Assembly: GCA_947165255.1 (NCBI GenBank)
Contig: CAMUZR010000002.1
Location: forward strand, 1 to 64,000
DNA: 64,000 bases
DNA from: an uncultured Bacteroidales bacterium
GTDB taxonomy: Bacteria > Bacteroidota > Bacteroidia > Bacteroidales > P3
Direction of reading: 5' to 3'
A program made the position numbers and the translations under genes. Every line of letters begins with the position of its first letter. Within the stretch, counting starts at the first letter, position 1. This document shows, piece by piece, positions 1 through 64,000 of this stretch. The notes under the pieces were generated by a model, which was not told the DNA's origin, did no database searches, and saw only the letters and a program-made list of their open reading frames with translations.

Positions 1-2
1 AA

Positions 3-1283
3 GCCCCCTCCGACGCCGCGCCCACCACCGCCGCCCCCGCACCCGTCCCCGGCGCCAGCCGCACCGCCGTGGCCCGCTACCAGGAAATCGGCCACTGGCT
101 GGCCGACGCCTACCAGCTCCGCCAGAACGAAGTGCGCCGCACCTTCGAATACTTCGACCGCGCCGCCGCCATCTTCCGACCCCTCACCGAGTACGTCCGC
201 AACAGCATGATGATAGAGTGCGACACCGCCCTCGGCCGCCGCGTGCGCCGCGCCGACTTCGACGCCGTCATCGAAAGCACCTTCGTCCCACGCTACAACC
301 CCTTCCGCGAATACCTCGGCAGCCTGCCCGAATGGGACGGCCACTCCGACCCCGACTACATCGGGCAGCTCTGCGCCACCGTCCACACCACCAGCCCCGC
401 CGGCTTCTTCCACAAATACTTCGAGAAATGGTTCGTCGGCCTCATCCCCGCCATGCTCGACAGCGCCCAGACCAACCAGGTAGTCCTCATCTTCACCGGC
501 CCACAGGGCACCTACAAAAGCACCTTCTTCCGCGAACTCCTACCCCCCGAGCTGCGCGACTACTTCCTCAGCAAGACCGACCCCCTCCGCATGGACAAGG
601 ACGCCCGCCTCGCCCTCTCCGAGTTCGCCCTCATCTGCCTCGAAGAAATCGGCACCATGACCCCACGCGAACTCGACACCATCAAAGGCATCATCACCCA
701 AACCATCGTCAGCGAGCGCGCCCCCTACCAGCACACCAAGGAAAGCCGCCCCCACATCGCCTCCTTCTGCGGCACCAGCAACGAAACCGCCCTCTTCGGC
801 GACCGCACCGGCCTCCGCCGCTGGCTCGCCTTCCAAATCGAAAGCATCGACCGCCCCAACTTCGACTACCGCGGCCTCTACAGCCAGGCCTTCTACCTCT
901 ACCGCCACGGCTTCCAGTACTGGTTCGACGCCCACGACATCGCCGCCCTCGCACCCCACATGGAGCAGTTCAAAGAACCCAACCTGGAGGAGGAACAGAT
1001 ACTCCGCTACTACCGCCCACCCTCCGACGACACCGACCCCGAAGGCCGCTACCTCGAAACCCACACCTTCGTCACCACCGCCGAAATACTCGAACGCTGC
1101 GCCTCCGGCGCCCTCCGCGGCCAGCTCAACAAAAACAACATCGGCCGCGCCATGCACACCCTCGGCTTCCGCTCCTACAGCAACGGCCGCCGCCGCGGCT
1201 ACATCGTCCACGAGATAGACCTCAAGGAAAACATGGACGCCCGCACCCTCCGCCGCCGGCCCCCCGCCGCCCCGCACCGCTAG
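3..1283 (+). CDS. VapE/VirE-family primase-helicase protein, 5' end outside window
   Basis: Probable replication-type ATPase of the virulence-associated E (VapE) family, found in mobile elements and phage satellites. The frame is open to the left edge, so the N-terminus (often a VirE_N or primase-like domain) is missing. A GTG at 69 is an internal valine, not a convincing start. Counting from that GTG, I see the family segment NPFREYLGSLPEWDG near residues 77-91, a Walker A motif GPQGTYKS at 144-151, and a Walker B-like stretch ending in LEEIG near 190. The protein ends in an Arg/Pro-rich tail. The coding strand is extremely C-rich, unlike the genes at 6-9 kb. Family assignment is firm. A role in mobile DNA replication is known for the family and inferred here. 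Confidence 0.85.
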   Translation, partial: APSDAAPTTAAPAPVPGASRTAVARYQEIGHWLADAYQLRQNEVRRTFEYFDRAAAIFRPLTEYVRNSMMIECDTALGRRVRRADFDAVIESTFVPRYNPFREYLGSLPEWDGHSDPDYIGQLCATVHTTSPAGFFHKYFEKWFVGLIPAMLDSAQTNQVVLIFTGPQGTYKSTFFRELLPPELRDYFLSKTDPLRMDKDARLALSEFALICLEEIGTMTPRELDTIKGIITQTIVSERAPYQHTKESRPHIASFCGTSNETALFGDRTGLRRWLAFQIESIDRPNFDYRGLYSQAFYLYRHGFQYWFDAHDIAALAPHMEQFKEPNLEEEQILRYYRPPSDDTDPEGRYLETHTFVTTAEILERCASGALRGQLNKNNIGRAMHTLGFRSYSNGRRRGYIVHEIDLKENMDARTLRRRPPAAPHR

Positions 1284-1445
1284 CCCCCGCCGCCCCCTTG
1301 CCCCGCCCCCTCGCTCCCCTTGCCGCACCCCTTCAGCGCCCTTTCCTCCCCCTCCCGCGCCCTTGCCGCACCCCCCTTCCCGCCCCGCCTTCGCCCTTCC
1401 TCCGCCACATGCTTGGCAGATGCTCTATCGTTCGCCTATCGGTCT
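1284..1445 (+). repeat. Dispersed intergenic element, copy A
   Basis: A C-rich, purine-poor tract contains CCCTTGCCGCACCCC twice (near 1318 and 1360). It is followed at 1423-1442 by CTCTATCGTTCGCCTATCGG. The same architecture recurs at about 21.9 kb, 36.2 kb (minus strand) and 53.4 kb. The end motif lies about 60 bp upstream of the gene at 1505. The function is unknown. It could be a non-autonomous repeat or a shared leader or regulatory element. Confidence 0.55.
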
Positions 1446-1504
1446 TTGTGCCACACACCAAACAACCACACATTTTCTATTCACCATTTAAAAAACAAAC
1501 AGTC

Positions 1505-2347
1505 ATGGTAAAAATCATCAAACCCATCGGCTGCCTCACCGGCAGCATCGGCGGCATCACCATCTACCGCCGTGGCGACACCCTCGTCATGCGTCCGCGC
1601 CACAACGGCGAGTGCCGCCGCACCCTCACCCCCGGGCAGATGCGCCAGCGCGCCCGCTACAGCAACGCCACCAACCTCTGGAAAAGCTTCCTGCCCGGGC
1701 CGCGGCCCCAGTTCCAGCGCCCGGCCGGCCGCGGCACCGACTACGGCAGCTTCAAGTCGCATGCCCTGCAGTGCCAGCCCGCCTACCTCACGCGCCAGCA
1801 GGTGGCCTCGGGAGGCTGCGTGGTGGTCGACGTGGCCGTCTCGCATGGCTCCCTCGTCCCCGTCGGCGTGGGGCTGCAGGGCGGCCTGCCCGTCACCGAC
1901 ATCGCCCTCGGCACCCTCGTGCCCTCGGCCGACACCACCGTGGCCCAGCTGGCCCGCGCCGTCACACGCCTCAACCCCGCCTTCGCCCCGGGCGACGTCC
2001 TCCGCTTCGTCCTCCTGCGCCAGCTGTGGAACCCCGTGGTGCCCACCCCCTACGCCTCGGGCTCCATCGCCGACCTGCCCCTCGACCCCGCCTGCGACGA
2101 ACCCCTCGCCCTGCACGTGGGCGCCAGCGTCGGCTTCGGCTCGGTGGGCGGCTTCCTCGGCGCCGCCGCCGCGGTGGAGGGCGGCATGGCCTGGGTGCAC
2201 GTCCGCCCCACCGACACCGGCCGCCTCTTCTCCTCGCAGCGCCTCTGCGTCACCAACCCCCTCGTCGAACGCTACGCCTCCGACGACGCCTTCGCCACCG
2301 CCGCCCAAAGCTACGGCGGCCTCACCCAACGCCCTTTCCTCTCATGA
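1505..2347 (+). CDS. DUF6266-like protein, paralogue 1
   Basis: A 280-residue protein with no signal peptide or membrane segment. I chose the ATG at 1505 because the peptide from there (MVKIIKPIGCLTGSIGGITI) aligns with the start of the second paralogue at 6028. Shared blocks are DIALGTLVPSADTTV versus DIALGSLTVDASTTV, and GGMAWVHVRP..SSQRL versus GGIVWIHSRR..SSQRF, ending in SYGG. The N-terminal pattern (T.GQM.QR..Y..A..LW..F, then a Phe/Asn-rich block) resembles the Bacteroidota DUF6266 family. No biochemical function is known to me. Base composition is very C-rich, close to the VapE gene and unlike paralogue 2. The family name is tentative; the paralogy is clear. Confidence 0.8.
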   Translation: MVKIIKPIGCLTGSIGGITIYRRGDTLVMRPRHNGECRRTLTPGQMRQRARYSNATNLWKSFLPGPRPQFQRPAGRGTDYGSFKSHALQCQPAYLTRQQVASGGCVVVDVAVSHGSLVPVGVGLQGGLPVTDIALGTLVPSADTTVAQLARAVTRLNPAFAPGDVLRFVLLRQLWNPVVPTPYASGSIADLPLDPACDEPLALHVGASVGFGSVGGFLGAAAAVEGGMAWVHVRPTDTGRLFSSQRLCVTNPLVERYASDDAFATAAQSYGGLTQRPFLS

Positions 2348-2385
2348 ACGTTTTTTCCATAAACCCTTTAAACCCACACAGACCT

Positions 2386-2703
2386 ATGTTTCTCATTGTC
2401 GAATGCACAGCCCCCAAACTCACCATCTGCCTTGCGGCGCAGGGTTTGCACAGGCTGCTGGTTTTTAACGAAATGGACGAACCCACGGCGCTGCGGCTGC
2501 TGCCGCAGTACGGCTACCGGCCCGGCCAGGTGCGCGGCATGGAGCACGTGCGGCTCCCCTACCGCCGCCGGCTGAGCGACGCCAAGGTGGCCGAGCTGCT
2601 GCAGCGCCAGGCGACCCTGCACCCCGGACAGCGCACCGGACAGCTGCTGCAGGCCGTGCGCCTCTACCTGCCCGAGGCCGAACGGATAGTCTGCCACCAA
2701 TAG
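2386..2703 (+). CDS. Small protein of unknown function (105 aa)
   Basis: I do not recognise this protein. The ATG at 2386 lies 38 bp after the DUF6266-like gene. The product is basic and Arg/Leu-rich (LPYRRRLSDAKVAELLQRQ), with predicted helices in the second half and no membrane segment. The N-terminus (MFLIVECTAPKLTICLAAQG) is hydrophobic but lacks a positively charged signal-peptide n-region. It is followed 9 bp later by the DUF4248 gene, so the three probably form one transcript. Codon choice matches its neighbours, which supports real coding. It might be a DNA-associated accessory protein by context, but that is a guess. Confidence 0.6.
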   Translation: MFLIVECTAPKLTICLAAQGLHRLLVFNEMDEPTALRLLPQYGYRPGQVRGMEHVRLPYRRRLSDAKVAELLQRQATLHPGQRTGQLLQAVRLYLPEAERIVCHQ

Positions 2704-2712
2704 CCCGCCGCC

Positions 2713-2943
2713 ATGAAAGACCCTAACGAAAACCCCCTGCGCCCCTACGGCAAGACCGAGCTGGCCCTGGCCTACACGCGCGGCTACATGTCGCCCCGCA
2801 GCGCCCTCAGCTGGCTCCACACCGAGCTGCGCAAAAGCCCCGGCCTGATGGAGCGCCTGCAGCAGCTGGGCTACTCCCCTCGCCAGAAAATCCTCACCCG
2901 CGCCCAAGTCAGCGCCATCTTCGACGCCATCGGCCCTCCCTAA
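2713..2943 (+). CDS. DUF4248 domain-containing protein
   Basis: A 76-residue protein matching the Bacteroidota DUF4248 family. It has the hallmark RPYGKTELALAY near residues 11-22, a central helix with a Trp (SALSWLHTEL), and a C-terminal segment ending QKILTRAQVSAIFDAIGPP. Length is typical of the family. DUF4248 genes often sit beside VirE/VapE-type genes and HU-like genes in Bacteroides, and here the neighbour is VapE-like. The function is unknown; the fold looks like a small helical nucleic-acid-binding module, which is inference. The gene is last in its transcript and is followed by a terminator at 2953. Confidence 0.85.
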   Translation: MKDPNENPLRPYGKTELALAYTRGYMSPRSALSWLHTELRKSPGLMERLQQLGYSPRQKILTRAQVSAIFDAIGPP

Positions 2944-2952
2944 CCCGCCCGC

Positions 2953-2976
2953 CCCGCCCGGAGCGGGCTTTTTTTT
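2953..2976 (+). terminator. Rho-independent terminator after DUF4248
   Basis: Hairpin CCCGC-ccgga-GCGGG followed by eight T. It starts 10 bp after the stop of the DUF4248 gene. Confidence 0.7.
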
Positions 2977-2980
2977 GGGG

Positions 2981-3075
2981 ATTTCGGAGATTTCGGAGTT
3001 TTCGGAGATTTCGGAGTTTTCGGAATTTTCCGATTATTCCGATTATTCAGAATAATCCGATTTTTATGATTGCTC
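2981..3075. repeat. 9-bp repeat array 1 with opposed arms
   Basis: The left part repeats the 9-mer WTTTCGGAG about five times. The right part repeats units of the type ATTATTCCG with some decay. The right units are nearly reverse complements of the left ones (with G-T pairs), so a transcript could fold into a long imperfect hairpin. A second array of the same design lies at 7186-7311. It separates the convergent DUF4248 and methyltransferase genes. Confidence 0.75.
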
Positions 3076-3211
3076 TGATTGTTCTGTTTTTTTGTGTTTT
3101 TGTTTGGGGCACGAGAGCATCTCTAGGCTGCACTCTACTGACGCTTGGTATAGGCAGCTGGGCAAAGAGGGTTTGGCAAGTGCTGTCCATTGAGGGGCGC
3201 AGAAGGTTGCT

Positions 3212-4402
3212 CTAGAAATATTGGTAGACGGTCTTGTATATGGCACAAGCCATTTCATATCCTAGGATCGGGGGGACAGCATTGCCTACCTGGGTGAATT
3301 GGCGGGCAGTGGGGCCGGTGAAGATGTAGTCGTCGGGAAAGGTTTGCAGTCTGGCGCATTCGCGCACGGTCAGTGTGCGGGGGATGAAGGGGTGGAGGTG
3401 CGAGCGTCCGCCGCCGCTGGTTCCGCCTGCAATGATGGTTTTGGAGGGGAGGGTTGGGTCGAGGCGGTCGACGCGGCCCAGTTTGTCCCTTTTGCCAAAA
3501 GCCAGCTGCATGTAGCGCTGTACGGATTCGGCCTTGTGGTTTCTGGGTGTGTTTCCCTCGCAGTTTTCGATAAAGTGGCCGAGTACGCTGCCGGCCGGAA
3601 TGTGGGAGGGCAATTTGGCTGGGTAGCCAAAGTTACGCAGTCTGCTGCCGACGATGATGGTTCTCATTCTTTTTTGGGGGACGCCGTAGTCGGCTGCATT
3701 TACGATGCTGGGAGTTGCTACGTGGTAGCCGGCATTGGAAAGTTTCTGGCAGACTTTTTTCACTTGTACGCCTCCGTCGATTGTTAGAAGGCCGTCGACG
3801 TTTTCGATGAGGAATGTTTCTGGGTGGAAATGCAGGATGATTTCGATGAAGCAGAAAAGGAGGTTGCCCAATTTTTCGTTCTCGAACCCAGTTCGTTTGA
3901 AGTTGTCGCCATCTTTGGAGAAACGTTGGTTGGCTGCTACGCTGAAAGACTGGCATGGCGGGCCACCGTGAAAAACGCCAGGAAAGTTGCGACAGATGCC
4001 TTCGTTCTCCAGTTGTGCGATGATTTCTTCATAGTTTTGGATGTTGCCGTGGTAGTAGGGCGGACCGATGACTTTTTGGGCTCCGTTGAGTCTGAGGGTG
4101 TTGCAAAACATTTCGTTTATTTCCACGTCGATGATGGAGTCGAATCCGGCGTATTTGAATCCGAGGTCTAAGCCCCCTGCGCCTGAGAAGAAACTGACGG
4201 AAGGAATGTGAGGGGCTTCGGCCTTCCGCTCGTTTAGTGGGATGAAGGTGGGGAAAGAATAGTCGTCAATTTGAGCTTCGTCGGAGTAGACAAGTGCGTT
4301 GTAGTCAAACCCATTTCGAAAGAGTATCTCTTCAAGTGGAGTCTCTGAAGAGATGGCGTATGCTATCAACTCTTTTTGGTGGCGGTAGGTGAGTTTGTCC
4401 AT
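3212..4402 (-). CDS. DNA (cytosine-5) methyltransferase of a type II R-M system
   Basis: A 396-residue C5-methyltransferase that transfers a methyl group from SAM to cytosine in a recognition site. It contains the SAM-binding motif FFSGAGGLDLGF (about 71-82), catalytic PPCQS with Cys150, ENV at 200-202, the PQKRMR block near 242 and the closing QVGNAVPP at 371-378. The first 65 residues are an extra N-terminal extension. The ATG overlaps the stop of the upstream nuclease gene (TAATG), so translation is coupled and the nuclease is read first. GC content is lower than in flanking genes, consistent with acquisition. The recognition site cannot be read from sequence. Confidence 0.95.
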   Translation of the reverse strand: MDKLTYRHQKELIAYAISSETPLEEILFRNGFDYNALVYSDEAQIDDYSFPTFIPLNERKAEAPHIPSVSFFSGAGGLDLGFKYAGFDSIIDVEINEMFCNTLRLNGAQKVIGPPYYHGNIQNYEEIIAQLENEGICRNFPGVFHGGPPCQSFSVAANQRFSKDGDNFKRTGFENEKLGNLLFCFIEIILHFHPETFLIENVDGLLTIDGGVQVKKVCQKLSNAGYHVATPSIVNAADYGVPQKRMRTIIVGSRLRNFGYPAKLPSHIPAGSVLGHFIENCEGNTPRNHKAESVQRYMQLAFGKRDKLGRVDRLDPTLPSKTIIAGGTSGGGRSHLHPFIPRTLTVRECARLQTFPDDYIFTGPTARQFTQVGNAVPPILGYEMACAIYKTVYQYF

Positions 4403-5586
4403 TACACGATAGTTCTTTTGGCGGTTTTGTATACGTCGAGTGCCATTTGCTTAGATGAGAAATCCTGGATTTCCCACTCGGCGAGTTTCAGTCGGTAGAA
4501 TATGTGTACGCTCCGGTGGCAATTGGGGCAGAGGGGGCGTAAATCGTCAAGTTTTGTGGTGGAGGCGTTGCTGTTTAGGGTGGAAGAGAGAGGAAGGATA
4601 TGGTGGAGTTCTAGAAGGTTGGTGTTGACAAGCCAGGGGTATTTTTCTTCAGGGTGGAGCCCGCAGGCATCGCAAACAAAGTCTGGGTGGAGTTTGAAGA
4701 AATGTTTGCGCAGCAGCGGGCTTCGCTCGATTGTTTGGTGGTAAGTGAATGATTTGCTGCCTTCTTTAATTTGGATGTCTGGGATGGGCCTGTCCTTTAG
4801 TATGACGGAGAAGTCTTGTGAGTTTATGTTGTGTTGGATTGAGGTAAGGCGTAAGAATTCTTTTGATGGGTCGGATTGGCGGACGGGTGATAGGAAAGGT
4901 GCGGTTGCGTTGAGGATTGCATTGAAATCGGTGGTGTCGATGTACAGCTTTTGGTCGAACCAACGTAAATAGGATGCCTGACCCATGAAGGTGAGCATTT
5001 CGCGGACTTGCCTTAGTTCGTCGTTAATGGGGGTGCGGGAGGTTTTGTGGAGGTTGGCGTAGTGGGTGATTTCTTCCAGGCCGGTGCAATTGTTTCCGAT
5101 GACGAGTGAGAATATGTCGTCGAGGCTGAGTGGAGAGTTGTTCCGTGCAATGAGGAGTTTTATGATGGCGAGGAAGGGGAATACGGGTGATTCTGAGGTG
5201 TTGTATTTCTGGAAAGCAGGATAGGGGTATTGGAAGTGAGAAAAAACGAAATTGAGGTATTCATCGGGTGTGAAAGGGTTGCCGCTTGCGAGGTTCTTGC
5301 ACAAATCAGATACGACTAATCGTTTTTCGAACTGTGTGGCCAGCATGGAGCACTGGAAGACGCGGGCATAGTTTCTCCAGACTTTGTAATGATGTGGGAG
5401 GAAGGGCAGCCCGGTATGTTTTTCCAATGGCTGGCGCAAAAGGTCGTCTGGCTGGTTGAGGGGGAGTCCGTCTAAGGAGTTTAATATTTTAGCGCAGGCT
5501 GATATGTTTTCGAATTGGAAGTAGAGAAGTCTTCCTTGGTCCCAACGCCATCGGCCTGAGTAAGGGTTATTGGAAAGATAAGACAT
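4402..5586 (-). CDS. HNH restriction endonuclease partner of the C5 methyltransferase
   Basis: A 394-residue protein with a C-terminal HNH nuclease domain: CDACG (Cys305, Cys308), LELHHILPLS (His328-His329) and LCPNCHRSVH (Cys353, Cys356, His357). The four cysteines probably bind structural zinc, and the HH pair would be catalytic. The N-terminal 290 residues show no motif I recognise and may hold the DNA-recognition part. Its stop overlaps the start of the methyltransferase, which makes it the likely restriction half of a two-gene type II system. No controller (C) protein gene is adjacent. An alternative is a modification-dependent nuclease, but coupling to a methyltransferase argues against that. 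Confidence 0.85.
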   Translation of the reverse strand: MSYLSNNPYSGRWRWDQGRLLYFQFENISACAKILNSLDGLPLNQPDDLLRQPLEKHTGLPFLPHHYKVWRNYARVFQCSMLATQFEKRLVVSDLCKNLASGNPFTPDEYLNFVFSHFQYPYPAFQKYNTSESPVFPFLAIIKLLIARNNSPLSLDDIFSLVIGNNCTGLEEITHYANLHKTSRTPINDELRQVREMLTFMGQASYLRWFDQKLYIDTTDFNAILNATAPFLSPVRQSDPSKEFLRLTSIQHNINSQDFSVILKDRPIPDIQIKEGSKSFTYHQTIERSPLLRKHFFKLHPDFVCDACGLHPEEKYPWLVNTNLLELHHILPLSSTLNSNASTTKLDDLRPLCPNCHRSVHIFYRLKLAEWEIQDFSSKQMALDVYKTAKRTIV

Positions 5587-6027
5587 TTACGGCTGAGGTG
5601 TTAAAAAACTGGTATGCTGATTTGTATATGGGCATTGAATCTTATGATTTTTTTCCGTAGAGGGGTCAGGGAAAGTGGAGCTGGGAATGTGGATTACAAG
5701 TGACATGTGTGAGTTTTTTATTTACTAACGAGAACGGTTTCTTTTTATTGTGTTGATGGTTGTTTTTGATGCCTGATGAGGTTACAAAAGAAGTTGGTTT
5801 GGGGCGGGGAAAGGCGGGAAGGGGCTGTTATTGGCGGGTTGGTGCGGGTTGGTGCAGGTTGGGGGTGGCGGGGACAGGTTTTTTGTGTACTTTTGCAGCG
5901 TCGAAAGGGGACGACGGCTCCTTTTCCCGTTCCCGGGTAGGGAGGGATGCGGGTCGGCCCTTGGAGATGCCTCTGTCATCAAAACCCCGAGGTAAGGTCT
6001 CGGCGACTGAGGCTAAGACTTAAGCGT
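5587..6027. other. Intergenic region with promoter and structured leader for the gene at 6028
   Basis: No gene seen. A -7 element TACTTTTG lies at 5888-5895 on the plus strand, about 130 bp before the ATG at 6028. No well-spaced -33 element is obvious; there is a run of GGTTGGTGC-type direct repeats at about 5830-5862. The leader is GC-rich and contains the hairpin CCGAG-gtaaggt-CTCGG at 5987-6003. I found no TAnnTTTG element pointing left for the nuclease gene. Confidence 0.6.
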
Positions 6028-6927
6028 ATGGCTATTTTAACTGGAATTAACACCCGTTTGCGGGGTTCGGCAGGCGACTGGACTTACGCCCGCCTGAACG
6101 GGCAGACGGTGGCAAAGCAGAAGGTTGCCCCGAAGGATGTGCCCGTCCGCTCTTACAGACAGATGCTGCGCCGTGTGCAGTGGGCCAACATTGTGAATGT
6201 GTGGCGCGCTTTCAGCGGCAACAACCACCCTTCGTTTGAGAACAGGGGGGCCAGGGTGAGCGACTTTAACGAGTTTATGAGCGCGAACCTGGGGAGTGTG
6301 CCGGTGTACCTGACGAAGGACCAGGCGCGCCAGGGGGGCGCGGTGATTGCGGCCTACCAGGTGACCCGCGGCTCGCTGCCTTCGATTGTTGTGGAGGAGG
6401 TGCCGGGCACCGGCGGCGCCCCCGGCAAGGTGTCTACGGACATTGCCCTGGGTTCGCTCACGGTCGACGCCAGCACTACGGTGAAGGAGTTTAGCGAGGC
6501 GGTGGTGAGCAACAACGGCGACTATTTCCACGGCGACCAGATTACGTGCTTCCTGGCCCGCCAGACGGTGAACGCCACTTCGCAGGTGCCGTATGTCAAG
6601 ATTGACGCGATGGAGGTGACGCTGGACCTGAACGACAATTTGACGAAGCTCTACGACGTTGTGGATGCTGAGGGTTTCAGCAATAACAACGGCCGCCTGG
6701 GCACAAGCCTGACCAACTTTACGGGCGGCATAGTGTGGATTCACAGCCGCCGCGCGAAGAGCAAGACTGTGGTGAGCTCGCAGCGCTTTCTGGTGAAGGG
6801 CAACCTGCTGCAGAACTACACTACCGAGGCCGCCCGCACGGAGGCTATTCTGAGCTACGGCGGCGTCCTGGGCGACCAGTTCCTGACGCCGAACGACGAG
6901 AACGTGGCGGCACCGGTAAACCCTTAG
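6028..6927 (+). CDS. DUF6266-like protein, paralogue 2
   Basis: A 299-residue soluble protein. The ATG at 6028 was chosen over upstream in-frame starts because MAILTGINTRLRGSAGDWTY matches the N-terminal style of the family and of paralogue 1. Shared features are a basic RSYRQMLRRVQWANIVNVWRAF block (residues about 41-62), an FNEFMSANL block, DIALGSLTVDASTTV, and GGIVWIHSRR..VVSSQRF with SYGG near the end. It is about 19 residues longer than paralogue 1, and its codons favour G/T rather than C at third positions. The last nucleotide of its stop codon is the first of the next start codon. Function unknown. Confidence 0.85.
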   Translation: MAILTGINTRLRGSAGDWTYARLNGQTVAKQKVAPKDVPVRSYRQMLRRVQWANIVNVWRAFSGNNHPSFENRGARVSDFNEFMSANLGSVPVYLTKDQARQGGAVIAAYQVTRGSLPSIVVEEVPGTGGAPGKVSTDIALGSLTVDASTTVKEFSEAVVSNNGDYFHGDQITCFLARQTVNATSQVPYVKIDAMEVTLDLNDNLTKLYDVVDAEGFSNNNGRLGTSLTNFTGGIVWIHSRRAKSKTVVSSQRFLVKGNLLQNYTTEAARTEAILSYGGVLGDQFLTPNDENVAAPVNP

Positions 6928-7172
6928 TGGGTGATGGTGCGGAGCTGTCCTTCGTCGTTCGGCCCGCAGGGGCGGGCGTGATTATGGTGAACGGCACGGC
7001 CGCCCCGGCCACCCCCACCCGCTATGCAAGGGGCACGGTGCTGCGCCTGCAGGCGGTGGCCGCGGAGGGGTTTGTGCTGGATAGCTGGAACGACGGGGAA
7101 TGGTTTGAGGAGGAGTGGGCCTTTACGGCCCTCTCCGACCGCACCATCACCGCTGTGATGTCGGAGGGGTGA
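6927..7172 (+). CDS. Small InlB B-repeat-like protein with GTG start (81 aa)
   Basis: The frame reads G..LSFVV.P..AGVIMVNG..., then TRYARGTVLRLQAVAAEGFVL and DSWNDGEW..., ending TITAVMSEG. This is the pattern of divergent InlB B-repeat/List_Bact_rpt domains: a Gly-rich turn, G..V.L.A....GF....W, and a terminal strand. The most economical start is the GTG at 6927-6929, which shares its G with the TAG stop of the upstream gene, implying coupled re-initiation. The reading frame stays open further upstream inside the DUF6266-like gene, so a frameshift fusion cannot be excluded. It has no signal peptide. The role is unknown; a tail module of the upstream protein is plausible. Confidence 0.55.
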   Translation: MGDGAELSFVVRPAGAGVIMVNGTAAPATPTRYARGTVLRLQAVAAEGFVLDSWNDGEWFEEEWAFTALSDRTITAVMSEG

Positions 7173-7185
7173 GGGGGCTTTTTTT

Positions 7186-7311
7186 GAGTGATCGGAGTTT
7201 TCGGAGTAATCGGAGTTTTCGGAGTTTTCGGAGTAATCGGAGTTTTCTGATTATTCTGATTATTCCGATTATTCTGATTATTCCGATTATTCCGATTATT
7301 CCGATTTTTCT
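7186..7311. repeat. 9-bp repeat array 2 with opposed arms
   Basis: The left arm has about six units of WNWTCGGAG (TTTTCGGAG or TAATCGGAG). The right arm has about eight units of TTATTCYGA. The arms can pair across the centre (UCGGAGUAA with UUAUUCCGA, one G-U), giving a potential hairpin of roughly 50 bp. It follows the stop codon at 7172 and runs into the promoter of the gene at 7371. The design matches the array at 2981-3075. Confidence 0.8.
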
Positions 7312-7324
7312 GGTTGCTCTTTTT

Positions 7325-7354
7325 TTTGTGTGTTGGTTTTTTTTTGTATTTTTG
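7325..7354 (+). promoter_or_regulatory. Bacteroidota-type promoter for the L,D-transpeptidase gene
   Basis: A TTTG -33 element (7325-7328), an 18-bp spacer, then TATTTTTG (7347-7354), ending 16 bp before the ATG at 7371. Confidence 0.7.
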
Positions 7355-7370
7355 CATTTATTTTTGGGTT

Positions 7371-8027
7371 ATGGATAGGTTTTTTTGTTTTTTGGCTTTT
7401 TGGTTTTTTCTGGCGGGCTGCGCTGGGGGTGGGGTAGGCGATGGCGGCGAGGCCGGGGCTCCGCAGGAGCCGGCGGCTGAGGCGGGGCATTTTGCTTCGC
7501 TGGAGGAGCGGGCGGCGGCGGCGTTGGCGGTGGCCCGGCGCGAGGGGCTGCGCGAGGATTGCTGTCTGCTGCTGGATTATGCCATGCCCAGCGGCGAGCC
7601 ACGGCTGATGGTGTGGAGTTTTGAGGAGGGGCGGGTGGTGGCCTGCACGTTTGCCATGCACGGCCCTGGTCCCGAGCCGGGAGGCCCGCAGGGGAGCACG
7701 AAGGAGCATGCCCTGCTGGGGCAGGAGCTGGGGAGCCGCTGTTCGGCCGCGGGGCTGATGGCGCTGACGCACGAGCACGGGACCCGGGTGAGGAGGAGCT
7801 ACAGGCTGCGGGGGCTGGAGGAGCGGACGCGGAATGTGTGGGACCGCGGGCTGATGGTGCATGCGGCGCCGTGGATGGATATGCAGTGTTTTAAGGAGTA
7901 TGTGCCGCTGCACGAGCGGAGCTGCGAGGGGTGCGTGACGCTGACGGGGCCTGGGATGGCGCTGATGGAGGAGTTGATGGAGGGGCAGGAGGGTGAGCTG
8001 CTGCTGTGGGCTTTTGAGGGCCGGTAG
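7371..8027 (+). CDS. Murein L,D-transpeptidase (YkuD_2 family) lipoprotein
   Basis: A 218-residue lipoprotein with a short signal sequence and lipobox FLAGC (Cys17). The catalytic part matches the YkuD_2 branch of L,D-transpeptidases: LLLDYAMPSGEPRLMVW (about 67-82), MHGPG, the ELGSRCS block near 119-125, MVHAAPW with His164, and the catalytic SCEGCVT with Cys188. The family cross-links or trims peptidoglycan in the periplasm. The ATG at 7371 was preferred over an earlier start in the repeat array because the promoter ends at 7354 and the signal peptide begins right at this Met. The gene appears monocistronic. Confidence 0.9.
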   Translation: MDRFFCFLAFWFFLAGCAGGGVGDGGEAGAPQEPAAEAGHFASLEERAAAALAVARREGLREDCCLLLDYAMPSGEPRLMVWSFEEGRVVACTFAMHGPGPEPGGPQGSTKEHALLGQELGSRCSAAGLMALTHEHGTRVRRSYRLRGLEERTRNVWDRGLMVHAAPWMDMQCFKEYVPLHERSCEGCVTLTGPGMALMEELMEGQEGELLLWAFEGR

Positions 8028-8060
8028 GGCGGAAAATGGGGGCAGGGGGCGTTTTTTTTC

Positions 8061-8090
8061 TTGCGTATTGCGGTTTTTTTTGTATCTTTG
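8061..8090 (+). promoter_or_regulatory. Promoter for the T9SS protein gene at 8116
   Basis: TTG (8061-8063), a 19-bp spacer, then TATCTTTG (8083-8090), ending 25 bp before the ATG. Confidence 0.75.
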
Positions 8091-8115
8091 CAGGCGTAAT
8101 TTATTTTTCTTGGAT

Positions 8116-9570
8116 ATGAAAAGGTCTGTCTTATTGTTTGTTTGCCTGGCTGGGGCGCTGCTGTGTGCCCAGCGGGCGGAGGCCCAGGTGCCCGATACGA
8201 TGGATGTGCCGTTTGGCACGTTCGAGGAGTGGGATTTGTACCCGGCCGACAGTCTGTCGGTGATGGGCGGCATGATTAAGCTGCCGGTGAATTATGATCA
8301 TGAGTTGCCGAGGGGTTGGAGTGTGCCGGTGTATGTGGTGGACGATACGTTTACTTATTCGGGCATGGAGGTGCCGCTGAATGTGTCGCTGCCGCTGGCG
8401 GTGACGTATGCGGACTCGGTGAATGCGCCTGAGGGGCGCAAGGCACTGGTGGCCAGGACGTTTCTGTTTTCGGAGGTGATGACGCCCACGGCGATGAGCC
8501 TGGCGGAGGGTCTGCTGGACTCGACGCTGACGCAGATGCTGCTGCCGACGATTTTGACGACGGGGCAGGTGAACCTGACGAATCTGCTGCCCCTGGTGCA
8601 GCAGCTGTCGTTCAACACGACGGAGCTTTCGTGGATGCTGGATCTGATGGACACTGCGGATATGAACGATTACCTGACGGGCGGTTTTGCGCTGAACGGT
8701 TTTAAGCCTGGGAAGTTGGAGGGTAAGTTTATCTACCGCGACCCGGGTCACGGAAGCGACGACGACAACGGGGCGGTGATTATGATTGGCACGCGCTACG
8801 ACACGGCGCAGCACCGCCGTGTGCTGGTGGGCGCGGGTGTGAAGCGGCTGTATGAGCTGGGCGACTCGGTGCATTACGTGCCGTTTGACCTGGAGTATAC
8901 GTCGCTGAGCAGTTATTTCCCACAGAGTTACGGCTATTACGATGCGGACACGATGGTGGTGATGGTTATTTCGTCGGCCAGCGGCAAGTTCCAGCACGGT
9001 TCGCGCCTGTTTGTGGACGAGCTGCGCCTGGTGAGCCGTCCGAACCCCTGCGGGCAGGTGACGAACCTGCACGTGGTAAAGAATGCGCCGATGAATGTCC
9101 AGATTGCGTGGAACAACACGCTGGCACCTGACAGTTGGGAGGTGGAGTATGGCCCGGCGGGCTTTGTGCGCGGACTGGGCACGACGATGACGGTGACGGA
9201 CAGCACGGCTTATTTTTACTGGATGGAAGTGAATTCGCAGTACGATATATATGTGCGTGGTCTGTGCGGCGACACGGCGGAGACGGAGTGGGTGTTTATG
9301 ACGCTGGAGACGGCCCATGTGGGCATTGAGGAGGCGCAGGGCGAGGGGATAAGGCTGATGCCCAATCCCGCCGCGGGACGCTGTGTTTTGGACTTGGGCA
9401 ACGAGGAGGCGAGCCGCGTGAGGCTGTATGCCGCCGACGGACGCCTGGTGCGGGAGCTGACTGTGAGAGGGGAGCGCGAGGTGGAGCTGACGCTGCCGTG
9501 TGCGGGGGTGTATGTGGTGGAGGTGAGCCAGGCAGCAGGCCGCGCCTGCAAGCGCCTGATTGCGAAGTGA
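8116..9570 (+). CDS. T9SS-secreted protein with PCMD-like and FN3-like domains
   Basis: A 484-residue secreted protein. A signal peptide covers about residues 1-24 (MKRSVLLFVCLAGALL..AEAQ). Residues about 30-310 (FEEWDLYP..., ending FVDELRLV) resemble the putative carbohydrate-metabolism (PCMD) domains of Bacteroidota surface proteins. A fibronectin-III-like domain follows, with the signature WEVEYGPAGFVRGLGT near 345, also seen repeatedly in the giant protein at the right edge. The C-terminus (LMPNPAAGRCVLDL ... VYVVEVSQAAGRACKRLIAK) is a type A T9SS sorting domain, so the protein should cross the outer membrane. The gene ends in a strong terminator. No substrate can be inferred. Confidence 0.85.
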   Translation: MKRSVLLFVCLAGALLCAQRAEAQVPDTMDVPFGTFEEWDLYPADSLSVMGGMIKLPVNYDHELPRGWSVPVYVVDDTFTYSGMEVPLNVSLPLAVTYADSVNAPEGRKALVARTFLFSEVMTPTAMSLAEGLLDSTLTQMLLPTILTTGQVNLTNLLPLVQQLSFNTTELSWMLDLMDTADMNDYLTGGFALNGFKPGKLEGKFIYRDPGHGSDDDNGAVIMIGTRYDTAQHRRVLVGAGVKRLYELGDSVHYVPFDLEYTSLSSYFPQSYGYYDADTMVVMVISSASGKFQHGSRLFVDELRLVSRPNPCGQVTNLHVVKNAPMNVQIAWNNTLAPDSWEVEYGPAGFVRGLGTTMTVTDSTAYFYWMEVNSQYDIYVRGLCGDTAETEWVFMTLETAHVGIEEAQGEGIRLMPNPAAGRCVLDLGNEEASRVRLYAADGRLVRELTVRGEREVELTLPCAGVYVVEVSQAAGRACKRLIAK

Positions 9571-9597
9571 GGCGCTGAAGTGATAAAGAGAATGAGA

Positions 9598-9628
9598 GAG
9601 GCCCCGGCGGAATGCCGGGGCCTCTTTT
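9598..9628. terminator. Strong terminator between convergent genes
   Basis: Perfect 11-bp stem GAGGCCCCGGC-ggaat-GCCGGGGCCTC followed by TTTT. It lies between the T9SS protein gene (plus) and the membrane protein gene (minus). It suits the plus strand best. Confidence 0.85.
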
Positions 9629-9661
9629 GCTGTGTTATGGTGGGGTCTTCGAAGGGTGGGG

Positions 9662-10060
9662 CTACTGCTGGCTGGGGCCGGGGTTGTCGCGACGGGCGCG
9701 CCGGACGACGAGGAGCAGGGCGAGGGTTTCGAAGACGAGGTAGGCTACGTAGCAGATGCAGAAGCCGATGATGAAGATTTTGGCCGAGGGGATGTGGGTG
9801 AGGGACCAGATGAAGAGGAAGCAGAGGTGGAGGAAGAGGCTGCCGACGGTGAGGCCGAGGAAGTTTTTGACGAAGGTGCGGGGGTCTTTGTAGAAGCTGC
9901 GCACGACGCCGTAGTGGATGAGGCCTGTGATGACGGCAAAGTAGAGGGGCAGGAGGGCGAGGATGGTCTGGAAGCTGGCGGGAGCGAACCAGAGGAGGGA
10001 GAGGCTGGCCACGACGAGCACGAGGGTGAGGACGAGGAGTGAGAGGGCGTATTTCTTCAT
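9662..10060 (-). CDS. Four-helix membrane protein of unknown function (132 aa)
   Basis: A small inner-membrane protein with four predicted transmembrane helices, at about residues 5-27, 32-52, 65-90 and 92-120, and a basic C-terminal tail (RRARRDNPGPSQQ). The topology resembles AtpI-like or other small accessory membrane proteins, but I see no diagnostic motif. It lies 45 bp downstream of pyrI on the same strand and may be carried on the pyrBI transcript. It is followed by the terminator near 9598. Coding is supported by the clean hydrophobic pattern. Confidence 0.75.
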   Translation of the reverse strand: MKKYALSLLVLTLVLVVASLSLLWFAPASFQTILALLPLYFAVITGLIHYGVVRSFYKDPRTFVKNFLGLTVGSLFLHLCFLFIWSLTHIPSAKIFIIGFCICYVAYLVFETLALLLVVRRARRDNPGPSQQ

Positions 10061-10105
10061 AACCGGTGGAGGGTAGGGGGTTGGACTAAAGATGGAAGGC
10101 AGGGG

Positions 10106-10567
10106 TTAGCTGATGAATTTGATGGTTTCTTTGGTGGTGTACTTCTCGCAGTAGTGGCAGCGGAGTTTGAGGTTTTCCTTGTCGACGATGTCGAAGCGGG
10201 TGGGGATGTCTTCGAAGTTGGTGATGCACTTGGGGTTGGCGCACTTGATGAAGTTTTCGATGTGGTCGGGGATTTCGGTGGCGAATTTTTCGATTACCTG
10301 GTAGTCTTTGATGGTGATGACGGTGACGAAGGGTGCGATGAGGGCGACTTTGGAGACTTCCTCTTTGGAGAAGTGTTTGTTTTTGATTTTGATGATGCCT
10401 TTGCGGCCGAGTTTGCCGCTTTGGAGGTAGGTGCCGATGAGGACTTCGTCTTTGTAGTTTTCAAGGCCGAGGATGTGTACGACCTGGTAGACGGATTCGG
10501 TGGGGATATGGTCGATGACGGTACCGTTTTCGATGGCGGGTACGACGAGTTCTTTCTTTGTTTCCAT
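10106..10567 (-). CDS. pyrI: Aspartate carbamoyltransferase regulatory chain
   Basis: A 153-residue regulatory subunit of aspartate transcarbamoylase. In the family it binds CTP/ATP and couples to the catalytic trimers. The N-terminal allosteric domain shows TVIDHIPTE and the IGTYLQSGKLGRKGIIK block. The C-terminal zinc domain has all four cysteines: Cys109, Cys114, Cys137 and Cys140. Length equals the usual size. It lies 45 bp downstream of pyrB on the same strand, the normal pyrBI order. An intact regulatory subunit implies allosteric control of the first committed step of pyrimidine synthesis. Confidence 0.97.
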   Translation of the reverse strand: METKKELVVPAIENGTVIDHIPTESVYQVVHILGLENYKDEVLIGTYLQSGKLGRKGIIKIKNKHFSKEEVSKVALIAPFVTVITIKDYQVIEKFATEIPDHIENFIKCANPKCITNFEDIPTRFDIVDKENLKLRCHYCEKYTTKETIKFIS

Positions 10568-10612
10568 GGTGAGGTTTGTGTGTTTAGGATGAATAAAAAA
10601 TATGCTGATGTG

Positions 10613-11530
10613 TTATTTGGCACCGAGGATGGCAGCGATGAGGGCCTGGCGGACGTAGACGCCGTTTTGGGCTTGCTGGAAGTAGTAGGCGTAGGGGGTG
10701 CGGTCGACGTCGGTGGTGATTTCGTTGACGCGAGGGAGTGGGTGGAGGATGCGCATGTTGTCTTTGCAGCCTTGGAGCATGGGTGCGGTGAGGATGCAGG
10801 AGTCTTTGACGCGTTCGTATTCGAGGAGGTCGGTGAAGCGCTCGCGCTGGACGCGAGTCATGTAGATGATGTCGGCGATGCCGATGATGTCGCGGATTTC
10901 GCGGTACTGGTAGTATTTGAGGCCGGCTTTTTTGATGGAGGCTTTGACGGAGGAGGGGAGTTTGAGTTCTTCGGGAGAGACGAGGTGGAAGGTGGTGTTC
11001 CAGTTGCACATGGCCTGGACGAGGGAGTGGACGGTGCGGCCGTATTTGAGGTCGCCGACGAGAGCGATGTTGAGGTTGTCGAGGGTGCCCTGTGTTTTGC
11101 GGATGGAGTAGAGGTCGAGGAGGCACTGTGTGGGGTGCTGGTTGGCGCCGTCGCCGGCGTTGATGACGGGGATGGAGGCTACTTCGGAGGCGTAGCGTGA
11201 GGAGCCTTCTTTGGGGTTGCGCATGACGATGAGGTCGGCATAGCTGGAGACCATTTTGATGGTGTCGTGGAGGCTCTCACCTTTCTGGACGCTGGTGGCG
11301 CCGGGGTCGCTGAAGCCAAGGACGCGGCAGCCGAGTTGGTTGGCTGCGCTCTCGAAGCTGAGGCGTGTACGGGTAGAGGGTTCGAAGAAAAGGGTGGCGA
11401 CGACGTGGTCGCGGAGGATGGGCTGCTTGGGGTTCTTTTCGAAGCCTTCGGCAATGTCCAGCACCTCAAGGTATTCTTCCTTGTTGAAGTCGGTGATGGA
11501 GATGAGGTTGCGTCCTTTTAGTGTGCTCAT
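10613..11530 (-). CDS. pyrB: Aspartate carbamoyltransferase catalytic chain
   Basis: A 305-residue enzyme that condenses carbamoyl phosphate with aspartate to N-carbamoylaspartate. The phosphate-binding motif FFEPSTRTRLSFE lies at about 48-60 (Ser52-Thr-Arg-Thr). Other family blocks are DGANQHPTQCLLDLYSI, GDLKYGRTVHSL and a C-terminal HPLPRVNEI. It is the first gene of a pyrB-pyrI pair. The TPR lipoprotein gene ends 66 bp upstream on the same strand, and no TAnnTTTG element is visible in that gap, so read-through is possible. Confidence 0.97.
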   Translation of the reverse strand: MSTLKGRNLISITDFNKEEYLEVLDIAEGFEKNPKQPILRDHVVATLFFEPSTRTRLSFESAANQLGCRVLGFSDPGATSVQKGESLHDTIKMVSSYADLIVMRNPKEGSSRYASEVASIPVINAGDGANQHPTQCLLDLYSIRKTQGTLDNLNIALVGDLKYGRTVHSLVQAMCNWNTTFHLVSPEELKLPSSVKASIKKAGLKYYQYREIRDIIGIADIIYMTRVQRERFTDLLEYERVKDSCILTAPMLQGCKDNMRILHPLPRVNEITTDVDRTPYAYYFQQAQNGVYVRQALIAAILGAK

Positions 11531-11596
11531 ATTGTTGTGTATTTAAAATTAATAATCTGGATTGTCTTGGGTGTTGTTTTTGAGTGGGGCGGAGGG

Positions 11597-12592
11597 TTAG
11601 AGCCGGGCGAGGCCGTCGATGGCGGGCTGGTAGGTGTGGTCGAGCTGGATGGCCTGCTGGAAGTCGCTGCGGGCGAGGTCGGGTTGGCCGAGGAGTTCGT
11701 AGGCGCAGGCGCGGTTGGTCCAGGCTTCGATGAAGGTGCTGTCGCACTGGATGGCGCGGGTGAAGTACTGGATGGCTTGGTCGTAGTCGCCGTAGGTGAA
11801 GAGTTGGATGTAGCCGCGGTTGTGCCAGGCGAGTTTGTGGTTGTCGTCGATGTCGAGGATGCTTTTGTAGATTTCTTCGGCTTGGTCGATGTGGTTGCCG
11901 TCCTGATAGTACATGGCGAGGGCGTAGAGAGCGTTGGTGTTGTTGGGTTCGAGGCGGTGGGCGGTGTTGAGGTATTCGATGGCCATGGGGTTGTGTCGGA
12001 CGGAGTAGAGGATGCCGAGTTCTTCGAAGGCGGGTTCGTAGTCGGGGTAGATGTCGCAGACTTTGCGCAGGAGGAGGATGGCGTTGGAGGTGTCGCCGGT
12101 TTCTTTGTAGATGAAGCCTTTCATGAAGAGGGCGGTTCGGTTGTTGGGGTCTTTGGCGGTGACTTTGCCGAGGTTGTCCATGGCGCGGTCGTAGTCGTGA
12201 GAGTAGTAGGCTATTTCGCCCAGTTTGAGGTAGGCCTCGGAGGATTCGGGGCGGAGTTCGAGGGCGCGCTGGAGGGCGCTGTAGCTGTGTTCGACGTCGC
12301 CGTTGGCAAAGTAGGCGTCGCCGAGAAGCATGTGGTATTTGAATTCTTTGCCGTTGAGGGAGGTGGCGCGCGAGAGGTCGGCGATGGCGTCGTTGACGCG
12401 GTTCATCTCGAGAAGGATTTTGGCGCGGTCGTAGAGGAGGTCGGCATCGTTGGGGTGTTTGTTGATTTTGGCGTCTAAGACTTTGAGAATGTCGTCGTTG
12501 GAGAGGTCGCCAGATGGGGTGTCGTTGCTGCATCCGCAGAGGGTGAACAGCAGCGGCAGGAGAAGTAGGAGGATGCGTACTGTATGTTTCAT
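11597..12592 (-). CDS. Tetratricopeptide-repeat lipoprotein
   Basis: A 331-residue lipoprotein with lipobox-like LFTLCGC (Cys21). The rest is a run of about eight TPR units, with recurring A..Y..A..L.P....A. patterns such as DAYFANGDVEHSYSALQRAL, RAMDNLGKVTAKDP and QAIQYFTRAIQCD. TPR lipoproteins act as protein-interaction scaffolds in the Bacteroidota periplasm or outer membrane, for example in T9SS or assembly complexes. No specific partner can be named. The start codon precedes a good signal peptide. Confidence 0.85.
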   Translation of the reverse strand: MKHTVRILLLLLPLLFTLCGCSNDTPSGDLSNDDILKVLDAKINKHPNDADLLYDRAKILLEMNRVNDAIADLSRATSLNGKEFKYHMLLGDAYFANGDVEHSYSALQRALELRPESSEAYLKLGEIAYYSHDYDRAMDNLGKVTAKDPNNRTALFMKGFIYKETGDTSNAILLLRKVCDIYPDYEPAFEELGILYSVRHNPMAIEYLNTAHRLEPNNTNALYALAMYYQDGNHIDQAEEIYKSILDIDDNHKLAWHNRGYIQLFTYGDYDQAIQYFTRAIQCDSTFIEAWTNRACAYELLGQPDLARSDFQQAIQLDHTYQPAIDGLARL

Positions 12593-12959
12593 TATTTGTC
12601 TTAACGTAAAAAGTGGTAATTTATTTTTTATGAATTATATTTTTTTTGCTTTAAAAAATTGTGGCTGGCATGGGTTGTACTGTTTCGAGTGTGGGGTTTT
12701 TTCGAGATGCGGGCTGTCTGTGTTTTCGGGGTGGTGCGGAGGTTGGGATGGGATGCGTGGCGATGTGATTGGGATTCAGCCACTCCAGGGGTAGGAGGGA
12801 GGGCTTTTTGGGGGTGGTTTTAGGGGGTTGTTGCGATGTTGTTTCCAGGTCGGGTCGCTGTGCTGCTCTGCGCTTTTTACAGGGCTTTATAGATGGCACA
12901 CCCCTGCGGGATGAGGGGGGTGGTTTCTGTTATGTTTATCTGAGGCGGGAGGAAGGGGG
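12593..12959. other. Intergenic region without recognisable gene
   Basis: The first 70 bp are AT-rich upstream sequence of the TPR gene. The rest is G-rich. A weak stem (CACCCC/GGGGTG around 12900-12927) lies where the dus gene's transcript would end, but it lacks a T run. Short open frames here have no family features. Confidence 0.5.
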
Positions 12960-13898
12960 CTAAAGCAGGGAGCGGAGGGTGCTGAGGGTGTCGGTGAGGT
13001 TGGTGGCGTGGAGGACGGAGCGGGCCTGCTGTTCGGTGAGGGGGAGGCTGCGGCTGAGGAGGCACCAGTATTCTTTGATTTTGCGCATTTTGCTTTCGTC
13101 GGGCACGGGACGGGCAAGGATGGCGGCGAGGAGGGTTTGGATGAAAAGACGGGCGGCGGCGAGGGACTGCTGGCGGTCGTCAGGGGCGATGATGCCTTTG
13201 ATTTTCAGCGGCAGGAGGGGGTCGAAGAGGACGCCGCGGCCTATCATGTGGTGCTGCACTTCGGGGAAGCGCTGGCGGAGCCGGCGGTAGTCGGCGGGGG
13301 TGCAGAGGTCGCCGTTGTAGACGACAGGGGCGCGGAACTGGCGGTAGACTTGCTGGAAGGTGTCGAGGAGGACTTGGCCGGTGTACTGCTGGCGGCCGGT
13401 GCGGGGATGGATGGTGACGGAGGCCAGGGGGTAGGCGTTGAGGACGGGGATGAGGGCGAAGATTTCGTCGGGGCTGTGGAGGCCGAGGCGCATTTTGACA
13501 CTGAGGCGTGGCCGAAGGCGGGGCACGACGTGGTCGAGGATGGCGCGGACTTCGTCGGGGTAGGGGAGGATGCCGCTGCCGCGGTGTTTGGCGGTGACGC
13601 GGCGCATGGGGCAGCCGATGTTCCAGTTGACTTCGGCGTAGCCTACCTGGTGGAGGCGGTTGGCCAGCTCGACGAATTCTTCGGGTTCTTTGCCAAGGAT
13701 TTGGGGTATGACGGGGATGGAGTCTTGGTTGGGCTCTGGCAGGACGTCGTCGATTTTCTTCCATGCGTCGGCAAGGTTGCCGTGGGTGAGGGAGAGGAAG
13801 GGCGAGACGGCCAGGTCCAGCGCACCGGGGAAGCACTGGTGGTAGGCTTTGCGGAAAAGGAGTTCGGTGAGTCCCTGCATGGGGGCCAGGATGAGCAT
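12960..13898 (-). CDS. tRNA-dihydrouridine synthase family protein
   Basis: A 312-residue flavoenzyme of the Dus family, which reduces uridine to dihydrouridine in the tRNA D-loop using FMN and NADPH. The N-terminus (MLILAPMQGLTELLFRKAYH) matches the APM.G.T...FR family motif. WNIGCPMRRVTAKHRGSGIL near residue 90-110 holds the catalytic cysteine (of CP). HPRTGRQQYTG is near 175 and VVYNGDL near 205. The overall length and CPMRRV variant look closest to the DusC-like branch. It starts 10 bp after the cvpA stop, so both are probably on one transcript. Confidence 0.9.
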   Translation of the reverse strand: MLILAPMQGLTELLFRKAYHQCFPGALDLAVSPFLSLTHGNLADAWKKIDDVLPEPNQDSIPVIPQILGKEPEEFVELANRLHQVGYAEVNWNIGCPMRRVTAKHRGSGILPYPDEVRAILDHVVPRLRPRLSVKMRLGLHSPDEIFALIPVLNAYPLASVTIHPRTGRQQYTGQVLLDTFQQVYRQFRAPVVYNGDLCTPADYRRLRQRFPEVQHHMIGRGVLFDPLLPLKIKGIIAPDDRQQSLAAARLFIQTLLAAILARPVPDESKMRKIKEYWCLLSRSLPLTEQQARSVLHATNLTDTLSTLRSLL

Positions 13899-13908
13899 GG
13901 GAGAAGGG

Positions 13909-14433
13909 TTAGGCGTTGTGGGCGGATTGCTTCTGTTCGGCCAGCTGGTCGCGCTGCTCGATTACGTAGGATTTGAGGGTGGCGGTCATTTTGTTGCCAA
14001 TGCGGTAGGAGGGTTTGAAGAGGACGCTTTCTTCTTTAACCGTGGGGGTGAGGATGATTTCGCCCGTGTCGATGAGGAGGATGAAGTTGAGCAGTACGCT
14101 TATGACGCAGAGGCATTTGGCCATGCCCAGGAGGGCGCCGAGGATTTTGTTTAGGAAGTTGAGTTTGACCATTTTGAAGATGCCCTCGATGGCCTTGCCG
14201 AGAAAGTAGGCCAGCACGACCACGGCGGCAAAGGTGATGAAGAAGGCGATGAGGACGCCGGAGTCGCTTTGGAGCTGCAGCTTTTCGGCCACCCAGGTGG
14301 AGAAATGGACGCAGGCCCACACGCCGACGACGATGCCGGCCAGTGCGGCCACCTCGAAGACGAGGCCGCGGCGCCAGCCTTTATAAATAAAGAAGCAGAG
14401 TGGGATTGCAATGAGGATGTCTAAGAAATTCAT
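13909..14433 (-). CDS. CvpA family membrane protein
   Basis: A 174-residue inner-membrane protein with about four transmembrane helices and the CvpA-type opening MNFLDILIAIPLCFFIYKGWRRGLVFEV. CvpA homologues are linked to colicin V export and envelope stress; the molecular role is poorly defined. The C-terminal 40 residues are hydrophilic (IEQRDQLAEQKQS). It sits between the PAP2 phosphatase gene and the dus gene in the leftward gene cluster. Confidence 0.85.
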   Translation of the reverse strand: MNFLDILIAIPLCFFIYKGWRRGLVFEVAALAGIVVGVWACVHFSTWVAEKLQLQSDSGVLIAFFITFAAVVVLAYFLGKAIEGIFKMVKLNFLNKILGALLGMAKCLCVISVLLNFILLIDTGEIILTPTVKEESVLFKPSYRIGNKMTATLKSYVIEQRDQLAEQKQSAHNA

Positions 14434-14459
14434 GAAAGAGGTGTTTTTTTAGGGTTCGG

Positions 14460-14498
14460 GCATAAAACGAGAACGTCCCCAATGAGGAGACGTCCCGT
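14460..14498 (-). terminator. Possible terminator between PAP2 and cvpA genes
   Basis: On the minus strand ACGTCTCC-tcatt-GGGGACGT (one T-G pair) is followed by TCTCGTTTTA. It lies 60-100 bp past the PAP2 stop. Confidence 0.5.
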
Positions 14499-14558
14499 CA
14501 AATACATCTTTGAAATAAGTAAGCACGCCATAATAAACGCAAAAAGTCTTTTTTTGTT

Positions 14559-15200
14559 TCATTTTTTAGCGACTTTTTTTTGGGAAGCGCGGCTAATTGC
14601 AAAATTGTCAATAAGATGGATAATAAAAAATATTGCCAGGCCGCATACCATCCCCAGCAGTAGGCCGCCGAGAATGTCGCCGAGGAAGTGCTTGCCCAGG
14701 TAGATGCGCGAGTAGCCCACAACGATGGCCCAAAGGAAGACGAAGACGGTGAAGAGGGAGGGGTGGATGGAGTATTTGGGGCGGGCGGAGAGGGTGGAGC
14801 GCTGGAAGCGAATGGCGGACTGATGGCAGCGGAGGCAGAGGAAGGTGGCCAGGGCGAAGACATTGGCCGCATGGGAAGAGGGGAACCCGTAGGGGCCGCC
14901 GCAATGGGTGCGGAACATGCGCACGTCCTCAAGCATGTGGCAGGGGCGCGGGCGCGCGAAGGCATCCTTGAGAATGTCGGACACGCGGTCGGCGCAGAGG
15001 AAGCACAGCGCAATGCCCACGAGGACAAGCCACCAGCGTTTGGGCTCGTAGCGGAGGGTGGTGAAGGCGAAGAAAATCAGCAGCATCACAGCCCAGCACC
15101 AGTGCTGGCTGAAGGTCCAGAAGAACCAGTCGAAAAAGTTATTGTGGTGCTGGTTTATCCAGTAGAAAATGTCGTTTTCCAAAGACTGAATCATGTTCAT
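14559..15200 (-). CDS. PAP2-family membrane phosphatase
   Basis: A 213-residue integral membrane phosphatase, of the type that dephosphorylates undecaprenyl pyrophosphate or phosphatidylglycerophosphate at the outer face of the inner membrane. All three family motifs are present: KDAFARPRP, PSSHAANVFA (PSxH) and SRIYLGKHFLGD. Six transmembrane helices are likely. I placed the start at 15200 (MNMIQSLENDIFYW), because the longer frame would run into obg and has no typical N-terminus. It starts 13 bp after the obg stop. The exact substrate cannot be read from sequence. Confidence 0.9.
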   Translation of the reverse strand: MNMIQSLENDIFYWINQHHNNFFDWFFWTFSQHWCWAVMLLIFFAFTTLRYEPKRWWLVLVGIALCFLCADRVSDILKDAFARPRPCHMLEDVRMFRTHCGGPYGFPSSHAANVFALATFLCLRCHQSAIRFQRSTLSARPKYSIHPSLFTVFVFLWAIVVGYSRIYLGKHFLGDILGGLLLGMVCGLAIFFIIHLIDNFAISRASQKKVAKK

Positions 15201-15213
15201 AACGTATGGGGAA

Positions 15214-16212
15214 TTAGGAATTTTCGTCGCAAAGTTTTTTATAAATAAGGTCTTTGAGCTCCTGGATGTGGAAGCCCGAGACGGCGGAGATAAAGACCGC
15301 GTCAACCCCCGAGGGTAGGTGCTGGCGCAACTGTTCCATCATAGTGTCGTCGATAATGTCGCATTTGGTGACGGCCAGAATGCGCTGCTTGTCGAGCAGC
15401 TCGGGGTTGTATTTAGTGAGTTCGGCAAGGAGTACCTCGTACTCGTGCCGTATGTCGAGCTGTTCGCAGCTGACCATAAAAAGGAGGATAGAGTTGCGCT
15501 CGATATGTCGCAAGAAGCGGATGCCGAGGCCTTTGCCCTCGCTGGCCCCCTCGATGATGCCGGGGATGTCGGCGATGCAGAAAGAATCCTCGTCGCGGTA
15601 TTTTACGATGCCCAGGTTGGGCACCAGGGTGGTGAAGGGATAGTCGGCAATTTCGGGTTTGGCCGCCGACACCACGCTGAGAAAAGTGGACTTGCCCGCG
15701 TTGGGGAAACCCACCAGGCCCACGTCGGCCAGCACCTTCAGCTCTATCACAACCCAACGCTCCAAGGCAGGTTCGCCGGGTTGGGCGTAGCGGGGGGTGC
15801 GGTTGGTGGGCGACTTGAAATGGTCGTTGCCCAGGCCGCCGCGGCCGCCGCGGGCAATGATCACCTCCTGTCCGTCCTCGGTCACCTCGCCGAGCATCTC
15901 GCCGGTCTCGGCGTCGCGGCAGACGCAGCCCAGGGGCACTTCGAGAATCTGGTCGGCGCCGGTGCGTCCGGTGCAGAGATTTTCGCCGCCGTGCTGGCCG
16001 TCTTCGGCAAAGACGTGCTTAGTGTACTTCAGGTGCAGGAGGGTCCAGCGCTGTCGGTTGCCGCGGAGGATAACATGGCCGCCACGGCCGCCGTCGCCGC
16101 CGTCGGGGCCGGCCTTGGCATTGTACTTCACGCGCAGCAGGTGGGCCGAACCGGCGCCGCCCTTGCCCGAACGGACGAAAATCTTTACGTAGTCGACGAA
16201 ATTAGAAGGCAT
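15214..16212 (-). CDS. obgE: Obg family GTPase
   Basis: A 332-residue Obg/CgtA GTPase involved in large ribosomal subunit maturation and stringent-type signalling. The glycine-rich Obg domain fills residues 1-158 (for example [15 protein letters not shown]). The G domain follows, with G1 [10 protein letters not shown]3 DIPG (in [10 protein letters not shown]) and G4 TKCD. There is no C-terminal OCT extension, and Obg proteins vary in this respect. The gene is embedded in a leftward series (adk, obg, PAP2, cvpA, dus). Confidence 0.97.
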
Positions 16213-16281
16213 AGTCTGGGGTATTATTTTATGGTGAGAGAGGACCGGAGTTAAAGGCGTTTTGACTTTTTTTACTCAAAG

Positions 16282-16324
16282 GGACTCCATTAGGTCCAGA
16301 AGTGTTGTGGAAATAATGGAGTCC
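16282..16324. repeat. Perfect 11-bp inverted repeat upstream of obg
   Basis: GGACTCCATTA (16282-16292) and TAATGGAGTCC (16314-16324) are exact reverse complements with a 21-nt loop. They lie between the adk stop and the obg start. No T run follows on the minus strand, so it is not a simple terminator. It could be an operator, attenuator or mRNA-processing structure. Confidence 0.6.
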
Positions 16325-16392
16325 ACCTTGGAAAAGTGTCGCACAGGGGAACGGAAAGCTGCCTTGTCAGGCCGTTTCTGCCCCGGGGCGTG

Positions 16393-16956
16393 CTAGAGAG
16401 CTTCGATGGCCTTGGCAATATCTTCTGAGATACGCTTGATGTCGCCCAGGCCGTTAATTTTCACCTCTTTGCCCTGCTTGCTATAGTAGTCGGCAACGGG
16501 CAGGGTCTTGTTCTCGTACTCCACGAGGCGGTTCTTAATGGTTTCCTCGTTGTCGTCGCTGCGGCCGCTGACCTTGGCGCGTTCGAGCATGCGGTGGATA
16601 AGCTCCTCGCGGGGTACGTCGAGGCGAACCATGCAGGTGAGCGAGCGGCCGTGTTTGGCCAGCAGTTGGTCGAGCACCTCGGCCTGTGCCACGGTGCGGG
16701 GGAAGCCGTCGAAAAGAATGCCCTTGGTGTCGCGGGCGATGGCGTTGTCCATCATCTCGATAACGATGTCGTCGCTCACCAGCTGGCCGGCGTCCATAAT
16801 GTCCTTAATACGTTTGCCCAGGTCGGTCTGGTCCTTGATTTCCTTGCGCAGGAGGTCGCCGGTGGAGATGTGGGTGAGGCCGAATTTCTCGACGATAAAG
16901 TCGCTCTGAGTGCCCTTGCCGGCGCCGGGGGCGCCAAAAATGACAATATTTTTCAT
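16393..16956 (-). CDS. adk: Adenylate kinase (short form)
   Basis: A 187-residue kinase that interconverts ATP + AMP and 2 ADP. The P-loop GAPGAGKGTQ lies at 8-17. AMP-binding and core motifs follow (TGDLLRKEI, LFDGFPRTVAQAE). The LID is the short type (RAKVSGRSDDNEETIKNRL) with no zinc cysteines. I used the Met at 16956 rather than nine codons upstream, because MKNIVIFGAPGAGKG is the standard N-terminus. The gene starts 19 bp after the stop of the FKBP gene. Confidence 0.97.
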   Translation of the reverse strand: MKNIVIFGAPGAGKGTQSDFIVEKFGLTHISTGDLLRKEIKDQTDLGKRIKDIMDAGQLVSDDIVIEMMDNAIARDTKGILFDGFPRTVAQAEVLDQLLAKHGRSLTCMVRLDVPREELIHRMLERAKVSGRSDDNEETIKNRLVEYENKTLPVADYYSKQGKEVKINGLGDIKRISEDIAKAIEAL

Positions 16957-16975
16957 TGTGTTCAAGTTTAGGGTC

Positions 16976-17890
16976 TTATTCAACAGAAACGATGGTGAGG
17001 TCGAAAGTGAGGGGGCTGTAGGGCATGATGTCCTGACCGGCGCCGCGGGGGCCGTAGGCCAGTTCGGAGGGGATAACCAGGGTGATCTCGCTGCCGGCGG
17101 GCTGACCCATCACGCCTTCTTCCCAACCCTTAATCATCGACTGAGCGCCGACGACATACTCAAGGGGTTTATACTCGCGGCCTTCCATATACTTATTGGC
17201 AGCCTTGGCATCGGCCTCGCGGCTGGTGTCGAAAATGGTGCCGTCCAGCAGGCGGCCGGTGTAGTCGATGGCAACCTTCTTGCCGGTGGCCACCTTGGCG
17301 CCCGTGCCTTTCTTCTTCACAATCACGTACAGACCCGATTTGGTGGGTTTGGCGGTGATGTTGTTGTCGGCGATGTACTTCTGGATGGCGGCGGGCTCGT
17401 CAGTCTTGCGCTGCTCCATCTCCTGCATGAAGTTGGCCTGCTCCTGGGCCAGCTCGTCCTTCGTAACGATGTCGTTCAGGACAATCTCATAGTAAAGGTA
17501 CTGGCCCTTGCCTGACTGATAGCCCTGGGGCATCTGGCCGGGCTGCATGAATTTGGCAACCGAGTCGGCCGCAATTTTGAAGACAGCCTTGTCGCCCACG
17601 TGCATCATGAGCAGGCCTTCCTGAATGTCGCCCTTGAACATGGGGGTTTCGGCAACCTGGAAGATACGGTCGGGATGGCCCACATTGGTGAAGAGGGTGT
17701 CGTTCTCGAGGCGCAGGATGAGCTCGCCCACCAGCAAGTCGCCGGCATTGGGCTGCTGGCCGTCGGAAACGATGTTCTCAAAACGGTAGAGAAGGCCGTT
17801 TTCGGTCTTCTTGAAATTGTTTTTGTTGCAAGCCGTGAAAAGAACGGCGCAGGTCATTGCTACGATAGCAAAAGATAAGATTTTTTTCAT
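16976..17890 (-). CDS. FKBP-type peptidyl-prolyl isomerase lipoprotein
   Basis: A 304-residue lipoprotein (signal peptide with lipobox LFTAC, Cys21). It has a degenerate N-terminal FKBP-like half (GDLLVGELILRLENDT..., VGDKAVFKI) and a complete C-terminal FKBP domain: VAIDYTGRLLDGTIFDTS, GWEEGVMGQPAGSEITLVIP and LAYGPRGAG. Family members catalyse proline isomerisation and chaperone secreted proteins in the periplasm. The 21-codon upstream extension lacks a signal peptide, so I set the start at 17890. It precedes adk in the same leftward unit. Confidence 0.93.
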   Translation of the reverse strand: MKKILSFAIVAMTCAVLFTACNKNNFKKTENGLLYRFENIVSDGQQPNAGDLLVGELILRLENDTLFTNVGHPDRIFQVAETPMFKGDIQEGLLMMHVGDKAVFKIAADSVAKFMQPGQMPQGYQSGKGQYLYYEIVLNDIVTKDELAQEQANFMQEMEQRKTDEPAAIQKYIADNNITAKPTKSGLYVIVKKKGTGAKVATGKKVAIDYTGRLLDGTIFDTSREADAKAANKYMEGREYKPLEYVVGAQSMIKGWEEGVMGQPAGSEITLVIPSELAYGPRGAGQDIMPYSPLTFDLTIVSVE

Positions 17891-17949
17891 CTTGAAAGAA
17901 TGTGTTGTGTTTTTGTTATTATAATTAATATGTATTCTAAAATATAAAA

Positions 17950-18474
17950 TCACAATTTAGCGACATCCGTCACATTATAAATAATCACCGTGCGCGAGGG
18001 CACCCGGTCGCCGTCGCCCACCACGCCGTAGGCACTGTTCGAGGGGGCTATGAGAAAAGCCTTGCTGCCATAGCGCATCTGCTGCAGCAGGTCGTCCAGC
18101 GCCGCCGTCACCTCTCGGCGGCCCACCGTCAGGGTGTCCACCTGGTGCGTGTAGAAAGGGGTGCCGTCCAGCCCTTCCAGACGGTAGGCCACCCGCACCC
18201 GCTCGTTGGGCAGGATGGGGTCGCCGCCCCCCTGCTCATACAGGTAGTAGCAGGCCCCCGAGGGGAGCTGCCGCACACTCCATCCGCGCCGCTGCACGTA
18301 GCTCTCAATCTGAGTGGCCTCCGACTGTATCACCACGCGGTTGGCGTTGATCATGTTCTCCTTCACCCTTTCGCTTTGCTCGGGCTGCAGCTCCACCACC
18401 GGGGTGCGGTCGCCGCACGAGGCCGCAAGCGCCGCCGTCAGGGTCAGGGACAGAATATTTAGTAGCTTTCTCAT
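17950..18474 (-). CDS. FKBP-type lipoprotein, GldI-like
   Basis: A 174-residue lipoprotein with lipobox ALAASC (Cys20). The C-terminal half has FKBP features (RVRVAYRLEGLDGTPFYTH, AFLIAPSNSAYGVVGDGDRVPSRT). This matches the small PPIase-type lipoproteins related to GldI, which in gliding Bacteroidota support motility and surface secretion. Its ATG overlaps the stop of the DHH gene (ATGA), so translation is coupled. The start at 18474 gives a clean signal peptide; the longer frame adds a Pro/Gly-rich stretch that belongs to the overlapping DHH gene. Confidence 0.85.
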   Translation of the reverse strand: MRKLLNILSLTLTAALAASCGDRTPVVELQPEQSERVKENMINANRVVIQSEATQIESYVQRRGWSVRQLPSGACYYLYEQGGGDPILPNERVRVAYRLEGLDGTPFYTHQVDTLTVGRREVTAALDDLLQQMRYGSKAFLIAPSNSAYGVVGDGDRVPSRTVIIYNVTDVAKL

Positions 18475-19535
18475 TCGTTCATAATAATATCGGCCGATGG
18501 CAGGTTGTTCACCCCCAGCAGGTGGCGCACCCTGTCGAGCGTCTTGGCCAGCGGCCAGGGGCAAGTGGCACCGGCGGCCTTGGTGTGTCCGCCGCCGCCC
18601 AGCTGGGCGGCCAGGGCGTTCACGTCGCCCTCCTTGCAGCGCAGCGACACCTTCGTGCGCCCCACCTCCTCGCGCAGGAGGGCGCCCACCGTAATGTCCT
18701 CCATCATAAGGGTATAGTTCACCAGCCCCTCCATGTCCTCGCCCCCGATGCCGAAACGGCGCTGGTCATCCAGCGAGAAGGCGAAGAGGGCCGTCTTCTG
18801 CAGCAGATACACCTGCAGGCGCTGGCTCAGGGCAAAGCCGTAGAAACGCATACGGTTCAGCGTGAAGGTATTGGCAATGCGGTTGTGAATGTCGGCCGGG
18901 TCAATGTCGTAGCTCACCAGCAGAGCCGCCGCCTCGAAGCAGTCGGGCTGGCTGCAGCTGAAGGCAAAGCCGCCCGTGTCGGTGCGCAGGCCCGTGTATA
19001 AGCAGCGCGCAATGTCCGAGTTGAAATCACTACGGCCGTAAATAGACTTTATAAGCCACGTCACGTACTCGCACGTGCTGGAAATCTGCGGGTCGGAAAA
19101 AATCAGCCCAAACTCCTTTCGGTCGGGGTCGTGGTGATGGTCGATAAGCACCTTGCGCCCCTTTGCTCTCAGAAACGTCTTCTGAAGCTTGTCGAGACGC
19201 GAGGAGCTGCCAAAGTCGAGACAGAAAATAAGGTCAGCGGTGAGCAGCAGCTGCCTGCACCTGTGCGGCTCTTCATCGGCCGAAAGGATGCGGTCGGCCC
19301 CGGGCAGCCAGCGGAAATTGCGTGGGCAGCCGTTGGGCAGTATGGGAGTGATCGAGAGGGCATTGTGGGCCTCCTGCTCCAGCAGCATCGTCATCCCCAG
19401 CAGGCTGCCGCAGGCGTCGCCGTCGGCATTCATGTGCGACAACAATACAATTCGGCGCGCCTCGGGAAGCCAAGTGCGGAACGTCGCAATATTTTGTGTG
19501 TCAGAATCTTCAATGTGGGTAGAATATCCTCTCAT
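18471..19535 (-). CDS. DHH-family phosphoesterase (NrnA-like)
   Basis: A 354-residue protein of the DHH/DHHA1 type, like NrnA (nanoRNase/pAp phosphatase). The N-terminal metal-binding motifs are LSHMNADGDACGS (about 33-45), DLIFCLDFGSSSR and the signature DHHHD near 132. The C-terminal DHHA1 domain has the nucleotide-binding GGGGHTKAAGA. The family degrades 2-5-mer RNA or pAp in the cytoplasm. It heads the leftward cluster (DHH, GldI-like, FKBP, adk...) and has its own -7 element at 19553-19560. Confidence 0.93.
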   Translation of the reverse strand: MRGYSTHIEDSDTQNIATFRTWLPEARRIVLLSHMNADGDACGSLLGMTMLLEQEAHNALSITPILPNGCPRNFRWLPGADRILSADEEPHRCRQLLLTADLIFCLDFGSSSRLDKLQKTFLRAKGRKVLIDHHHDPDRKEFGLIFSDPQISSTCEYVTWLIKSIYGRSDFNSDIARCLYTGLRTDTGGFAFSCSQPDCFEAAALLVSYDIDPADIHNRIANTFTLNRMRFYGFALSQRLQVYLLQKTALFAFSLDDQRRFGIGGEDMEGLVNYTLMMEDITVGALLREEVGRTKVSLRCKEGDVNALAAQLGGGGHTKAAGATCPWPLAKTLDRVRHLLGVNNLPSADIIMNE

Positions 19536-19552
19536 AGCTTTTTAATAGCTTG

Positions 19553-19560
19553 CAAAAATA
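19553..19560 (-). promoter_or_regulatory. -7 element for the leftward DHH-adk cluster
   Basis: TATTTTTG on the minus strand, 17 bp before the ATG at 19535, preceded by an A-tract and TCG. It faces away from the promoter at 19615, so the 137-bp gap is a divergent promoter region. Confidence 0.75.
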
Positions 19561-19590
19561 CGATTTTTTTATGGATTCCAATAAGTTTTT

Positions 19591-19622
19591 TTGTGCCGTT
19601 CTTAAAAAAAGTCGTATTTTTG
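19591..19622 (+). promoter_or_regulatory. Promoter for the DPP5-like peptidase
   Basis: TTG (19591-19593), a 21-bp spacer with AAAAAAAGTCG, then TATTTTTG (19615-19622). The ATG is at 19673. The AAAAAAAGTCGTATTTTTGCA block recurs almost unchanged at 30.9 kb. Confidence 0.7.
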
Positions 19623-19672
19623 CAAAAATTATCAATCCCCGCCGTGGCAGAAATAGATAGAAACACAGCAAT

Positions 19673-21772
19673 ATGAAGAAATTAGTAATCCTTTCGGCAG
19701 CCGCACTGGTGCTTACCGTGGGCTGCAAACGCGCCGAAGTAAAAACCGAAACAATCATCGGCGCACCCGAAGTCACCGTCCAAGACGGCCGTTTCACCCC
19801 CGAAGTCATGTGGTCCCTGGGCAAGATGGGCGAATTTGCCGTCAGCCCCGACGGCAGCCGCGTGGTCTACGCCAACACCTACTACGACATCGACGCCAAC
19901 AAAGGCAACGCCGAACTCTACTGCATCCCCACCGAAGGCGAGCAGCAGGATCCCGTGCGCCTGACCAACACCAACCAAAGCGAGTTCAACCCCGTCTGGC
20001 AGGACGACAACACCCTCCTCTTCGCCCGCGGCAGCGACATCGTTAGAATGGACCTCGACAAACGCACCGAAACCGTCGTCGCCACCATCGAGGGCGGCCT
20101 CGAAGGCTTCAAACTCTCGCCCGACGGCAAGCAGATACTCTACATCAGCGACCTCCCCGTGCGCCGTCCCGACGACATACAGCGCCTCTATGCCGGCCTC
20201 GACCAAACCACCGGCCGCATCAACGAAGACCTCATGTACCGCCACTGGGACAGCTGGGTCGACGAATACCCCCACATCTTCCTCGCCCCCTACCAGGACG
20301 GCAAACTCCAGACCGCCAGCGCCGTTGACATCATCGGCTCCGACAACGCCTACGAGTGCCCCATGCGTCCCTGGGGCGGCGTGGAACAGTTCAACTTCTC
20401 GCCCGACGGCAGCCGCATCGCCTACACCTGCCGCAAGAAAACCGGCAAGGACTACTCCCTCAGCACCAACAGCGACATCTACCTCTACACCATCGCCAAC
20501 GGCCAGACCGTCAACCTCAGCCAAGGCATCATGGGCTACGACCAGAACCCCGTCTTCAGCCACGACGGCAAAAAGATAGCCTGGGAAAGCATGGAACACG
20601 ACGGCTACGAGAGCGACAAACTGCGCCTCATGGTGGCCGACCTCGCCACAGGTGAGCGCACCGACTACACCGAAGCCTTCGACTACGGCGTCAGCTCCAT
20701 CAGCTGGACCGACGACGACAGCGAAATCCTCGCCGTGGTCATGTACCGCGGCATGAACGAAGTCTTCGCCTTCAAACTTGCCGACAAAACCATCCGCCAG
20801 GTCACCAAAGCCCAGCACGACATCAACGGCTTCGCCCTCCACGGCGGCAGCCTCTACGCCAACGAAGTCAGCCACCAGCACCCCTCCGAAATCTTCAAAT
20901 ACACCGTCGCCGACACCCACCAGACCGGCCGCCAGCTCAGCGCCATCAACACCGAAGTGCTCAGCCAAGTGCGCATGGGCCGCAGCGAGGAACGCTGGAT
21001 ACCCACCTCCGACGGCAAGCAGATGCTCGTCTGGCTCATCTACCCCTACGACTACGACAGCACCAAGACCTATCCCGCCCTCCTCTTCTGCGAAGGCGGC
21101 CCCCAAAGCATGGTCAGCCAGTTCTGGAGCACCCGCTGGAACTTCGAAGTCATGAGCGGCGCCGGCTACTTCGTCATCGCCCCCAACCGCCGCGGCTGCC
21201 CCGGCTTCGGCACCGCCTGGTGTGAGGAAATCAGCGGCGACTACGGCGGACTCTGCATGAAGGACTACATGGCCGCCACCGACTACTTCGCCAAAAACAT
21301 GCCCCAAATCGACCCCGAACGCATCGGCGCCTGCGGCGCCTCCTTCGGAGCCTACAGCATCTACTGGCTCGCCGGCCACAACGAGAACCACCGCTTCAAA
21401 GCCTTCCTGGCCCACAACGGCATGTTCAACCTCCAGCAGCAGTGCCTCGAAACCGAGGAATACTGGTTCACCAACTGGGACCTCGGCGGCCCCTACTGGG
21501 TCAAAAACGCCAAGACCGCCCACTCCTACGCCAACTCGCCCCACCTCTTTGTCGACAAGTGGAACACCCCCATCTGCGTGGTCCACAGCGAATTCGACTT
21601 CCGCATCGTAGCCTCGCAGGGCATGGCTGCCTACAATGCCGCCAAACTCCGCGGCCTCGACGCCCGCTACCTCTACTTCCCCGACGAAACCCACTGGGTC
21701 CTCCGTCCGCAGAACAGCCTCCTCTGGCATCGCAACTTCATCGACTGGTTCGACAAATACCTCAAGAAATAA
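19673..21772 (+). CDS. S9 prolyl-oligopeptidase family peptidase, DPP5-like lipoprotein
   Basis: A 699-residue serine peptidase. A lipobox LTVGC gives Cys18, so it is probably lipid-anchored in the periplasm. A beta-propeller with FSPDGSRI-type WD/PD40 repeats fills about residues 45-430. The alpha/beta-hydrolase domain carries GASFGAYS with Ser557, Asp642 (SEFDF) and His674 (DETHWV). These are each 15 residues beyond the triad I recall for Porphyromonas gingivalis DPP5, and PNRRGCPGFGTAW is shared. DPP5 releases dipeptides from the N-terminus of peptides, feeding amino-acid fermentation. It is monocistronic, with its own promoter and terminator. Coding is strongly C-ended at third positions. 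Confidence 0.92.
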   Translation: MKKLVILSAAALVLTVGCKRAEVKTETIIGAPEVTVQDGRFTPEVMWSLGKMGEFAVSPDGSRVVYANTYYDIDANKGNAELYCIPTEGEQQDPVRLTNTNQSEFNPVWQDDNTLLFARGSDIVRMDLDKRTETVVATIEGGLEGFKLSPDGKQILYISDLPVRRPDDIQRLYAGLDQTTGRINEDLMYRHWDSWVDEYPHIFLAPYQDGKLQTASAVDIIGSDNAYECPMRPWGGVEQFNFSPDGSRIAYTCRKKTGKDYSLSTNSDIYLYTIANGQTVNLSQGIMGYDQNPVFSHDGKKIAWESMEHDGYESDKLRLMVADLATGERTDYTEAFDYGVSSISWTDDDSEILAVVMYRGMNEVFAFKLADKTIRQVTKAQHDINGFALHGGSLYANEVSHQHPSEIFKYTVADTHQTGRQLSAINTEVLSQVRMGRSEERWIPTSDGKQMLVWLIYPYDYDSTKTYPALLFCEGGPQSMVSQFWSTRWNFEVMSGAGYFVIAPNRRGCPGFGTAWCEEISGDYGGLCMKDYMAATDYFAKNMPQIDPERIGACGASFGAYSIYWLAGHNENHRFKAFLAHNGMFNLQQQCLETEEYWFTNWDLGGPYWVKNAKTAHSYANSPHLFVDKWNTPICVVHSEFDFRIVASQGMAAYNAAKLRGLDARYLYFPDETHWVLRPQNSLLWHRNFIDWFDKYLKK

Positions 21773-21800
21773 CCCCGCCCCAACAAGGCGCAAACCCTCA

Positions 21801-21831
21801 AGCGGTGTCCCCTCAGGGCACCGCTTTTTTC
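21801..21831 (+). terminator. Terminator of the DPP5-like gene
   Basis: AGCGGTGtCCC-ctca-GGGCACCGCT followed by TTTTTT, 28 bp after the stop. Confidence 0.85.
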
Positions 21832-21832
21832 G

Positions 21833-21955
21833 TCGCCCCCCGCCACCCCCATGCCGCGCCCCCGCCCCGCCGCCGCCACCCCCATGCCGCGCCGCCATGC
21901 CCAGCGCGAACCCCCAGTACATCCTCTATAGTTCCTCTATAGTTCGCCTATGGTT
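21833..21955 (+). repeat. Dispersed intergenic element, copy B
   Basis: A C-rich tract (repeated GCCRCCCCCATGCCGCG-like text at 21836-21900) precedes the motif CCTCTATAGTTCCTCTATAG with TTCGCCTATGG at 21924-21954. It lies in the 406-bp gap between the DPP5-like and OmpA-like genes. The rest of the gap (21956-22120) is GC-rich, with no gene seen. Confidence 0.6.
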
Positions 21956-22128
21956 CTTCCATTGCGCAACCAAGAACCGAAGGGCAGTCGCAGGCCGCCG
22001 GCAGGGCGCAGGGCAGCCCCAGGGAACAGGCGCCGAGTGGCAGGCGCGGAGCGGCCGTGGGGGAGGCCATTTCGGATGCACTTTTTTGCCTTTTTGAAAA
22101 AAAAAGTGGATAATTCAAAAAAACTTCG

Positions 22129-22136
22129 TATTTTTG
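22129..22136 (+). promoter_or_regulatory. -7 element of the OmpA-domain gene
   Basis: TATTTTTG preceded by AAAAAAACTTCG, 42 bp before the ATG at 22179. No clear -33 element. Confidence 0.65.
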
Positions 22137-22178
22137 CTCTTTGAAATATAATGCGAAAATTAATACACTAATATAGGT

Positions 22179-23606
22179 ATGAAACGTTTTTTAATTGCCT
22201 TACTCGCTTGTACTCTGTTGTTTAGCTTTTGCGATGTGCAGGCGCAGAGTAAATCGAAGAGTTCGTCGAAATCGTCGAAAAAGAAGTCAGGTAAGAAAAA
22301 TAAAAAAGGTGCGAAGGAAGAACCCACCCTACAACTTACCACGCTGCCCTACAACAGCAACGACTGCATTTTTGCCATACCGCTGAGCGTGGACCAGACC
22401 TACGGCCCCACCACCGCTCCCCAGGGGGCAGGCCGCATCATGGAGGTGATGGCCGACAAGCGCCACCCCAACCTGCCCGAGTTCGAGCACAACGTGGTGT
22501 GGTACAAGTTCACCGTGCCCTACAACGGCAAGTTGGATATTGCCGTGACGCAACAGAACTTGGCCGACGACTACGACATGCTGGTGTACAAATACACCGA
22601 CGTATACTTCAGCAACCACATCCAGTGCAATAAGGTGCTGCCGGTGGCCGTGAACATGTCTGCCGTGGACAGCTCGCTGCTGGTGAAAAAGAAGAGGGAC
22701 GAAGTGCCCTCCACGGGCGACGCCAAGGCCGACTTGAAGGCCAAGCAGGAGGCCGCCAAGGCGCGCCGCGAGCAGGAGGCCCTGCAGGCCGCCATGGGCA
22801 CCATCGGCATGTATCACGACGCCGAGGACGTGATGCTCACTAAAAAGTCTACCAACCGCCACATCCGTTCCATCGACGTGCGCAAGGGCGAGGTGTACTA
22901 CATCATGCTGGACAACGTCACCCCCAAGGGTTCGGGCCACAGCATCAAGGTGTCCATCTTTGTCGACGCCTTCGAGGTGCCCGTCACCTTCTACGACCCC
23001 AAGATTCGCAAGAGCGTGGAGGTGAACCTGCAAATTCTTGAGAAGAATACCAACAACCGCGTGATTGTCAACAACGAGCGCTTCCGCGGAGGCCGCATCA
23101 AGTTCGTGCCGGGCTTCAACTACACCCTCTATGCCAAGCGCGATGGCTATTTTGCCATCCTCTTCGACTTCAACGCCGACCGCTTCAAGGAGGACACCCT
23201 GCTGCGCCTGCGCATGAACCGCGCCGAGCGGGGCACCGTCTACCCCATCACCAAGATTTATTTCGAGGACGAGTACAAGCTGCTCTCCGCCTCCGACTCC
23301 ACCCTCATGCCCTATGTGATGATGTTCAAGAACCACCCCGACGTCACCTTCACGGTGAAGGGCTGGGTGAAGACCTACGGCGTAGACCCGGAGCACGACC
23401 AGCTGGTGTCGCTCGAAAGGGCCAAGTCGGTTAAAGAGTTCTTTGTCAAAAACGGCATCCCCGAGGACCACATCAAGACCTCCGGCATGACCACCACCGA
23501 CATCAAGCGCGCCGCCACGGCTGCCTTCGACACGAAGAAAGTGGACGAGGAATTTGTCAGTATACAGCTGATTATCACCGCCGTGGGTGCCAAGGAGAAC
23601 CCCTGA
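22179..23606 (+). CDS. OmpA-domain envelope protein
   Basis: A 475-residue secreted protein. The signal peptide is MKRFLIALLACTLLFSFCDVQAQ, followed by a Lys/Ser-rich linker (about 24-45). The middle (about 50-300) looks like the bacterial pre-peptidase/Ig-like part of Bacteroidota OmpA proteins (VVWYKFTVPYNGKLDIAVTQ, YYIMLDNV). A helical, charged insert lies near 185-205. The C-terminal 110 residues are an OmpA-like peptidoglycan-binding domain (KIYFEDEYKLLSASDSTLMPYVMMFKNHPDVTFTVKGWV..., SLERAKSVKEFFVKNGI). It probably anchors the outer membrane to the cell wall. It has its own promoter and terminator. Confidence 0.88.
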   Translation: MKRFLIALLACTLLFSFCDVQAQSKSKSSSKSSKKKSGKKNKKGAKEEPTLQLTTLPYNSNDCIFAIPLSVDQTYGPTTAPQGAGRIMEVMADKRHPNLPEFEHNVVWYKFTVPYNGKLDIAVTQQNLADDYDMLVYKYTDVYFSNHIQCNKVLPVAVNMSAVDSSLLVKKKRDEVPSTGDAKADLKAKQEAAKARREQEALQAAMGTIGMYHDAEDVMLTKKSTNRHIRSIDVRKGEVYYIMLDNVTPKGSGHSIKVSIFVDAFEVPVTFYDPKIRKSVEVNLQILEKNTNNRVIVNNERFRGGRIKFVPGFNYTLYAKRDGYFAILFDFNADRFKEDTLLRLRMNRAERGTVYPITKIYFEDEYKLLSASDSTLMPYVMMFKNHPDVTFTVKGWVKTYGVDPEHDQLVSLERAKSVKEFFVKNGIPEDHIKTSGMTTTDIKRAATAAFDTKKVDEEFVSIQLIITAVGAKENP

Positions 23607-23639
23607 TCCGTGTAACTCCAGAATCAATGTAATATTCGA

Positions 23640-23666
23640 GGGAGCCGTGAGGCTCCCTTTTTTTTT
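23640..23666 (+). terminator. Terminator of the OmpA-domain gene
   Basis: GGGAGCC-gtga-GGCTCCC followed by nine T. Confidence 0.9.
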
Positions 23667-23844
23667 CGAACCGTCGGGCGGCCGAATGGCGCATGGCGTG
23701 TTGGGGCACTGCCTCTCAGAAACGGGGCGGACAGCGGGCAGTGGGGTTGTCCGGAGGTGGGTCTTGCCTTCTCTGGCAATGCGCCCTAGGGGCAGCGTTG
23801 GCTCCCTGTGGGCGGCGCTATGGCGTCCTTTCCCCCCTCTCTCC

Positions 23845-23940
23845 GAGGCGTTTGCCGCTCCCCTGCAGAGCGGAGCCGTATCACCGCCGACGCAGTCAAC
23901 CTGGTGCGTAAGAGGCGTTTGCCGCGCCCCTGCAGGGCGG
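23845..23940. repeat. 29-bp direct repeat pair in a gene-free GC-rich gap
   Basis: GAGGCGTTTGCCGCKCCCCT with GCAGRGCGG occurs at 23845-23873 and 23912-23940, differing at two positions. It lies in the 482-bp gap between the OmpA terminator and ppdK. No coding frame with family features is seen in the gap. Confidence 0.6.
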
Positions 23941-24020
23941 GGCGGAGGGCCGTGGCGGACGAAGGGGAGATGTGTTGAAATCTTTTTTATATTTTAATTA
24001 TATATATGGATTTTTTTTTG

Positions 24021-24028
24021 TATTTTTG
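24021..24028 (+). promoter_or_regulatory. -7 element of the ppdK gene
   Basis: TATTTTTG in an AT-rich stretch, 61 bp before the ATG at 24089. Confidence 0.65.
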
Positions 24029-24088
24029 CACTTTCATAGCATCTGTGTGAAATATAACAATTTATTAATAAACAATATTATAACTATT

Positions 24089-26806
24089 ATGACTAAATTT
24101 GTTTACACTTTCGGAGGTAGAACTGCAGAGGGCAGGGCCGACATGAAGAACCTTTTGGGCGGCAAGGGTGCCAACTTGGCCGAGATGTGCTTGCTGGGTT
24201 TGCCCGTGCCTGCCGGACTGACGATTACGACTGAGTGCTGTACCGCTTATTACCAGAATAACTGCCAGTTGCCTGAGGGTTTAATGGACGAGGTGTGGAA
24301 GGCAATGGCCAATGTGGAGAACTTGATGGGCATGAAATATGACGACGCAGAGAACCCGCTGCTGGTGAGCTGCCGCTCGGGCGCACGCACTTCCATGCCC
24401 GGCATGATGGACACGGTGCTGAATATCGGTCTTTCGTCGAAGACCATTCCCGGCATGCTGGCCCGCACCAATAACCCCCGTTTTGTGTACGACTCGTACC
24501 GCCGCCTGATTATGATGTATGCCGACGTGGTGATGGAGAAGAGCGAGGGCATCGAGCCCGCCGACGGCAAGGGCATTCGCAAGCAGCTGGACGACATGCT
24601 GGACGACTATAAGGCCAGCCACGGCTATAAGAACGATACCGACATGACTGCCGACGACCTGAAGCAGCTGGCCGAGGACTTCAAGGCCAAGGTGAAGGAG
24701 GTGCTGGGCACCGAGTTCCCCGACGATGCCAGGGCCCAGATGGAAGGCGGCATCAAGGCCGTGTTCAAGTCGTGGAATGGCAAGAAGGCCGTGAGCTACC
24801 GCGCCATTGAGGGCATCCCCGACGACTGGGGCACCGCCGTGAACGTGCAGGCCATGGTGTTTGGCAACATGGGCGACAACAGCGCCACCGGCGTGGCCTT
24901 CACCCGCAACCCCGCCACCGGCGAGAATAAGTTCTACGGCGAATGGCTGGTGAACGCACAGGGCGAGGACGTGGTGGCCGGTATCCGCACCCCCAGCCCC
25001 CTGAACGAGGAGACGAAGAACGAGCAGAACAAGAATATGCCTTCGCTGGAGAACCTCATGCCCAACATCTATGCCGAGCTGTGCCAGATAAGGCAGATTT
25101 TGGAGAAGAACTACCACGACATGCTGGACATCGAGTTCACCATCCAGGACGGCAAGCTGTACATGCTGCAGTGCCGCGTGGGTAAGCGTACCGGTGTGGC
25201 AGCCCTGAACATGTCGCTGGACATGTGTTCCGAAGGCCTCATCAGCGAGAGGGAGGTGGTGATGCGCATCAGCCCCGCCCAGTTGGACGAGCTGCTGCAC
25301 CCCATCCTCGATGCCGCCGACGAGAAGAAGCACAAACCCATTGCCAAGGGTCTGCCCGCAGGTCCTGGCGGTGCGGTAGGATATATTGCCTTCACCAACG
25401 AGAAGGCCAAGGAGTACCGTCGCGCTAAGGTTCAGTGCATCCTGGTGCGCGAAGAGACCAACCCCGAGGACGTGGAGGGTATGCGCGCGGCCAACGGCAT
25501 TCTGACCTCCCGCGGCGGCATGACCTCACACGCAGCCCTGGTGGCCCGCGGATGGGGCAAGTGCTGCATAGTGGGTTGCGAGGACTTGGAAATCGACGCC
25601 GAGGCCAAGACCCTCACCATCAAGGGCAAGACATACGGCGAGGGCGACATTCTCTCGCTCAACGGCAGCAAGGGATGGGTGTATGAAGGCATGGTGCGCA
25701 TGGTCGACGCCACTACCAACCCCCGTTTCCAGTCGTTCATGGACATAGTGGACCGCTACCGCACGATGGGTGTGCGCGCCAACGCCGACACCCCGGAGGA
25801 CGCCCAGAAGGCTATTGAATTTGGCGCCGAGGGCATCGGCCTGTTCCGCATTGAGCACATGTTCTATGGCAAGAATAGCGAGAAACCCCTGGAGAAGCTG
25901 CGCAACATGATTTTGAGCGACACCACCGAGGCCCGTAGGGACTGGCTGAATGAGCTGGAACCCTATATTAAGGACGCCGCCAAGCAGACGCTGAAGGTGA
26001 TGGACGGCAAGCCCCTCACGTTCCGCCTGATGGACCCCCCGCTGCACGAGTTTGTCCCCCAGAACGAGCAGAATCAGCGCGAGGTGGCCCAGGAGCGCGG
26101 CATGGACTATGAGGTGATCAAGTCGCGTGTGGATGCCCTGCGCGAGGTGAACCCGATGATGGGTATGCGCGGTGTGCGTCTGGGCATTATCTACCCCGAA
26201 ATTACCGAGACGCAGTATCGCGCCCTTTTCAGCGCCACCGCCGAGCTGCTGCAGGAGGGTTACCATCCGCACCTGGAGATTATGGTCCCGCTCACTATTA
26301 ACGTGCACGAGCTTGAGCACCAGAAGATGCTGGCCGACCGCGTGAAGGCCGACGTGCAGGCAAAGTATGGCGTGTACATTTCGTACTTGTACGGCACTAT
26401 GATCGAGATTCCGCGCGCCGCCATCGTGGCCAACCGCATTGCCGAGGTGGCCGAGTTCTTCAGTTTCGGCACGAACGACCTGACGCAGATGACCTTCGGC
26501 TTCAGCCGCGACGACGTGAACTCGATCGTGCACACCTACGTCGACGAGAAGATTTTGAAGGCCGACCCGTTCAACACGATTGACCAGAAGGGCGTGGGCC
26601 AGCTGGTGAAGATTGGCGTGGACCGCGGCCGCAGTACGCGCGAGAACCTGAAATGCGGCGTGTGCGGCGAGCACGGCGGCGACCCCGCATCGGTCGAATT
26701 CTTCTACCAGACCGGTCTGAACTATGTCAGCTGCAGCCCGTTCCGTGTGCCCCTGGCACGTCTGGCAGCCGCACAGGCCGCCATCAAGGCCAGCCACATT
26801 CGTTAG
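24089..26806 (+). CDS. ppdK: Pyruvate, phosphate dikinase
   Basis: A 905-residue enzyme that interconverts pyruvate + ATP + Pi and PEP + AMP + PPi. The N-terminal nucleotide-binding part has GGKGANLAEM and SCRSGARTSMPGMMDTVLN. The swivelling phosphohistidine domain has ILTSRGGMTSHAALVARGWGK (catalytic His in TSHAA). The C-terminal PEP-binding TIM barrel has EGIGLFRIEHMF, GMRGVRLG and CGEHGGDP with the catalytic Cys. I placed the start at MTKFVYTFG (24089) because the 39 codons upstream are AT-rich promoter sequence. The next gene is PEP carboxykinase, so both PEP-forming or PEP-using enzymes are adjacent. Confidence 0.97.
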   Translation: MTKFVYTFGGRTAEGRADMKNLLGGKGANLAEMCLLGLPVPAGLTITTECCTAYYQNNCQLPEGLMDEVWKAMANVENLMGMKYDDAENPLLVSCRSGARTSMPGMMDTVLNIGLSSKTIPGMLARTNNPRFVYDSYRRLIMMYADVVMEKSEGIEPADGKGIRKQLDDMLDDYKASHGYKNDTDMTADDLKQLAEDFKAKVKEVLGTEFPDDARAQMEGGIKAVFKSWNGKKAVSYRAIEGIPDDWGTAVNVQAMVFGNMGDNSATGVAFTRNPATGENKFYGEWLVNAQGEDVVAGIRTPSPLNEETKNEQNKNMPSLENLMPNIYAELCQIRQILEKNYHDMLDIEFTIQDGKLYMLQCRVGKRTGVAALNMSLDMCSEGLISEREVVMRISPAQLDELLHPILDAADEKKHKPIAKGLPAGPGGAVGYIAFTNEKAKEYRRAKVQCILVREETNPEDVEGMRAANGILTSRGGMTSHAALVARGWGKCCIVGCEDLEIDAEAKTLTIKGKTYGEGDILSLNGSKGWVYEGMVRMVDATTNPRFQSFMDIVDRYRTMGVRANADTPEDAQKAIEFGAEGIGLFRIEHMFYGKNSEKPLEKLRNMILSDTTEARRDWLNELEPYIKDAAKQTLKVMDGKPLTFRLMDPPLHEFVPQNEQNQREVAQERGMDYEVIKSRVDALREVNPMMGMRGVRLGIIYPEITETQYRALFSATAELLQEGYHPHLEIMVPLTINVHELEHQKMLADRVKADVQAKYGVYISYLYGTMIEIPRAAIVANRIAEVAEFFSFGTNDLTQMTFGFSRDDVNSIVHTYVDEKILKADPFNTIDQKGVGQLVKIGVDRGRSTRENLKCGVCGEHGGDPASVEFFYQTGLNYVSCSPFRVPLARLAAAQAAIKASHIR

Positions 26807-26822
26807 CACAGGCCTGAGCAGG

Positions 26823-26850
26823 ATGGTGCCGGAGTGCGGCACCATAGGCT
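26823..26850 (+). terminator. Hairpin after ppdK
   Basis: Perfect ATGGTGCCG-gagtg-CGGCACCAT (26823-26845) just past the ppdK stop. The following T content is weak, so termination may be partial and pckA may be co-transcribed. Confidence 0.55.
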
Positions 26851-26907
26851 TTAGTAGTGGAAAACGGTTGCGACACTTATAATAGGAAATACATTAATTA
26901 ATATAAA

Positions 26908-28521
26908 ATGAACGAAAAAATAGTAAAAGAACTTGAAAGCCTCGGTATTACCGGCATAAAGAGCCTTCATTACAACAACTCGTATGAGGAGTTTTTTAAA
27001 TTTGAGTCTGACCCATCGCTTACTGGCTATGACAAGGGCCAGCTGACCGAACTGGGCGCCATGAACGTCATGACTGGTATCTATACCGGCCGCTCGCCCA
27101 AAGATAAGTACATCGTGATGGACGAGAACTCGAAGAACACGGTGTGGTGGACTACGCCCGAGTATCCGAACGACAACCACGAGATGTCGGAGCAGACCTG
27201 GGGCACTGTGAAAGAACTTGCCAAGAAGGAGCTTTGCAAGAAGGAGCTTTTTGTGGTGGATGCTTTCTGCGGCGCCAATAAGGACACCCGCATGGCCGTC
27301 CGTTTCATTATGGAGGTGGCATGGCAGGCCCATTTCGTCACTAATATGTTCATCCGCCCCACCGAGGAGGAGCTGAAGGATTTCAAACCCACCTTCACGG
27401 TCTACACCGCCAGCAAGGCCAAGGTTGAGAACTATAAGGAGTTGGGACTCCACAGCGAGACTTGCGTGGCCTTCAACATTTCCAGCCATGAGCAGGTGAT
27501 TTTGAACACCTGGTACGGCGGCGAGATGAAGAAGGGTATGTTCAGCATGATGAATTACTACCTGCCGCTGAAGGGCATTGCCGCCATGCACTGCTCGGCC
27601 AACACCGACATGGAGGGCAAGCACACGGCTATCTTCTTCGGCCTGTCCGGTACGGGCAAGACCACCCTCAGCACCGACCCCAAGCGCCTGCTCATTGGCG
27701 ACGACGAGCACGGCTGGGACGACGACGGCGTGTTCAACTTTGAGGGCGGCTGCTATGCCAAGGTGATCAACCTGGATAAGGAGAGCGAGCCCGACATCTA
27801 CAACGCCATCCGCCGCAATGCGCTGCTGGAGAACGTGACGGTGGACGCCAACGGCAAGATTGACTTTGCCGACAAGAGCGTTACGGAGAACACCCGCGTG
27901 AGCTATCCTATCAACCATATCGAGAAGATTGTCCGTCCGGTTTCGGCCGCACCCGCTGCCGAGAATGTAATCTTCCTCAGCGCCGATGCTTTCGGAGTGC
28001 TGCCTCCCGTCAGCATTCTCACTGCCGAGCAGTGCAAGTACTACTTCCTGAGCGGTTTCACCGCCAAACTGGCCGGCACAGAGCGCGGCATCACGGAGCC
28101 CACGCCCACTTTCAGCGCCTGCTTTGGCCAGGCATTCCTGGAGCTGCACCCCACAAAATATGCCGAGGAGCTGGTGAAACGCATGGAGAAGAGCGGTGCT
28201 AAGGCCTATCTGGTCAACACCGGATGGAACGGCACGGGCAAGCGCATCTCGATTAAGGACACCCGCGGCATTATCGACGCTATCCTGGACGGCTCTATCC
28301 TGAAGGCCGAAACGAAGAAGATTCCTTATTTCGACTTCGAGGTGCCCACGGCACTGCCCGGCGTGGATGCTAAGATTTTGGATCCCCGCGACACCTACGC
28401 CAATGTGTCGGAGTGGGAAACCAAGGCTAAGGACCTGTCGGAGCGCTTTATTAAGAACTTTGAGAAATTCACCTACAACGAGGCCGGCAAGGCCCTGGTT
28501 GCAGCTGGTCCGAAGCTCTAA
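26908..28521 (+). CDS. pckA: Phosphoenolpyruvate carboxykinase (ATP)
   Basis: A 537-residue ATP-type PEPCK converting oxaloacetate + ATP to PEP + CO2 + ADP, or the reverse in fermentative Bacteroidota where CO2 fixation leads to succinate. Visible motifs are TGRSPKDKY, the kinase-1a P-loop [11 protein letters not shown] (near residue 248), [23 protein letters not shown] (kinase-2 and metal site) and [12 protein letters not shown]. Length is typical. It lies about 100 bp after ppdK. Confidence 0.97.
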
Positions 28522-28541
28522 AGAATAGAGACCCTATAAGA

Positions 28542-28581
28542 GAGTTAAGGGCGGAACCCAGAGCGGGTTCGGCTCTTAACT
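28542..28581 (+). terminator. Stem-loop after pckA
   Basis: GAGTTAAG (28542-28549) pairs with CTTAACTC (28574-28581), with an inner stem GAACCC/GGGTTC. The T run is short. Confidence 0.65.
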
Positions 28582-28647
28582 CTTACCTACAACCCATTTA
28601 TGATTAAGACACTATTATTAAAATTGTTACAATAAAATAACACGTTC

Positions 28648-30819
28648 ATGAAAAGAATAATCTTTGTGTTGTTGGCTATGGCAGCAGTAATGGGCGCGCA
28701 GGCGCAGACAAAACAGATTACGCTGGAGGACATTTGGTCGAAGGCCACTTTCCGTCCGCAGGGCATTTCTTCAATCCGTTCGATGCAGGACGGTGAGCAC
28801 TATTGTGTGCTGACCCGCACGGGCATAGAAAAATACAGCTATAAAACCGGCGAGAAGGTCGACGTGGTGTGCGCTTTCATCGACCCGATGCGCAAGAAGG
28901 TGAAACCGATGCCCCCGGTGGAGTCGTATGAGTTTTCGCAGGACGAGCAGAAGATTTTGCTGAGCGCTGAGTTTGAGCCCATCTACCGCCGGAGCGGGGT
29001 AAGCAGCTACTATATTTACAATGTGGCTGACGGCAGTCTGGAAAAGATAAGCCACAGCGGGAAGCAGCGCCTCACCACTTTCTCGCCCGACGGGAAGATG
29101 GTGGCCTATGTGCGCGACAACAATTTGTATATGATGGCCCTGAACTCGCTGAAGGAGACCCAGATTACCTTCGACGGCAAGATGAACGAGATTATCAACG
29201 GCACGACGGACTGGGTGTATGAGGAGGAGTTTGCCATCACGCGCGGCTTCTATTGGTCGCCCGACAGCAAGAAGATTGCCTTCTACCGCTTTGACGAGAG
29301 CAAGGTGAAGGAGTATACGATGCAGATGTGGGGAGAGCTGTATCCCGAAGGATATACCTATAAGTACCCCAAGGCCGGCGAGGACAACTCGGTGGTGGAC
29401 GTGATGATTTATGACCTGGAGAGCGGCAAGACAATGAAGCTGAACATCGGCAGCCAGAACGACCAGTATATGCCCCGTATGCAGTGGACGCAGGATGCCA
29501 ACGTGCTGGCCCTGATGCGTATGAACCGACTGCAGGACAAGATGGAGCTGCTGCTGGCCGATGCCCGCACGGGCGCTATCAGCCCGCTCTACACCGAGGA
29601 GGACGAAGCCTACGTGGAGGTGCCTGAGACCTGGCTGTTTCTGAAGGACGGCAAGCACATGCTCCTCACCAGCGAGAAGGACGGATATAACCATATTTAT
29701 CTTTACGACCTCAGCGGCAAGTTGGTGCGCCAGATTACGAAAGGGGCATACGATGTGACGTCGGTATGCTCGGTGGACGAGAAGGCGGGTTTGATTTACT
29801 ACCTCTCGCACGAGTCGTCGCCCATAAATAACGAGTTGTACTGCATTGACATGAAGGGTAAGAAGAAGGTGAAGCTGAGCGATAAGGAAGGTTGGTACAG
29901 CGCTAGTTTCAGCAATAATAGCAAGTACTATATCAGCACCTTTACCGATGCCAACACGCCCCCTGTGTATACGCTCCACACCAGTAAGGGCAAACTGTTG
30001 AAAACGCTGCAGGACAATGCCGACCTGCGCGAGCGGATGCAGGAGTACGGCACCGGACGCAAGACTTTTGGCAAGCTCACGACCACACTGGGCAGCGAGC
30101 TGAACTATTATATTATCCTGCCGCCCGATTTCGACTCGACGAAGCAGTACCCGCTTTTCTTCTACGTCTACGGCGGGCCGGGCAATCAGCAGGTGACTAA
30201 CAGCTACGGCTACAGCGACTACTACTGGTTCCACATGCTGGCCCAGCACGGCTACGTGGTGGCATGCTTTGACGGCCGCGGAACGGGTGGACGTGGAGCC
30301 CATTTCAAGAAGATGACTTATAAGAACCTGGGCAAGATGGAGTGCGAGGATGCCTGCGAGGCTGCTCGTTGGTTTGGGAAGAAGAGTTGGATTGATGCCA
30401 GCCGCATAGGCATTTTTGGCTGGAGTTTCGGCGGCTATCTCTCCACCCTTTCTATACTTAAGGGACATGATGTCTTTAAGAGTGCCATTGCCGTTGCCCC
30501 GGTCATTACCTGGCGCTACTACGACAATATTTACACGGAGCGATTCCTCCAGCGCCCACAGGACAACCCGCGCGGCTATGACGACAACTCGCCCCTGAAT
30601 TTTGCCAATTTGCTCAAAGGTAATTACCTTTTAGTGCACGGAACGGGCGACGACAACGTGCATTTCCAGAATGCCGTTGACATGGTCACGGCCCTTGAGA
30701 ACGCCGGCAAGCAGTTCGAATTCCGTATCTACCCCAACAAGAACCACAGTATCTATGGCGGCAATACACGCCTGAACCTGTATGAATTGATGACGGATTT
30801 TATCTACCGTAAGTTGTAG
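28648..30819 (+). CDS. Dipeptidyl peptidase IV (S9B family)
   Basis: A 723-residue exopeptidase releasing X-Pro or X-Ala dipeptides. A signal peptide covers about residues 1-20 (MKRIIFVLLAMAAVMGAQAQ). The beta-propeller contains DWVYEEEFA, whose Glu pair binds the substrate N-terminus. The catalytic domain has GWSFGGY with Ser593, Asp668 (GTGDDNVH) and His700 (NKNHSIYGG). Length and triad numbers agree with the P. gingivalis enzyme as I remember it. Together with the DPP5-like enzyme it points to periplasmic peptide breakdown and a proteolytic lifestyle. Confidence 0.96.
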   Translation: MKRIIFVLLAMAAVMGAQAQTKQITLEDIWSKATFRPQGISSIRSMQDGEHYCVLTRTGIEKYSYKTGEKVDVVCAFIDPMRKKVKPMPPVESYEFSQDEQKILLSAEFEPIYRRSGVSSYYIYNVADGSLEKISHSGKQRLTTFSPDGKMVAYVRDNNLYMMALNSLKETQITFDGKMNEIINGTTDWVYEEEFAITRGFYWSPDSKKIAFYRFDESKVKEYTMQMWGELYPEGYTYKYPKAGEDNSVVDVMIYDLESGKTMKLNIGSQNDQYMPRMQWTQDANVLALMRMNRLQDKMELLLADARTGAISPLYTEEDEAYVEVPETWLFLKDGKHMLLTSEKDGYNHIYLYDLSGKLVRQITKGAYDVTSVCSVDEKAGLIYYLSHESSPINNELYCIDMKGKKKVKLSDKEGWYSASFSNNSKYYISTFTDANTPPVYTLHTSKGKLLKTLQDNADLRERMQEYGTGRKTFGKLTTTLGSELNYYIILPPDFDSTKQYPLFFYVYGGPGNQQVTNSYGYSDYYWFHMLAQHGYVVACFDGRGTGGRGAHFKKMTYKNLGKMECEDACEAARWFGKKSWIDASRIGIFGWSFGGYLSTLSILKGHDVFKSAIAVAPVITWRYYDNIYTERFLQRPQDNPRGYDDNSPLNFANLLKGNYLLVHGTGDDNVHFQNAVDMVTALENAGKQFEFRIYPNKNHSIYGGNTRLNLYELMTDFIYRKL

Positions 30820-30901
30820 TGTGGGCGGGCGTAAAAGTACTGATAAAGGATTCTTTTTTAGAGAAGGAATAAAAAAAACACGCTGATTAAAAAAAAAGTC
30901 G

Positions 30902-30909
30902 TATTTTTG
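30902..30909 (+). promoter_or_regulatory. -7 element of the PorT-like gene
   Basis: TATTTTTG preceded by AAAAAAAAAGTCG, 21 bp before the ATG at 30931. Nearly identical to the promoter at 19615. Confidence 0.7.
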
Positions 30910-30930
30910 CATAAATTTATAGCTCATTTT

Positions 30931-31662
30931 ATGAAGAAGATTCTTGTAACATTGACATTGCTTGTCACCCTGTCATTTGCCGCGCAGGCACAGCTGATTA
31001 ACTTCGGTTTCAGAGGGGGCGCGGGCATGGGAGTCCACGTTGACGACATTGCTACGAATAGACCCATCCTGGCAGCAAACCTGGGAGGCTTTATTAGTTT
31101 CGGCTTCACCAATTCGGAATCCATCATAGGGCAGAACCTGATGCTCCAAACGGGGCTGAATCTGATTCGCCGTGGTTCGAAATTCGAGGAGGTGTTGGAT
31201 AATGTGATGTCAATAAGAGAGGGTGCCTACCGTGCCTATTATGCCCAACTGCCTATCCTGGTGACGTACCGACAGGAGTTGCCCATCCGCGAGCCGGGTC
31301 ATTTCGGCTTTGTGTCGGTGGGACCGGCGGTGAACTATGGTTTGTTTGGCTTTGCCGATGACCGCAAGATTTCGCGCGGATACCCGCAGTCCGACTGGAA
31401 CTATAAGATAGAGAACGATCCGGTTTTCGACCATCTGAACCGGTTGGATGTGAGTTTCCTCCTTGGGGTGGGCTATGAGTGGCAGGATCTTTCGGTGATG
31501 CTGCAGCTCGATTATGGTTTTCTCTCTGTAAAGAACGAAATTGACGTGCTGAAGACCGACCAGGAGAGCCAGAGCTACCATACCAGCGATGTGCTGGTGG
31601 TGCCGCAGGGCAACAATTTCGCCCTTCTGCTCACGGTCGGGTATCAGTTCCCAATACGATAA
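30931..31662 (+). CDS. PorT-like outer-membrane beta-barrel protein
   Basis: A 243-residue outer-membrane protein with signal peptide MKKILVTLTLLVTLSFAAQAQ. Alternating strands, glycines (GFRGGAGMGVHVDDI, GVGYEWQDLSVMLQLDYG) and a C-terminal strand LLLTVGYQFPIR fit the PorT/OMP_b-brl family of eight-stranded barrels. PorT itself is a T9SS component, but many paralogues have unknown roles and I cannot tell which this is. I used the Met after the promoter rather than eight codons upstream, since the earlier codons overlap the promoter. Confidence 0.8.
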   Translation: MKKILVTLTLLVTLSFAAQAQLINFGFRGGAGMGVHVDDIATNRPILAANLGGFISFGFTNSESIIGQNLMLQTGLNLIRRGSKFEEVLDNVMSIREGAYRAYYAQLPILVTYRQELPIREPGHFGFVSVGPAVNYGLFGFADDRKISRGYPQSDWNYKIENDPVFDHLNRLDVSFLLGVGYEWQDLSVMLQLDYGFLSVKNEIDVLKTDQESQSYHTSDVLVVPQGNNFALLLTVGYQFPIR

Positions 31663-31787
31663 ACATCTCGGATTCCTTTTCTTAGATGTGTGCATCCCTG
31701 TTTTTCAAGGCACCTGCGTTTCCTTTCTTTTACGTGGGTGCTTTTTTAGAGAAATTCTGTCGTAAGACCAACATCTGATAAACCATT

Positions 31788-33836
31788 ATGAAACATCTGA
31801 ATTTTCTACACAATGCGGTATTCCGTTTCCGCCGTTTCAGTCGGTCGGGGTATGCCGCATTCCGTTCGATGCACAGGGTGGTCAATATTGGACGTCTGGC
31901 TTCCTATATCGCAGATCGCCAACTGAAGAAGTCGGTTGCGCTGGTGGCATTGTGGTTTCCGTTCTTATGCGGGACGGCCATGGCCCAGACCGACGACCAG
32001 TTGGAGGAGCATCTCTTACCTACTCTCGACATCGTTGCCGCAGCCGACTCCGCACAGGGGTCGCCCGATGCGGTTGCTGTCATCTCCCGAGTTCAGTTGC
32101 AGGGGTTGGCGGTGAGTTCCGTCGGGGAATTATTGGAGCAGTTGCCCGGATTGGATTTGCGTACCCGTGGAGGCAGCGACGTGCAAGGCGACCTTACCAT
32201 GCGAGGGGGCACTTTCGACCAGATGATTGTGCTGCTGAACGGTGTTAACCTGAACGATGCCCAGACGGGCCATCACAACCTTGACATTCCCATCGACCTG
32301 TCTATGGTCGACCGCGTCGAAATCATTCCGGCCGCCGCGTTGGTACACTATGGCCTTTCCTCTTTTTGCGGAGCTGTGAATATCGTCACGGGCGAGGCTG
32401 CGGCCAATCAGTTGCGCGCACAGATGGCGGGAGGCAGTTTCGGCCAGGCCCATCTTTCGGCCGGAGGAACCCGGAAGGTTGGCCATTGGACCCTCTCGGC
32501 CGCGGCCGCCTACCATCGCAGCGACGGCTACATGGCCAATACTGACTACCGCCACGGCAGTCTCTACCTTCAGGCCCGCCGCCACGGCAGGGTGGGGGAC
32601 TGGCTACTGCAGCTGGGCGGACAGACGAAAGATTTTGGTAGCCAGGCTTTCTACAGCCTCCGCTATCCCGACCAGTATGAGGCCACGCGCACACTCGTCG
32701 CTTCTGCCACCCGCAAGCGGTATTGGCACGGATGGCACCTTGAGGGCACTCTCTACGGCAGACTGCACAAAGACCGATTTGAGCTTTTCCGCGAGGGTAT
32801 GGTGGAAGCCCCTGCCTGGTATGGCGGTCATAACTACCACCTCTCGTCCAATGCCGGATTGCGGTTGCGGGCATCGCGCCGCTGGATGGCAGGCAAGACT
32901 ACTTTCGGCACAGAACTACGCGAAGAGTCTATTCTCAGTTCCGTTTTGGGCGACACGCTTGCCACTCCTCGCCCCGTCTATTGGGAACCCGAAGGGCATT
33001 TCTATACCCTAGGCAAGAGCCGCCTCAATGGCAACGCCTTTGTGGAACACAGCCTTTTTCTCCGCAAGGTGAAACTCACTGCCGGACTTATGGGTTCATA
33101 CAATACCCTGATGGGACCCAATTACGGCTATTCGCTGGGTGCCGAATACCCGATAGGCCCGCAGTGGCACTTGAAGGGCAGCGCGGGGCGTTCCTTCCGT
33201 CTGCCTACCTATACTGACCTGTACTACCACAGCGCCACACAGGTTAGCGACCCGAATCTGAAGCCCGAGGTGAGCCATCATGCTGAGTTGACATTGCGCT
33301 ATTCACGCCAGCATTTTCTTGCCGCTGCCACTCTTTATGGCCGTCACGGCACCAATATTATCGACTGGGTACGTATGCCGGAAGAGACGGTGTGGCACAG
33401 CATGAACCACGCCACGATTGATGCCATGGGAGGCGACCTTCAGGCTGCATACCGCGGCGATGGCGTTCTGCGTCGCCTGGGTGTGGGCTATTCCTATTGT
33501 ACCATGGCGCAGGCCGCCGATGGGTATATCAGTAATTATGTCCTTGACTACCTCCGCCATAAGGTGGGCATAGACCTGATGCTTTCGCCCTTCTGCAATT
33601 TCCGGGTGAAACTCTTGGCAGACTACCATTACCGTGTCGGGACCTATACTGACCTGCAGGGGAAGCCACAGGCTTACGCACCAGTCCTCCTTTTCAATGG
33701 CGGATTGGAATACGACCTGTGGCAGCTAACCTTCTTTGCCGAAGGATATAATTTACTGAATAAAGAATATTGTGATTATGGCGGCATTCTCCAGCCCGGT
33801 ATTTCTATCGTGGGCGGGGTGCGCCTTAAAATGTGA
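31788..33836 (+). CDS. TonB-dependent outer-membrane receptor
   Basis: A 682-residue receptor. The plug domain starts around residue 85 (AVAVISRVQLQGLAVSSVGELLEQLPGLDLRTRGG, MRGGTFDQMIVLLNGVNLND, VDRVEIIPG-like VEIIPAAALVHYG) and there is no carboxypeptidase-regulatory pre-domain. The barrel ends in GGVRLKM. Its compact size suggests a cobalamin- or siderophore-class receptor; the substrate is unassigned. The signal peptide h-region is only at about 49-66 (VALVALWFPFLCGTAMAQ), so the true start may be the Met at 31869. No riboswitch is visible upstream. Confidence 0.9.
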   Translation: MKHLNFLHNAVFRFRRFSRSGYAAFRSMHRVVNIGRLASYIADRQLKKSVALVALWFPFLCGTAMAQTDDQLEEHLLPTLDIVAAADSAQGSPDAVAVISRVQLQGLAVSSVGELLEQLPGLDLRTRGGSDVQGDLTMRGGTFDQMIVLLNGVNLNDAQTGHHNLDIPIDLSMVDRVEIIPAAALVHYGLSSFCGAVNIVTGEAAANQLRAQMAGGSFGQAHLSAGGTRKVGHWTLSAAAAYHRSDGYMANTDYRHGSLYLQARRHGRVGDWLLQLGGQTKDFGSQAFYSLRYPDQYEATRTLVASATRKRYWHGWHLEGTLYGRLHKDRFELFREGMVEAPAWYGGHNYHLSSNAGLRLRASRRWMAGKTTFGTELREESILSSVLGDTLATPRPVYWEPEGHFYTLGKSRLNGNAFVEHSLFLRKVKLTAGLMGSYNTLMGPNYGYSLGAEYPIGPQWHLKGSAGRSFRLPTYTDLYYHSATQVSDPNLKPEVSHHAELTLRYSRQHFLAAATLYGRHGTNIIDWVRMPEETVWHSMNHATIDAMGGDLQAAYRGDGVLRRLGVGYSYCTMAQAADGYISNYVLDYLRHKVGIDLMLSPFCNFRVKLLADYHYRVGTYTDLQGKPQAYAPVLLFNGGLEYDLWQLTFFAEGYNLLNKEYCDYGGILQPGISIVGGVRLKM

Positions 33837-33871
33837 TAAACACTGGTTTTACGACAGCGTTTTTTTAGGGA

Positions 33872-33903
33872 GGGAAGGCTCTTCGTGGCCTTCCCTTATT
33901 TTT
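33872..33903 (+). terminator. Terminator of the TonB receptor gene
   Basis: GGGAAGGC-tcttcgtg-GCCTTCCC followed by TTATTTTT. Confidence 0.8.
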
Positions 33904-34107
33904 CTATGGAGTGTGTGGGAGGCGTTAAGGGAAACGCTCTAATGAAAAAAATGACTATTTTCTACTTTACACGGTTGAGAACTCGTTTCTCTGAAACGCT
34001 GGATAGTTAAGTTTTCGCCCTCTCCACATTGCGTTCCAATTGTGGTGTTATCGAGAGTCATCATCTTCGAGACTATGAAAAAACAGTCTATTATTGGACT
34101 GGAGCCC

Positions 34108-34143
34108 AAAAAAGCGATAAAGTCTTTTGACTCTATCGCTTTT
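34108..34143 (-). terminator. Terminator of the tRNA gene
   Basis: On the minus strand AAAGCGATAgAGTC-aaaa-GACTtTATCGCTTTTTT, starting right after the tRNA. Near-perfect stem with a T run. Confidence 0.85.
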
Positions 34144-34144
34144 G

Positions 34145-34218
34145 TACCGCATATCAGAGTCGAACTGATGATCTACTGCGTGAGAGGCAGTTGTCCTGGA
34201 CCACTAGACGAATGCGGC
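34145..34218 (-). tRNA. tRNA-Glu (CTC)
   Basis: A 74-nt cloverleaf on the minus strand. Acceptor GCCGCAT pairs with ATGCGGT (terminal G-T) and discriminator A follows. The D arm is TCGTCTAGTGG..., typical of tRNA-Glu. The anticodon stem ACTGC/GCAGT encloses loop CTCTCAC, giving anticodon CTC. The T arm contains the TTCGACTC sequence. The CCA end is not encoded. It has its own promoter and terminator and is a single-gene unit. Confidence 0.9.
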
Positions 34219-34250
34219 TTTTTTAGGAGATTTCCTTTTTAAATCGAGTG

Positions 34251-34258
34251 CAAAGATA
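34251..34258 (-). promoter_or_regulatory. -7 element of the tRNA-Glu gene
   Basis: TATCTTTG on the minus strand, preceded by an A-tract and GTCG, 32 bp before the mature tRNA. Confidence 0.7.
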
Positions 34259-34520
34259 CGACTTTTTTTCCAATTGGCAAATTTTTTTACAAAACTTTTT
34301 TCTTTTTTATTATCAAGTGGATTGAAATCAGTATGTTACGTTTTCTCTATTTGTCCATATCCATCACAGGAATGTCCCATAATAAAGCAGGCGAGGGATT
34401 GTTTTTACTCATTTTTTCTGTATTTTAGCCGTCTTTAAAAGCGTTTCGTTCATAAAATGCTGATATGCTTATGTTTCAATAGAAAATAGCAAGCCGGTGT
34501 ATTCAATAGGGATAGGTTTT

Positions 34521-35666
34521 TCATTCACTATAAGGGCCAAGGACGTCATACTCGCCATATTCGCAACCCGCATTCTCTACGTGTATACGGTCCAGCAGCC
34601 TGCCGTGACGGTAGAGGCATACCGTGCCGTATCCGTTACCGCCATTCCAGAGGCGGTTGTGGCGTTTGAGGCCGTTGGGAGCCTCATAGTTCACCAGTAG
34701 CATATCGGCTTTCTCGCACACAATGTCTGTCACCATGCGGTTGACCCATGTGCGCTGCTCCACATGCCACACTATCTGAGTATCGGTTTCATGGCAGCGG
34801 AACCGAGTGCGGCATCCGGTCCAGAACTTTGAAAAGTTGAACTCAAAGGCCCGGCCTTCGTACCAGAAAGCGGAGAGGAGCTGACGAGGTAATGCCATGG
34901 GACCGACCTTGGGCTTCCCACCGCCGATGTCGAACACACTGTCGGAAAGTCTGCGACCGGTCAGTTCGCTCGTCAGGTTGCACGAAGAGAGCCATACCCA
35001 GGGGGTGGTGAAGTCCTTGCCCCAGTTTTTGTCGGCGTAGCCGTAGCAGTCGTCAGGACGGACAATGTATCGTCTGCCATTAAAGGTGATTTCACCCTCA
35101 AACTCCGTCTTCATGCCTTCGGCGTGCCAGAACATCTCGAAAAGCTGCCAACGGCGCATGGGGCGGCTTGCGCCATACCCCACATTGAAGGCCACCCGCT
35201 TGCGAATCGTAAGATGCCAGGTCATGGCACCGCTCCCGCACATCCATTCCGGGTGGGCCTGCGCCTCTGCGGGGCTGACATCCACCGAACCGTAAGTGAC
35301 GTTCTCCGACACCATGCAGTCGCCTGCCCTGACAGAATAGGGAACCCCCATGTCCACCTCGGTTTCTTTCCAACCGAAGAAACGGTGCAGCTGCGTCCTG
35401 TCGGGTCCGCACCAGGCTCCGGCTTTCACCATTAGGTACGACGGCCGCAAGCCATTCTCCCTACTCTCCTCCAGCTGTCCGAACTGCGGCCCCGCGCCGC
35501 CAAGGGTGGGATTGCAGAGAAAGAACTCGATGAAGAAAGGCCGTGGCGCGCCCGTCTCGGCATCATACGCCGTCAGGCTGTGCCACCACCAATCGTAGCC
35601 ACAGTGTGCCTGCCTTCCAAAGAGCTGGCAGGCATCGCGAGAAATATCGTGTTGGTTAAAACTCAT
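34521..35666 (-). CDS. Tocopherol-cyclase-like / lipocalin-like protein
   Basis: A 381-residue soluble protein. Motifs WWWHSLTAYD..(near 26), PFFIEFFL, GDCMVSEN, and YGYADKNWGKDFTTPWVWLSSCN (near 217-240) match the tocopherol-cyclase-like family (two lipocalin-like halves). In plants that family closes the chromanol ring. Bacterial members are mostly uncharacterised and may act on lipids or isoprenoids. No tocopherol pathway genes are in the window, so the substrate is open. It lies 12 bp downstream of the DUF262 remnant and probably uses the promoter at 36038. Confidence 0.75.
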   Translation of the reverse strand: MSFNQHDISRDACQLFGRQAHCGYDWWWHSLTAYDAETGAPRPFFIEFFLCNPTLGGAGPQFGQLEESRENGLRPSYLMVKAGAWCGPDRTQLHRFFGWKETEVDMGVPYSVRAGDCMVSENVTYGSVDVSPAEAQAHPEWMCGSGAMTWHLTIRKRVAFNVGYGASRPMRRWQLFEMFWHAEGMKTEFEGEITFNGRRYIVRPDDCYGYADKNWGKDFTTPWVWLSSCNLTSELTGRRLSDSVFDIGGGKPKVGPMALPRQLLSAFWYEGRAFEFNFSKFWTGCRTRFRCHETDTQIVWHVEQRTWVNRMVTDIVCEKADMLLVNYEAPNGLKRHNRLWNGGNGYGTVCLYRHGRLLDRIHVENAGCEYGEYDVLGPYSE

Positions 35667-35678
35667 GTTATGATAGTA

Positions 35679-35996
35679 TTATTTATTAGTAAAGCGCAAA
35701 GTGCTCATGTCGCCGTACCTTACGGCATTGGTGGCAGCAAGCACTAACAGGGATAGGGCCGTCATGCCCTGCTGCCCGTCAATAATGCGTAGGCCGTTCG
35801 CCGTCTCGCCTGCCCTAATGGCTACGGTGCTGCCAAAGAAACGGCCGAATAGCCCCCTTTCGTGAACCTTTAGCAGGGCGCCATACAGCCTTGGGCAATC
35901 TTTCCTTCTCCACGGATACTTACTCCGGCAGGGTGGCATCACGGACAAAGCCTTGCCGTCGTTGAAGTATTTGTCCAGTCTTGTTGCGTATCGCAT
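35679..35996 (-). pseudogene. Truncated DUF262 (GmrSD-type) N-terminal fragment
   Basis: A 105-residue frame resembling the N-terminal part of DUF262 proteins: YPWRRKDCPRLYGALL (family Y.W....V..L..DL), GSTVAI, then GLRIIDGQQGMTALSLLVLAA. The family motif IDGQQRLTTL is eroded to IDGQQGMTAL and the R is lost. Normal DUF262 proteins are 350-700 residues; this one stops just after the motif. I read it as a degraded remnant of a defence-type gene. Because a promoter precedes it and the tocopherol-cyclase-like gene follows at once, it may survive as a leader ORF. It could still be translated. Confidence 0.6.
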
Positions 35997-36037
35997 CGGG
36001 TAACAATATTGTTTCCTAGTGTGTCCATTTCAAACTA

Positions 36038-36045
36038 CAAAGATA
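36038..36045 (-). promoter_or_regulatory. -7 element upstream of the DUF262 remnant
   Basis: TATCTTTG on the minus strand after TTTTTTCG, 42 bp before the ATG at 35996. It would drive the remnant and the tocopherol-cyclase-like gene. Confidence 0.65.
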
Positions 36046-36164
36046 CGAAAAAATCCTAGACCCACCCAAGTGCTACCCACCAATAGGGCGGGGCGCACGT
36101 CCATCGCTTTCGGCCGAGACAGGCGCTGGACCCTTCCTTTCGGCGCCACATCGGCTGCAGTTCT

Positions 36165-36345
36165 TCACTATAGGAACGAGGATAGGCAGAAGATCTATAG
36201 ACGAAATAACAACGATATGGCGAAGGCACGGCGAGGGCGGCAAGGGGTGCACGGGACGAAAGGGAGGTCGGCGGGGCGCCGGCCCGGCAGCGTTGGCAAA
36301 AAATCAGCCAGCGGGGGAGGCGCGCAGAGGCGCGGACGATGTCGG
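36165..36345 (-). repeat. Dispersed intergenic element, copy D
   Basis: Read on the minus strand: a C-rich tract with GCACCCCTTGCCGCCC (about 36234-36249), then TTTCGTCTATAGATCTTCTG with CCTATCCTCGTTCCTATAG (36166-36203). Same order as copies A-C. It fills much of the 463-bp gap between yebC and the DUF262 remnant; no gene is seen there. Confidence 0.5.
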
Positions 36346-36378
36346 CCGCGAAGGGCGTCTGTCCTCTGCCAGTAAAGA

Positions 36379-36414
36379 GCCGAGGGCGGGCACCGGCCGC
36401 CGTGCGCCCTCGGC
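36379..36414 (-). terminator. Hairpin downstream of yebC
   Basis: GCCGAGGGC (36379-36387) pairs with GCCCTCGGC (36406-36414), extended by an inner GCAC/GTGC. It lies about 45 bp after the yebC stop. The T run is weak (TCTTT). Confidence 0.6.
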
Positions 36415-36459
36415 ACACGCGATTGCCTGCCCTCGGACCCTTCGGCCCCCGAAGGGCGT

Positions 36460-37176
36460 TTAGGCCATGTTGTGGAAGACGTTCACCACGTCGTCGTCGT
36501 TTTCAAGGCGCTCAATTAGGGCGTTGACGTCTTCTTGCTCCTCGGCCGACAGCTCGCGCATGGTGAGGGGGATGCGCTCGAATTTGAAGGACTTGATTTC
36601 AAATCCGTTGTCCTCCAGGTATTTCGAAATGGGACCGTAGTTCTTGAAGTCGGCAAAGATGTTGATCTCGTTGTCCTCTTCGTCCAGGAAGACCTCGTCG
36701 ATGTCGTAGTCGATGAGTTCCAACTCCAGTTCGTCCATGTCTACGCCTTCCTTGTTGGCGACGACAAAGGAGCATTTGCGCTCGAAGAGGAAGTCGTTCA
36801 TGCCCATCGTGCCCAGTTCGCCCTTGCCACGGACAAAGGCGGCGCGAAGGTTGGCCACGGTGCGGGTGGGATTGTCGGTGGCGGTTTCGACCACGAAGGC
36901 GGTGCCGTGGGGACCCTTGCCGTCGTAGACCACCTCTTTGTAGGCACTCTTGTCCTTCTCGGTGGCGCGCTTGATGGCGCGTTCCACATTATCCTTTGGC
37001 ATGCTCTCGCTCTTGGCGGTGGCCATCAGGAGGCGGAGGCGGAGGTTGCTGGAGGGGTCGGGACCCCCGGCTATCACGGCCAACTCTATTTCTTTCCCGA
37101 TTTTGGTGAAGGTGCGGGCCATGTGCCCCCAACGTTTCAATTTTCTTGCTTTGCGATATTCAAATGCGCGACCCAT
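36460..37176 (-). CDS. YebC/PmpR family protein (TACO1-like)
   Basis: A 238-residue YebC-family protein. The N-terminal MGRAFEYRKARKLKRWGHMAR is the Bacteroidota variant of the family start, followed by FTKIGKEIELAVIAGGPDPSSNLRLRLLMATAKSESMPKDNVERAI. Three domains of typical total length. Members were described as transcriptional regulators and more recently as translation factors that ease stalling at proline stretches. It starts 24 bp after the SulP transporter stop, so it may be read from the same transcript. Confidence 0.95.
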   Translation of the reverse strand: MGRAFEYRKARKLKRWGHMARTFTKIGKEIELAVIAGGPDPSSNLRLRLLMATAKSESMPKDNVERAIKRATEKDKSAYKEVVYDGKGPHGTAFVVETATDNPTRTVANLRAAFVRGKGELGTMGMNDFLFERKCSFVVANKEGVDMDELELELIDYDIDEVFLDEEDNEINIFADFKNYGPISKYLEDNGFEIKSFKFERIPLTMRELSAEEQEDVNALIERLENDDDVVNVFHNMA

Positions 37177-37200
37177 ATTGTTCTGGTATTTTTGTTGTTA

Positions 37201-38952
37201 CTATTTGTTTTCGTTCAGATAATTGCGTAGGAAGTCGGTGCACTCCTCGAAGGTCTTGAAGGTGTGGTCCTCGGGCACGACGGCCGGAATGACGTCCAGG
37301 GTGCGCAGCATGTACATGGGCTGGGGTTGGATGATGGTCATGAGCACTAGGGTGCCGTGCGACTGGATCTCCTTGATGGCGGTCTCCATGGCGTAGAGGC
37401 CCGACTGGTCCATGAAGCTGACCAGTTTCATGCGGATGATGACCACTTTGGCATCTTCGGGCACGTCTTCCATCACTTCTTTGAATTTGGTGATGGAGCC
37501 AAAGAAGATAGGTCCGTTCAGACGTTGTACATATATTTGTTTGCGCATCTCGTCGGTTATGCCGCCTTCGTCGCCCCAGGGTTTGTTTTTGTCGAAGTCG
37601 GGCTGACCTGGGTCGGGCAGGCCGCGGTGCAGGTCGGATTGGCTCATGGTGGAAGAGCTGTAGCCGCCCTCAACCAGGTCGCTGGCGCGTTTCATGAAGA
37701 GGACGCAGGCTATGACCATGCCGATGCCTACAGCCGTGAGAAGGTCGACGAAAACCGTCACCAGCAGCACCACCACCAGCACCACAGCGTCGGCTTTGGG
37801 AATCTTGAAGAGGTCTTTAAAGCCCTTGAAGTCTATGATGCCCCAGCCCACGGTGATGAGGATACCAGCCAGCACTGAAAGGGGCACATATTTGACCACG
37901 CTGCCCAGTCCCAAGAGGATGGCCAGTAGGATGAGGGCGTGAATCATGCCGCTGAGCTGAGTGCGGCCGCCGCTCTTCACGTTGACCACGGTGCGCATGG
38001 TGGCTCCGGCACCCGGAAGGCCGCAGAAAAGACCGGCTACGGCGTTGCCGATTCCCTGCCCGATAAGCTCTTTGTTGGGGTTATGCTTGGTCTTGGTGAT
38101 ATTGTCGGCCACTACGGAGGTGAGCAGGGTATCAATGGAGCCAAGACCAGCCAGGGTGAGGCCGGGGATGATGGAGGCTTTGAGCACGGAGAGCCAGTCG
38201 ATGCTGGCCATGTCAATTTCGCCCTTGAGGAATACCGGCAGGGGCAGTCCGGAGGGGATGTCGCCGATGATTAGTTTGGAGTCGAGACCGCAAAAGAGCG
38301 AAATCACGGTCATGACGATGAGGGCTACCAGGGTAGCGGGTATCTTCTTGGTGATGAGGGGGAAAAGTTCGATGACGAGGATTGTTCCAAGTCCGAGCAG
38401 GAGGGCTGGGACAGAGACACCTCCAGCCACTGCCGAGGGGATGCCGGTGACGAGCTCAATCATGCTGCCCGTGCCTTTGAGACCCAGCAGGGGATAGATC
38501 TGCTGGATGATGATGATGATGCCGATACCGCTCATGAAGCCCGAAAGGACGGGATAGGGAATGTAACGGACATATTTGCCAATCTTCATGACGCCGAAAA
38601 GGATCTGGAACAGGCCGCAGAACAGGCCGGCCAGCGACATGCTGATGAGCACCGCCCCCAGGTTGCCGCCCGTACTGGCCCATGCACCTGCAATGAGGGT
38701 GGCCGACACCACCGTCATGGGACCGGTGGGGCCACTGATTTGGCTGTGGGTGCCGCCGAAGAGGGAGGCAAAAAAACCCAGCATGGTGGCCCCGACTATG
38801 CCGGCCAGGGCTCCCAAAGAGGCCGCCGAAGGCGAGTCCACGCCGCCAAAGGCCTGTATGCCGAAGGCCAAGGCCAAAGGAAGTGCGACTATGCCGGCCG
38901 TAACACCGCCGAAAATGTCGCCTTTGATGTTGTTGGTTTCGATGAATTTCAT
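37201..38952 (-). CDS. SulP-family inorganic anion transporter with STAS domain
   Basis: A 583-residue inner-membrane transporter. About 12-14 membrane segments occupy residues 10-425, with the SulP signature region near the N-terminus (GGVTAGIVALPLALAFGI) and GLFCGLPGAGATMRTVVN. A cytoplasmic C-terminal STAS domain spans about 465-575 (VQRLNGPIFFGSITKFKEVM, VVIIRMKLVSFMDQSGLYAME). Substrates in the family include sulfate and bicarbonate; none can be chosen here. The -7 element lies at 39008-39015. Confidence 0.95.
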   Translation of the reverse strand: MKFIETNNIKGDIFGGVTAGIVALPLALAFGIQAFGGVDSPSAASLGALAGIVGATMLGFFASLFGGTHSQISGPTGPMTVVSATLIAGAWASTGGNLGAVLISMSLAGLFCGLFQILFGVMKIGKYVRYIPYPVLSGFMSGIGIIIIIQQIYPLLGLKGTGSMIELVTGIPSAVAGGVSVPALLLGLGTILVIELFPLITKKIPATLVALIVMTVISLFCGLDSKLIIGDIPSGLPLPVFLKGEIDMASIDWLSVLKASIIPGLTLAGLGSIDTLLTSVVADNITKTKHNPNKELIGQGIGNAVAGLFCGLPGAGATMRTVVNVKSGGRTQLSGMIHALILLAILLGLGSVVKYVPLSVLAGILITVGWGIIDFKGFKDLFKIPKADAVVLVVVLLVTVFVDLLTAVGIGMVIACVLFMKRASDLVEGGYSSSTMSQSDLHRGLPDPGQPDFDKNKPWGDEGGITDEMRKQIYVQRLNGPIFFGSITKFKEVMEDVPEDAKVVIIRMKLVSFMDQSGLYAMETAIKEIQSHGTLVLMTIIQPQPMYMLRTLDVIPAVVPEDHTFKTFEECTDFLRNYLNENK

Positions 38953-39007
38953 GTAATCTATTGTGTATTAATTAATACAGTTGTTATCGCGATATATTTT
39001 TAAATTG

Positions 39008-39015
39008 CAAATTTA
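39008..39015 (-). promoter_or_regulatory. -7 element of the SulP gene
   Basis: TAAATTTG on the minus strand, 55 bp before the ATG at 38952. Confidence 0.55.
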
Positions 39016-39194
39016 CACAAAAAAAAACTTATGGCAATCTTTTAGTAATAATTTCATGCTTACAACAATATAAAAAGTAAAGTTTCGTTACTAGAATTAT
39101 TATGAAGCAATAATTGGTTGGCATACTGGTTATAGATTCTTATTTTGCTGATGGATTATTTGTTTTAAGAATGTACTAACTATTGTTTTTATTT

Positions 39195-41051
39195 ATGAAT
39201 AGTACTTTACAAAAAACGATTAGAATTACGAGCTATTTTGCATTGGCTCTTGCTACATTTTTCTCTTTTTACCTAGTATTCATTGGGTTAGATTTTAGAG
39301 ATAGTTTTTTCTACGCTTGCAAGTTTTTGTATGCAGACGAAGTTGATGTATATATTCCTTTTACACATTTTGTTTTTAGGTGTTGCAGTTGGCTGTTTGG
39401 CGATTATATGATTGTATACCGTATTTGCAATTGGCTGTTTTTTTACTTAACCTGCCTTGCCATATACTTGTTTGTGCAGTCACTCAATAAAGGTTTTCGT
39501 TCATACGGATTATGGATTCTTTCGGTTTCGATAGTTCTGATGACAAATATCAATCTTAATGTTTTTTCAGGAGAATCAGTTTCGGCTTTCTTTTTGATAT
39601 GCTCATTTATCACATTGTACAAGGCAACTCATTCAAGTCGGTGGTGGTTGATACCCCTATCCATTTCGATAACGTTATGTGTATTATCGCAATTCCCAAA
39701 TATCGTTTTGATTCCAATATTGCTTATGACAGGTTGGTTGTTCTGTTCTAAAAGGAGTGATTACGGTTATTTAGTTTTATCGGTGGTTGCTTCGTTAGTG
39801 GTGTATGTAATGATTGGGAGTTTCATCTATGGAGGATTAAGAGCATTATGGGATAGTTTGGTGAGTGCTTTAACTAGCAGTACAATTCAAGATGATGGGG
39901 CAGACCATTCAATCAGTTTTTTAATGTCAGAGTATTTGCATTCTTTGAAAGACATGGTCTCTGATATTAAGTTCCTTTCTTTGATTTGCATTTTACCTCT
40001 GGTGGTATTCTTTACTTCGAAAAAAGTAATTAGATACCTCGTTACAATTGCGTTCATTCTATTGCAGATTGTGTTTATCAGCTTGCGTGTGACTATTATT
40101 TCAGATGTGGAAAATACATTTTTAATAGAATACATCTATGCAATTTTCATAATCGTTATATTCTCCATCTCTGTGATTGGTCTAATCCGAAGGGACATGA
40201 GGTTGATTGGCTATGGTATTATACCTTTATGTATCTCTTTGTGTGCTCCTGCTGGGTCTGATAATGGGCTTGGGTGGCTGGGTGATTCACTCTTCGCATT
40301 CTTACCATGGCTTTTTTTCATAGGTAATCGAGTGCTAAAGACTCTTAATAGAGGAGAGGTTATTTTTTTGATTCTTTCCCTTGTTGGACTGAGCTTGTGC
40401 TCTTTTATTTCTGTGAGAAATGATATGCATATGTTGGGTATCGCATTGTTTGTTGGGTTGTTAATTGCAATTTGGTGTATCCCTTCGTTAAAAATTGGGA
40501 GAAGTATGTTGCAGAAAGAAATGAAAGGGGGTGTAGAGTCTGATAGTATTGTAATCGGCTATTTTAATGTAGCATTAATAGCAGCAGTTCTCACTATTTA
40601 TGCCGAGAACAATATGTCTTTTGAAAGAGTTTCTCCAAAACGTATTACTTGTCAATACAAAATCAATCAATTGAAATATATTAGGTCTTCTCCTGAATGT
40701 TGTCAATATGTTGATGAAGTCATGAAAGAATATGTTGATTTGACGAGAAAAGGCGAGCAAGTGATCTTTTTTGGAAACAAATCGTTTCTTTTCTCGTATT
40801 TATCGCATTCGAGTGCTGTACCGGGAACTGAGTTTACGCAAGCTGACATCCAGCGTAATGTAGATGCATTAGAACGTTTTATTGCAGGGAAATCTTTCAC
40901 CGTTTTTCTCTGCCCTGAAAATCCTGTACATCGTTCTTATAGTTTGGAAGATTACCCTAAGACCATTAAAATGTTAGAGGAACATGGCTATGTATGTGAA
41001 CCCAAAGGGTTGTATGCGATATATCATCCCACTTCAGGGGTTCTAGAATAG
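39195..41051 (+). CDS. Polytopic membrane protein, GT-C glycosyltransferase-like
   Basis: A 618-residue membrane protein with about 12 predicted transmembrane helices up to residue 475 and a C-terminal soluble domain of about 135 residues (from NMSFERVSP). An early periplasmic loop contains LDFRDSFFYACKFLY, where GT-C enzymes usually carry acidic catalytic residues (D-R-D here). This is the architecture of ArnT/GtrC-like transferases that use polyprenyl-phosphate sugars, but no family signature is certain. GC content is far below the genome. It faces the same way as the GtrB/ArnC, ArnE/F and WecE-like genes, which fits the final transferase of that pathway. I used ATG 39195; a TTG lies four codons upstream. 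Confidence 0.65.
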   Translation: MNSTLQKTIRITSYFALALATFFSFYLVFIGLDFRDSFFYACKFLYADEVDVYIPFTHFVFRCCSWLFGDYMIVYRICNWLFFYLTCLAIYLFVQSLNKGFRSYGLWILSVSIVLMTNINLNVFSGESVSAFFLICSFITLYKATHSSRWWLIPLSISITLCVLSQFPNIVLIPILLMTGWLFCSKRSDYGYLVLSVVASLVVYVMIGSFIYGGLRALWDSLVSALTSSTIQDDGADHSISFLMSEYLHSLKDMVSDIKFLSLICILPLVVFFTSKKVIRYLVTIAFILLQIVFISLRVTIISDVENTFLIEYIYAIFIIVIFSISVIGLIRRDMRLIGYGIIPLCISLCAPAGSDNGLGWLGDSLFAFLPWLFFIGNRVLKTLNRGEVIFLILSLVGLSLCSFISVRNDMHMLGIALFVGLLIAIWCIPSLKIGRSMLQKEMKGGVESDSIVIGYFNVALIAAVLTIYAENNMSFERVSPKRITCQYKINQLKYIRSSPECCQYVDEVMKEYVDLTRKGEQVIFFGNKSFLFSYLSHSSAVPGTEFTQADIQRNVDALERFIAGKSFTVFLCPENPVHRSYSLEDYPKTIKMLEEHGYVCEPKGLYAIYHPTSGVLE

Positions 41052-41459
41052 TACTGGCATTGTCTTTTTCTTTCATTATTATTTTCTGTGAAAATAATTG
41101 ATTTATATATAGTTGTTTTGCTTATTTAATTAATGATAAAAATGTATTATTGAAAACTTTTTTTATTTTTACATCAATAATTGGCACGAGATAGGCCGAC
41201 CTATACTGACAAGCATTTGTACAGATTCACTACATATTATTTGAACTATCTCTTAAAAAAGGTGGCCCAGATATTATTGTATAGTTATTTTCATGAAATA
41301 GTTTAACAGATTGCTATGAGAGAGGTTGTTCGATGGCTGCATAACATTTTTGTGGATATAATGGCTAAAATCTGACAAAGAGAGTTCTATGCTTATCATA
41401 ATAAAATGTATTATAGCTGACCATTGGGAACTCTAGGTGAGCACAATAAAAGGAACTGA
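41052..41459. other. AT-rich intergenic region in the glycan cassette
   Basis: 408 bp with no open frame of note and no TAnnTTTG element well placed for the gene at 41460. It may mark a lost gene or a separate transcription start. Confidence 0.5.
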
Positions 41460-42413
41460 ATGAGTGACATTCATATTTCTGTGGTATCACCCGTATATCG
41501 TGGTGAAAAAATGTTGTCTCAGCTTGTTGATAGAATAACACGGGCTGTAGCCACCATAACTGGTAGCTATGAGATTATTCTTGTCAATGATGCCTCGCCA
41601 GATGCTTCATGGGATGCAATTGTTCGTGCATGCGCTAGCGACTCTCATGTTAAGGGTATAAATCTTTCGCGAAACTTTGGACAACATTACGCTATCACAG
41701 CCGGTCTACGCTATGCCAAAGGGGATTGGGTAGTAGTAATGGATTGTGACCTACAAGACCGACCTGAAGAAATCCCTCGTCTCTACGCAAAAGCCCAAGA
41801 AGGGTGGGATGTGGTCAAAGCCAGAAGAATCAATAAGCAGTTTGGCTTTTTCAAAAAGCAGTCCTCATTGCTTTATCACAAGATATTTGATTGGTTAAGT
41901 GGTCAGCGAACAGATCCTGCGATTGGTAACTTTGGTATTTACAGTCATTCAGTTATTGCTGAGGTCAACAAGATGACAGAGGTTGCGCGCTCATTTCCTA
42001 CATTATTGAATTTCGTTGGCTTTTCTTCTACTACTCTTGATGTCCAACATGCAGTCCGGGCCGAGGGCAATTCTTCGTATTCTTTTAGAAAGCTATTGAA
42101 ACTCGGTTTTGATACGGCTATTTCAAATACTAATAAACCTCTAAAGTTATCCGTTGCACTGGGTTTAATTATGTCTGCGGTTTCTTTGTTGTTAGCTTTT
42201 TATAATGTAATTGCGAAATTTGTAGGTATCATTAGATTAGCTGGTTATACCTCCACAATTTTCTCTATATGGTTTGTGGGTGGTCTTGTACTTTTCATTT
42301 TGGGAACGGTCGGCCTCTACGTTGGAAAGATATATGAACAGACAAAAGGAAGACCTTTATTTGTTATTAAAGAAACGTTAAATATTGATAATACCGAGCA
42401 AAATGAACATTAG
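41460..42413 (+). CDS. GtrB/ArnC-type polyprenyl-phosphate glycosyltransferase (GT2)
   Basis: A 317-residue GT2 enzyme with N-terminal catalytic domain: ISVVSPVYRGEKML, VNDASPDASWD (about 42-52), LSRNFGQHYAITAGLRYAKGDW, the DxD in MDCDLQDRPEEIP (Asp95, Asp97) and a TDPAIGNFGIYS block. Two C-terminal transmembrane helices (about 225-250 and 265-290) match the GtrB/ArnC/DPM group, which transfers a sugar from a nucleotide donor to undecaprenyl phosphate at the cytoplasmic face. Its stop is overlapped by the start of the acetyltransferase gene. Confidence 0.92.
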   Translation: MSDIHISVVSPVYRGEKMLSQLVDRITRAVATITGSYEIILVNDASPDASWDAIVRACASDSHVKGINLSRNFGQHYAITAGLRYAKGDWVVVMDCDLQDRPEEIPRLYAKAQEGWDVVKARRINKQFGFFKKQSSLLYHKIFDWLSGQRTDPAIGNFGIYSHSVIAEVNKMTEVARSFPTLLNFVGFSSTTLDVQHAVRAEGNSSYSFRKLLKLGFDTAISNTNKPLKLSVALGLIMSAVSLLLAFYNVIAKFVGIIRLAGYTSTIFSIWFVGGLVLFILGTVGLYVGKIYEQTKGRPLFVIKETLNIDNTEQNEH

Positions 42414-43167
42414 TTATTCTGAACTTGAGAGTAAGCGTTTCGGAATGAACATCTATCGTGGGCAATACGATGTTTTTTCCATAAATGAGATAGAGCATAT
42501 TGTCGATAATGTGGACTATGACATTATTATCGTTCGTTATCCTACTTCGACTATATATGAGCATTATAGGCTCAATAATTTGAAAAAAAGCAAGATAATA
42601 CATGCCGATAGTCTTGTTTATTATTCAGCACCTTTGCAGGAGATAAACATTCTACCCCTTCGAAACAATCTGATTTTCGAAACCATTGGTTCGGCTAATG
42701 ATTCTCTGCTTGACCATGTAGTTGAAACTATATTTTCAGGATATCAAAATCATTATTATGCCAATCCTTGTCTTTCACGGAGTGCAATAATCGAAGGTTA
42801 TCTTGAGTGGGCTAAGTCTTTTACCAAAACTGATGACGAAGGAGTCACGTGGTTGATTAAGGATGGTATTACATTAGAGACTGTGGCTTTTTTAGCATGC
42901 TATTTCAACAAAGAGAATTCTGTATGTGACCTAAAATTAGGTGGTGTTATGCCTTCTTTTTCAGGCAAAGGTATATATGCAGACTTCGTAAGATATGCTC
43001 AGAATTACTTCAAAAATAGAAATATAAAAACCATGATTACTTCAACCCAGCTTCAGAATATTGCAGTTCAGCGAGCCTGGCAGAAGCATGGATTCAGGTT
43101 TGACAAATCGTATGAAACGTATCATATAGTTAATGAAGAGTTGTGGAATCGCATAATGAATAGTTGA
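42403..43167 (+). CDS. WecD-like GNAT acetyltransferase
   Basis: A 254-residue protein whose C-terminal third is a GNAT domain: DLKLGGVMPSFSGKGIYADF (acetyl-CoA loop) followed by TSTQLQNIAVQRAWQKHGFRF. The layout matches WecD/RffC, which acetylates the 4-amino group of dTDP-4-amino-4,6-dideoxygalactose. The N-terminal half (SKRFGMNIYRG opening) is also WecD-like. The ATG at 42403 overlaps the glycosyltransferase stop by 11 bp; a start 18 bp earlier is possible. The WecE-like aminotransferase downstream supports the assignment. Confidence 0.75.
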   Translation: MNISYSELESKRFGMNIYRGQYDVFSINEIEHIVDNVDYDIIIVRYPTSTIYEHYRLNNLKKSKIIHADSLVYYSAPLQEINILPLRNNLIFETIGSANDSLLDHVVETIFSGYQNHYYANPCLSRSAIIEGYLEWAKSFTKTDDEGVTWLIKDGITLETVAFLACYFNKENSVCDLKLGGVMPSFSGKGIYADFVRYAQNYFKNRNIKTMITSTQLQNIAVQRAWQKHGFRFDKSYETYHIVNEELWNRIMNS

Positions 43168-43183
43168 TAGATTCCTTTATTAG

Positions 43184-43528
43184 ATGAGAGAGAAAAAAAA
43201 AATTGGGAATTGGTTATCCCTTGTTGTTGTAAACTTCATTTACGCATGCACTTCTTTATTTACGAAGTTGGCATCAAAAAATGAGTTGCTATCCAACACA
43301 TATTTGTTGTCGCTACTAGGTGCTGCTCTGATGTTGGGGATATATGCTTTGCTTTGGCAACAGATTATCAGACGAGTACCTGTAGGTGACGCATATATGT
43401 TCAAAGGCTTGTCAATAATATTTGTGCTTTTTCTGGCCTATATATTCTTCGGAGAGGTTATTACTATTTTCAACATTATCGGGGCTGTAGTAATCATTTG
43501 CGGCATCGCACTTCATGCAAAATCATAA
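43184..43528 (+). CDS. Small SMR/EamA-type membrane protein 1 (ArnE/F-like)
   Basis: A 114-residue protein with four transmembrane helices and the SMR/EamA features F.YACTSLFTKLASK and FKGLSIIFVLFLAYIFFGE. It is paired with a second SMR-type gene 32 bp downstream. In the Arn system two such proteins (ArnE and ArnF) form the presumed flippase for undecaprenyl-phosphate-aminoarabinose. The same role for the local lipid-linked sugar is inferred from position. The alternative is a multidrug-efflux SMR pump, which context makes less likely. Confidence 0.8.
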   Translation: MREKKKIGNWLSLVVVNFIYACTSLFTKLASKNELLSNTYLLSLLGAALMLGIYALLWQQIIRRVPVGDAYMFKGLSIIFVLFLAYIFFGEVITIFNIIGAVVIICGIALHAKS

Positions 43529-43560
43529 GGATAAGGGTAGATTAACAGAATAGGGGAATC

Positions 43561-43893
43561 ATGTACTACGTTATTGTCATAGTAAGTGTGTTTGTGGCTT
43601 CAGTAGCGCAAATGCTGCTGAAGAAAGGAGCAATGGTTAAGCATACCTCCTTTATTTTTGAGTACATTAACCCATGGGTTATAGGAGGATATGCTCTGAT
43701 GGGTCTCTCTTTGTTGGCCAATATATTTGCTATGAGCAAAGGAGTCCAAGTAAAGGAAGTTAGCTCTATTGAGGCATTAAGCTATCTTTTCGTCCCACTG
43801 ATGGCGATGCTCTGCTTCCATGAAAAAATAACGTTACGCAAAATAGTGTCAATACTTATTATCCTTATAGGTATTTTTATTTTCTTTATATGA
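43561..43893 (+). CDS. Small SMR/EamA-type membrane protein 2 (ArnE/F-like)
   Basis: A 110-residue protein with four transmembrane helices. Visible features are SVAQMLLKKGA in helix 1, the loop YINPWVIGGYALMGLSLLANI, EALSYLFVPLMAMLCFHEKIT, and a hydrophobic terminus (IILIGIFIFFI). It is the probable partner of the preceding SMR-type protein in a heterodimeric lipid-sugar flippase. GC content is low like the rest of the cassette. Confidence 0.8.
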   Translation: MYYVIVIVSVFVASVAQMLLKKGAMVKHTSFIFEYINPWVIGGYALMGLSLLANIFAMSKGVQVKEVSSIEALSYLFVPLMAMLCFHEKITLRKIVSILIILIGIFIFFI

Positions 43894-43973
43894 ACACAAT
43901 ATATAATATATCGTTGCATTATTTCAGTACAGAATAAAAAACATAGCTATCTTAAACAATAACTTTTATAGAT

Positions 43974-45095
43974 ATGAACATTCCTTTTAATAAACCACAC
44001 CTTACCGGCAAGGAAGCCCATTACATGTATGAGGCCGTTTTCGATGGCAAACTATCTGGAAATGGCAAGTTCACACGTCGGTGCCAGCAATATCTTGAGG
44101 AACGATACGGGTTCCGCAAGTGTCTCTTGACCACTAGCTGCACTGATGCATTGGAAATGGCGGCCATGCTTTGCGATATTAAGCCTGGCGATGAAGTGAT
44201 AGTTCCGAGTTATACCTTTGTATCATCTGCATTGGCTTTTGTACGTGCGGGTGCTAAAGTGGTCTTTGCAGACTCTATGAAACGCAATCCTAACATTGAT
44301 GCAGATCAGATTGAGTCTCTCATCACTCCCCGCACGCGTGTGATAGTCCCTGTTCATTATGCTGGTGTCGCATGCGATATGGACAAGATTATGGAGGTTG
44401 CAAACAGACACGGTTTACTGGTGGTGGAGGATGCCGCTCAGGCTATCGACTCTTTCTATAAAGGGCGCCCGTTAGGTGGCATCGGTCATCTTGCTACGTT
44501 TTCGTTCCATGAAACTAAGAATATCATCAGCGGTGAGGGCGGCTGTCTCTGCATTAATGACGACCGTTTTGTTCGTCGGGCAGAGATTATCTGGGAGAAG
44601 GGTACAAATCGCGCTGAGTTTTTCCGTGGTGAGGTGAACAAGTACGGATGGGTGGATATCGGCTCTTCTTTCCTCCCCAGTGAGGTTGTGTCGGCTTTTC
44701 TTTGGGCGCAGTTGGAAAGCCTCGATGAGATTCAGTTGCGCCGTCGTTCTCTCTGGCAGCGCTATCTTGAACGTCTGTTTCCTCTGGCCGGTTCGGGGCG
44801 GTTCCGCCTGCCGGATATTCCCGATTACGCTACCAATAATGCCCATATGTTCTATTTGGTCTGCCATTCGCTTGCGGAACGTTCTGCGTTGATTGATAGG
44901 TTGAAGGGGTCTGGGATGTTGGCGGTGTTTCACTATCTGAGCCTGCACTCCAGCCCTTTTTATCGCGACAGACACGATGGAAGGACCCTCCCCGAATGTG
45001 ACCGCTATGCCGACTGCCTCGTCCGACTCCCTCTCTACTACGATCTGCTGTTGGAGGATGTCGACGCTATTTGTGATTTAATAGGCGGGGCGTAG
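43974..45095 (+). CDS. dTDP-4-keto-6-deoxyhexose aminotransferase, WecE-like
   Basis: A 373-residue PLP-dependent sugar aminotransferase of the DegT/DnrJ/EryC1 family. The opening NIPFNKPHLTGKEAHYM and GKLSGNGKFTRRC, TTSCTDALEMAAML (cofactor phosphate site), VEDAAQAIDS (Asp153) and FSFHETKNIISGEGG with Schiff-base Lys182 closely follow WecE/RffA. That enzyme makes dTDP-4-amino-4,6-dideoxygalactose. It is adjacent to a WecD-like acetyltransferase gene, as in the enterobacterial common antigen cluster. GC content is intermediate between the cassette and the genome. It converges on prmA with a 16-bp gap. The sugar stereochemistry (Fuc4N or Qui4N) is not certain. Confidence 0.9.
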   Translation: MNIPFNKPHLTGKEAHYMYEAVFDGKLSGNGKFTRRCQQYLEERYGFRKCLLTTSCTDALEMAAMLCDIKPGDEVIVPSYTFVSSALAFVRAGAKVVFADSMKRNPNIDADQIESLITPRTRVIVPVHYAGVACDMDKIMEVANRHGLLVVEDAAQAIDSFYKGRPLGGIGHLATFSFHETKNIISGEGGCLCINDDRFVRRAEIIWEKGTNRAEFFRGEVNKYGWVDIGSSFLPSEVVSAFLWAQLESLDEIQLRRRSLWQRYLERLFPLAGSGRFRLPDIPDYATNNAHMFYLVCHSLAERSALIDRLKGSGMLAVFHYLSLHSSPFYRDRHDGRTLPECDRYADCLVRLPLYYDLLLEDVDAICDLIGGA

Positions 45096-45111
45096 GCGGT
45101 GGGTTTGTCTT

Positions 45112-45966
45112 TCACTCCGTGGCTGCCTTCTGCATTTTCAGCGCCGTCCAGCTTTGGCGGACTTTTTGCTGGTCGAGACGGAGACCTAAGGACTCGGCGT
45201 GTTGCTGCAGGACTGGCACGTCGCTCTCGTAAAAGCCACTCAGCAGCAGGGTGCCGCCAGGTTGGAGGACGCGGGCGTATGCCGCCATGTCGGCCAGGAG
45301 GATGTTGCGGTTGATGTTGGCTATGATGAGGTCGAAAAGATGGTTGCCCAAGAGGCTGGCGTCGCCGATGCGGACGGTAAGGTCCACACCGTTGCGCTGG
45401 GCATTTTCAAGGGCGTTGTTATAGGCCCACTCGTCAATGTCGATGGCCTCCACGTAGGCCGCACCGCGTAGTTTTGTCAGGATGGCCAGCACGGCAGTTC
45501 CACAGCCCATGTCGAGCACTTGGCGTCCGGCCATGTCCAGCTCGGCCAGGTAGGAGAGCATCATGTAGGTGGTTTGGTGGTGGGCGGTGCCGAAGGACAT
45601 CTTGGGCTCGATTTCAATCTCGTAGTCCACATCGTCGCGGTGTTCATGGAAGGGGGCGCGAACCCATACTTTCTTGCCGTTGGCGGCTTCGACCAGCACG
45701 GGCTTGTGCTGTTTTTCCCACTCCTCGTTCCAGTTCTTGTCGGGCATTGCTTCAAAAGAGTATGTACACTCGGTCATGGACCGGATTTCTTCAATCTGCT
45801 CTTTCAGCCAGGCTTCGTCGAAAAGGGTTTCCTGCACGTATGCTTTCAGTCCGTCGGGCGTTTCAACAAAGCTGTCGTATGGACCCTCGTTGCCGAGTGC
45901 GTCCACCAGCAGGTCGCGGAAGGGGTCGTTCTGCCCCAAGGAAATGTTTACTTCGATATATTTCAT
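45112..45966 (-). CDS. prmA: Ribosomal protein L11 methyltransferase
   Basis: A 284-residue SAM-dependent methyltransferase that trimethylates ribosomal protein L11. The N-terminal substrate domain (to about 110) is followed by PKMSFGTAHHQTT, the SAM motif QVLDMGCGTAVLAIL, EAIDIDEWAYNNALENAQRNG and the catalytic-loop-like FDLIIANINRNIL. Its start overlaps the truA stop by 4 bp, so both are co-translated. Confidence 0.96.
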   Translation of the reverse strand: MKYIEVNISLGQNDPFRDLLVDALGNEGPYDSFVETPDGLKAYVQETLFDEAWLKEQIEEIRSMTECTYSFEAMPDKNWNEEWEKQHKPVLVEAANGKKVWVRAPFHEHRDDVDYEIEIEPKMSFGTAHHQTTYMMLSYLAELDMAGRQVLDMGCGTAVLAILTKLRGAAYVEAIDIDEWAYNNALENAQRNGVDLTVRIGDASLLGNHLFDLIIANINRNILLADMAAYARVLQPGGTLLLSGFYESDVPVLQQHAESLGLRLDQQKVRQSWTALKMQKAATE

Positions 45967-46718
45967 GACTGTTGTATTCTGATTTCTTCAAAAGGATATT
46001 CTACACGGGTAAGGAAAAGCCCTTGTGGGGGCATGGAGGCACCGGCGGCGCAACGGTCTTTGCGCTCGATGATTTGGCGGAGGCCGTCAAGGGTGAGTTT
46101 GCCACGCCCTAGGTCGAGCAGGGTCCCGGTGACCGAGCGCACCATGTTGCGCAGGAAGCGGTTGCTGCGGATGGTGAAGACCCACTCGTCTTCGCGCTCC
46201 TCCCATTGGGCAAGGCTCAGGTGGCATATGTTGGTCTTCACTTGGGTGTGCAGTTTGGCAAAACTGGTGAAGTCTTCGTATTCCATCAGCAGGTTTGCCC
46301 CCTGGTTCATCAGTTCTAGGTTGGGACGGTAGTAGATGCGGCTGTAAAGTCCTTGCTTAAAGGGAAGTCGGCGGTCACTAACGTGATATTGGTAGGTGCG
46401 TGCAGTGGCATCAAAACGGGCATGTGCGTTGTCGCGGACGGCAAATATCTCGTAGATGGCTATGTCGTCGGGTAGGAAACTGTTCAGTTTGAAAGTCAGT
46501 TGGCGGGTGTCTACTTCGTCAGTGGCATTGAAGTGGGCGTAGAAGTCGCTGGCGTGTACTCCCGTGTCGGTCCTTCCGCACCCCACGATGGCCGTCGGCC
46601 GTCGCAAGAGGGTGGTGAGCGCCTGCTCCAAGGTCTGTTGCACCGTGGGCAGGCCGGGCTGGGTCTGCCAGCCGCAGTAGTTGGCGCCGTTGTAGGCTAG
46701 GTGGATGAAGTATCGCAT
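45963..46718 (-). CDS. truA: tRNA pseudouridine synthase A
   Basis: A 251-residue enzyme forming pseudouridine at tRNA positions 38-40. Motifs are YNGANYCGWQTQPGLPTVQ, the catalytic CGRTDTGVHASD (Asp in RTDTGVHA), ARFDATARTYQYHV and RNMVRSVTGTLLDLGRGKL. It lies between topB and prmA on one strand with nearly no spacing. Confidence 0.97.
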   Translation of the reverse strand: MRYFIHLAYNGANYCGWQTQPGLPTVQQTLEQALTTLLRRPTAIVGCGRTDTGVHASDFYAHFNATDEVDTRQLTFKLNSFLPDDIAIYEIFAVRDNAHARFDATARTYQYHVSDRRLPFKQGLYSRIYYRPNLELMNQGANLLMEYEDFTSFAKLHTQVKTNICHLSLAQWEEREDEWVFTIRSNRFLRNMVRSVTGTLLDLGRGKLTLDGLRQIIERKDRCAAGASMPPQGLFLTRVEYPFEEIRIQQS

Positions 46719-46722
46719 GGTG

Positions 46723-48630
46723 TCAGGCGTTGGGCGGGGCGGGTTGGTGGTTGGGGCGGAAGGGGTCGGCCTTGACTTGTTGCACCAGTTGCCAAACCAT
46801 TTGTTTCAGTTCATAAATAAATTGCTGTGCGTCATATTTGCGGCCCTCAATTTCGCGCAGTTTCTTCTCCCACTGCCCGGTCAGCTCGGCGCTCTTGAGC
46901 AGGTCGTTGCGTATGAGGCCGATAAGCTGAATGCCTGTGTCGGTGGCTATGAGCGACTTGCGCTCTTTTCGAATATAGTTGCGCTTAAACAGGGTTTCGA
47001 TGATGGCGGCGCGGGTGGAGGGGCGTCCGATGCCGTTCTCTTTCAGTGCGTCGCGCAACTCCTCGTTGGTGACGTTCTTTCCGGCGGTTTCCATTGCGCG
47101 CAGGAGGGTGGCCTCGGTATAGGGTTTTGGGGGCTGGGTCCATTTCTCGGTGAGGGTGGGCGTGTGGGGGCCGTGCTCGCCTTTCCTGAAGTCGGGCAGC
47201 GTCTTTTCCTCTTCTTTCTTATTGCCCTCGTCGTCGGTGGCGGCCTCTTTTGCGGCATGGCCCCAGTTGAAGACTTCGCGCCATCCCTGCTCCAATATCT
47301 GTTTGCCGCTGGCCTTAAACTCCACTTTGCCTTTCTTGGCCTTGCCCTGGGGCGTGGGTTCCTCGGTTTCCACTTTGCCTGTCACGGTCGTGGTGGCAAA
47401 TTTGCAGTCGGGGTAGAATACTGCAATGAACCTCCGCGCAACGAGGTCAAACACTTTCTTCTCGTTGAATGTCATGTCGCCCCCGGCGGGATTCATTCCA
47501 GTGGGTATGATGGCGTGGTGGTCGGTCACTTTCGAGGTGTCGAATACTTTCTTGCTTTTCTTGAGGGTGGTGCCCATCAGCGGCTGAATCAGCGGCTGAT
47601 AGGGTAGCAGCCCCTGCAGTATCTTCGGGCATTTGGGGTATATGTCGTCGCTGAGGTAGGTGGTGTCCACACGGGGATAGGTGGTGAATTTCTTCTCGTA
47701 CAGGCTTTGGATATATTTCAGCGTCTCGTCGGCCGAGAAGGAATACTTCTTGTTGCACTCAACCTGCAGGCTGGTGAGGTCGAAAAGGCGCGGCGGGGAT
47801 TCCGTTCCGGCCTTCTTGCTTATGCCCGTCACCTCAAAGTCGCGGTCCTTTATCAGTCCGAAGGCTTTGCGTCCTTCCTCTTCGTTGGTGATGCGGCCTT
47901 TGCTGTTGGCGGCCCCCTCCTCGCCTTCGTCGCTCTGCTTGAGGGTGAAGAGGGTGTCGCGGTAGACGGTGGCCAGCACCCAATACTGCTCGGGCTTGAA
48001 GTTCTGAATCTCCAACTGGCGGTTCACTATCATGGCCAGGGTGGGGGTCTGCACTCGTCCGATGGAGAGCACCTGGCGCTGGGTCTGGCGGTATTTGAGG
48101 GTATAGAGCCGGGTGGCGTTCATCCCCAGCAGCCAGTCACCAATGGCGCGGCAGAGTCCCGCCTCGTAGAGCGACTGGTATTCGTCCTGAGATTTCAGGT
48201 TGGCAAAGCCTTCCCTGATGGCCTCGTCGGTCATCGACGAAATCCACAGCCGCCGCACCGGGCAGCGGGCTTGGGCGCGTTGCATCACCCAGCGCTGGAT
48301 AAGCTCTCCCTCCTGCCCCGCATCGCCGCAGTTGACAATGCCTTCGGCGGCCTGCATGAGGCGTTCGATGGTGTGGAACTGTTTCTCGTAGCCGTCGTTG
48401 TTGATAAGCTTAATGCCGAAACGCTGCGGAATCATGGGCAGGTCGTCCAGGCTCCACTGCTTCCACCAGGGGGTATAGTCCTGCGGCTCTTTCAGGGTAC
48501 AGAGGTGGCCGAAGGTCCAGGTGACCTGGTAGCCGTTGCCTTCCATGTAGCCGTCATGCGCCACATTGGCTCCCAATATGCGGGCAATGTCTCGTCCCAC
48601 CGATGGCTTTTCTGCTATGCAAACAATCAA
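46723..48630 (-). CDS. topB: DNA topoisomerase III (type IA)
   Basis: A 635-residue type IA topoisomerase. The TOPRIM part has VCIAEKPSVGRDIARILG (catalytic Glu) and NCGDAGQEGELI (acidic D.D.E). Further on are SIGRVQTPTLAMIV and the active-site region FTTYPRVDTTYLSDD with the catalytic Tyr. Near the C-terminus is GIGRPSTRAAIIETL. There are no zinc fingers, as usual for topoisomerase III. It relaxes single-strand-containing supercoils and decatenates. It starts 12 bp after the sppA stop. Confidence 0.96.
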   Translation of the reverse strand: MIVCIAEKPSVGRDIARILGANVAHDGYMEGNGYQVTWTFGHLCTLKEPQDYTPWWKQWSLDDLPMIPQRFGIKLINNDGYEKQFHTIERLMQAAEGIVNCGDAGQEGELIQRWVMQRAQARCPVRRLWISSMTDEAIREGFANLKSQDEYQSLYEAGLCRAIGDWLLGMNATRLYTLKYRQTQRQVLSIGRVQTPTLAMIVNRQLEIQNFKPEQYWVLATVYRDTLFTLKQSDEGEEGAANSKGRITNEEEGRKAFGLIKDRDFEVTGISKKAGTESPPRLFDLTSLQVECNKKYSFSADETLKYIQSLYEKKFTTYPRVDTTYLSDDIYPKCPKILQGLLPYQPLIQPLMGTTLKKSKKVFDTSKVTDHHAIIPTGMNPAGGDMTFNEKKVFDLVARRFIAVFYPDCKFATTTVTGKVETEEPTPQGKAKKGKVEFKASGKQILEQGWREVFNWGHAAKEAATDDEGNKKEEEKTLPDFRKGEHGPHTPTLTEKWTQPPKPYTEATLLRAMETAGKNVTNEELRDALKENGIGRPSTRAAIIETLFKRNYIRKERKSLIATDTGIQLIGLIRNDLLKSAELTGQWEKKLREIEGRKYDAQQFIYELKQMVWQLVQQVKADPFRPNHQPAPPNA

Positions 48631-48642
48631 CGGACAGGCGTT

Positions 48643-50439
48643 TTAGTCAATCTTAATCAGGAAAGGCAGGCGGGCCTGCAAGGGCTCCATCTGGCTCCAT
48701 TGTTCCAACTCGCTATAGAAGGGGATGACGGCGTTCAGGCGGGCCTTGATTTCCTCCTCCTTGCTATCGTCCATCTGGTCCATCACCTGCTCCCAAAGGC
48801 GCTTCTCCTTGGGGAATACCTTCACCGTGCTCTTTTCGTAGTCAATTCCTGCCTCCTCGGCGGCAATGCTCAGGGCCAGAGGAAGACCGCCCAGGGTGTC
48901 GACCAATCCAATCTCCTTGGCCTGCAAGCCGGTCCACACGCGGCCGCGGGCAATGCTGTCGACGTAAGTGCGGGTCAGGCCTCGGCCGTCGGCCACGCGC
49001 TGGGTGAAGGTGATGTAGAAGTCCTCCACATTGCGCTGCAGCATGTTGCGGGCGTCAGTCGAAAGCGGGCGGTAGATCGAAAGTCCGGTGCTGTTGCGAT
49101 TGGTCATGACCGTATCGGTGGTTATGCCCAGTTTCTGGCGCAGCAGGTTGCCCACTTCGGGTAGGGTGGCAAAAACGCCTATGCTGCCAGTGAGCGTGGT
49201 GGGATGGGCCACAATCTTAGTGCCGAAACAGCTTATCTCGTATCCGGCGCTGGCGGCCAGCCCGCTCATCGAGATCACAACGGGCTTCACTTTTTTCGCC
49301 TCTCGCACCGCGTGGGTCATCGACTCCGATGCCGTGACGGCTCCTCCGGGCGAGTTGACGCGCAGCACTATGGCCTTCACCTTCTCATCCTTAGCGGCAT
49401 CGGTCAGGGCTTTCACAATGTCGTCGCCATAGACGGCCGTGGCGGTGCCGTTGCTCTTGCCGGGCACCACGTTGCCTTCGGCATAGATGAGGGCTATCTG
49501 GTCGCCGCCTTCCTTAGCCTTCGTCTGGTTGACAGTCTCGGCATAGCGGTTGGCCTTCACAATCTTTTTTACGCCGTAGCGCTCGTTCATCATCTGCTTT
49601 ATGTCCTGAGCAAAGCAGAGGGTGTCCACCAGGCCGTTCTTGAGGGCCTCGTCGGGCAGGAATCCGCCCAGGTTGTCGGCCACGGTGTTCAACTGCTGTA
49701 CCGTCAGGCCGCGGTTGGCTGCCATGGCAGCCACGGCATAGTCCCAGATGCTGTTGATATAGGAGCGCACCTGCTCGCGGTTGGCATCGCTCATGTTGGA
49801 GCGCACGTAAGTCTCGCCGGCGCTCTTGTAGGCACAGCTGGTGGGGCGGATGAGCTCCATGTGCACCCCCAGTTTGTCCAGCAACCCTTTATAGAAAATG
49901 GCCTCTGCCCCCATGCCGCGGAACTCTATGACGCCCGATGGATGCACGGCCAGCAGGTTGGCGCCGGTGGCCAGGTAGTATTCGGGCTGAGTCATCGTCT
50001 CGCCGTATGCCAAGATGGGTTTGTCGCATCTGTCGCGGAAACGGGCAAATGCCTCCTGAAGCTCCTCGGCCTGGGCCCATACCATGTTGCTGCCGCCCAG
50101 GTGCAGGTACAGCGCGTCCACTCGGTCGTCCTTGGCGGCACTTTCAATAGTGGCAAGCAACTGCTCAATGCTGGTGCCGCCTTTTTCGCCAAAGAGTGCC
50201 ATGATTTCGTTTGGCTTGCGCTCGCTCACGGGCTGTGTGAGGTCCAACTCCACGGCCAAATTGCTGCCACTGATGGGGGTGGTGTTCTCCATACTGGAGG
50301 AAAGGGCCGAGGCTAGCATGCCCAGGCAGATGATAAAGGCAATAATATTCAGCACGGCAAAGGCGATAATCACGCCCACGGCCGAAGCCAGCATAGTCTT
50401 GCCGAAGCCTAGAGGCTTCTGTTCATAGTTCGGTGTCAT
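48643..50439 (-). CDS. sppA: Signal peptide peptidase SppA, long form (S49)
   Basis: A 598-residue membrane-anchored serine peptidase that degrades leftover signal peptides. One N-terminal transmembrane helix lies at about 15-45. Two S49 domains follow. The N-terminal domain holds the general-base Lys (in TSCAYKSAGE). The C-terminal domain holds the nucleophile Ser in MSGLAASAGYEI, near VLRVNSPGGAVTASE. The gene has its own -7 element (50507-50514) and heads the sppA-topB-truA-prmA series. Confidence 0.95.
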   Translation of the reverse strand: MTPNYEQKPLGFGKTMLASAVGVIIAFAVLNIIAFIICLGMLASALSSSMENTTPISGSNLAVELDLTQPVSERKPNEIMALFGEKGGTSIEQLLATIESAAKDDRVDALYLHLGGSNMVWAQAEELQEAFARFRDRCDKPILAYGETMTQPEYYLATGANLLAVHPSGVIEFRGMGAEAIFYKGLLDKLGVHMELIRPTSCAYKSAGETYVRSNMSDANREQVRSYINSIWDYAVAAMAANRGLTVQQLNTVADNLGGFLPDEALKNGLVDTLCFAQDIKQMMNERYGVKKIVKANRYAETVNQTKAKEGGDQIALIYAEGNVVPGKSNGTATAVYGDDIVKALTDAAKDEKVKAIVLRVNSPGGAVTASESMTHAVREAKKVKPVVISMSGLAASAGYEISCFGTKIVAHPTTLTGSIGVFATLPEVGNLLRQKLGITTDTVMTNRNSTGLSIYRPLSTDARNMLQRNVEDFYITFTQRVADGRGLTRTYVDSIARGRVWTGLQAKEIGLVDTLGGLPLALSIAAEEAGIDYEKSTVKVFPKEKRLWEQVMDQMDDSKEEEIKARLNAVIPFYSELEQWSQMEPLQARLPFLIKID

Positions 50440-50506
50440 AATATCTTTTGTTTAAATATATCTTAATTATTATCTTAGGCAAAAACCACGCCTAAATACA
50501 AAAATG

Positions 50507-50514
50507 CAAAGATA
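50507..50514 (-). promoter_or_regulatory. -7 element of the sppA operon
   Basis: TATCTTTG on the minus strand, 67 bp before the sppA ATG. Confidence 0.6.
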
Positions 50515-50589
50515 CAAAAAAAAACCGATAAATGACAAAAAGTAGTTTCCCCGCCGGCGCCGCCCCGTGCACTTCGGGCGCTCGGCCCC

Positions 50590-50625
50590 TTAAAAACAAA
50601 CGGCCGCCTCAAAAGGGCGGCCGTT
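50590..50625 (-). terminator. Terminator of the riboswitch-controlled surface protein gene
   Basis: CGGCCGCC-cttttga-GGCGGCCG on the minus strand, followed by TTTGTTTTTAA. It isolates the gene from sppA. Confidence 0.85.
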
Positions 50626-50695
50626 GCAGCATTAATGGTATAAAGTATTGATAATGAAAGACAGTAATGCTATATCTTGTATACAGAATACGCAA

Positions 50696-52630
50696 TTAGT
50701 GTTTCACCACCAGGCGCTGAGCCTGGCCGTCGATGCGGAGGATGTACATACCGTCGGCCATGTCGGCGGTGCCGAGGCTCACCTGGCGGCCGTTGAAGGT
50801 CTGCTGGAGCATCAGCTGGCCGTTGGTGCTGTAGATGGCGGCCACGTGCTGGCCGTTGCCCTCCACGGTGCACATCACAACGTTATTGGCAGGGTTGGGG
50901 AAGAGCTGCACCTTGCCTGCAAGCGCATTGTCGATGCCCACGGGCTGGGAATATTTCCAGTTGAGCACTGCCACGCCGTCCAGGTCGAAGCCGCAGCTGT
51001 TGCCGTTGGTGGGGTAGGGGTCCATGACCATGTTGCCGTACTGGTCGTAGGTGGCATAAGCGGGGTCGTTGGTGCCGATGACGTCAACCACGCGCACGTA
51101 CATAATGCTGTCCAGGTCGATGCCGGTGCTGTCGCTCAGCTGGGCCAGGTCAAACGGAGTGCCGAAGCCACTGCGGTACTTGCCAGCCAGATTGTCGATA
51201 AAGGTGGGGTCGACTGAACCATATTCGCCAAGAACGTCGCAAGTGGCCGTGAGCGAGGTGGCAGGAAAACGAACGAAACGTTCGCCATCGGTGCTGACCT
51301 CCACAAAGGCAAGCTCCAAGAAGTTGTCGTTAAAACTGTTCTCAAAAATGGCAAAGTCAAAGCCTTCGCCGTTGGCAATGGGGTGCTCAAAGGTGAGGGT
51401 GGCCATGCCGCCGTCGCCCAGGCTGACCACCTCCAGGTTGTTGCCCGTCACAGGTCCCACGGCGTCGTTGGCCGTGCCGTAGCTGACGGTGCTGGAGCTG
51501 GGGTTGGTAATGTCCGACGGGCCTAACTCCAAGGTGCAGGTGGCGGCCCAACCCTTGATGCGGCTGTCGGTATAGCTCACGGCGCTGGCGCCTTCGCTGC
51601 CGGCTGCGCCACAGAAAGGACCGGCCACAATCACGTCGATGGGGGTGATAGTAGTGTTCCAAGCCATCTCCGAGGGATAGCCCCAGGCAGTGTCGATGAC
51701 AATGCCGATAGAGGCATCGCCCCATTTCACAAAGTCGCCGTCGAACAGCATCTGAGCGTCATAACCCATCTGTGAGGAGCTTCCGTTGAGGTTGCACCAC
51801 CAGTAGTTATAGCCCTCGCTCGGGACGGCCAGGGCCATGTTGGTGCCGGCATAGTCGTGATAAAGGATGTCGCTAATGCCCCAACTGCCGGGGACATAGC
51901 TGAAACGGTAGTCGGCGCAGGCAATGCTGTCCATGGCAGCCTGCAGGGTGATGCTGTCGTTGAAGCGCACACCCCATGCCAGGCAGCTGTCGGCCCAGTT
52001 CACGGCAATCACCACCTCGCTCTCGCCGCTGCCGTACCAAGTCAGAATGTCATCTGCGGCAATGCTGTTCGTGTCGGGGACAATGGGTTCGGTGTGGTTG
52101 GGGTCGATGGCGGCGGTGGCAGAGGTCATGTCGAAAGAGCAGCTGCCGCTCATCTCAATCACGTCGCCGCTGTCCACAGCCTGGTTGTCATAGGTGTACA
52201 AGCCAAAACTGCCGTTGTAGTTAAAGCACCAGTAGTTCGTAGGACTGCTCAGCGTGTCGCCGTTCTCGACGTACTCCACGTTACTAATCAGGCTGTATTC
52301 AAAATTGAAAGTAAAGCGGCTGTCGTGGGCTGCAATCGAGTCCAGCAGGTCCAGCGCCGTGGCGTCGTTGCCGTTCCAGCGGACACCCCAGACCAGCGCC
52401 GTCGGGTCGTCCATGTCGTCCCAGGCCACGATGACCACCGACTGGTTGCTGCCGGTGCCGCACCAGAACTGCACGTCGTCGGCACTGAAATCAATGTTCT
52501 TAGAATCTTTCAAAGTGTTGTAAATGCCGCGTCCCGCATCTTCGCGAGCATACAACTCGTTGTTACTTTGTGCCCACAGGCCGGCCATGAGGACCATACC
52601 GAGGCAGAGCATAGATAATTTTTTCATCAT
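50696..52630 (-). CDS. T9SS-sorted surface protein under cobalamin riboswitch control
   Basis: A 644-residue secreted protein (signal peptide MMKKLSMLCLGMVLMAGLWAQ). Two related repeats, at about 48-165 and 190-310, share a pattern of ADDV/I..W.G.G....VV...W.D, L.WGVR and DSIA..D.RF. A third domain at about 340-560 has VSLGDGGMATLTFEHPI, FDFAIFENSFNDNFLELAFV, LAGKYRSGFGTPFDL and RVVDVIGTNDPAY. It resembles the cell-surface protein domain seen in Bacteroidota B12 loci. The C-terminal 80 residues (VQLFPNPANNVVM ... LVVKH) form a type A T9SS sorting domain. Downstream is a terminator, so it is monocistronic. I infer a cobalamin-capture or cobalamin-related surface role; no catalytic motif is visible. 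BtuG/BtuH-like function is an analogy only. Confidence 0.8.
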   Translation of the reverse strand: MMKKLSMLCLGMVLMAGLWAQSNNELYAREDAGRGIYNTLKDSKNIDFSADDVQFWCGTGSNQSVVIVAWDDMDDPTALVWGVRWNGNDATALDLLDSIAAHDSRFTFNFEYSLISNVEYVENGDTLSSPTNYWCFNYNGSFGLYTYDNQAVDSGDVIEMSGSCSFDMTSATAAIDPNHTEPIVPDTNSIAADDILTWYGSGESEVVIAVNWADSCLAWGVRFNDSITLQAAMDSIACADYRFSYVPGSWGISDILYHDYAGTNMALAVPSEGYNYWWCNLNGSSSQMGYDAQMLFDGDFVKWGDASIGIVIDTAWGYPSEMAWNTTITPIDVIVAGPFCGAAGSEGASAVSYTDSRIKGWAATCTLELGPSDITNPSSSTVSYGTANDAVGPVTGNNLEVVSLGDGGMATLTFEHPIANGEGFDFAIFENSFNDNFLELAFVEVSTDGERFVRFPATSLTATCDVLGEYGSVDPTFIDNLAGKYRSGFGTPFDLAQLSDSTGIDLDSIMYVRVVDVIGTNDPAYATYDQYGNMVMDPYPTNGNSCGFDLDGVAVLNWKYSQPVGIDNALAGKVQLFPNPANNVVMCTVEGNGQHVAAIYSTNGQLMLQQTFNGRQVSLGTADMADGMYILRIDGQAQRLVVKH

Positions 52631-52938
52631 AATAATAATTACAAATTTTTAAACAATTCGTCTCTCGCGTCCCTCGGCGGACAACACGTGTCGTGAGGGG
52701 GCACTTGTTCAAAAACAGCAATCGGGTGGGAGAAAAAAGAGGGGGTGAGCTTTGCGTCTAGTCTGGCCGGCGGCGGGCACAAGAGGCCGGGGGCGGGTTG
52801 CCGTTTGGCGACGGGGCAGCATCCGTTGGCGCTGTGCTGCCGGGGGGTAGGCGGTGGGCAGCCTGGGGTCGCTCGGCGGCTGCCGCAGTGGGGGTAGGTC
52901 TTTTTTAAGCTCTTTCCTCGAAAGCCTGTTTCAAAAAA
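52631..52938 (-). other. Long leader between riboswitch and coding sequence
   Basis: About 300 nt of G/C-rich leader follows the riboswitch before the ATG. It includes T/A runs near 52731-52740 and 52900-52906 on the sense strand and GC-rich inverted segments (GCAGCCGCC / GGCAGCAC). No open frame is convincing. It could hold the expression platform or a second control layer. Confidence 0.5.
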
Positions 52939-53125
52939 GTGCGACTTGGCAGGTCTTCTGACTTATCCTCCACTCGGCCTCGGCCTTCCCATGCGGCTAT
53001 GGCGCCGCACAGTGGCGATCATTCTTTTTTGAGGCTGTGGCATTTAGGACTCACAGCAGCGGGACTGTCCGGGACTTTCACCCGAGTTCCCTTTTCACAC
53101 CGCCTTACGGCAGTGACCAAATCGA
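52939..53125 (-). ncRNA. Cobalamin (B12) riboswitch
   Basis: Read on the minus strand, the aptamer shows the whole conserved series: P1 arm CGATTTGG, then GGGAACTCGGGTGAAAGTCC, GGACAGTCCCGCTGCTGTGA, the B12-box core GCCACTG, GGGAAGG, and GATAAGTCAGAAGACCTGCC, closed by CCAAGTCG pairing with P1. This is a standard adenosyl/hydroxocobalamin-sensing element that lowers expression when B12 is abundant. The only downstream gene on this strand is the T9SS-sorted surface protein at 50696-52630. Confidence 0.96.
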
Positions 53126-53128
53126 CTG

Positions 53129-53156
53129 CAAAAGTACACATTTTTTCTCAATCGCT
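53129..53156 (-). promoter_or_regulatory. Promoter of the cobalamin riboswitch transcript
   Basis: TACTTTTG (53129-53136) on the minus strand, with a TTTTTTG -33-like element about 20 bp further upstream. Transcription would start just before the P1 stem. Confidence 0.7.
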
Positions 53157-53214
53157 CAAAAAATAATTTACCAAAAGTTGCAAACCTCTGGCACCGTGCA
53201 GTATAAATAGCCAT

Positions 53215-53390
53215 CTGCGCCCCTCCTTCGGCTCTGCGCCGTCCCTTGTCGCACCCCTCCGACCGCAAAACTGCCCACCCTTTCGTCGCCCCGCGCCCGC
53301 ATTCCTCCTCCCGTATGCCGAACCGCCCTCCTCTTTCCGTGCCATGGCTCCGCCCGTTGCCGGTTAGTTCCTCTATAGTTCGTCTATCGA
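53215..53390 (+). repeat. Dispersed intergenic element, copy C
   Basis: A C/T-rich tract with CCCTTGTCGCACCCC (about 53244-53258) precedes TAGTTCCTCTATAGTTCGTC with TATCG at 53365-53389. It shares CCCTTGYCGCACCCC with copy A. It lies in the 370-bp gap between the riboswitch promoter and the giant gene; no gene is seen there. Confidence 0.6.
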
Positions 53391-53460
53391 TGTTTGTTTA
53401 GCTGCATCAAAGAACTGCAGGCCTAAGGTGCCAGAAGTGGCGGGGGCGGGGTGTGGCAGA

Positions 53461-53499
53461 AAAAGACGCAGGCCGGCTCTTTGTGGGAACCGGCCTGCG
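53461..53499 (-). terminator. Terminator of the giant surface protein gene
   Basis: GCAGGCCGGTTC-ccacaaa-GAGCCGGCCTGC on the minus strand, followed by GTCTTTTTCTG, 19 bp after the stop codon. Confidence 0.9.
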
Positions 53500-53517
53500 G
53501 AGGGTTTGGGTGAGGGG

Positions 53518-56500
53518 TTAGCGGATGAGGGTGACGGTGCGGGTGACGGTCTTGAAGGATTGGGGTTCGAGGGTGGTGCTGTAGCGGCATTTGTAGACGT
53601 AGGCGGCCTGGGGGCAGGGCGCTCCGTCGTGGGTGCCGTCCCAGGGTTGGTCGATGTCGGTGCTGTGGAACACTATGTCGCCCCGGCGGTCGTATATCCA
53701 TATTTCGAAGTCGGCTATCCCATTGCCGATGGCCTTGAAGGTGTTGTTGCTGGTGAGCGTGGGGGTGAAGATGTTGGGGAAGAATAGGTTGGAAACGATG
53801 GAGGGGACCATCACGGTGTCGGAGTCGGCGCAGAGGTCGTTGGACACGGCAAGGGTGATGAGCACACTGTCCACACTCAGCGGCACTTCGAGGCGGAGGG
53901 TTCTGGCGGTGTCGACAAAGTTGGCTCCGTCGTAGTACCATACGTGCCACGTCAGGTCGGTCTGCTGGTTGCTGCCGGCATTGCGCACGAGCAGTGTGCG
54001 GCGTTCGTAGGTGAGGTAGTCGGGGTGGACGTCGATGAGTGCCTTGACGGTTTGGATGGGTTCCAGCTGTATGCTGTCGACGGTCGGGCACAGGGGGGTG
54101 TCGCCATAGTCGGCAAAGAGGTAGTAGCGGGTGCTGCGGGCGGGGTTGGGGTGGAGGATGCTGTCGCCTTCGTGGCTGTCGAGGTAGTCGTCGTAGGGGA
54201 GTGAGGTCCACTGGAGGTAGGGGGCGTCGGTGTGGGCGACGAGGGTGTAGTGCTGGTCGGGGCCGCAGATGTGTGAGGTGTCGAACGAGAGGGTTGGGTA
54301 GGGCAGGACGAAGAGGGTTAGTATCTTCAGGGTGTCGGCCTGGAGGAGGACGGCGCTGCGGACGGTGTCGCGGTAGACGCCGGGCTGGGTGAGGTGGCGG
54401 CCGCCGAAGAGGACTGAGTCGCCCTGGCAGATGCTGTCGGTGAGATGGACTTCGTTGAGGCCGATGTTGGTCAGGTGGAGGGTGAGGACTGAGTCGCAAC
54501 CAAGGGAGGTGGTGTAGTGGAAGGGATAGTCGCCGGGCTGGGTGAGGGGGGTGTCTTGGAAGATGGCGGTGTCGCCGCTGTAGATGGTGTCGAAGAAGTG
54601 GAGGTCGTAGGCCGGACGGGCGGTGAGGTGGAGTGTGACGATGCTGTCGCACATGGCGGAGGTGAGCAGCGTGAAGGTGTAGGAGCCGGTGGCGCTGAAG
54701 GCGGAGTCGGCAAAGGGCAGGGGCTGGTTGTCGCAGATGGTGTCGTAGAAGTCTTGGATGTAGGTTGGGTTGACGTGCATGGCCAGGGTGACGGTGCTGT
54801 CGGCACCGTGGATGTTGAGGAAGGTGTGGCGTATGGTGTCGGCGAAGGGGTGTCCCTGCCAGAGGAAGTCGGCAACGGCATTGTCGCAGATGGTGCTGTC
54901 GGCCAGGGTGGCGTTGTTGGGCCAGATGAAGAGGTTGTAGTTGACGGTGCTGTCGCAGCCGTGGGCGTTGGCGAGGGTGACGGACATGCCGACGGTGTCG
55001 TGGTTGACGGGTATGCCGGCGTATTGCCATGCGGCGGCTTGGTTTTCGACGATGGTGTCGAAGATGCTGCTGCTAGTGTTGTGGTGCACGAGCAGGCTGA
55101 GGGTGGCGGCGCTGTCGCAGCCATACTGGGTGATGCGTTGGAGCGCGTAGAGGGTGTCGCCAGTGGCCAGCAGGGTGTCGCCCCAGGTGTAGGGCAGCTG
55201 GGTGGGACAGAGGGCGAGGGTGTCGTGGAGGTCGTAGACGGGGTGGACGGTGATGGTGTGGGCGAGGGTGTCGGTGCAGCCGTCGGGGTTGGTGACGATG
55301 CAGAGGAGGGTGGTGTCGGTTTCGGGGGCGGCCACGGCGAGGGAGTCGAAGACGTTGACGGTGGTGTCGTCGGTGAGCCAGAGGTAGGATATGCCGCCGG
55401 AAACCCTCACGGTGTCTTCGGGATTGCCGAAACAGCGGTGGGCGGGGCCGGTGATGGTGGGGGTTGCGGAAGGATATTCGAGCACGATGGGCTTGATGAT
55501 GGTGTCGGCACAGGAGCCGCCGCCGAGGTAGGAGATGAGCATTACCTGGTAGGTACCGGGGGTGGTGTAGACGGTGCTGCCGTTATAGTCGGTCGAGGTC
55601 ATGCCGTTGCCAAAGTCCCAGAAGGCGGTTTCGCAGCCTTCGCCGGTGCCGATGGGCGTCACCCCGTCGGAGGAGATGGTGCTGAGGTTGTTGAACTGGA
55701 CGTAGAATTGGCAGTTGTTCAAGGACACGGTGGAGTCGAAGAGTGCGAGGGGATAGCGTGTGCCGGCGAAGGCCGACATGGTGAAGTAGCAGGACTGGTT
55801 GTCGACAAAGGATACGTCGCAGTAGTAGGTGATGCTGGAGGTGGGTATGTTGATGGACTGGGTGGTGAAGAGGGTGGTTTTGTCGATGGTGTCGGTGTAC
55901 CAGTTGTAGTTGAAGCCGTCGGGCATGGTGAAGATGTTGGACTCGACCTCGCCGCAGTATTCGGAGCGGATGTTTTTGAGGAGGCAGTCGAGGGTGAAGT
56001 AGGCGTAGCCGTAGTGGCTGCCCTCGCCGCAGTCGTAGGTGGTGAGGCGGATGCGGATGGTTTGGTTGGCATAGGCGCTCATGTCCAGACCGACGGTGGT
56101 CCAGTCTTTCCAGAGGACGTCGCCGGGAGCTTCGTTCCAGCCGAGGCTGGCGTTGGCGATGAAGTCGGCGGCACCGCAGCGGGAGTCGATGAGTTGGTTG
56201 TTTTCGTCGAGAATTTCGATGCTGAAGCGTGGCTGCTGGGCGGAACTGTGTTCGGGGTCTTGCAGGACGGCGGCATACTTGAGGATGAGGAGGTCGAAGG
56301 AGGCGGGGTCGACGAAGAGGCTGTAGGTGACGGACTCGGCTTCGGGGCTGGAGCTGTTGGAGGTCCAGTTGCCCAGACGGACGGAGGCTTCGGCACCTTC
56401 TGGGATGGTGCGGAGGAGGCCGCCGGTGCGTGGGTCGAACTCGGTGGTGTCGTAGTGGACGGTGTGGCGGCTGAGAGCGCTGAGGCTGCCGTAGTCGACG

Positions 56501-59500
56501 ATGCCCATGTGGCTGCGGGGGTTGCTGTAGGAGCCGTAGGTGCAGGAGGTGTATTCGGCGGTGAGGTTGGTGGGGTCGATGCAGCCGGTGCCGCCCGCCG
56601 GGGTGAAGAGGGTGATGGTGTCGCAGTAGTCGGTGTTGCAGTAGTCGGTGGTTGAGGAGTCGCCGCAGGAGGTGCAGAAGCGGAACTCATAGTCGGTAAG
56701 GTTGTCGAGGTTGGTGATGGTGTAGGGCGGGTGGTTGGGATGGAGGGTGGTGCCGGTGCCGGTAGCGAACCCCACGGGGCCGTATTCGATGGTGACGAGG
56801 GGGCTGCCAGCCTGCTGCCAGTCGACGGTGAGACGGTCGGCAGCAAGTTCGCGCACACGCAGGTCGGCCGCACCGCATTCGGAAATATAGAGGTCGTCGA
56901 GGTAGAGCCAATCCCAGCTGCCGGAGGTCTTGGTGAGGCGGAAGGCGATGAAGTGGGCGTCGGCCGGGGCACCGGAGAGGGTGGCCTGTATGCGTTGCCA
57001 CTGGTTGTTCTGGGTGTTGGTGAAGCGTTTGAGGGTGATGAAGGAGCTGGGGTCGTAGGGGTCGCTCATGACGCCTAGGTCGAGAATGAAGGTGCCGTAG
57101 TTGCTGTTTTTCATCCAGAAGGAGACGGCGAGTTGCGAGAGGCTGTCGACCATTAGGTCGGGCAGGACGGCATAGGGGAAGCGGTTGGTGTAGGCAGAGC
57201 AGAAGCGGAGCGATTTGCCAGGGGTGTGGCTTTGGTCGTTGTAGACGTAGCAGTCGTTGTCGTTCTCGACTGGCACGCGCAGTTTGTGCCATCCGTAGGG
57301 CATTTGGTTGTTGGGGCAGGTGTCGAAGTTGAAGCACACGGGGAGTGGCAGCGGGCCGTCCTGGGTGGCAACGGTCTGCGGGGGGACGCAGGTGGGGGAG
57401 AGGGTGTCGCAGAGGAAGTAGAAGTCGTAGGCAGAGCCGTTTTGGAGAGTGATGTTGGTGGGCAGGCTGTCGATGCGGATTTTCTGGCCGGTGCCTTGGT
57501 CGAAACCAGTGAGGCCGTATTCGAGCCAGAAGCCGGTGCGGGAAGGTTGGGGAGCATGTATGGCCACTTCGTTATGGCGGAAGAGGCTGGCGGTGATGCC
57601 GACGGGAATGTCGCAGGTGAGGAATTCGAGACGGTCGATGTAGATGCTGCGCCAGTTGCCGTTGGTTTCTCTCATGCGCAGGGCCACGAAACGCCCCTGG
57701 CCGTGGTAGCGATCGAGGGAGGTGCTGTGGTATTCCCATACCCCGGTGGCATCGTAGCGGATGGTGTCGATGGGCACAAAGGTGCGGAGGTCGCACATGT
57801 CGGTCATGATGCCGACTTCGAGGAAGGTGTTTGGCTCGAACCAAGCGCGCAAGCGCAGGTAGAGTTGGTTGAGGCTGTCGATGTCCATTTCGGGCATGAC
57901 GGCGTAGGCATAAAGGTTGCTGTAGAGGTTGAAGCGGAGGGCACGGCTGTCGGCGGCCTGACTCATGTTCACTACCTGCAGGCGGTCGGCGTTGTTGTCG
58001 GACATGAAGCGCTTCCAGCCTGTTGGGAAGGCGTTGGAGCCGGTGCCGTAGCTGTTGAACTCGTCGCAGTAGGGGATGGTTTGCAGGTGGGAGGTGGCGA
58101 TGCGTGTGCGAGGATAGCAGGAGGAGGTGAAGGAGGAGTCGCAGCGGGAATAGAAGTCGTAGGTGGTGTTGGGGGTGAGGTTGGAGATGGAGTAGGAGTT
58201 GTCGGTGATGTGAAGCAGTGTGTTGTGGGGGGTGAGGGTGAAGGAGAGGCTGTCGTCGCTCCAGAGGGTGTCGGCTGCGCCCTGGACGATGCCTGCGGGG
58301 CCATATTCAAGCCAATAGTCGGGGGAATAGCTTTCGTCCAAGGTGAGAAGGACGGTGGTGGCTCCCAGCTGCCGGATGGTGGGTCGGGGGCAGGTTTGGA
58401 TGAAGAGGTCGTCGATGTATACGGAGTTGCAGTTGCCAGTGGTGTTAACCATGCAGAAGGCGATGAACCTTCCGTTGCCGGAATAGCGTCGCAGGGAGGC
58501 ATGCTTTGCTTCCCAGGTGTTGTTGGCGGAGTTGCGGAGGGTGTCGACGGCTACGAAGGTGCTGATGTTGTTTTGGTCGGACATGACGCCCATGATTATC
58601 ATGAACTGATTGCGCTCACTCATCATGTTGAAGTAGAGTTCGGCGTGGCGGAGGGAGTCGATGTCGATTTCGGGCATGATGGCATAGCTGCGGCTGTTAG
58701 AATTGCAGTTGTTGTAGAATTGGAGGTGGCCGCTGTGGTGTTTTTGAGGATAGTCGGAGTGGTAGCTGTTGTGGCGTTTCCAGTTGGGAATCATCTGATA
58801 GTTGGGATAGCCGTCGAAATTGTCGCAGTAGGGGGCGGAGAGGATTGTGGAAGTGGTGATGCGGGTCAGGGGGAAGCAGGTGACGTCGCCGCTGTCGGCA
58901 TGGTGGTAGAAGTCGTAGGTGGTGAGTTCGTTGAGGTTAGTGATGCAGACAGTGTCGGAGGTGACGTGGAGCCAGGTGTTGGAGCTGTCGCCTTGGTGGC
59001 ATCCTTGGGTGCCGTATTCAATCCAGTAGCCAGAGTGGGGGCAGTGGTTGGCATAGGCGCAAACGGTGGTGGCACTGGTGAGCGCAAACGAGGGGGTGGG
59101 ATGGGTGTTGACCTTGAGGTTGTCAAGATAAAGGTACATGCAGCCGCTTGTGCGGTAGGCGCAGAAGGCTATGAAGCGGCCAGTGCCATTGTAGCTGTGG
59201 AAGGAGACGTGCTGCGGTTGCCATACGTTGGAGGCAGTGCATTGGAGTGTGTCGATGGGGGTGAAGGTGGAGAGGTCGTTGCGGTCGTCCATCACTCCTA
59301 CGATGAGGAATTGGTTGTTCCAATAGCGGCTGTAAAGGTTGAAGTAGATTTCGGCATGGCGGATGGAGTCGATCATGAGGTCGGGCATGATGGCGTAGTC
59401 GCGATTGTTGCTGTTGCAGTAGTTGCCGAAGAAGAGTTCTTGGCTTCCGTTGACGTAGGGCTCGGGGGTGCCGCCTTGGCGTATGGCCGTCCAACCGGTG

Positions 59501-62500
59501 GGCATCTGGCCGTTGCTGTAGGAGCTGAAATCGTCACAATAGGGCATTGGGAGTTCGTGGGCAATGGTGAGGGTGCGGGGGTGGCAGTCCAGGCCTTGCT
59601 CGGAGCAGGAGGTGAAAAAGGTGTAGACGCTGTCGGGGTCGAAGGGACCTATGTAGGCGGGGTTTTGTGTGATGTGGATGACGGTGTTGGAGCTGTCGCC
59701 TTGGAGTGAACCTTCAGGGCCATATTCGAGCCAGTAGTCGGCGACGGGGCTTCCACCAGGGATGGTTGCTTTGACTTGACGGGCACCGGAGGAGGCGAGG
59801 TCGGGCAGGGGGCAGGCAGATACTTGCAGGTCGTCGAGGTAAATGGAGGTGCGACTGCTGGTGGTGAGTATGCGGAAGGCTACGAAGCGTCCTGTACCCT
59901 GGTAGCGTTGGAGGTTGATGTGTTTGAGATAGTACACTCCGCCTTCGGCGCATGAGAGGGTGTCCACGGGGGTGAAGGTGTTGAAATCGGTGCGATCGTC
60001 CATTACGCCCACTACTAAACTGGTGCGGCTGACGTCTTCGATACGGAGCGAGAACTGGAGGTCGAGATTGCGCACACTGTCGATGTCGAAGTCGGGGAGG
60101 GCGGTGTACTGCAGGTGATTGTTGTTGCTGTAGAAATGCATGGTTTGGCAGCAACTGTTGTAGCAGCTGTTGTTGGTGCGTGGGTAGGAGTCGCCATAGG
60201 CGCTAAAACTAAACCATCCGGGTGGAACGGAAAGATTGTCGCAGGAGTCGAAGTTGTCGCAATAGGGGAGAGAGACGGCGTCGGGGGTGGAGAAGGAGTA
60301 GGGGAGGCAGATGCGTTCGCCCAGCGGACTGATGAAGTAGACTTGATATGTCTGGCTGGGAATAAGGCCGGTGAGGAGGGCGGAGCAGCTGTCGCTGGCA
60401 ATGGTGTGCCAGTTGTCGCCGAAGCCGTATTCTATATAATAGAAGGGGTTGTTATACTGGTTGTTCCAAGTGATGCGCTGCGTGGAGAACCCATAGACGG
60501 TGCTAGAGAGGGCGGTGGGGTAGGGATAGTTGGAGAGGACGAATTTGGAGAGCCTGATCCACCGGCAGCCGGAGGTGCTGCGGGCACGTATGGCAAGGCG
60601 GTTGACGGAGGTGGTGTTGCCGCTGAGCTGTACGTTGAATTCGCGTAGGGTTTCGGTCTGTCCGTTGCTGAGCGAGGCCATCTGGACGAAGGAGTCGGCA
60701 TCGGAGGTGTCGGAGAGGGTTCCTAGGTCGAGGTAGATATAGTTGTTGTTGGAGGTGGAGAAATAGGCATAGACCCATTTGCCATTCAGCGAGTCGCCAG
60801 AGGGTAGGGGGCGCAGAAGCGCCATATTGTCGTTGTTGGAACAGGGGTAGAAAACTATAACTTGCTGGCCATGTTGGGTTTCGGAGTGAGGGTAAACGTC
60901 GCGGCTGCGCATGGTCTTCCAGTCGTAGGGCATGACGTCGTTTGGCATGTCTTCGAAGTCTTTGCAGTAGGGTGGGTAGAGCATGGGGTTGAGCGTGTAG
61001 GCCACGGGAGCACAGAGGGCCATGTCGGTGTCGCTGCACTGGGCCATGATGTAGAAGTCGTAGTTGCTGTCGGGGTCGATGCCGGTGATTGTATAGGGGC
61101 TGAAGGTGGTAACGATGGTGTTGGGGGTGTAGGTGCTGTCCTCTAGGTCGAATCCTTGGCGGCCATATTTTATGGTGACCGAAGAGGGAGAGTGGAGCGA
61201 GGTCCAGCCGATTTGGACAGAGGTGGGCGAAGTGGTGAACTGAACGTCGGTAATGCCGCAGCGGCCTACGTAAATGTCGTCGATATAGTAAATGTAGCTT
61301 TCGTTTGTGGGTTTGTAGCGGAAGGTGATGTATTGTCCCATGCCAACGTATGAAGAGAAGTCGACGCTGAATTGCTGCCAACGGGCAATGTCGGTCAGTC
61401 GGAAAGCCGCAATTTCGGTGTAGGTGGAAGGATTGTCGGGGTTGGTCATAATGCCAACGTGGAGGGCATCGGTGGAAGTGGCGTTGAGGTTGGATGCGTA
61501 GGCATAGAATGTCATGACCATTTCGTGTGCGGTGCCTTCATGCAGGGGAGGGAGCGACATGAAGCAGGCGGTGTCGGTGGTGGTGTAGAGGGCAATGCAG
61601 GATTCGCCGCTGTGGTGATTCGTAGTGGTTAGCACAGGATAGAGGTTGGAAGAGCCTACGATGCGGCGGTAGCTGGGCGGGAAGTTGAGGGAGTCGTAAG
61701 TTTCGTATGATTCGCAGTAGGGAATATCTAGGTAATTGGCTTGGGTGGTGATGATAAAGCCGGTGCCGCCACCCCAGCCACCGCTGGCGCCGCCACCACC
61801 ACCGATGCCACCGCCACCATAGCCGCCACCACCACCGATGCCACCGCCGCCATAGCCGCCACCGCCGCCATAGCCGCCGCCAATGGTGCTTCCGCTGTCG
61901 GGTGTGAAGGTGGCGCCGATTATCTGGCAGTCGCAGAGAGAGATGAAGTTAAATTCATACTCGGTAAGCTCGGTGAGGCCATCTATGACGGCCGGGCTTG
62001 AAGTGATGGTGTCGAAGGTGCCGTGGCCGTGGGCGAAACCACGCTCGCCGTATTCCACGACGATGCCTTGGGTGCCTTGGCTGGTCCAGGTTACGGTGAT
62101 AGAATTTTGGGTGATTTCGGTGATGCTCAGGTCGGACGTGACGCACTTTTCGATGCATAGGTCGTCGACGTAACACTCGCACCCGTTGCCGTCGGCCGAA
62201 AGAAGTTTTAATGCAATAATGTGGTCGTTGCCTGAGTAGGAACTGAGCGACAGTGAATGGTGTTCCCATACGGAGGAGGTGCCTGCAAGGGTGTCCACGC
62301 CCACGAAACTGTTGGTGTCAAGAATGTCTGACATAACGCCGACCACAAGTCGGGCAGAAGAGGTGTTTCCAGAAAAGTAGGTCCAGAAGTTGGCATAGAG
62401 GCCGCTAACGGCGCTGCATTCGCTGGTGGGATTAATGGTGGGCATGGCAGCGAGGCTGAAAAGGGAGTCGGCGGCAGTGAAAAGCAGGGAGTTGTCCTCG

Positions 62501-63999
62501 CTGTGGCGAATGTTGGAAGCGGTGCGGGGATAGTCGGTGCCGATGGTGGAGAGCCTGCGCCAGTTATTGGGGAAACTGCTTGAAGACAGGCCGTCAAAGC
62601 TGGAACAGAAGGGAATGTCAACCCAGGTATGGAGGGTCTCTTCGCGAAGGGTCTCGTAGTTGCAGTTGTCAGGGGTGCTGTCGCATTGCGGCCAGAGGTT
62701 GATGACAAACTGGGTGGCTTCGGTGAGGCCGTCGATATGGATGGGCGAGGAGGTGTAGAATGCGGGTGTGCCACCGCCAGGGGAGTAGGTCATCCATACG
62801 CCCTCGGTAGTTGGGGTGGCATGCCACACGACGTCGACACCGTCCTGTCCTAGCCCGCTCAGACTGCAGCTAGTGATGGCACAACTGCGCAGTGTGAGGT
62901 CGTCAATATAGGCCCAGCCACTGCTGCAGCCTGTGGCGCGATAGCGGAAAGCAATGTAGCGGCCGCTACCCGAGTAGGAGGCAAGCGAGCGCTTGACACG
63001 CGCCCAGCCACCGCTGGTATGGATGGTGTGGAGGCGGGTGAACGTGTTCGTGTCGCGCGGATTAGTCATGATGCCCACCTCAAGCTGGGCGTTAGGGTTC
63101 TCGTTATAGAAATAGAAATCAATCTGTGTGGAAGATATGTCGTCGGAGAGCATAGGCATGACCGCCATGGAAGTCTGGTCGTCCCAGCCGTTGCAGTAAT
63201 AAGAATAGAATTGCAGCGACTTGGAGGCAGAGCGGCAGCGTTCGGAACTGATTTTGGGATATTGGTCGCCATAGGGACGCACCCAGTCGGCGGGCATACG
63301 GTCTGCTGTCTCGCTGTCGAAATTGTTGCAGAAGGGGGTGAGCAACGGTTCGTCGAGGGTGTGGACGTTGATATGCTCCTGCTGGCATTCGTTGCTATCC
63401 TGGCACGAGGACCATACATAGAACTGGTAGTCAGTGCTGTTGGTCAGGCCTGTGATGGTAACGGAAGTGTCAAAAGTGTGGAGCACGGTGCCCGTCCCTA
63501 GGGAAAAACCTGTATGGCCGTATTCAACGGTGTAGCGTGTGGCGGAAGAGTGGGTGCCGTATTGCCGCCAGCTGAGGCGGGCACTCTGCTCGGTAATATC
63601 GGTGGCACGGAGGTCACCGGGCTTGCAAAGGCTGAAACCCAAATCGTCGAGGTAAGAATAGTAGCAGCCGTCGAGCGAGGTGTAGCGGAAGGCAATGTGT
63701 CTGGCCGAGCCGGAGTAGGAGGAGAGGTCCACCGTATAGCGCTGCCAGTGGCCGGTAGGCCGGATGGTTCTTATGGGCACGAAGGTAGAAGAGTCGTAGG
63801 GAAGGGTCATAACCCCTACTGTGAGCAGCGCACGGTTGCGCACGTCGTTACTAGAGCATCGCAACGAGAAAGAGAGCACCCCGCCTGCAACCGTGCTATC
63901 GGCTGCCGGCATTATGATGAAATTGCCATCGCCGCTTCCGGAACAGGTGTAGAATTCGATAGAGCGGCTGGGGGAGGTGTAATAGGAAGCGTCGCCGTT
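53518..63999 (-). CDS. Giant modular T9SS surface protein (adhesin-like), 5' end outside window
   Basis: More than 3,490 codons, open to the right edge, so start and signal peptide are missing. From N to C: part of one and then nine complete tandem modules of about 230-280 residues. Each pairs a jelly-roll domain (P[YF]C..F, MP..W, AVMP..DIDS, VGVM.D..D..TF, GRFIAFR, Y[IL]DDL) with an FN3-like domain (WLEYGP.GF..GTGT, Y.F...C). A Gly-rich insert lies after module 2. Next come a WKDWTTVGLDMSAYANQTIRI domain, a PKD domain (FWDFGNGMTSTDYNGST), several GCDSxVTLxL repeats, and a CHU_C gliding-type sorting domain (NLFFPNIFTPTLTSNNTFK). SprB-like adhesion or motility is plausible. No catalytic site is seen. 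Confidence 0.92.
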   Translation of the reverse strand, partial: NGDASYYTSPSRSIEFYTCSGSGDGNFIIMPAADSTVAGGVLSFSLRCSSNDVRNRALLTVGVMTLPYDSSTFVPIRTIRPTGHWQRYTVDLSSYSGSARHIAFRYTSLDGCYYSYLDDLGFSLCKPGDLRATDITEQSARLSWRQYGTHSSATRYTVEYGHTGFSLGTGTVLHTFDTSVTITGLTNSTDYQFYVWSSCQDSNECQQEHINVHTLDEPLLTPFCNNFDSETADRMPADWVRPYGDQYPKISSERCRSASKSLQFYSYYCNGWDDQTSMAVMPMLSDDISSTQIDFYFYNENPNAQLEVGIMTNPRDTNTFTRLHTIHTSGGWARVKRSLASYSGSGRYIAFRYRATGCSSGWAYIDDLTLRSCAITSCSLSGLGQDGVDVVWHATPTTEGVWMTYSPGGGTPAFYTSSPIHIDGLTEATQFVINLWPQCDSTPDNCNYETLREETLHTWVDIPFCSSFDGLSSSSFPNNWRRLSTIGTDYPRTASNIRHSEDNSLLFTAADSLFSLAAMPTINPTSECSAVSGLYANFWTYFSGNTSSARLVVGVMSDILDTNSFVGVDTLAGTSSVWEHHSLSLSSYSGNDHIIALKLLSADGNGCECYVDDLCIEKCVTSDLSITEITQNSITVTWTSQGTQGIVVEYGERGFAHGHGTFDTITSSPAVIDGLTELTEYEFNFISLCDCQIIGATFTPDSGSTIGGGYGGGGGYGGGGIGGGGGYGGGGIGGGGGASGGWGGGTGFIITTQANYLDIPYCESYETYDSLNFPPSYRRIVGSSNLYPVLTTTNHHSGESCIALYTTTDTACFMSLPPLHEGTAHEMVMTFYAYASNLNATSTDALHVGIMTNPDNPSTYTEIAAFRLTDIARWQQFSVDFSSYVGMGQYITFRYKPTNESYIYYIDDIYVGRCGITDVQFTTSPTSVQIGWTSLHSPSSVTIKYGRQGFDLEDSTYTPNTIVTTFSPYTITGIDPDSNYDFYIMAQCSDTDMALCAPVAYTLNPMLYPPYCKDFEDMPNDVMPYDWKTMRSRDVYPHSETQHGQQVIVFYPCSNNDNMALLRPLPSGDSLNGKWVYAYFSTSNNNYIYLDLGTLSDTSDADSFVQMASLSNGQTETLREFNVQLSGNTTSVNRLAIRARSTSGCRWIRLSKFVLSNYPYPTALSSTVYGFSTQRITWNNQYNNPFYYIEYGFGDNWHTIASDSCSALLTGLIPSQTYQVYFISPLGERICLPYSFSTPDAVSLPYCDNFDSCDNLSVPPGWFSFSAYGDSYPRTNNSCYNSCCQTMHFYSNNNHLQYTALPDFDIDSVRNLDLQFSLRIEDVSRTSLVVGVMDDRTDFNTFTPVDTLSCAEGGVYYLKHINLQRYQGTGRFVAFRILTTSSRTSIYLDDLQVSACPLPDLASSGARQVKATIPGGSPVADYWLEYGPEGSLQGDSSNTVIHITQNPAYIGPFDPDSVYTFFTSCSEQGLDCHPRTLTIAHELPMPYCDDFSSYSNGQMPTGWTAIRQGGTPEPYVNGSQELFFGNYCNSNNRDYAIMPDLMIDSIRHAEIYFNLYSRYWNNQFLIVGVMDDRNDLSTFTPIDTLQCTASNVWQPQHVSFHSYNGTGRFIAFCAYRTSGCMYLYLDNLKVNTHPTPSFALTSATTVCAYANHCPHSGYWIEYGTQGCHQGDSSNTWLHVTSDTVCITNLNELTTYDFYHHADSGDVTCFPLTRITTSTILSAPYCDNFDGYPNYQMIPNWKRHNSYHSDYPQKHHSGHLQFYNNCNSNSRSYAIMPEIDIDSLRHAELYFNMMSERNQFMIIMGVMSDQNNISTFVAVDTLRNSANNTWEAKHASLRRYSGNGRFIAFCMVNTTGNCNSVYIDDLFIQTCPRPTIRQLGATTVLLTLDESYSPDYWLEYGPAGIVQGAADTLWSDDSLSFTLTPHNTLLHITDNSYSISNLTPNTTYDFYSRCDSSFTSSCYPRTRIATSHLQTIPYCDEFNSYGTGSNAFPTGWKRFMSDNNADRLQVVNMSQAADSRALRFNLYSNLYAYAVMPEMDIDSLNQLYLRLRAWFEPNTFLEVGIMTDMCDLRTFVPIDTIRYDATGVWEYHSTSLDRYHGQGRFVALRMRETNGNWRSIYIDRLEFLTCDIPVGITASLFRHNEVAIHAPQPSRTGFWLEYGLTGFDQGTGQKIRIDSLPTNITLQNGSAYDFYFLCDTLSPTCVPPQTVATQDGPLPLPVCFNFDTCPNNQMPYGWHKLRVPVENDNDCYVYNDQSHTPGKSLRFCSAYTNRFPYAVLPDLMVDSLSQLAVSFWMKNSNYGTFILDLGVMSDPYDPSSFITLKRFTNTQNNQWQRIQATLSGAPADAHFIAFRLTKTSGSWDWLYLDDLYISECGAADLRVRELAADRLTVDWQQAGSPLVTIEYGPVGFATGTGTTLHPNHPPYTITNLDNLTDYEFRFCTSCGDSSTTDYCNTDYCDTITLFTPAGGTGCIDPTNLTAEYTSCTYGSYSNPRSHMGIVDYGSLSALSRHTVHYDTTEFDPRTGGLLRTIPEGAEASVRLGNWTSNSSSPEAESVTYSLFVDPASFDLLILKYAAVLQDPEHSSAQQPRFSIEILDENNQLIDSRCGAADFIANASLGWNEAPGDVLWKDWTTVGLDMSAYANQTIRIRLTTYDCGEGSHYGYAYFTLDCLLKNIRSEYCGEVESNIFTMPDGFNYNWYTDTIDKTTLFTTQSINIPTSSITYYCDVSFVDNQSCYFTMSAFAGTRYPLALFDSTVSLNNCQFYVQFNNLSTISSDGVTPIGTGEGCETAFWDFGNGMTSTDYNGSTVYTTPGTYQVMLISYLGGGSCADTIIKPIVLEYPSATPTITGPAHRCFGNPEDTVRVSGGISYLWLTDDTTVNVFDSLAVAAPETDTTLLCIVTNPDGCTDTLAHTITVHPVYDLHDTLALCPTQLPYTWGDTLLATGDTLYALQRITQYGCDSAATLSLLVHHNTSSSIFDTIVENQAAAWQYAGIPVNHDTVGMSVTLANAHGCDSTVNYNLFIWPNNATLADSTICDNAVADFLWQGHPFADTIRHTFLNIHGADSTVTLAMHVNPTYIQDFYDTICDNQPLPFADSAFSATGSYTFTLLTSAMCDSIVTLHLTARPAYDLHFFDTIYSGDTAIFQDTPLTQPGDYPFHYTTSLGCDSVLTLHLTNIGLNEVHLTDSICQGDSVLFGGRHLTQPGVYRDTVRSAVLLQADTLKILTLFVLPYPTLSFDTSHICGPDQHYTLVAHTDAPYLQWTSLPYDDYLDSHEGDSILHPNPARSTRYYLFADYGDTPLCPTVDSIQLEPIQTVKALIDVHPDYLTYERRTLLVRNAGSNQQTDLTWHVWYYDGANFVDTARTLRLEVPLSVDSVLITLAVSNDLCADSDTVMVPSIVSNLFFPNIFTPTLTSNNTFKAIGNGIADFEIWIYDRRGDIVFHSTDIDQPWDGTHDGAPCPQAAYVYKCRYSTTLEPQSFKTVTRTVTLIR
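61762..61884 (-). repeat. Glycine-rich low-complexity insert in the giant protein
   Basis: About 40 codons encoding GGGYGGGG/GGIGGGGGYGG-type repeats, read on the minus strand. It sits between the FN3-like part of module 2 and the jelly-roll of module 3. The DNA is a tandem repeat of roughly 30-bp units (CCGCCACCACCACC-like on plus). Confidence 0.85.
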
Positions 64000-64000
64000 G

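Follow-up and report, generated by a model that had tools for sequence, protein, structure and literature searches.

A riboswitch-linked, T9SS-sorted protein with transcobalamin-type repeats and a BtuH-type domain is a probable surface cobalamin-capture protein in a Bacteroidales bacterium

Introduction

What does a lone secreted protein do behind a cobalamin riboswitch when no btuB gene adjoins it? The question is raised by a minus-strand gene in a 64,000-nucleotide stretch of DNA from an uncultured Bacteroidales bacterium, analysed whole and here called the window. A preliminary description had proposed that the product is a T9SS-delivered surface protein that either binds cobalamin or spares B12, and that a TonB receptor in the same window could be its partner.

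Surface B12 catchers under riboswitches are already known. Reporters of such operons in Bacteroides thetaiotaomicron are repressed by B12 (PMC12751083), loss of BtuH2, a very tight B12 binder, harms uptake and fitness (PMC8941943), BtuH2 does not stay bound to BtuBG, with help across loci raised as a question (PMC10404256), and B12 binding has been reported for the DUF4465 family (PMC13398666). In a 2007 survey, the transcobalamin-like SLBB clade comprises proteins of animals, low-GC Gram-positives, planctomycetes and euryarchaea (PMC1796856). No union of a DUF4430 domain with a BtuH-type domain, or with a T9SS protein, turned up in the open-access listings, abstracts and passages covered, and neither did a T9SS route for surface B12 catchers.

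Results

A single gene behind a complete cobalamin aptamer

The features of the locus, in the order of transcription, are as follows.

53129..53160, minus strand: Bacteroidota-type promoter TTTG-N20-TACTTTTG, an exact match to TTTG-N19-21-TAnnTTTG
52931..53135, minus strand: cobalamin riboswitch aptamer (RF00174), 103.4 bits over the full model, 1-189
52631..52930, minus strand: long C-rich leader (110 C and 68 G in 300 nt)
52907..52927, minus strand: conserved hairpin AGGCTTT-CGAGGAA-AGAGCTT immediately downstream of the aptamer, from folding
50696..52630, minus strand: secreted protein of 644 aa with signal peptide, two transcobalamin-type repeats, BtuH-type domain and T9SS type A tail
52571..52630, minus strand: signal peptide, about residues 1-20, by eye
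52076..52501, minus strand: repeat 1, residues 44-185, DUF4430 (PF14478)/transcobalamin beta-domain type
51626..52075, minus strand: second repeat (residues 186-335), of the transcobalamin beta-domain type
50936..51625, minus strand: FENSF domain, residues 336-565, BtuH-type fold
51332..51340, minus strand: Asn431-Ser-Phe433 of the FENSF motif, aligned by hhalign to BtuH2 Asn399 and Phe401
50702..50905, minus strand: C-terminal T9SS sorting domain of type A, residues 576-643 (TIGR04183, 35.2 bits against a cut-off of 23)
50599..50625, minus strand: intrinsic-terminator-like stem-loop with T tail, from a terminator scan

The aptamer, complete as the preliminary description had stated, scored far above the gathering score of 31.5 bits and was the only one in the window. 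The promoter reported there was likewise present, with TTTG-N19-21-TAnnTTTG as the Bacteroidota consensus; the window contained four such sites against 0.26 expected, and none of 100 shuffles reached four. The terminator after the gene was found slightly beyond the stretch first assigned to the locus. Upstream, 53518-63912 on the minus strand is a separate giant T9SS gene, a terminator-like site (53467-53499) lies between it and the promoter, and no btuB adjoins the window gene, so that its description as a lone gene holds. The product of the upstream gene has 3464 aa with a CHU_C tail, fibronectin III and cleaved-adhesin-like matches and a Gly-rich stretch; a named relative (L013) carries different genes at that position.

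The hairpin 3' of the aptamer is presumably the P13/L13 element, and a T[T/C]TCGnGG-type loop motif lay within 80 nt of 22 of the 26 cobalamin aptamers examined. In the window gene 300 nt separate aptamer and ATG, and a minus-strand terminator scan of this leader gave no intrinsic-terminator-like site; that its C-rich sequence serves as a platform for Rho-dependent termination is a guess. At both btuB loci of the same genome the distance is only 27 nt, which places the hairpin beside the start codon and fits translational control.

The protein joins a T9SS tail to transcobalamin-type repeats

Both TIGR04183 (E 8.8e-9) and PF18962 (E 1e-7) matched the C-terminus above their cut-offs, confirming the type A sorting domain. 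Together with the signal peptide recognised by eye and SprA encoded in the genome (2360 bits), this gives the protein the marks of a type A T9SS cargo. No lipobox cysteine was seen by eye in the signal peptide.

Residues 45-185 and 186-336 aligned with a score of 161, compared with 34.8 +/- 6.5 and a maximum of 65 in 500 shuffles, so the two internal repeats noted earlier are real. PF14478 (DUF4430) matched residues 90-160 at 27.0 bits in the whole protein (cut-off 23.8) and, as a six-frame match, at 22.4 bits, below that cut-off; DUF4430 was matched at 2e-12 in the relative at L062, and by 8 of 36 single repeats at E <= 0.01. Searches of PDB sequences with the single sequence and the whole-protein profile matched at the T9SS tail only, and the repeat profile gave two chance-like matches (E 0.1 and above). 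In the structural model, repeat 1 has the strand order beta-beta-alpha-hairpin-beta, a beta-grasp with a beta-hairpin after the helix, and the top structural matches of repeat 2 were transcobalamins and haptocorrin. In its fold, its hairpin and its DUF4430 match the repeat resembles the beta domain of transcobalamin, haptocorrin and intrinsic factor; the window protein differs from that group in being bacterial, with tandem repeats and a T9SS tail, and the alpha/alpha toroid domain was not found in it. Its DUF4430-type repeats are probably cobalamin-binding.

Relatives carry one to five repeats (122 proteins scanned), with eight in one frame of L050. Such numbers would suit a multivalent reserve, in which every repeat holds its own B12 and long forms store several; however, few positions of the repeat are conserved, with five invariant columns across 36 repeats, and we regard this reserve as unlikely.

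The FENSF domain has the fold of BtuH

Fold rankings were taken from a realigned list of the best 1000 chains of the whole-model search and from a single-domain model. BtuH entries ranked first and second for the FENSF domain, with 17-20% identity in the structural alignments, and in Foldseek the single-domain model matched 7biz_B alone at E <= 0.001. With the whole 644-aa model, an adhesin and glycosidases came top at TM of about 0.1 and 7biz_B stood 14th. At the sequence level, no Pfam model was convincing (a few of the 42 members had matches, all of them chance-like), the profile gave one chance-like match to PDB sequences (E 0.1 and above), and hhalign against BtuH relatives returned 82%, with 46% identity, over 37 columns only. 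Within these columns Asn431 and Phe433 align with BtuH2 Asn399 and Phe401, which contact the phosphate and lower ligand of B12; six other BtuH2 contacts fall outside the alignable part. The Asn is kept in 42 of 42 domain sequences and the Phe in 41.

In fold, the FENSF domain therefore matches BtuH2 (BT1956) of B. thetaiotaomicron as well as the H domain of BtuG1/BtuGH from the same species (PDB 7biz, 8blw), and corresponds to the C-terminal B12-binding domain of BtuH. The likeness extends to the Asn and Phe of the contact motif, riboswitch control, a surface role and, in relatives of the window protein, linkage to btuB and btuG. In published descriptions, however, BtuH2 is a lipoprotein whose N-terminal domains are Ig-like, whereas the window protein has transcobalamin-type repeats, no lipobox by eye and a T9SS tail. 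Because it is in this respect not a surface lipoprotein, we class it not as BtuH but only as a protein that would act in the manner of BtuH.

Neither PF14717 (DUF4465/BtuJ) nor a DUF5074 or YncE propeller (BtuG) matched the protein at E <= 1. Like BtuJ1, BtuJ2 and DUF4465 proteins, it is riboswitch-linked and would scavenge B12. DUF4465, unmatched in the window protein, does occur elsewhere in the family: in other genera it shares a chain with the same FENSF domain and a T9SS tail (both of two proteins tested).

Homologues are linked to riboswitches and B12-uptake genes

In the family, 138 of 149 genomes had a protein match. RF00174 was searched in 51 of these, mostly the best-matching, a selection that favours strong matches, and 160 aptamers were found. 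One gene was counted per genome, and two in G088 and G123, giving 53 with further paralogues left out. A same-strand aptamer lay upstream of 49 of the 53, within 300 nt of the estimated frame start or overlapping it in 41 and at 1.2-4.9 kb in eight. All intervening genes of these eight are codirectional: btuB and btuG in L044, L045, L047 and L049, btuG in L051, and a repeat protein in L048, L050 and L052. The homologue is thus the third gene of a riboswitch-btuB-btuG operon in L044, L045, L047 and L049, and also in L062, which was fetched separately from the eight. The ten btuB and btuG genes of these five loci and the btuG of L051 are 36-47% identical to the riboswitch-linked pairs of the window's own genome.

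The preliminary description had named homologues without a riboswitch, combined with absent cobalamin binding, as evidence that would count against it. Among the four lacking an aptamer, three run off their contig (G112, G135, G093), leaving one real absence in 53 genes (G123:C8), in a protein with one repeat whose neighbours resemble those of L013. The one-repeat orthologue with no riboswitch found at L017:1498-3066 and L097 lies 60 nt behind a gene that looks by eye like an outer-membrane efflux gene; this is perhaps a natural loss of both switch and one repeat.

A search for related loci returned one relative. In each of eight hand-picked loci from other genera of the family (L054-L061), an aptamer preceded the gene by 121-142 nt, although that of L058 is weak (36 bits) and L057 and L059, being 96% identical, are not independent. 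Their genes encode the FENSF domain without repeats.

Across the phylum, the FENSF profile found a match in 35 of the 296 genomes, a count that includes the window's own. The 29 FENSF loci examined outside the family had a BtuG-like neighbour in 21 cases (three of these genes helped build the model and three matches are weak, E 3e-8 to 8e-6), a BtuB-like TonB receptor in 16 and an aptamer in four; 26 had at least one of the three, the exceptions being L072, L073 and L080. At L069:2224-3005 and L070:2214-2994, cobalamin aptamers that score weakly (37 and 35 bits) precede a gene for a membrane protein, which in L069 is of the DUF6580 type, and behind it the FENSF gene; DUF6580 may be part of a B12 transporter.

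The repeat profile matched 96 of 148 family genomes but, across the phylum, six of 296, again counting the window's own. All six repeat loci in the five other genomes are beside or fused to B12-uptake-type genes, or behind a riboswitch. In L101-L104 a BtuH-type gene adjoins one for a longer protein that carries the repeat close to its N-terminus. The BtuG-like model matches three of these four proteins. For L101, which belongs to another family, Pfam shows the DUF4430-type repeat fused to the DUF5074 propeller known from BtuG, the B12-uptake partner, a propeller that the window protein lacks. The gene order in L105 is BtuH-type, repeat protein, BtuG-like, and L107 combines two repeats and a T9SS tail with an aptamer, the only one in the stretches examined at the six loci.

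These distributions bear on whether one module alone binds B12, either the FENSF domain or the repeats, with the rest serving for spacing, anchoring or carbohydrate binding, the last suggested by the closeness of the BtuH fold to that of CBM32/discoidin domains. Each module is found without the other behind B12 riboswitches, so each seems to be selected there; moreover, the FENSF domain keeps the Asn and Phe contacts of BtuH and the best structural matches of the repeat are B12 carriers. A one-module binder is accordingly possible, but we consider it rather doubtful.

The genome probably depends on cobamide uptake

The genome contains six RF00174 aptamers. Two of the other five precede btuB-btuG pairs (C25 and C19). 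On C31 a complete aptamer (L012:5462-5662, 82 bits) has no recognisable gene, with no ORF of at least 70 aa on the same strand in the next 0.8 kb, and is perhaps a remnant or a small RNA. On C24 (L009:2648-11288) the riboswitch is followed by a 2236-aa T9SS paralogue and then a CobW-family GTPase gene; the paralogue carries four repeats, one of them N-terminal and three further on, together with a FENSF domain and fibronectin III domains. On C1 (L008:5917-9027), just after a methylmalonyl-CoA mutase gene, it stands before the anaerobic ribonucleotide reductase gene nrdD and an activase-like gene, and is a B12-sparing switch.

That switch, and the fibronectin III domains of the C24 paralogue, would fit a window protein that spares B12 or is an unrelated surface protein, such as an adhesin or enzyme, made under B12 shortage. 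No catalytic domain was found, however, among the Pfam and NCBIfam matches of the 644-aa protein, and its domains and neighbours indicate B12 capture. A B12-sparing role was set aside because no enzyme domain was found, and this whole class of readings is most improbable.

CbiC, the marker of corrin-ring synthesis that was checked, and the MetH activation domain are absent from the genome, which has two methylmalonyl-CoA mutase genes; the organism therefore probably takes up cobamides. The TonB receptor proposed as partner (31788-33836, plus strand) does have TonB-B12 as its best NCBIfam model, at 93.8 bits against 68 and 77 for the riboswitch-linked receptors, and is a possible cobamide transporter. 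Its score is nevertheless far below the cut-off of 599.7, it has no riboswitch, lies 17-19 kb off on the opposite strand, and is 20-25% identical to the riboswitch-linked BtuBs in alignments of 130-573 residues that cover only part of the proteins. With two riboswitch-btuB-btuG loci elsewhere in the genome, we did not retain the partnership, which is very unlikely.

Discussion

Judged from sequence and structural models, the window gene likely encodes a surface-displayed cobalamin-capture protein, which is probably repressed by B12 and would hand the vitamin over to BtuBG made at other loci. Of the earlier proposal, a T9SS-delivered, predicted cobalamin-binding surface protein without an adjoining btuB finds good support in its domains, folds and context; its B12-sparing alternative finds none, as the links found are to B12 capture. 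Low intracellular cobalamin would lead the riboswitch to permit expression, and the T9SS would carry the protein across the outer membrane, where its tail would be removed and it would be held on the surface, probably on LPS. The BtuH-type domain, and probably the repeats too, would bind cobamides tightly and pass them to the BtuB-BtuG transporters from the two other riboswitch loci of the genome. This role would be like that of the BtuH, BtuJ and BtuK lipoproteins of B. thetaiotaomicron, by another surface route.

More tentatively, the protein might be a bacterial equivalent of transcobalamin, and a multivalent one. Its DUF4430-type repeats would each hold a cobamide of their own, or would act as a lid over the BtuH-type site, an idea modelled on the transcobalamin beta domain closing over its partner domain; the T9SS would then display a string of B12 sites, and Bacteroidota, not Firmicutes alone, would have B12-dedicated relatives of the intrinsic-factor domain. 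We offer this as a possibility short of an expectation.

If surface capture is indeed the function, T9SS-displayed proteins would join lipoproteins among the known competitors for B12 in Bacteroidota. The data suggest that the FENSF domain is a widespread BtuH-type B12 module, which would give many hypothetical proteins annotated as 'T9SS sorting domain-containing' a testable function. Furthermore, transcobalamin-type domains are placed in bacterial B12-uptake operons with btuB, btuG and btuH, a finding that bears on the source of the beta domain of animal B12 carriers.
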